Position numbers and translations under genes: made by a program. A stretch of 21,217 nt of DNA from IMG/VR virus record IMGVR_UViG_3300028548_005340, positions 1-21,217 of that record. One strand, 5' to 3'. Within the stretch, counting starts at the first letter, position 1. Each line of letters opens with the position of its first letter. Below are positions 1-21,217 of the stretch, piece after piece. The notes under the pieces were generated by a model. The model saw nothing but the letters and a program-made list of their open reading frames with translations. It was not told the DNA's origin and searched no databases. This stretch comes from a virus.

Positions 1-24
1 AACCATTAAAAGTTTGGGATAAGT

Positions 25-216
25 TTGGTGGGTAGAAAAAGAAAATATCATACCGATAAAGAAAGACGAGAAGCCCAAAGAAAGTGGCAAATGGAACATT
101 ATTTACGCAATAAAGAAGAAATTAAAGAAAAAGCACGACAAAGATATCGTGAACAAAAAAGAAAAGACATTTATGAAAAAAAAGTTAACGATTTGTATGG
201 GGACATTGATATTTAA
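25..216 (+). CDS. Small highly basic protein, unknown function
   Basis: A 63-residue protein very rich in Lys, Arg and Glu, predicted to be almost entirely helical (stretches such as KEEIKEKARQRYREQKRK). Charged helices of this kind occur in small phage proteins and in the N-terminal parts of some HNH or homing endonucleases, but no catalytic motif is present here. An in-frame stop lies at 7-9, so translation begins at TTG 25 or the adjacent GTG 28; there is no ATG and no good Shine-Dalgarno site. It ends 12 bases before the helicase gene, so the two are probably co-transcribed. A nucleic-acid-binding role is a guess from charge only. Confidence 0.55.
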   Translation: MVGRKRKYHTDKERREAQRKWQMEHYLRNKEEIKEKARQRYREQKRKDIYEKKVNDLYGDIDI

Positions 217-228
217 TATAAGAAGGTT

Positions 229-1596
229 ATGAGCAAAAACGAATCACTAATACAATATGGAACATCTTTCCAATCAAAAATCATATCATCGTTATTGGTA
301 AACAATAAGTTTATCCAAACCGTATATGATATCTTAGAAGTTAGTTACTTTGATAGTGACGCTAATAAATTTCTAATCACAGAAATCAGAAGATATTTTG
401 ACAAGTATAAAACACCACCTACGATGGAAGCATTGAAAGTGCAGATTGATGACTTGGATAACGATGTAATGAAGACAGCAATCGTAGATAGTTTAAGAAA
501 TGCTTGGAACTTCAGAGAATCACCAGACTTGGAATTCGTTCAAGAAAAAACATTAGAGTTTTGTAAGAATCAAGTTATCAAGAGTGCAATTATGCAATCA
601 GTTGAGTTATTGGATACACAAAAGTATGATGAAATCAAGGGTGTAATTGACAACGCAATGAAAGCCGGAGCCGAAAGAGATATCGGACACGAATATATGA
701 CTGGCTTTGAAGAACGAATGAGTTCATCAACGAGAGAAACCGTAGCAACCAAGTGGGATAGTATAAATGATTTAATGGAAGGTGGATTAGCAGGTGGAGA
801 ACTTGGAGTAGTAGTGGCACCAGCAGGTATTGGTAAATCGTGGACACTACAAGCAATCGGAGCAGACGCAGTCGCTAAAGGTAAAACCGTAATCCATTAT
901 ACATTAGAGTTAAATGCAGAATATGTAGGATTACGATATGATTGTATCGTAAGTGGACAACCTACTGGCAATTTACAATACTATAAAGAAGAAGTTTTAG
1001 CTAAAATAAATAAATTAAAGGGTAATTTGATTATCAAATATTATCCAACCAGAAGTGCAAGTGTTGCAACATTGGCAGGACACCTACAACAATGTGAATT
1101 ACAAGGTATAAAACCAGATATGGTATTGGTTGACTATGCAGATATTATGAAGTCTACGGTCAATTTCAAAGAAAAAAGACACCAAATTGGACACGTTTAT
1201 GAAGAACTAAGAGGTATGGCAGGAGAGTTTAACATACCGATATGGACAGCTTCACAAGCAAATCGTTCATCATTAGAGGAAGATGTGATTGACGCATCAA
1301 AAGTTTCAGAAGATTATTCAAAAGTTATGACAGCTGATTTTATTATGAGTATGTCAAGAAAAGTGGAAGACAAGATAGCAAACACGGGTAGATTCCACGT
1401 TATTAAGAATAGATTTGGACCAGATGGATTGACCTTTCCAGCTACCATTAATACCAATACAGGTTACATTCAAATATATGAAGCCAACACTCAAGAAGGA
1501 AAGCAAGCACAAGGCAAAATGGACAATGCAGAAGAGTATATGAGAAAAACCTTAGCACAAAAAAAGAAAGACTTCGACTCAGAAGGGTTTGAATAG
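229..1596 (+). CDS. 41: Replicative DNA helicase, DnaB / T4 gp41 family
   Basis: A 455-residue hexameric 5'-3' helicase of the RecA-fold SF4 class, which unwinds DNA at the phage replication fork. The N-terminal region (about 1-150) resembles the primase-interaction domain of gp41/DnaB. The ATPase core follows: Walker A APAGIGKS at 197-204, a catalytic Glu in the stretch YTLELNAE near 224-231, Walker B MVLVDYAD at 298-305, the H3-like motif IWTASQANR at 338-346 and the H4 region RFHVIKNRFGPDG at 388-400 with a probable arginine finger. The length is close to T4 gp41 (about 475). An AGAAGG ribosome site lies a few bases before ATG 229. The C-terminal tail (421-455) is charged and probably disordered. 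No primase gene (gp61) is in the window. Confidence 0.93.
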   Translation: MSKNESLIQYGTSFQSKIISSLLVNNKFIQTVYDILEVSYFDSDANKFLITEIRRYFDKYKTPPTMEALKVQIDDLDNDVMKTAIVDSLRNAWNFRESPDLEFVQEKTLEFCKNQVIKSAIMQSVELLDTQKYDEIKGVIDNAMKAGAERDIGHEYMTGFEERMSSSTRETVATKWDSINDLMEGGLAGGELGVVVAPAGIGKSWTLQAIGADAVAKGKTVIHYTLELNAEYVGLRYDCIVSGQPTGNLQYYKEEVLAKINKLKGNLIIKYYPTRSASVATLAGHLQQCELQGIKPDMVLVDYADIMKSTVNFKEKRHQIGHVYEELRGMAGEFNIPIWTASQANRSSLEEDVIDASKVSEDYSKVMTADFIMSMSRKVEDKIANTGRFHVIKNRFGPDGLTFPATINTNTGYIQIYEANTQEGKQAQGKMDNAEEYMRKTLAQKKKDFDSEGFE

Positions 1597-1631
1597 AACT
1601 TCAAAGAAAATCTTTCTAAAACTTCAAAGAA
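1597..1631 (+). repeat. 12-bp direct repeat in the spacer before nrdJ
   Basis: AACTTCAAAGAA occurs at 1597-1608 and again at 1620-1631, a 23-base period, i.e. about two helical turns. The copies start directly after the helicase stop codon. Between them is a short AAAGA/TCTTT inverted repeat (1604-1615). Spacing on one face of the helix fits an operator or activator site, but this is inferred from position alone. Confidence 0.5.
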
Positions 1632-1638
1632 TTTAAAA

Positions 1639-1678
1639 TATAATAGAATAAGATGAGTATATATTATACTTATAATAG
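1639..1678 (+). promoter_or_regulatory. Candidate promoter region of nrdJ (two TATAATAG boxes)
   Basis: TATAATAG is present at 1639-1646 and again at 1671-1678, each containing a perfect sigma70 -10 hexamer TATAAT. Neither has a recognisable TTGACA at 17 bases, so activation by a phage factor or a weak promoter is likely. The second box would give a leader of roughly 30 bases before the GTG start. AT richness makes chance -10 hits common, so confidence is limited. Confidence 0.4.
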
Positions 1679-1714
1679 GAACAAAAAGACAGACAAAACA
1701 TAGGAGAGTTTCAA

Positions 1715-3706
1715 GTGAAATTTAAGTTATCAGAAAATTTTATCAGTAAGTATAAAAGGAAAAAAGCACCATTTGGTTTTAACGGATTAGGCGAATTAGT
1801 CTATATGAGAACATATTCAAGACTTAAAGAAGATGGGAAGAACGAGCGTTGGTGGGAAACCGTTCAACGAGTAGTAGAGGGAACATATTCAATGCAAATG
1901 AATCACATTGAATCACACCAATTAGGTTGGAATCCTTGGCAAGCACAGAAATCTGCACAAGATATGTATGATAGAATATTCAATATGAAATTCTTACCAC
2001 CAGGTCGTGGTTTATGGGCTATGGGAACAGCAATCACAGAAGAAAAAGGATTGTATGCCGCACTAAACAATTGTGCTTTTGTATCAACGAAAACACTTAA
2101 AGAAGATTTAGCAAAACCATTTTGTTTCTTAATGGACGCCTCAATGTTAGGAGTTGGAGTAGGATTTGATACTAAAGGAGCGGGGGAAGTTCTCGTTAAA
2201 GAGATTGATAAGAAAAGAGATTCAGTTACATTTGAAATACCAGATACTCGTGAGGGTTGGGTAGAATCACTTAGACTTTTATTAGAAAGTTACTTTCACG
2301 GAACACAAAGAGTTGAGTTTGATTATTCATTAGTTAGACCAGCAGGAGAGCCAATCAAGGGCTTTGGTGGTGTATCAAGTGGACACGAACCATTAGAAGA
2401 AGTTCACGAAGATATCAGAAAAGTATTAGAGGGTAATGCAGGAAATCCAATTACAATAACAACAATCGTAGATATAATGAATTTGATTGGTAAATGTGTT
2501 GTAGCAGGTAATGTTAGACGAACAGCAGAAATTGTATTCGGTGACCCTGATTCAGATGAATACTTAGATTTAAAGAATTATAAAGTAAATCCACATAGAG
2601 ACCAATATGGTTGGACTTCAAACAATTCAGTATTTGCAGAACTCGGTATGGATTATACCGAAATAGCAAAAAGAATTGTAGATAATGGAGAACCTGGTCT
2701 TGCTTGGTTAGAAAATATGAGACATTATTCAAGAATGAAAAATGGTGGTGATAACAAAGACCATAGAGTAATGGGTGGTAATCCTTGTTTAGAACAATCA
2801 CTTGAATCATATGAGTTATGTTGTTTAGTGGAAACATTTCCAGACAACCACGATTCATTTGAGGATTATCAAAGAACATTAAAATATGCTTATTTGTATG
2901 CAAAAACCGTGACATTAGGAAGAACACATTGGTCAGATACCAACAGAGTTATGTTGAGAAATAGACGAATAGGTTGTTCAGTAAGTGGTGTCGCACAATT
3001 TATAACTAATCGTGGTTTAGATACTTTAAAGAATTGGTTAGAAGATGGATATGATACAATACAAGAATGGGATAAGATGTATAGTGATTGGTTCGCAGTT
3101 CCAAGAAGTATTAAAACAACATCAGTAAAACCAAGTGGTACGGTTTCTCTATTAGCAGGAGCAACACCTGGTTTACATTATCCAGAATCAAGATTCTATA
3201 CAAGAAGAATTAGAATATCAGTTAATTCAGAACTAATAGAACCATTAAATAAAGCAGGTTACACGATAGAGCCAGCATTCGGTTCAGAAGACTCAACATT
3301 AGTTGTTGAGGTGCCAGTAGATGTCGGTGAAGGAATAAGAACTGCAAAAGATTTATCAATATGGGAACAATTTAGTTTGGCTGCATTTATGCAACGACAT
3401 TGGGCAGATAACCAAGTTAGTTGTACTGCAACATTTGACCCTGAAACAGAAGGTCAAGAGATACCGCATGTATTGAATTATTATCAATATCATTTAAAAG
3501 GTATATCGTTACTACCAAGACACGATTGGGGAGCATATCCACAAATGCCTTATGAAGCTATTGATGAAAAGACATACAATAAGAATGTTAAAAAACTTGG
3601 TAAATTATCATTTGGTGTGATTAAGAACGAAGAAGCAGAAGTTGATAAGTTTTGTAACAACGATTCTTGTGAATTACCAGGTTTACCAGATGTAGAAGAA
3701 AATTAG
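1715..3706 (+). CDS. nrdJ: Adenosylcobalamin-dependent ribonucleoside-triphosphate reductase (class II)
   Basis: Converts ribonucleotides to deoxyribonucleotides for phage DNA synthesis, using coenzyme B12 to make the thiyl radical. The 663-residue protein follows the monomeric Lactobacillus leichmannii RTPR type: first redox Cys in NNCAFVS (C120), the GFGGVSSG loop (207-213), the active-site motif NPCLE with the radical Cys C348 and E350, the partner redox Cys C359 exactly 11 residues later as in RTPR, the PSGTVSLLAGATPG loop, and a C-terminal redox pair C647-x4-C652. No ATP-cone domain is seen. It starts at GTG 1715 behind AGGAGAG (1702-1708); the sequence KFKLSENFISKY follows, and no upstream ATG fits. 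It is somewhat shorter than RTPR (739). The gene needs host cobalamin, which matters for the receptor gene next door. Confidence 0.95.
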   Translation: MKFKLSENFISKYKRKKAPFGFNGLGELVYMRTYSRLKEDGKNERWWETVQRVVEGTYSMQMNHIESHQLGWNPWQAQKSAQDMYDRIFNMKFLPPGRGLWAMGTAITEEKGLYAALNNCAFVSTKTLKEDLAKPFCFLMDASMLGVGVGFDTKGAGEVLVKEIDKKRDSVTFEIPDTREGWVESLRLLLESYFHGTQRVEFDYSLVRPAGEPIKGFGGVSSGHEPLEEVHEDIRKVLEGNAGNPITITTIVDIMNLIGKCVVAGNVRRTAEIVFGDPDSDEYLDLKNYKVNPHRDQYGWTSNNSVFAELGMDYTEIAKRIVDNGEPGLAWLENMRHYSRMKNGGDNKDHRVMGGNPCLEQSLESYELCCLVETFPDNHDSFEDYQRTLKYAYLYAKTVTLGRTHWSDTNRVMLRNRRIGCSVSGVAQFITNRGLDTLKNWLEDGYDTIQEWDKMYSDWFAVPRSIKTTSVKPSGTVSLLAGATPGLHYPESRFYTRRIRISVNSELIEPLNKAGYTIEPAFGSEDSTLVVEVPVDVGEGIRTAKDLSIWEQFSLAAFMQRHWADNQVSCTATFDPETEGQEIPHVLNYYQYHLKGISLLPRHDWGAYPQMPYEAIDEKTYNKNVKKLGKLSFGVIKNEEAEVDKFCNNDSCELPGLPDVEEN

Positions 3707-3722
3707 ATTTCTTACAGGCAAG

Positions 3723-3748
3723 CAACACACCTGGATAAAAATGTGTTG
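3723..3748 (+). promoter_or_regulatory. Stem-loop in the nrdJ-receptor intergenic leader
   Basis: CAACACA (3723-3729) pairs perfectly with TGTGTTG (3742-3748) around a 12-base loop. The hairpin ends 12 bases before the AGGAG ribosome site of the receptor gene and contains the upstream GTG/TTG codons. It has no T-tract, so it is not a classical terminator; an mRNA-processing or stabilising element is possible. The 66-base leader is too short for a cobalamin riboswitch. Confidence 0.5.
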
Positions 3749-3772
3749 TCAACAAAAATAAGGAGAATGATT

Positions 3773-6514
3773 ATGAATTATCGTAATCTTTTAGCATCAC
3801 TATTGTTAATGTGTGGATTGTTTGCTCAATCTATTCACGGAACAATTGTTGATGTGAACTCAAAGCCCTTGAATGGAGCAAATGTTGTTGTTGTTGGAAC
3901 TAACTTAGGTGGAATATCAGATGAAAGCGGTACATTTCACATTGATTTAAGTTCTGGAACATATGACATAACAGTTTCTTTCATAGGGTATTCATCAATG
4001 ACTAAATCAGTTGTTGTTGGTGAGAAAATGTCTACATTGGAATTTGTCTTAGAACAAAACTTTGTAGTCCTTTCAGATGTTGAGGTATTAGCTTCTAGAG
4101 CATCTCAACAAACACCGGTAGCCTTCACTAATGTTTCAAAAGAAGATTTGGAATTAAGACTTGGTTCACAAGACCTTCCAATGATTCTTAACACAACACC
4201 AAGTGTTTACGCTACACAACAAGGTGGTGGTGCGGGTGATGCTCGTATCAACATTCGTGGTTTTAATCAAAGAAACATCGCAGTAATGATAAACGGAGTA
4301 CCACAAAACGATATGGAAAATGGTTGGGTATACTGGTCTAATTGGGACGGAGTTGGAGACACAGCTGCTTCAATACAAGTTCAAAGAGGACTATCAGCAG
4401 TAAACTTAGCAACGCCATCAATCGGTGGAACAATGAATGTCTTAACTGACCCAACTGCCTTTGAAAAAGGTGGTAAGTTCAAACAAGAAGCAGGAGAAGG
4501 TGGTTTTCTTAAAACTATGTTCAACTACAATACTGGTCTTATGTTTAATGACAAGTTAGCTTTGAGTGGAACTATTGTTCGTAAAACAGGTGATGGACTT
4601 GTTAACGGAACGTGGACTGACGCTTGGGCATACAACTTGGGAGCAAGTTTTGCAGTAAGTGACAAACAACGTTTTGAATTATATGCAATTGGTGCACCAC
4701 AAAGACACGGACAAAATCTATACAAGCAAAATATCGCTACTTACTCACAAGAGTTAGCTGGTGATGTTGACGGATACGATACTGACGCTTTCGCAGAAGG
4801 TGAAAAGTTCGAAACCGAAGCAGGTAGATTGTTCAATCAAAATGTCGCACCTATTGACCCATCATATACAGGTGAACAATACTGGTATATGTATGGAGCA
4901 AACACAACTAAGAGATATAGTTCAACTTTCTTAAATGAAAGAGAAAACTATTTCCATAAACCATTGGTTAACTTAAACCATTTCCTAGAATTAAATGACA
5001 AAACTCGTATGAGTTCAGTTGTTTATTGGAGTGGTGGTTCAGGTGGTGGAACAGGAACTTACGGAAGTGTATCAAGAATGCCAGCAGTTGAAGGCCAGAA
5101 ATGGTACGCATCTTCGCCGTGGACTTGGGATTGGAATGCTGAAATAGCACAAAATTCTGACAATGTGGATGAAAACTTCTCAACTGATGAAAATCGTTCA
5201 ACAGGAATACTTCGTAATTCTATCAATCGTCAAGATACATATGGTTTGATTAGTAAATTAAACTTTATTGTAAATGATGAATTAGAACTACAAATGGGTA
5301 TTGACTGGAGAGCAGCAACTATTGAACACGCTAGAGAAGTTCGTGATTTATTAGGTGGTGATTATTATGTTGACTATTCAGACGACAACTTTGAAGAAGG
5401 TAAAGTCGTTCGTTTAGGAGACGAGATAGCATACCACAATGATACAACTGTAGATTGGTTAGGTGGATTTGTTCAAGCAAATTACACTACTGACAAGATG
5501 AACATTTATGGAATGGGTGGACTATCAAGTATAGAATACTCTTACCAAGACCACTTCACAGTGGAAGATGAAGTCATCACAGCAGACCCAATTTCAACAT
5601 ACCAAGTTAAAGGTGGAGTAATGTATAATGTCAATGATGATTTGAGTGTATTTTTCAATACAGGAATGGTTGAGAAAGCACCTATTATGGACAATGTAAT
5701 TTACTTTGACGGAACTGTAGCAACAGACCCAGCAAATGAGAAATTTTTGCATAATGAGTTTGGTGTAAATTACAAGTTCGGTAAACTTGGATTAAATGCA
5801 AGTGCTTATAACACAGATTGGCAAGATAGAAACTTGACTAAGTCAGTAACGACTGGTCAAGGAGATTCAGGTGATACTGATGTTATCTTCCTAACAGGTG
5901 TTAATCAAAAGCATTCAGGTATAGAACTTGAAACTAACTATATGGTAAATGATATGTTAGATTTAATGTTCGTAGCATCTTTCGGTAATTGGAAATTTAA
6001 TGGTGACGCCAACGGAAATTATCAGGAAACTGAATATAATGACGCAGGCCAAGCAATTGGATACCAAACAACTGAATACGCTTACGCACTTGACGGATTG
6101 TATGTGGGAGATATGCCACAAACATCTTATATATTAGGAGTAACTCTTAAACCTATCAAGGATTTGAGTATACAAGCAATACATAAAATGTATGACAAAA
6201 ACTACTCTGACTGGTCGCCATCAGCTCGTGAATTTGACGGGACTAATGATGACGCAGACAGAAGTCAAGTTTGGGAAGCACCAAGCTATAACAGACTTGA
6301 TTTACATATGTCTTATAAACTTCCAAAAGTCAAAGACTTGGATATGATGCTAACCGCACATATTTTCAATGTTCTTGATGAAGTTTATGTACAAGACGCA
6401 GTCGATAATAGTCAATACAACGGTTTTGGTTCTAAAGTACACGCAGCACACAACGCTGAAGTATTCTTAGGAACACCAAGATACGCAAATATTGGATTAT
6501 CTATTGGATTCTAA
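3773..6514 (+). CDS. TonB-dependent outer-membrane receptor with carboxypeptidase-regulatory-like domain
   Basis: An outer-membrane active transporter of the TonB-dependent class, about 913 residues. The start is taken as ATG 3773: AGGAG at 3761-3765 is 7 bases upstream, and translation then opens with a classic signal peptide (MNYRNLLASLLLMCGLFAQS). In-frame codons upstream (GTG 3743, ATG 3767) would spoil it. Order of parts: signal peptide 1-20; CarboxypepD_reg-like beta domain about 21-95 (GTIVD, GISDESGTF, SFIGYSS); plug about 103-225 with NIRGFNQRNIAVMINGVPQ and VQRGLS...IGGTMNV; beta-barrel to the end, closing on Phe 913 (NIGLSIGF), the usual barrel terminus. No clear TonB box and no SusD partner were seen. 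The domain layout is typical of Bacteroidota/Marinimicrobia. Hand counts of ten 60-base lines gave about 39% G+C against about 32% in four lines of the polymerase, hinting at acquisition from a host. The substrate is unknown. Confidence 0.92.
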   Translation: MNYRNLLASLLLMCGLFAQSIHGTIVDVNSKPLNGANVVVVGTNLGGISDESGTFHIDLSSGTYDITVSFIGYSSMTKSVVVGEKMSTLEFVLEQNFVVLSDVEVLASRASQQTPVAFTNVSKEDLELRLGSQDLPMILNTTPSVYATQQGGGAGDARINIRGFNQRNIAVMINGVPQNDMENGWVYWSNWDGVGDTAASIQVQRGLSAVNLATPSIGGTMNVLTDPTAFEKGGKFKQEAGEGGFLKTMFNYNTGLMFNDKLALSGTIVRKTGDGLVNGTWTDAWAYNLGASFAVSDKQRFELYAIGAPQRHGQNLYKQNIATYSQELAGDVDGYDTDAFAEGEKFETEAGRLFNQNVAPIDPSYTGEQYWYMYGANTTKRYSSTFLNERENYFHKPLVNLNHFLELNDKTRMSSVVYWSGGSGGGTGTYGSVSRMPAVEGQKWYASSPWTWDWNAEIAQNSDNVDENFSTDENRSTGILRNSINRQDTYGLISKLNFIVNDELELQMGIDWRAATIEHAREVRDLLGGDYYVDYSDDNFEEGKVVRLGDEIAYHNDTTVDWLGGFVQANYTTDKMNIYGMGGLSSIEYSYQDHFTVEDEVITADPISTYQVKGGVMYNVNDDLSVFFNTGMVEKAPIMDNVIYFDGTVATDPANEKFLHNEFGVNYKFGKLGLNASAYNTDWQDRNLTKSVTTGQGDSGDTDVIFLTGVNQKHSGIELETNYMVNDMLDLMFVASFGNWKFNGDANGNYQETEYNDAGQAIGYQTTEYAYALDGLYVGDMPQTSYILGVTLKPIKDLSIQAIHKMYDKNYSDWSPSAREFDGTNDDADRSQVWEAPSYNRLDLHMSYKLPKVKDLDMMLTAHIFNVLDEVYVQDAVDNSQYNGFGSKVHAAHNAEVFLGTPRYANIGLSIGF

Positions 6515-6515
6515 T

Positions 6516-6551
6516 TAGTTATTGGGGCGAATTAATTTTCGCCCCTAACTA
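6516..6551 (+). terminator. Strong stem-loop after the receptor gene, probable terminator
   Basis: GGGGCGAA (6524-6531) pairs with TTCGCCCC (6538-6545), and outside it TAGTTA (6516-6521) pairs with TAACTA (6546-6551) across a two-base bulge. It begins right after the receptor stop codon and is the most GC-rich stem in any spacer. What follows is an A-tract, not the T-tract of a textbook intrinsic terminator, so termination could be inefficient or the element could protect the mRNA 3' end. Confidence 0.6.
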
Positions 6552-6561
6552 AAAAAAATAC

Positions 6562-6590
6562 TTGACATTAACAAAATTAATTTGTATATT
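6562..6590 (+). promoter_or_regulatory. Sigma70-like promoter for the DNA polymerase gene
   Basis: TTGACA (6562-6567) is followed after exactly 17 bases by TATATT (6585-6590), a near-consensus host sigma70 promoter. It lies directly downstream of the stem-loop and 35 bases before the polymerase TTG start. It is the best promoter match in the window and suggests early transcription of polymerase and the genes behind it by host RNA polymerase. The -10 overlaps one copy of the ATATTTAT spacer motif. Confidence 0.75.
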
Positions 6591-6625
6591 TATATACAGA
6601 GAGTTAAAACCTAAAGGAGTTATAT

Positions 6626-9127
6626 TTGTATCAAAATCTATGGTATGATGTTCGTAAGAACAAAATGCATTTGTGGGATGATTTAAAAGGTTATCTACAA
6701 ATACCATACAGAAAGTATGCCTATGTCAAAGATTCATCTGGACAACACATTAGTCTATATGGTGATAAATTGAAGAGAGTTACTTCATTCGATAAAGATG
6801 ACCCAACACTACACGAATCAGATATTCCACCAATGACAAGATTCTTGGTTGACCAATATGGAGATTCAGATGAAGTATCAACAGGCCATAGAGTTATGTT
6901 CTTTGATATTGAAGTAGAAGTAACTGAGGGATTCCCTGATGTTCAGAAAGCATACAATCCAATTACATCAATCGCATTATATGATTGTACAACAGAAAAG
7001 TATTTTACATATTGTTTTGACCCACACGAAAGAATTGAAAGTTACAAGAAAGGTAATGAAGAAGTAAAATTTTACAAAACAGAATATGAAATGTTAAACA
7101 AGTTTTATCAAAAGTATATGGAGATACAGCCAACAATCATTAGTGGTTGGAACTCGGAGTTCTTTGATATTCCTTATCTATATAATAGAGCAGTTAGGGT
7201 ATTGGGGCATAGTGTGGCAAAACTACTATCACCAATATCTAAAGTTATTTATTCTGATTACAAAAAGAAACATAATATAGTGGGTGTATCATCATTAGAT
7301 TATTTACAACTATATAGACAATTTACATTTACTCAACAATCAAGTTATCGTTTGGACTATATTGGCGAAATTGAAGTCGGTATGAAAAAGGTTTCCTATG
7401 AGGGAACTCTTAATGATTTATACGACAATGACTTACAGACATTTATAGATTATAATATCCGAGATGTAAAAATCTTGGTTGAATTGGATAGTAAATTAGA
7501 CTTAATTGAGATTGCTAGAGGTATTTCACACTTAGGACATACACCTTATGAAGATGTTAATATGTCATCAAGGTGGTTAGAGGGTGCTATATTGGTATAT
7601 TTAAAAAAGATTGGAGTGATATCGCCAAATAAACCACCAAGACCAAAGAAATTAAATGATGAGAAGTTCGCAGGAGCTTATGTTCAAGACCCACAATCTG
7701 GCAAACACGATTGGGTTTATGATTTAGATATCACGAGTATGTATCCAAGTGTTATTCGTTCATTAAATGTTTCACCAGAAACTAAAGTCGGTAAGGTTGA
7801 GGGTTGGAATCCAGAACAATTTATAAAATCAACCAACAAAAAAACTTATTCCCTTATGAATAAACAAGGTAAAGAAGTCGGTAAGATGACTGAAACCGAA
7901 TTAAAAGATTATTTTGATAACGCAAAAGTATCGATAGCATCCAACGGAGTAATGTACAGAACAGATAAACAAGGATTGATTCCAGCACTATTAACAAAGT
8001 GGTTCAATGAACGAGTAGAGATGAGAAAACTTGTTAAAAAATATAATGAACAGGGAGATAAAGCAAAGGAAGAATATTTTGATAGAAGACAATATATTCA
8101 GAAAATTATTCTAAACTCATTGTATGGTGTATTGGGATTACCAGTATTTAGATTCTATGATTTAGATAATGCAGAAGCCACTACATTAACAGGCCAATCA
8201 TTGATTAAATTTAGTAAAAAGATTACAAACCATTTCTACAATAATGAACTCGGAACCAATGAAGACTATGTTATCTATATTGATACAGACTCTATTTTTG
8301 CATCAGCAGTTCCATTGATTAAAAAAAGATTTCCAGACCAAGAATTATCAGAAACAATGATGACACAAAGAATTATGGAAATTTGTCAAGAAGTTCAAGA
8401 TTATTTAAATACGAGTTATCATTACTTTGCTAAGAAATTTTGTAATGTAGATGAACACGTGTTTGATATTAAACAAGAGGTAATCGCAAAGACAGGTTTA
8501 TTCGTAACGAAGAAACGATATGGATTACGAATCATTAATGACGCAGGTAGAAAAGTAAATAAGATTCACGTTAAAGGATTGGATACGGTTCGTAGTAATT
8601 TTGCAGTCGCTATGAAAGATTTATTATCAAAAGTATTAGATGATATATTAGCAGATGTTCCAAAGGAAAAGATTGACGAACGAGTATCATTGTTCAAAAG
8701 AAATATGCACAATCTATCTTATGAGGTAATGGCAAATCCTATCGGAGTAAAAGGTATTGGTAAATATATTTCCAGAGATTCAGAAACATCATTTGCTAAA
8801 TACAAAAAGGGTGCGCCAGTCCACGTTAAAGCAGCAATCAATTACAATTCATTGATTGACCATTGGTATGAGGGTAAACGATATGAAAAGATATCCAACG
8901 GAACAAAGATAAGGTGGGTGTATTTGAAAGAGAATTCATTTGGATTTGACGCAATTGCATTCAAAGGACACGAAGACCCACGAGAAATATTAGAATTGAT
9001 TAAAAACCATATAGACCACAACAAAATGTATGAACAAGCTATGAGTAAGAAACTCGGTATGTTTTATAAAGCAATGCATTGGGGTGGTGTAGAAGATAAG
9101 ACAACATCAATGAATAGGTTTTTTTAA
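6626..9127 (+). CDS. 43: Family B DNA polymerase with 3'-5' exonuclease, T4 gp43-like
   Basis: The replicative phage polymerase, 833 residues (T4 gp43 has 898). Exonuclease motifs: Exo I FFDIEVE (D94, E96), Exo II NSEFFDIPY (D181), Exo III YNIRD (D280). Polymerase motifs: A DLDITSMYPSV (D366/D368), B KIILNSLYG (493-501) and C YIDTDS (551-556), then KKRYGLR in the thumb-proximal part. All catalytic residues are intact, so it should be active and proofreading. The C-terminus ends MNRFF, a plausible clamp-binding tail. The start is TTG 6626, with AGGAG at 6615-6619 six bases upstream; the next residues (YQNLWYDVRKNKMHLWDDL) match the start of gp43-type enzymes, so a later ATG would truncate it. 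The stop codon overlaps the next ATG (TAATG). Confidence 0.96.
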   Translation: MYQNLWYDVRKNKMHLWDDLKGYLQIPYRKYAYVKDSSGQHISLYGDKLKRVTSFDKDDPTLHESDIPPMTRFLVDQYGDSDEVSTGHRVMFFDIEVEVTEGFPDVQKAYNPITSIALYDCTTEKYFTYCFDPHERIESYKKGNEEVKFYKTEYEMLNKFYQKYMEIQPTIISGWNSEFFDIPYLYNRAVRVLGHSVAKLLSPISKVIYSDYKKKHNIVGVSSLDYLQLYRQFTFTQQSSYRLDYIGEIEVGMKKVSYEGTLNDLYDNDLQTFIDYNIRDVKILVELDSKLDLIEIARGISHLGHTPYEDVNMSSRWLEGAILVYLKKIGVISPNKPPRPKKLNDEKFAGAYVQDPQSGKHDWVYDLDITSMYPSVIRSLNVSPETKVGKVEGWNPEQFIKSTNKKTYSLMNKQGKEVGKMTETELKDYFDNAKVSIASNGVMYRTDKQGLIPALLTKWFNERVEMRKLVKKYNEQGDKAKEEYFDRRQYIQKIILNSLYGVLGLPVFRFYDLDNAEATTLTGQSLIKFSKKITNHFYNNELGTNEDYVIYIDTDSIFASAVPLIKKRFPDQELSETMMTQRIMEICQEVQDYLNTSYHYFAKKFCNVDEHVFDIKQEVIAKTGLFVTKKRYGLRIINDAGRKVNKIHVKGLDTVRSNFAVAMKDLLSKVLDDILADVPKEKIDERVSLFKRNMHNLSYEVMANPIGVKGIGKYISRDSETSFAKYKKGAPVHVKAAINYNSLIDHWYEGKRYEKISNGTKIRWVYLKENSFGFDAIAFKGHEDPREILELIKNHIDHNKMYEQAMSKKLGMFYKAMHWGGVEDKTTSMNRFF

Positions 9128-9906
9128 TGAGTGAATATGTAAAATCAGATTCAGTTTACATTGAAGAGATTCCAAGTTCAGTAGCCAAGAAGATGATTAT
9201 TGAAAAACACTACACTCACGCATTTAGTATGTGTAGATATGCTTTGGGTATTTATTATGTAGGGGATAAAGACCATAAGTTCTATGATGAGAAAGAAAAG
9301 AAACTAATTGGTTGTATGACTTATGGATATCCAGTTGGTCGTTCAGCAATTAAGTCTATGATTCCTACATTACAAAAGGAAGAAGTATTAGAATTAACAA
9401 GATTATATATAGATGATGGAAACGGAAAGAACATTGAATCACTATCATTGGGTAAATCATTTAAATGGTTGAAACAAAATGCACCAAAAGTTCAAATGTT
9501 AATCAGTTATGCAGACCCTGAACAAATGCACTTAGGAGTAATTTATCAGGCAACAAATTGGTTGTATCAAGATTGTCGTGATATACAATTAATGCCAAAT
9601 TATTCAGTATCGTTAGGTGAACCACACAAATGGATACATAGTAGGACGGTATTCTCAAAGTGGGGTAGTCATAATGTAGAACATTTAAAAGAACATATAG
9701 GACAGACATTTTTTAGGAAACGAGAAGCACCTAAACACAGATACTTATATTTCTTGGGTTCATCAAGAGAAAACAAAAAGATGAGAACACAATTAAAACA
9801 CGATTGTAAAGCATACCCAAAGAACAAAAAAGAATTCATACCACCAATTGAAAAATATGAAGTGGAGAATATAAATAAAAACAAGTCTATGGAAAAATTT
9901 ATTTGA
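9127..9906 (+). CDS. Mom-like DNA adenine-modification acyltransferase (GNAT-like)
   Basis: A 259-residue protein resembling the Mom family of phage DNA-modification enzymes. Phage Mu Mom converts adenine in DNA to an N6-carbamoylmethyl derivative that blocks restriction. Visible hallmarks are EKHYTHAFS (26-34), a core strand LIGCMTYGYPVG (60-71), ELTRLYIDDG (89-98) and the very characteristic SYADPEQMHLGVIYQATNWLY (127-147). The basic C-terminal tail (about 195-259) is Lys/Arg-rich and could bind DNA. It is translationally coupled to the polymerase (TAATG at 9125-9129), which suggests it acts during replication. The identification rests on motif recall; the exact modification and the target sequence cannot be inferred. 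A general GNAT acetyltransferase is the alternative. Confidence 0.75.
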   Translation: MSEYVKSDSVYIEEIPSSVAKKMIIEKHYTHAFSMCRYALGIYYVGDKDHKFYDEKEKKLIGCMTYGYPVGRSAIKSMIPTLQKEEVLELTRLYIDDGNGKNIESLSLGKSFKWLKQNAPKVQMLISYADPEQMHLGVIYQATNWLYQDCRDIQLMPNYSVSLGEPHKWIHSRTVFSKWGSHNVEHLKEHIGQTFFRKREAPKHRYLYFLGSSRENKKMRTQLKHDCKAYPKNKKEFIPPIEKYEVENINKNKSMEKFI

Positions 9907-9922
9907 TTTTCGGATTATTAAA

Positions 9923-9934
9923 TGATATTTATAG
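9923..9934 (+). promoter_or_regulatory. ATATTTAT spacer motif upstream of the sliding clamp gene
   Basis: TGATATTTATAG lies in the 53-base spacer between the Mom-like gene and the clamp gene, with the ATATTTAT core at 9925-9932, 27 bases before ATG 9960. The same core occurs in four other spacers (6586, 13234, 13785, 17761). It is a candidate -10-like promoter element, not proven. Confidence 0.4.
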
Positions 9935-9959
9935 ATAAACCAAACAGGAGTTACAAATA

Positions 9960-10691
9960 ATGAACAAATCTCAATTAACTAATTTCATTAACAAATACAC
10001 ATTAGGTGGAGAAATAAAATCTACCAAATGGACTTCTAATGGTGATAGCTTAACAACAAGATTTATCTCAGGAGATAAGTCAGTTGTTGGTAGAGTCGCT
10101 CTAAGTAAATTTAAACACTTAGAACCTTGTGAACTTGGAGTTTACAATACAGGACAACTACTTTCATTGTTATCAGTATTAGGGGATGATGTTGATGTAA
10201 AATTATCACGAGCAGGTGATAAATTTATCTCTATGGAATTAGTAGATAGTATAAGAAAAACAAAATCTAAATATATGTTGAGTGATTTATCAGTTATACC
10301 AACACCACCAGAACTAAAGAATCTTCCAGATTCATTTGAGTTAGGTATTAAGGTAGACGCATATTTCATCAATACATTTATTAGTGGTAAAGGTGCTTTA
10401 TCAGAAGCAGAAACCTTTACGATATTAACTGAAAACGATAAAACAAGTATCGTAATTGGATATGCGTCAATCGCATCTAATCGTGTTACGATTCCAGTTG
10501 AAACTACAAAGTATAAAATGATGGAACCAATATCATTTAATGCTAATATGTTCGCATCAATCTTAAATGCAAATAAAGATTGTGAAAGTGCAACATTAGA
10601 AGTTAGTTCACAAGGGTTATCAAGAATTAAATTTGAAATCGATAATTACGATTCAGAATACTTCTTGGTATCAACACAAGCAGTTAACTAA
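9960..10691 (+). CDS. 45: Sliding clamp, DNA polymerase processivity factor, T4 gp45-like
   Basis: A 243-residue protein (T4 gp45: 228) expected to form a trimeric ring that tethers the polymerase to DNA; in T4 it also activates late transcription. It matches gp45 in length, in position directly before the clamp-loader ATPase gene and in pattern: an N-terminal half with FINKYTLGGEIKS and LLSVLGDDVDVKLS, then a second domain with YFINTFISGKGALSEAETFTI, followed by the pseudo-repeat ISFNANMFASILNANKDCESATLEVS. The ribosome site AGGAG (9946-9950) lies 9 bases before ATG 9960. The stop TAA overlaps the gp44 start (TAATG), so clamp and loader are coupled. Confidence 0.9.
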   Translation: MNKSQLTNFINKYTLGGEIKSTKWTSNGDSLTTRFISGDKSVVGRVALSKFKHLEPCELGVYNTGQLLSLLSVLGDDVDVKLSRAGDKFISMELVDSIRKTKSKYMLSDLSVIPTPPELKNLPDSFELGIKVDAYFINTFISGKGALSEAETFTILTENDKTSIVIGYASIASNRVTIPVETTKYKMMEPISFNANMFASILNANKDCESATLEVSSQGLSRIKFEIDNYDSEYFLVSTQAVN

Positions 10692-11614
10692 TGCAAAGCT
10701 TGGAACATAGCTTATGGGTTGAAAAGTATAGACCGACATCATTGGATAGTTACATTGGTAACGACCATTTGAAAAGTAAGGTGTCGGTATATCTTGAATC
10801 AGGAGATATCCCACATTTGTTATTATTTGGTAGAGCAGGAACAGGTAAAACTACTCTTGCTAAACTATTAATAAACAATATAGAGTGTGATTATCTTTAT
10901 ATCAACGCATCAGACGAGAATAGTGTAGATGTAGTTCGTGAGAAAGTCAAGAACTTCGCATCAACATTAGGTTTCAAAGATATGAAAGTGATTATCTTGG
11001 ACGAGTGTGATTACATTACACCAAACGCTCAAGCAGCACTTCGTAATCTTATGGAAACTTTCTCAAAACATTGTCGTTTTATATTGACTTGTAATTATGT
11101 GGAAAGAATAATTGACCCGATACAAAGTCGTTGTCAATCATTTCAGATAGTTCCACCCGATAGAAAACAAGTCGCACAACATCTGGCAAATATATTGAAT
11201 AACGAAAATGTTCAGTATGACATTAAAGACATAGCAACCATAGTAAATGGTGGTTATCCAGATATCAGAAGAGTAATCAATGGCGCTCAAAGACAAGTCG
11301 TAAATTCTAAATTAACAATTGATGAAAATACTATTGCTCAAAATGATTATAAATTGGAAGTGTTGGATATATTGAAAACACAAGACAAAAAGAATTCATT
11401 TCAGAACATTAGACAAGTGTTAGCAGATTCAAAAGTAACGGACTTTTCTGATTTATTCAGATTGATGTTTGATACCGTAGATGATTGGGGAGCAGGACAT
11501 ATCGCAGAGTGTATATTGATTTTAAGTAAATATCAACAATCAGACGCAGTCGTAGTGGATAAAGAAATTAACATTATGGCAATGTTTGTTGAATTAATAG
11601 GGAGTATTAAATGA
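10691..11614 (+). CDS. 44: Clamp loader ATPase subunit, T4 gp44-like
   Basis: A 307-residue AAA+ ATPase that, with gp62, opens and loads the gp45 ring. N-terminal WVEKYRPTSLDSYIG (9-23) is the typical RFC/gp44 opening. Walker A is GRAGTGKT (47-54), Walker B IILDECD (101-107) with the DExD signature, sensor 1 LTCNY (122-126) and the SRC motif QSRCQS (145-150) supplying the arginine finger in trans. The collar region fills the C-terminal third. It overlaps the clamp gene at its start and the zinc-ribbon gene at its end (ATGA at 11611-11614). In T4 gp62 follows at once; here it is 2.8 kb away. Confidence 0.95.
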   Translation: MQSLEHSLWVEKYRPTSLDSYIGNDHLKSKVSVYLESGDIPHLLLFGRAGTGKTTLAKLLINNIECDYLYINASDENSVDVVREKVKNFASTLGFKDMKVIILDECDYITPNAQAALRNLMETFSKHCRFILTCNYVERIIDPIQSRCQSFQIVPPDRKQVAQHLANILNNENVQYDIKDIATIVNGGYPDIRRVINGAQRQVVNSKLTIDENTIAQNDYKLEVLDILKTQDKKNSFQNIRQVLADSKVTDFSDLFRLMFDTVDDWGAGHIAECILILSKYQQSDAVVVDKEINIMAMFVELIGSIK

Positions 11615-11865
11615 GTAGTCATCCAAACGCAGCACCACCAAAAGCACAACCACAGATTGACTTAACAAAAACAGATACAATTTTGTGTGAAGATTGTGGA
11701 AACGCAGCATTCACACCGGCTTTCTTCTTAAAAAAGTTATCCGCATTAGTATCACCAACAGGTAAAGAATCAATCGTTCCGATTCAAGTTTTTACTTGTG
11801 GTAGTTGTGGTAAAGTTCCACAAAATATGCTAGAATCAGCCGGATTAGCAAAACCAGGAGTATAA
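11611..11865 (+). CDS. Small zinc-ribbon protein, unknown function
   Basis: 84 residues with two CxxC knuckles, CEDC at 26-29 and CGSC at 63-66, a spacing that fits a zinc ribbon. A Pro/Ala-rich flexible N-terminus (1-16) precedes it. ATGA overlap with the clamp-loader gene implies coupled expression and a link to replication or clamp-dependent transcription. It does not resemble T4 gp62, RegA or gp33. A DNA- or polymerase-binding role is an inference from zinc ribbons in general; no catalytic motif is visible. Confidence 0.75.
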   Translation: MSSHPNAAPPKAQPQIDLTKTDTILCEDCGNAAFTPAFFLKKLSALVSPTGKESIVPIQVFTCGSCGKVPQNMLESAGLAKPGV

Positions 11866-11867
11866 TT

Positions 11868-12701
11868 ATGGGTATCATTGATGTTATAAAAGGTTGGAAA
11901 CCACCAACCAGTAAACAAAGTGGCATAACAGACGCAGATACATTATATTCTGAAAAGACAATTCAACACGTTGAAAAATATTACAACGAAGAAATAAGAT
12001 ATCTCAATGTGAAAGCAGATGGTTCAGATATCGGTAATAACGCTGACCATAGATATACAACATTTGGACCTGGTAAAAAAGCAATACCAATAACTTTAGA
12101 CCAACACCTTTATCAAAATGATATAAATAGATATCACGACCCAATACATAATGACAAGAACGCTCCATTACAAATCCATTGTTTCGGAGATAGTTGGACA
12201 TATGGTTGGGATATAAAGCAAGAAGAAACTTTCGTTCATCTATTAGGTGATGAAAATACTTCGGTATGGAATTATGGTGGTGGTAAAACAGGTTTAGATT
12301 GGGCAGTTAAAAAGATAACCGAAACCTATGTTAATTTTAACCATAGAGAAAATCAGAACTTCGTATATGTTATAACGATTCCACATAGTTTTAGAAGAAT
12401 GCACTTTGAAGACAATGGAACAGCTCGTAGAACTTGGGACAAACCAACCGCCGCAGAAGTAAATGAATATAATCACTTATTATATTTTTATCATCATTAT
12501 GAAATCTTAAATCGTTTAATTGGTAGAGAAAAAATCATATGGGGAACTTGGGATGATGAAATTCCAAAAAATATGATTGATGTATTCTTTGATTTACACG
12601 ATTATGCAGGAAGACATCCTGGTCCAGAATCTCATAAGTTATATGCAGAACAAATAAAGGATATAATGCGAGAGAGTGGTTGGTATAATGAGCAAAAGTA
12701 A
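11868..12701 (+). CDS. SGNH/GDSL-like hydrolase
   Basis: 277 residues with an SGNH (GDSL) esterase core in the C-terminal two thirds. Block I is IHCFGDSWTYGW with nucleophile Ser109; a probable oxyanion Gly lies in the NYGGGKTG stretch (125-132); block V is DYAGRHPGPESH, supplying Asp245 (or Asp242) and His250. The set is complete, so activity is likely. Family members remove acyl or acetyl groups from sugars and lipids; the substrate here is unknown. The first 95 residues match nothing I recognise and carry no signal peptide, so the protein is cytoplasmic or virion-borne. AGGAG (11856-11860) lies 7 bases before ATG 11868. The 3' end overlaps the next SGNH-like gene by 14 bases. Confidence 0.75.
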   Translation: MGIIDVIKGWKPPTSKQSGITDADTLYSEKTIQHVEKYYNEEIRYLNVKADGSDIGNNADHRYTTFGPGKKAIPITLDQHLYQNDINRYHDPIHNDKNAPLQIHCFGDSWTYGWDIKQEETFVHLLGDENTSVWNYGGGKTGLDWAVKKITETYVNFNHRENQNFVYVITIPHSFRRMHFEDNGTARRTWDKPTAAEVNEYNHLLYFYHHYEILNRLIGREKIIWGTWDDEIPKNMIDVFFDLHDYAGRHPGPESHKLYAEQIKDIMRESGWYNEQK

Positions 12702-13203
12702 AAGAAAAAAAATAACTTCATATGGTTGTAGTTTCACTTTTGGTGAGGGATTGGATGATTCAAAAAAAAGTTATCCTTATGAATTGGGTAGATTGTTAGA
12801 TGATGAGTTTGATATTGAAAATAATAGTTCAGTAGATGAAAGCAACGATAGAATTTTCAGAACATTTTTTGAACATCTGATAACTAATGAACAAAAAACT
12901 ATCTATACAATACAATGGACATTTCCAGACAGAACAGAATTTAAAAATGATGATATTGATACTGAAAAGTTATTACGATATATTTGGAGTATAGATTCAC
13001 TTTGTAAACAATTCGGACACGAACTAATTCAATTTATGCCAATAGAAAATAAATTTGATGTATTGCCAGACTCATTTTTAAATACAAAAGAAATTACCAC
13101 ATTAGTAGAAAATAATACCCAACTTACAGAAGAACAACACAAAAAATTAGGAAAATATTTATTAATAGCATTAATAAATGTATTGGAAAATAAACTTAAA
13201 TAG
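12688..13203 (+). CDS. SGNH-like protein with degraded C-terminal catalytic motif
   Basis: About 171 residues. The start is taken at ATG 12688 (MSKSKRKKITSYGCSFTFGEG) and not at the in-frame ATG 12676, because the conserved block I then sits near the N-terminus as usual; the gene overlaps the previous one by 14 bases. Block I is GCSFTFGEG with Ser15, and SNDRIF followed by IQWTFPDRTEF resembles the second and third SGNH blocks of phage proteins. The expected C-terminal Asp-x-x-His is not present: where it should be, before EEQHKKLGKYL, the sequence is NNTQLT. The protein may therefore be catalytically weak, or may bind a ligand only. The last lines are extremely AT-rich (13% G+C in the 13141-13200 line), suggesting drift or foreign origin. 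Confidence 0.6.
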   Translation: MSKSKRKKITSYGCSFTFGEGLDDSKKSYPYELGRLLDDEFDIENNSSVDESNDRIFRTFFEHLITNEQKTIYTIQWTFPDRTEFKNDDIDTEKLLRYIWSIDSLCKQFGHELIQFMPIENKFDVLPDSFLNTKEITTLVENNTQLTEEQHKKLGKYLLIALINVLENKLK

Positions 13204-13230
13204 TTACTAATTTACTAAAATCACAGACAT

Positions 13231-13241
13231 TTAATATTTAT
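13231..13241 (+). promoter_or_regulatory. ATATTTAT spacer motif before the Hint-domain gene
   Basis: TTAATATTTAT sits in the 52-base spacer after the second SGNH-like gene, core at 13234-13241, 14 bases before ATG 13256. No Shine-Dalgarno site is visible between it and the start codon. Candidate promoter element by comparison with the other spacers. Confidence 0.35.
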
Positions 13242-13255
13242 TATTAGAAAAAATT

Positions 13256-13750
13256 ATGTCAACACAAACAAAAATAGAAAACACACCCGATATACACTTT
13301 ACATCACCGAAGTCTTGTTTCGTTGGCAATACTATGATTACACTATCAGACGGAACATATATAAAAATAGAAGATATTAAGATTGGTGATAAGGTTAAAT
13401 CTTATGATATGGAAACAGAAAAATTAAAAAATTCAATAGTAGAGGAAATATGTACACCAATATATGAGAATATAATTGAATATGCATTTCGTGATAATAC
13501 AAAAATACAATGCACAGACGACCATCCAATCTATCCCTTCTGGACTAAAAATAAGGGTTGGACTTCTAAATTAGAATTGGGTGATATGGTATTTATGCCA
13601 GTAGAAAATAAATTTACAGAATTAATTGGTTATACACCAATAAAAACTGATGGGATACAAACTTACAATTTGGGTAAGTTAAACAATAATTACAATTATT
13701 TTATAAATAGGATTTTAGTCCACAATTATCATCTCTTATCGCAGAAATAA
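13256..13750 (+). CDS. Free-standing Hint (intein-like) domain protein
   Basis: 164 residues that are almost wholly one Hint fold, the autoprocessing domain shared by inteins, hedgehog proteins and bacterial intein-like (BIL) domains. Block A starts at Cys21 (CFVGNTMITLSDG) with the usual IEDIKIGDKVKSYD strand; block B is CTDDHPIY with His90; blocks F/G are YNYFINRILVHN, ending in His156-Asn157. Only 20 residues precede Cys21, and seven (YHLLSQK) follow Asn157. The +1 residue is Tyr, not Cys/Ser/Thr, so protein splicing is unlikely, while N- or C-terminal self-cleavage is chemically possible. There is no endonuclease domain. The start has no obvious ribosome site. It is sandwiched between SGNH-like and homing-endonuclease genes within the insertion that splits the clamp-loader genes. 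Confidence 0.8.
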   Translation: MSTQTKIENTPDIHFTSPKSCFVGNTMITLSDGTYIKIEDIKIGDKVKSYDMETEKLKNSIVEEICTPIYENIIEYAFRDNTKIQCTDDHPIYPFWTKNKGWTSKLELGDMVFMPVENKFTELIGYTPIKTDGIQTYNLGKLNNNYNYFINRILVHNYHLLSQK

Positions 13751-13781
13751 TTTACATTTTTTAGACTAATTATATGGTTTG

Positions 13782-13795
13782 TTGATATTTATATG
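13782..13795 (+). promoter_or_regulatory. ATATTTAT spacer motif touching the GIY-YIG start codon
   Basis: TTGATATTTATATG: the core 13785-13792 ends directly at ATG 13793. If it acts as a -10 element here, the transcript would be nearly leaderless from the second ATG (13799) or would start inside the gene. It could instead be a remnant of the insertion boundary. Confidence 0.3.
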
Positions 13796-14449
13796 TATAT
13801 GAAACATTATGTATATAAATTAAAAGAAACAAAAACAGACGAGTTTTACTACGGAGTAAGAACTTGCGAATGCAATCCAACAGATGATAACTATTTTGGT
13901 AGTATGAAATCTTGGAAACCAAATATAGATAATCTAAAAAAAGAAATAATTTCTGAGTTCAATAGTAGAGAAGAAGCATCAAAGTATGAATCTAAATTGA
14001 TTGAAGAAAACATTAAACATCCATTAAATAGGAATTATCATACAGGAGCAGGATTAGCATTTTATGGTAAAGAGCATTCTGAAAATACAAAAGAAAAGAT
14101 AAAGGAAAGTTTAGTGGGTAAGCATAAAGGTGAGTCAAATCCATTTTACGGTAAACAACATACTGAGAGTTCAAGAGAAAAGATTAGATTAGCTCAACTT
14201 GGAGTTAAACATAAAGAAGAAACAAAGAAAAAGATGAGTGAGTCTGCAAAAGAGATAGACAGAACAAACTATAACTTTAAAAGTTTTCAAAAAAGAAAAA
14301 AGATTATGTTTTCAGAAACTGGAGAGATATTTATTTCTATATACCAAGCAGGTAAATCACTCGGAGTATCGAGGTCTTATATCAGAAAACACATCGGAAC
14401 AAAATTTAGGTTATTAAATGAAGCAAAAAACACTATTCGACCACATTAA
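13793..14449 (+). CDS. GIY-YIG homing endonuclease, Seg/I-TevI type
   Basis: 218 residues. The N-terminal GIY-YIG nuclease domain shows HYVYKLKE (5-12) and FYYGVR (18-23), with R23 and a downstream Glu in the ESKLIEEN helix (66-73) as catalytic candidates. DNA-binding modules follow: three NUMOD3-like repeats, GKEHSENTKEKI (92-103), GKQHTESSREKI (120-131) and GVKHKEETKKKM (137-148), then a NUMOD1-like helix-turn-helix (about 171-197, IYQAGKSLGVSRSYIRKHI). Such free-standing enzymes cut a related phage lacking the gene and spread by repair. The start is ATG 13793 or 13799; neither has a ribosome site. The last 32 bases lie within the gp62 gene in another frame, a sign that it inserted right at the 5' end of gp62. 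Confidence 0.9.
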   Translation: MYMKHYVYKLKETKTDEFYYGVRTCECNPTDDNYFGSMKSWKPNIDNLKKEIISEFNSREEASKYESKLIEENIKHPLNRNYHTGAGLAFYGKEHSENTKEKIKESLVGKHKGESNPFYGKQHTESSREKIRLAQLGVKHKEETKKKMSESAKEIDRTNYNFKSFQKRKKIMFSETGEIFISIYQAGKSLGVSRSYIRKHIGTKFRLLNEAKNTIRPH

Positions 14450-14849
14450 GCAGATTACTAATGTTCAGAACCAACATTATTGGGAAAACTTAGACGAAGG
14501 TTCTAAGAAAACTTTCAGTAATTATATGGTGCATAGGTTTTTATCAATGAAAGCCGAGTGGATAGAAGTTGTAAATGAAATACAACAATATTGGGAATTG
14601 AAACCTAAAACAGTTTATCAATTCTATACAAATTTATTACCAAGAGGAAATACATATTTACGATATACAAAATCTAAAAAGAAATCCAAAATAGAAAAGT
14701 GGGCTATGGATATATTATGTGAACATTTACAAGAAAGTTCACGTAATGTTGAAAAAACACTTGACATTATGGGTAAAGATGTTGTATATTCTATTATATC
14801 CAAGTATGGTATAGACGACAAGCAAATGAAAAAAATATGGAGTAAATAA
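14418..14849 (+). CDS. 62: Clamp loader small subunit, T4 gp62-like
   Basis: 143 residues matching the short marine form of gp62, the non-ATPase arm of the clamp loader that bridges the gp44 ring (T4 gp62 has 187). The recognisable opening is KTLFDHIKQIT, followed by QNQHYWENLDEGSKKTFSNYMVHRFLSM, IEVVNEIQQYW and FYTNLLPRG, a pattern shared by phage gp62 proteins. ATG 14418 lies inside the GIY-YIG gene and overlaps its last 32 bases. No good Shine-Dalgarno site is seen, so translation may depend on ribosomes finishing the endonuclease. The stop TAA overlaps the Nmad1 start (TAATG). RegA, which follows gp62 in T4, is absent here. Confidence 0.8.
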   Translation: MKQKTLFDHIKQITNVQNQHYWENLDEGSKKTFSNYMVHRFLSMKAEWIEVVNEIQQYWELKPKTVYQFYTNLLPRGNTYLRYTKSKKKSKIEKWAMDILCEHLQESSRNVEKTLDIMGKDVVYSIISKYGIDDKQMKKIWSK

Positions 14850-15247
14850 TGGCGATTAAAGACGCACCTACAAGAGTTATTGATGATGTCGGTCAAGAAT
14901 ATGACCCGACAGGTGTCGTTGGATATATGGAAAACAAATATCCCGAAATGACACAAGAATTTAGAACTATACAACAAGAACAATACGAATTGTTCTTACA
15001 CAAACAACACGACTACGGCCCACAAAATGTGGCAGTTGGTTCATTGTTGAAAACCAAAGAAGATATTAAGTTATCGTTGTTGGGTTTATGGTTTAGAATA
15101 CAAGACAAGACAGAAAGAATTAAAACTCTACTGATGAGAGATGATAAAAACTCAGTTCAAGATGAATCAGTAGTGGATAGTTATAATGACATATCAGTAT
15201 ATGGAGTTATGGCACAAATAGTATCGAGGGGCAAATGGGCAAAATAG
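14849..15247 (+). CDS. DUF1599 / nucleotide-modification-associated domain 1 (Nmad1) protein
   Basis: 132 residues, all-helical, with the DUF1599/Nmad1 signature: HKQHDYGPQN (51-60), LGLWFRIQDKTERIKTL (78-94) and SVVDSYNDISVYGVMAQIV (107-125), ending RGKW. The family was linked computationally to nucleotide or DNA modification systems of phages; its biochemistry is not established as far as I know. The conserved His/Asp/Glu residues suggest a metal-dependent nucleotide-binding helical bundle. It is coupled to gp62 through TAATG, and its end overlaps the dehydrogenase start by 13 bases. Together with the Mom-like gene it supports modified phage DNA. Confidence 0.78.
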   Translation: MAIKDAPTRVIDDVGQEYDPTGVVGYMENKYPEMTQEFRTIQQEQYELFLHKQHDYGPQNVAVGSLLKTKEDIKLSLLGLWFRIQDKTERIKTLLMRDDKNSVQDESVVDSYNDISVYGVMAQIVSRGKWAK

Positions 15248-16062
15248 GAATTATAGGACAAGGATATGTAGGTAGCGCTATCAGAATTGGTTTTGAACCA
15301 CATTATACAGTATCAACATACGATAAGTATGACTTGAGTAAATCAACACATAGTAAATTATCTGATGTAGTAAAGAACTCAGATGTTATATTTGTATGTG
15401 TTCCGACACCAATGAAGAAAGACGGAACTTGTCATACCGATATCGTAGAGGATGTCGTTAGTGAAATTAATGAATGTGGTAAGGGGCAAGTCGTAGTGAT
15501 TAAATCTACTATTCCACCTGGCACAACTGATAGATTACATAGAAAATACAAAAACATTGATGTTATATTTAATCCAGAGTTCTTAACTGAAGCAAACTTT
15601 ATTGATGACTTCAAGAATCAAAACAGAATTATATTGGGTGGTATTCGTAGAGGAACTACAAAACTAAGACAAATATATTCTAAAGTATTTCCACACGCAA
15701 CAATCGTTAAGACAGGTGCTAAACACGCAGAAATGGTAAAGTATTTTACTAATTGTTTCTTAGCAACCAAAGTATCATTTGCAAACGAAATGAAATACAT
15801 TTGTGATAGTATTGATTTAGATTACGATAAAGTAGTGGAGTATGCGACATATGATGAAAGATTAGGTAAATCACATTGGGGTGTTCCAGGTCCAGATGGA
15901 GATTTGGGTTTTGGTGGACATTGTTTACCAAAGGATTTATCAGCAATGATTAATGAATTTGAAACATTAGGATTATTAGAAGCAGTTGAACAAGTCAATG
16001 ACCAAGTTCGTGAGAATAGAGATTGGGAAACGATGAAGGGTAGAGCAGTAATAGATGGGTAA
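15235..16062 (+). CDS. UDP-glucose / GDP-mannose dehydrogenase family protein, short form
   Basis: 275 residues, an NAD-dependent sugar-nucleotide 6-dehydrogenase such as UDP-glucose dehydrogenase (UDP-glucose to UDP-glucuronate). The Rossmann motif GQGYVG is at 8-13, VPTPM at 56-60, KSTIPPGTTD at 90-99, NPEFLTEANF at 113-122, the central-domain Lys in TGAKHAEMVKYFTN and the catalytic Cys220 in GFGGHCLPKD. The C-terminal UDP-binding domain of bacterial enzymes (total about 390-430) is missing, so it ends shortly after the central helix. It may be an authentic short viral form or may need a partner for substrate binding. ATG 15235 is preceded by GAGGGG and overlaps the Nmad1 gene; its 3' end overlaps the nuclease gene by 8 bases. 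The product could feed the glycosyltransferases at 18022-20762. Confidence 0.85.
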   Translation: MGKIGIIGQGYVGSAIRIGFEPHYTVSTYDKYDLSKSTHSKLSDVVKNSDVIFVCVPTPMKKDGTCHTDIVEDVVSEINECGKGQVVVIKSTIPPGTTDRLHRKYKNIDVIFNPEFLTEANFIDDFKNQNRIILGGIRRGTTKLRQIYSKVFPHATIVKTGAKHAEMVKYFTNCFLATKVSFANEMKYICDSIDLDYDKVVEYATYDERLGKSHWGVPGPDGDLGFGGHCLPKDLSAMINEFETLGLLEAVEQVNDQVRENRDWETMKGRAVIDG

Positions 16063-16921
16063 AATAAGTTATAGTCAGTTCTCACAATGGGATAAGTGTC
16101 CACAAATGTGGAAACTCAATTATGTAGATAGAGTAGGAACATTTACAGGTAATATCTATACAGTATTTGGTTCGGCACTACACGAAACACTTCAAGCATA
16201 TCTTGTATGTTATTATGAGAGAACAATCAAAGAAGCAGATGCTTTACCATTAGAGGATATTCTAATGTATCGTATGAAAGAAAACTTCAAGCAATCTAAA
16301 GCACAACACGGAAATGACTTTGAAATCACTAAAGAAGATATGGCAGAGTTCTATCAGGATGGATTAGATATTATTAATGAGTTTTTAAAGAAAAAAACAA
16401 GACACTTCTCAAAGAAGAATACAGAATTAGTTGGTATTGAAATGAAACTAAATTATGATATGCCAAACAATATGAAATTCAATGGATATATGGACGTTGT
16501 ATTACACGACAAGAGAACAGGTCGTATGAGAATTATTGATATCAAAACTTCTACAATGGGTTGGAATAAGTATATGAAAGCCGATAAGAACAAAACTAAT
16601 CAGTTATTATTATATAAACATTTTTTATCAAAAGAGTTAGATATTTCGGTAGATAAAATAGATGTTGAATATTTAATATTGAAGAGAAGATTATATGAAA
16701 ATATGATGTATCCACAGAAAAGAATACAATCGTTCTCGCCAGCAAGTGGAACGCCAAGTATCAATAGAGTTATGAGTAGATTAAATGAATTTATGAGTGA
16801 TTGCTTTGATGAGAGTGGAAAAACCATTGATAAAGAATATGTAAAAATAGCTTCAGCAAAGAATTGTAAGTATTGTGAATTTAAAACCAAAGCAGACTTA
16901 TGTGATAGGAACAAAAAATGA
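16055..16921 (+). CDS. PD-(D/E)XK nuclease, Cas4/RecB-like, with candidate Fe-S cluster
   Basis: 288 residues of the PDDEXK_1 class. The opening SYSQFSQWDKCPQMWKLNY resembles Cas4/AddB-type nucleases. Active-site residues are in order: His43 (GSALHETL), Asp147 (FNGYMDVV), Asp162 and Lys164 (IIDIKTS), Gln183 and Tyr187 (NQLLLYKH). Four cysteines fit a 4Fe-4S clasp: Cys15 near the N-terminus and Cys271-x2-Cys274-x8-Cys283 at the C-terminus, as in Cas4 and AddB. It should be a DNA exonuclease or endonuclease acting in recombination, end processing or host DNA breakdown. No cas1, cas2 or CRISPR repeat is present, so a CRISPR role is not supported. The end overlaps the next gene by ATGA. Confidence 0.85.
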   Translation: MGKISYSQFSQWDKCPQMWKLNYVDRVGTFTGNIYTVFGSALHETLQAYLVCYYERTIKEADALPLEDILMYRMKENFKQSKAQHGNDFEITKEDMAEFYQDGLDIINEFLKKKTRHFSKKNTELVGIEMKLNYDMPNNMKFNGYMDVVLHDKRTGRMRIIDIKTSTMGWNKYMKADKNKTNQLLLYKHFLSKELDISVDKIDVEYLILKRRLYENMMYPQKRIQSFSPASGTPSINRVMSRLNEFMSDCFDESGKTIDKEYVKIASAKNCKYCEFKTKADLCDRNKK

Positions 16922-17361
16922 TAGTACCAGTATTGAGATTAAAGTTATCGGATTTCTTAGGAACTGATTATGAATCGGACATCTTAAAAAAACTGCGTGA
17001 TATAAATAATGAAGGACATTTTCCACCATTTGAAATATATTTGTGGTATGATAGAGAGAATGACAAAAATATTGATTTAAGTCGTTTGAAAGATTTTATC
17101 GTAGAGTGGGAAAGTAAAGGAGACTTTAAAAGCAAAACTATTATTGTTCCTGAATTCTTTGACAGACCACGAGATTTTATTTGGTATGACATTATACCAA
17201 ACGAGGTTGCTAATAACAATTTCATACAATATTCAAGATTTAGATGGAACTATTCAGACCCAAAGACTGGTATTTTACAAGGATTAGATGAATTCATTAA
17301 AACATTTGAGTTCACAATTGCAGACAAACTACCAAAAAAGCAAAAAAGGAATGATTATTAA
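16918..17361 (+). CDS. Hypothetical protein in the nuclease-SLOG cluster
   Basis: 147 residues with no motif I recognise. It is soluble, mixed alpha/beta and aromatic-rich (FEIYLWYDREND, RPRDFIWYDIIP, YSRFRWNYSDP), with no signal peptide or membrane segment and a Lys-rich C-terminus. ATGA overlap with the nuclease gene (16918-16921) and an 11-base overlap with the SLOG gene place it in one translation-coupled unit, so a role beside nucleic-acid processing is plausible but unproven. Confidence 0.75.
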   Translation: MIVPVLRLKLSDFLGTDYESDILKKLRDINNEGHFPPFEIYLWYDRENDKNIDLSRLKDFIVEWESKGDFKSKTIIVPEFFDRPRDFIWYDIIPNEVANNNFIQYSRFRWNYSDPKTGILQGLDEFIKTFEFTIADKLPKKQKRNDY

Positions 17362-17755
17362 AATAGCAATCATAGGTAGTAGAACTTATACGAATAAGAA
17401 AAAGATTCAAGATTTCTTATTCAGATTAAAAATGGAACATAAAGATATGGAGATTGTAAGTGGTGGAGCAAAAGACGGAGCAGATAAATACGCAAAGAGA
17501 TTTGCATTAGAATTTGGACTAAAGTATTCAGAGTTCCCACCACAACATCAAACACATAATCAACATTGTATAATGGAAGCGTATAATTATGGTAAAGAAT
17601 ATAATGTTGGATATTATCATAAAAGAAATAAAGACTTAGTAAAATATTCAGACAAGGTTGTGGCATTTATCAAAGATGATATCATTACCAATGGAACAAA
17701 ATCAGCATTAGAATATTGCGAAAAAAATAATAAAAAATTCGTTATTTTAAGTTAA
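17351..17755 (+). CDS. SLOG-fold nucleotide-binding protein, YspA (DUF2493)-like
   Basis: About 134 residues. The N-terminus IKIAIIGSRTYTNKK with GSR at 9-11, then IVSGGAKDGADKYAKRFA (35-52) and the end DKVVAFIKDD..TNGTKSALEY, is the pattern of the YspA/YpsA-related SLOG family, Rossmann-like domains that bind or cleave nucleotide ligands, related to DprA and LOG proteins. In-frame codons extend upstream to 17288, but that region overlaps the preceding gene and would add a non-family tail; ATG 17351 gives the correct family start. The AAGGA ribosome site abuts the ATG with no spacing, so initiation may be weak or coupled to termination at 17359-17361. The role is unknown; nucleotide sensing or salvage is possible. 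Confidence 0.75.
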   Translation: MIIKIAIIGSRTYTNKKKIQDFLFRLKMEHKDMEIVSGGAKDGADKYAKRFALEFGLKYSEFPPQHQTHNQHCIMEAYNYGKEYNVGYYHKRNKDLVKYSDKVVAFIKDDIITNGTKSALEYCEKNNKKFVILS

Positions 17756-17757
17756 GG

Positions 17758-17769
17758 TTGATATTTATT
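17758..17769 (+). promoter_or_regulatory. ATATTTAT spacer motif before the RHH-like gene
   Basis: TTGATATTTATT starts right after the SLOG stop codon; the core is 17761-17768, 31 bases before ATG 17800. The position is very similar to the copies before the clamp (27 bases) and polymerase (32 bases) genes, supporting a promoter-type role. Confidence 0.42.
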
Positions 17770-17799
17770 ACTGAATATATATGTATATACAAGGACAAT

Positions 17800-18003
17800 A
17801 TGAGTAGAAACAAAGAAGAAAAATTAACATCAGTAAAAGTAATTGACGAACTCTATAAGAAATTTAGAGAGAAATCAATTCGTGAGGACTTTTCATTACA
17901 AAAGCTTGTAAATCGTAGTTTAGATTTATTTGTTTATGATGAAGAGTTTGCAAAAAAGGTTATGGAATATAGTGAGTTGGAAGAAAGCGGTTCTAAATAT
18001 TAA
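17800..18003 (+). CDS. Small ribbon-helix-helix-like protein
   Basis: 67 residues. The start is ATG 17800 with AAGGA at 17791-17795; an in-frame TTG at 17758 would add 14 residues but falls in the promoter-like motif. The pattern KLTSVKVIDELYKKFREKSIREDFSLQKLVNRSLDLFV looks like a beta-strand followed by two helices of a ribbon-helix-helix DNA-binding protein, which binds operators as a dimer. The acidic C-terminus (VYDEEFAKKVMEYSELEESG) may be a regulatory tail. It precedes the two glycosyltransferase genes, and the short gap before 18022 suggests it shares their transcript. It could regulate phage or host promoters; the fold assignment is by pattern only. Confidence 0.6.
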   Translation: MSRNKEEKLTSVKVIDELYKKFREKSIREDFSLQKLVNRSLDLFVYDEEFAKKVMEYSELEESGSKY

Positions 18004-18021
18004 TAAATACGAAGAGGTTTT

Positions 18022-19446
18022 ATGGAATTACCAAAATTAAAAAAAGTTACAGAAGTTAAAAAGAAAAAGATTATGCTACTATCAGACGATTTACGTATGT
18101 CAAGTGGTGTCGGTACAATGTCAAGAGAGATTGTAATGGGAACCCTTAATGAGTTTGATTGGGTTCAAGTTGCAGGTGCAATAAAACATCCAGATGCGGG
18201 TAAAGCAATTGATATGTGTGATAGTGCCAGAGAAGAAACAGGTGTTGAAGACGCATATCTAAAACTATATCCAGTATCAGGTTATGGTAGTCAAGATATA
18301 TTGAGAGAATTATTACAAGTAGAAAAGCCAGATGCTATTCTACACTACACAGACCCAAGATTTTGGAAGTGGTTATATGATATGGAACACGAGTTAAGAC
18401 AAACAATTCCTATATTCTATTATAATATATGGGATGACTTACCTTATCCTATGTGGAACGAACCATTTTACGAAAGTTGTGATTTGATTATGAATATTTC
18501 AAAGCAAACGCACAATATTGTTCAAAATGTTTGTCTTGATAAACCAAGAACAGATTGGGATTCAACTTATGTTCCACACGGAATAAATGAAAAATATTTC
18601 TATCCAGTTGATAATAAAAAAGAACAATTGGAAATGAATAAAATGAAATCAGAACTATTTCAAGGTAAAGATTTAGATTTTGTTTTATTTTACAATAATA
18701 GAAATATCAAAAGAAAAATGACTTCTGATGCTATCTTAGCATTTAGAGAATTTGCATACAATTTACCAGAAGAAAAGAGAAAAAAGACTGCATTTGTTCT
18801 ACATACACAGCCAAAAGACCAACACGGAACAGATTTACCTGCAGTTGTAGAAGCAATGTGTCCAGATTTGAACATAATATTCTCAACACAAAAACTTTCC
18901 AATCAACATCTAAATTATCTATACAACATAGCAGATGTCACAATCAATATCGCATCCAATGAGGGATTCGGATTAGGAACGTGTGAATCATTGATGTGCG
19001 CAACACCAATTATTGTTAATGTTACAGGTGGATTACAAGACCAATGTGGATTTAGATTAAAAGATAAATTCATTACTTATAAAGATTATGCAGATGTTGA
19101 AACACTACACGATTGGAGAAAGTGGGAAAACAATGAAGATTTAACTCACGGAGAGTGGGTAAAACCAGTATGGCCGAGAAGTCGTTCATTACAAGGTTCA
19201 ATTCCAACACCTTATATCTTTGATGATAGAATTGATTATATTGATGTATCAGAAAAAATTAGAGAATGGTATGATATGGATAAAGAAGAAAGAGAATCTT
19301 GTGGTAGAGAAGGATATGAATTTGTTTGTGGAGATGACTCAATGATGAGTGCACGATGGATGTGTAAGAACTTTGAAGACCATATGAATACAGCATTTGA
19401 TAAGTGGACACCACGAAAACGATTTGAAATTATAGGGGTTAAATAA
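18022..19446 (+). CDS. GT-B glycosyltransferase (GT4-like), first of a pair
   Basis: 474 residues. After a Lys-rich leader (ELPKLKKVTEVKKKK) comes the first Rossmann half, IMLLSDDLRMSSGVGTMSREI, with the glycine-rich acceptor/donor loop. The second half carries the EX7E motif E314-GFGLGTC-E322 and then SLMCATPIIVNVTGG, typical of the GT4/Glycos_transf_1 family of retaining enzymes that use nucleotide sugars. There are no membrane segments. The ribosome site GAAGAGG lies a few bases before ATG 18022; the stop overlaps the next gene (TAATG). It may glycosylate virion proteins, the host surface or modified phage DNA; T4 DNA glucosyltransferases are also GT-B but are not recognisably similar here. 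Confidence 0.85.
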   Translation: MELPKLKKVTEVKKKKIMLLSDDLRMSSGVGTMSREIVMGTLNEFDWVQVAGAIKHPDAGKAIDMCDSAREETGVEDAYLKLYPVSGYGSQDILRELLQVEKPDAILHYTDPRFWKWLYDMEHELRQTIPIFYYNIWDDLPYPMWNEPFYESCDLIMNISKQTHNIVQNVCLDKPRTDWDSTYVPHGINEKYFYPVDNKKEQLEMNKMKSELFQGKDLDFVLFYNNRNIKRKMTSDAILAFREFAYNLPEEKRKKTAFVLHTQPKDQHGTDLPAVVEAMCPDLNIIFSTQKLSNQHLNYLYNIADVTINIASNEGFGLGTCESLMCATPIIVNVTGGLQDQCGFRLKDKFITYKDYADVETLHDWRKWENNEDLTHGEWVKPVWPRSRSLQGSIPTPYIFDDRIDYIDVSEKIREWYDMDKEERESCGREGYEFVCGDDSMMSARWMCKNFEDHMNTAFDKWTPRKRFEIIGVK

Positions 19447-20762
19447 TGAAACCATTAGTATTAGTATCAGCACCAGTAAGAACAAGAAGTGGGTATGGAA
19501 ATCACTCACGAGATATTTGTCAAGCACTAATTCAATCGGATAAATATGATTTGAGAATACAAGCACTTCGTTGGGGAACAACACCAATGAATGCATTAGA
19601 AGTGGATAATCCAGTTCATCAAGAGATTGAGAAGAGAATTTTAATACAAGCAACTATGGAAAAACAACCTGATGTTCATTTACATATTGTTGTTCCGAAC
19701 GAATTTCAACCAATAGCTAAAAAGAATATTGGAATCACAGCAGGTATTGAACATACGGTTCCACCAGCAAGTTGGTTTGATGGAATTAATCGTATGGACT
19801 TGACAATACTAACATCTGAATTTTCAAAGTCTGGATTTGCAGAAACTACATTTGATAAGGTTGATAATAAGACAAAGAAAGTTGTCGGTATAGTAAAAGT
19901 AGAAAAACCATTAGATGTATTATTTGAGGGAGCAGACCCTGAAATATATAAACAAACAGCAGAATTATCAGATGATATGAAAGAAGAATTTTCAAAAATA
20001 GATAATGACTTTTGTTTTCTTTATGTAGGACATTGGTTACAAGGTAAATTAGGTGAAGACAGAAAAGATACGGGTATGATGTTGAAAGTATTCTTAGAAA
20101 CATTCAAAGGTATGAAAGATAAACCAGCACTAATTATGAAAACAAGTGGAGCAGGATTTTCTATCATAGATAGAAGAGATATACTTGAAAAAATAGATTT
20201 AATTAAACAGAATGTCAAGTCAGATGATTTACCAGATGTATATTTATTACACGGAGACTTAACTGATGAAGAAATGAATCAAATGTACAATCATAAAAAA
20301 GTAAAGGCACATTTGACATTTACTCACGGAGAGGGATTTGGAAGACCATTGTTAGAAGCATCATTTAGTGGAAAACCAATTATAGCACCAATCTCAACAG
20401 GTCAAGCAGATTTCTTAGATAAAAATTATACTGTGGAAATACCACATATAATGACAAAAGTTCCAGGAGGAGCATTTCCAAAGGAATATCATAATCCAGA
20501 AGCACAATGGTCTACGGTAAATTATGGTATTGCAAGTAAACTTATGAGAGATGTCCATAAGAACTACAAAAAATATGAACTTAAAGGTAAAAAGCAGATG
20601 ATTGTAAATAGACAAATGTTTACTCACGATAAAATGAGTAAGAAATTGATATCTATTGTTGATAAGATGTTAGAGAGTGTTCCACAACCAGTAAAGTTAA
20701 AGATACCAAGTCTAACAAAAGAACCAAAGAAATTAAAATTACCAACATTAAAAAAGGGATAA
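19446..20762 (+). CDS. GT-B glycosyltransferase (GT4-like), second of a pair
   Basis: 438 residues. The N-terminal half begins LVLVSAPVRTRSGYGNHSRDICQAL and includes NIGITAGIEHT and LTILTSEFSKSGF, as in many phage- and bacterium-encoded glycosyltransferases. The C-terminal half has the EX7E motif E296-GFGRPLL-E304 (THGEGFGRPLLEASFSGKP) and a loop ISTGQADFL. The C-terminus (VKLKIPSLTKEPKKLKLPTLKKG) is a basic, twice-repeated K-L-x-x-P-x-L tail. TAATG coupling to the preceding transferase implies they act together, perhaps building a two-step glycan. The donor could be UDP-glucuronate or a product of the dehydrogenase at 15235-16062; this is inference. Confidence 0.83.
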   Translation: MKPLVLVSAPVRTRSGYGNHSRDICQALIQSDKYDLRIQALRWGTTPMNALEVDNPVHQEIEKRILIQATMEKQPDVHLHIVVPNEFQPIAKKNIGITAGIEHTVPPASWFDGINRMDLTILTSEFSKSGFAETTFDKVDNKTKKVVGIVKVEKPLDVLFEGADPEIYKQTAELSDDMKEEFSKIDNDFCFLYVGHWLQGKLGEDRKDTGMMLKVFLETFKGMKDKPALIMKTSGAGFSIIDRRDILEKIDLIKQNVKSDDLPDVYLLHGDLTDEEMNQMYNHKKVKAHLTFTHGEGFGRPLLEASFSGKPIIAPISTGQADFLDKNYTVEIPHIMTKVPGGAFPKEYHNPEAQWSTVNYGIASKLMRDVHKNYKKYELKGKKQMIVNRQMFTHDKMSKKLISIVDKMLESVPQPVKLKIPSLTKEPKKLKLPTLKKG

Positions 20763-20763
20763 A

Positions 20764-21216
20764 ATGGCAGAAATAAAAATAACTTGTCCGAATTGTTTTA
20801 CTGATACACAATGTTTTCAAGAAGAAGTGGAAGTAGAAAACTTCAGTTCTTATATGTGTTTTCAATGTGGATTTACAAGCAATTCATTATACAAAAATGA
20901 TTCAGACGAATTAAAACAAATTAAAAAATCTTCAACAGAATTAATGAGAGAAATCAGTATGTATGATTACGACAGAAAAATACATTGGTTTCCATCAGTA
21001 TTGAATATGGGTAAACTCGGTTTAATCTATCCTGAGGGTTCAAAAGACAATTGGAGCTGGAAATTAGCAGAAGTTCGTAAATTGTCTAATGAAGAGCAAT
21101 CACAACCACAATATGAGGGACACGAATACACATTAGATGTTGACAATTCAAAAGAATTTGGACAACACGAGTTTCTACAAGCTTGTAAAGATATGGGAAT
21201 CGTAAAAGGCGTATGA
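20764..21216 (+). CDS. Zinc-ribbon protein, unknown function
   Basis: 150 residues. An N-terminal zinc ribbon has CPNC (8-11) and CFQC (32-35). The rest is acidic and aromatic, with HWFPSVLNMGKLGLIYPEG and WSWKLAEVRKLS in the middle, and no catalytic motif I recognise. The start ATG 20764 has AAGGG (20755-20759) and lies one base after the second glycosyltransferase. It is complete, with TGA at 21214-21216, one base before the window ends. It may bind nucleic acid or proteins. Confidence 0.75.
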   Translation: MAEIKITCPNCFTDTQCFQEEVEVENFSSYMCFQCGFTSNSLYKNDSDELKQIKKSSTELMREISMYDYDRKIHWFPSVLNMGKLGLIYPEGSKDNWSWKLAEVRKLSNEEQSQPQYEGHEYTLDVDNSKEFGQHEFLQACKDMGIVKGV

Positions 21217-21217
21217 A

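Follow-up and report, generated by a model that had tools for sequence, protein, structure and literature searches.

The receptor gene and its neighbours

The window considered here is a whole virus record of 21,217 bases. It encodes a TonB-dependent receptor placed, as the original prediction had it, between a ribonucleotide reductase and a DNA polymerase; TIGR02505 and phrog_262 confirm the two neighbours. We call this position site A. The features of the locus are listed below with their evidence.

1715 to 3706, plus strand: nrdJ, class II ribonucleotide reductase, left neighbour at site A (TIGR02505)
3714 to 3749, plus strand: H-type RNA pseudoknot in the leader (covariation, leader search, CM)
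3760 to 3765, plus strand: Shine-Dalgarno site AAGGAG, 7 nt 5' of the ATG (sequence)
3773 to 6514, plus strand: TonB-dependent receptor, 913 amino acids, ATG start (Pfam, fold, 300 viral relatives)
3773 to 3829, plus strand: signal peptide, residues 1-19 (sequence; helix at 4-13 in the AlphaFold model)
3833 to 4084, plus strand: CarboxypepD_reg-like domain, residues 21-104 (CarbopepD_reg_2, E 4e-17; omega 0.36)
4058 to 4105, plus strand: TonB-box-like stretch and linker, residues 96-111, ...LSDVEVLASRAS (putative role, from its position)
4106 to 4468, plus strand: plug domain, residues 112-232 (Pfam Plug; omega 0.055)
4469 to 6511, plus strand: beta barrel of about 22 strands with a terminal Phe (Pfam, AlphaFold model, fold comparison)
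6515 to 6552, plus strand: GC-rich hairpin closing the cassette (first 80 nt fold at -21.7 kcal/mol)
6562 to 6590, plus strand: gene 43 promoter, TTGACA-17-TATATT (11/12 match; present at empty sites too)
6626 to 9127, plus strand: DNA polymerase gp43, family B, right neighbour at site A (phrog_262)

That this is a full receptor with signal peptide, CarboxypepD_reg-like domain, plug, barrel and terminal Phe is borne out by Pfam, fold and sequence. The Plug match (E 2e-14, residues 112-220) and the TonB_dep_Rec barrel match (E 3e-14, residues 423-867) are both above the Pfam cut-off. The AlphaFold model has a mean pLDDT of 74.6, with a confident barrel and a poor plug region. Compared with solved TonB-dependent transporters it gives Z of about 21 over 550-570 residues. 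FoxA, FecA, PqqU and FhuA are the top matches and BtuB is at about 20. Predicted viral structures gave one good match, a SusC-like receptor from an uncultured marine phage. A LEVLASRA-type stretch at residues about 103-110 is strongly conserved in viral and host copies, and E104, A107, S108 and R109 are invariant in 69 viral and host receptor sequences. Its position makes this stretch a candidate TonB box.

The strong ribosome site claimed for the gene is indeed there as AAGGAG, and a Shine-Dalgarno-like site is found in all 97 of 97 unique leaders. The likely start of the receptor is the ATG at 3773 and not the GTG at 3743, which lies within an RNA stem of the leader. The NrdJ encoded upstream is a class II (adenosylcobalamin-type) ribonucleotide reductase by TIGR02505.

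Distribution and donor

One can imagine that the locus is an assembly chimera of host and phage DNA, but we give this practically no chance. Contigs of about 70 datasets share the gene order, with identities of 62-100%. IMG/VR scans returned 300 stretches encoding receptor relatives, and the best 80 of these 300 are 69-100% identical and come from about 70 datasets, a number counted by hand from contig names. nrdJ lies directly 5' of the receptor in 114 of the 117 loci with enough upstream sequence, mostly with a gap of 30-128 nt. Among loci fetched with gp43 that have more than 400 nt upstream, the receptor is at the same place in 58 of 58; loci are shared between queries, and the nrdJ and gp43 counts are not fully independent. 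The junctions were checked without reads, by their recurrence. Both are found at 100% identity in datasets 3300028548 and 3300028925, the left one (nrdJ-receptor) also at 100% in 3300027672, and further contigs carry the nrdJ-receptor-gp43 junctions at 94% and down to 62-70%. Since the junctions recur in other contigs over this whole range, a chimera is excluded. Many further viral genomes have the receptor between these neighbours, and the refuting condition that came with the original prediction does not apply.

Four of the loci (L043, L058, L060 and L061) have polymerases of only 26-27% identity, yet their nrdJ is 79-82% and their receptor 70-72% identical. This implies that the nrdJ-receptor pair crosses deep phage divisions. 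It must also be noted that the nrdJ matches of some loci are spread out, over about 4.5 kb in L013 (1396-5866) and 3 kb in L123, L124 and L152 (915-3908), and these genes may hold an intein, intron or insertion. The gp43 of L277 (G172:C1:19566-22033) is in two consecutive ORFs that match query residues 2-512 and 513-822.

The receptor was predicted to be host-derived and no part of the T4 core, and its cellular relatives support this. They occupy 60 bacterial or archaeal genome loci, nearly all of them Candidatus Marinimicrobia (Neomarinimicrobiota, SAR406). L160 (a Flavobacteriales MAG) and L206 (a Euryarchaeota MAG) were rejected as non-Marinimicrobia hosts because both are mis-binned phage contigs. 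The full-length ones among these loci have 53-71% identity, and the conserved, mostly single-copy Marinimicrobia receptor lies mostly at 56-72%. A close match is present in 83 of 149 sampled Marinimicrobia genomes and is nearly always single; each of seven genomes inspected in full has one close orthologue and weaker paralogues. The host receptor shares the domain order and conserved core of the phage copy, and the plug consensus of the two is the same in 93% of columns. The host gene differs in having no pseudoknot leader and a higher GC3. It stands alone among housekeeping genes (SRAP, DNA polymerase III alpha, dNK, Lon, U32 and similar), with no substrate operon or SusD partner beside the sampled orthologues, so this neighbourhood was rejected as a guide to the substrate.

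In the phylogeny the viral receptors form one clade within the Marinimicrobia family (SH-aLRT 99-100). This placement makes the receptor host-derived in the sense used for auxiliary metabolic genes, and it names Marinimicrobia (SAR406) as the donor lineage. A bacterial gene that is 72% identical, L161, nests in the viral clade on a long branch, and a topology that separates the viruses from it is rejected (p-AU 0.012). It may be a return from phage to host, or it may mark the true donor lineage. Other copies in its family, which has small genomes (0.4-1.0 Mb), are only 35-38% identical. The L161 contig itself carries two tandem receptors (986-4266) with nearly identical signal peptides, and it is the first that falls inside the viral clade.

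It is the receptor gene alone that points to Marinimicrobia as the probable host of these phages. A search of 245 Marinimicrobia genomes for phage genes gave only polymerase relatives at 34-36% identity in 3 genomes. Base composition does not help. The higher G+C of the receptor had been read as a sign of host origin, and overall GC is indeed 0.373 against 0.322 for gp43. However, third-position GC is 0.256 against 0.252, with host copies at 0.34. Since GC3 is equal in the receptor and gp43, GC is uninformative on recent host origin and that part of the prediction falls.

The cassette and its leader

The original prediction did not include the leader RNA, the swapping of alleles or the movement of a cassette between two sites. 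The receptor is not bound to one place. Among 61 loci fetched with nrdJ and long enough on the downstream side, the receptor comes next in 48; in the other 13 gp43 stands immediately after nrdJ and its promoter-like sequence is retained. With 13 related phages lacking a receptor at the nrdJ-gp43 site, some relatives may be able to do without it. At a second place, site B, the receptor lies behind a small heat-shock-like protein and a membrane protein of roughly 280 amino acids, both named by us from their sequences. In two long records whose receptor is at site A, the gene for this membrane protein lies elsewhere and has no receptor beside it. Each long receptor-bearing record has one receptor. 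Near-identical alleles occupy both sites, as in L333 (site A) and L337 (site B) with 97% protein identity. The DNA common to the two sites starts about 60-105 nt before the ATG, which includes the pseudoknot, and stops about 10-50 nt past the stop codon at the GC-rich hairpin, which is present in 14 of the 14 homologous spacers listed. From these alignments we conclude that leader, receptor and 3' hairpin move together as a cassette of roughly 2.9 kb with two genome sites, and that empty sites exist. A TTCRCA box (often TTTCRCATAC) lies shortly 5' of the pseudoknot in 65 of 98 leaders, for example in L333 upstream of 5001, and 44 of 45 plus-strand matches to TTTCRCATAC are receptor leaders. 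As a cassette border it was rejected, since a related box is in only about two thirds of leaders.

Phages that are nearly identical elsewhere also swap receptor alleles. In a set of 56 phages that have nrdJ, receptor and gp43, dnaB and gp43 give concordant protein distances (Spearman 0.88), but receptor distances follow neither backbone gene (0.22 with dnaB, 0.18 with gp43). L075 and L333 differ by 4-5% in dnaB, nrdJ and gp43 and by 29% in the receptor. The window-like L001 and L005 go the other way, with receptors 91% identical and polymerases 58%. For L005 and L023 synonymous distance is 0.26-0.30 in the receptor versus 0.8-1.6 in the flanks. Similarity changes stepwise close to where the plug begins and at the stop codon. 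Recombination exchanges the barrel alleles, probably with the highly conserved plug as its anchor.

The stretch that separates the nrdJ stop from the ATG contains the consensus NYWGG-CAGNN-GRCRCA-CCWRN-NNAAAAA-TGYGYC, which forms two interleaved helices. In the window these are P1 (3715-3718 with 3730-3733, CAGG/CCTG) and P2 (3723-3729 with 3742-3748, CAACACA/TGTGTTG), with an A-rich loop at 3734-3741. The pseudoknot ends about 11 nt 5' of the Shine-Dalgarno site. A search by base pairing recovers it from 96 of 98 unique leaders, compared with 6 of 98 after shuffling, and the remaining 2 are recognisable variants. Over 63 distinct sequences 96.8% of cells are paired. Six pairs changed on both sides, in 55 cells versus 12.1 in shuffles, and sliding the register destroys the signal; some sequences were retrieved by a pattern that fixes some P2 bases, and the P1 changes and the P2 A-U/G-C change were free. 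The CM matches the window with 48.7 bits, the window sequence being itself a member of the model.

The pseudoknot goes with the receptor. A pattern-only scan of IMG/VR, blind to the receptor, found 118 occurrences. A receptor follows 111 of the 112 that have downstream sequence, and the remaining one has only 106 nt, which begin with a receptor-like signal peptide. Records of 49-132 kb have at most one pseudoknot each, and a 58-kb record without a receptor has none. We therefore rejected it as a general phage element, as it occurs at most once per record and only before the receptor gene. It was not found as a conserved motif in 37 host leaders, nor at a convincing score in 244 Marinimicrobia genomes; the best host match (G212, 30 bits) was rejected because its P1 partner is missing. 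Rfam has no family at gathering for the leader, and only unrelated matches at chance level appear at E up to 10. The leader pseudoknot looks new on this comparison.

The nrdJ-receptor gap has no promoter signal above the shuffled level, and gp43 promoter scores in 50 relatives average 10.1 versus 8.4 shuffled. A gap without a promoter and a conserved promoter before gp43 make it likely that the receptor is co-transcribed with nrdJ. The simplest reading would be early co-transcription with nrdJ and then control of the mRNA through the pseudoknot, which most likely works on translation or stability and may respond either to a small cargo-linked ligand or to a factor of the phage. It is possible, though we would not bet on it, that the pseudoknot is a new class of mRNA switch that senses a ligand or a phage protein, has one cargo gene and makes this a self-regulated nutrient-import cassette.

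A parallel is the translational operator of T4 gene 32, in which repression starts from a pseudoknot that nucleates it and the ssDNA-binding protein is controlled by way of UUAAA repeats (PMC535899). Both are H-type pseudoknots 5' of a ribosome site in the mRNA of a T4-like phage. Unlike the T4 operator, the leader pseudoknot precedes an outer-membrane receptor gene rather than one for an ssDNA-binding protein (111 of 112 matches), occurs once per genome, and differs in its loops and downstream sequence.

Function of the receptor

We argue that the receptor is a working TonB-dependent importer that was taken from Marinimicrobia and kept under selection, and we would give this reading a probability of roughly 60%. 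Whole-gene omega between relatives and the window is 0.11-0.28, so the gene is kept under selection in phages, as is asked of an auxiliary metabolic gene. Regional omega was estimated from 35 disjoint close pairs with regions assigned from the AlphaFold model. The plug is the most constrained region (0.055), followed by the strands (0.116), the extracellular loops (0.138) and the TonB-box region (0.165), with the signal peptide and CarboxypepD domain the least constrained (0.355). The loops are not hypervariable and are under nearly the constraint of the strands, with loop and strand borders that are approximate since they come from predicted secondary structure. A decoy would need no plug and an arms race at the loops should give fast loops. 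Both considerations speak for transport, and purifying selection on plug, TonB-box region and loops makes a working importer the best reading.

The original prediction had offered import of a scarce nutrient or exclusion of rivals. Import is favoured by the constraint just described, and exclusion keeps some standing, since an arms race at the surface would also be expected to bring allele swapping. TonB-dependent receptors often serve as receptors for phages, and a new one could displace or mask those of the host and so exclude rival phages or bacteriocins with no import at all. The 29% receptor difference between L075 and L333 and the poor tracking of the backbone both fit. However, masking alone requires neither a plug nor a TonB box, and the constrained plug and slow loops speak against it. 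Exclusion proteins such as Llp block a phage docking site, whereas a full receptor copy adds one. We consider surface remodelling unlikely. Less probable still is a cobalamin receptor that supplies the adjacent B12-dependent ribonucleotide reductase. The receptor does adjoin nrdJ in nearly all loci, BtuB is among the fold matches (tied with siderophore receptors), and a search without a positive control did not find the phage NrdJ in 61 Marinimicrobia genomes, so that a new need for B12 may arise from the phage. However, neither the window nor the surroundings of 22 host orthologues have a cobalamin riboswitch, there is no BtuB family among the NCBIfam matches, and the barrel of about 680 residues exceeds that of BtuB. 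At site B the receptor is not next to nrdJ, and in some phages nrdJ has no receptor adjoining. Cobalamin import for NrdJ was rejected on the riboswitch, the family match and the second site. Nor does the fold name another cargo, as siderophore, citrate, PQQ, haem and cobalamin transporters all score Z of about 20, and it was rejected as a guide to the substrate. A passive passenger with no function for the phage would account for a gene that moves between two sites and is missing from its site in some relatives. This is very improbable given purifying selection on every domain, with omega well below 1, long frames that are intact in the examined copies, and a covarying leader of its own.

The importer reading would run as follows. 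An ancestor of the phage group acquired the receptor from Marinimicrobia and selection retained it. It is probably made early in infection off the nrdJ transcript. Host Sec and BAM would export it and host TonB would energise it. The phage receptor would then keep or raise uptake of a scarce substrate once the host's own receptor is no longer renewed. The cassette of pseudoknot leader, ribosome site, gene and closing hairpin would shift between its two genome sites. Both transport and its benefit to the phage are what we infer from the sequences.

A phage TonB receptor is not new in itself. According to PMC9723777, the marine megaphage Mar_Mega_1 and LR745206 have an annotated SusC-like TonB receptor, which is proposed to raise uptake during infection. 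Only the plug region of deposited megaphage genomes aligns to our receptor, at 29-34% identity. Those genomes exceed 600 kb, and the passages of PMC9723777 that were consulted mention neither cassette nor leader. SusC/RagA proteins (TIGR04056) also have an N-terminal CarboxypepD_reg domain and a plug, but the phage receptor scores 65.0 bits against a cut-off of 368.25 and has no SusD-like lipoprotein beside it, its neighbours being nrdJ and gp43. A SusCD glycan locus was rejected, as there is no SusD at the phage locus or in the sampled host neighbourhoods. The closest solved protein by sequence is XusA, a Bacteroides xenosiderophore transporter (PDB 9GBC, PMC13142918). It too has a 22-strand barrel, a plug and an N-terminal carboxypeptidase-like domain (PMC13142918), but the sequence similarity is confined to residues 4-233, and no XusB-type lipoprotein gene adjoins the phage receptor. 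Among 50,697 deposited phage records there is no close full-length match, and full-length relatives are limited to two gut contigs that are 30% identical. In open-licence papers on phage TonB receptors the megaphage report was the sole match. As far as that literature was searched, what is new is a lineage-wide, selected and mobile receptor cassette with a pseudoknot leader in T4-like phages of probable Marinimicrobia hosts.

Most described auxiliary genes work inside the cell. That a large phage group has retained a receptor suggests that import across the outer membrane can come under phage control during infection, and that uncultured T4-like marine phages with the receptor would manage the imports of the infected cell. 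Very little is known of the phages of Marinimicrobia, a widespread group that is essentially uncultured. The cassette makes it testable which nutrient limits phage production in such cells, and the pseudoknot offers both an entry to the regulation and, at 34 nt, a marker for such phages in metagenomes.

On the 3' side of gp43 the window continues with Mom, then the sliding clamp and clamp loader. The Mom-like DNA modification protein (9127-9906, between gp43 and the sliding clamp) differs in position or presence among relatives. At 13793-14446 a NUMOD3-type (homing-endonuclease-like) ORF follows a free-standing Hint domain. It is present in the window and L082 and missing in L081, which are elsewhere 99-100% identical, and it is evidently a recently mobile insertion.
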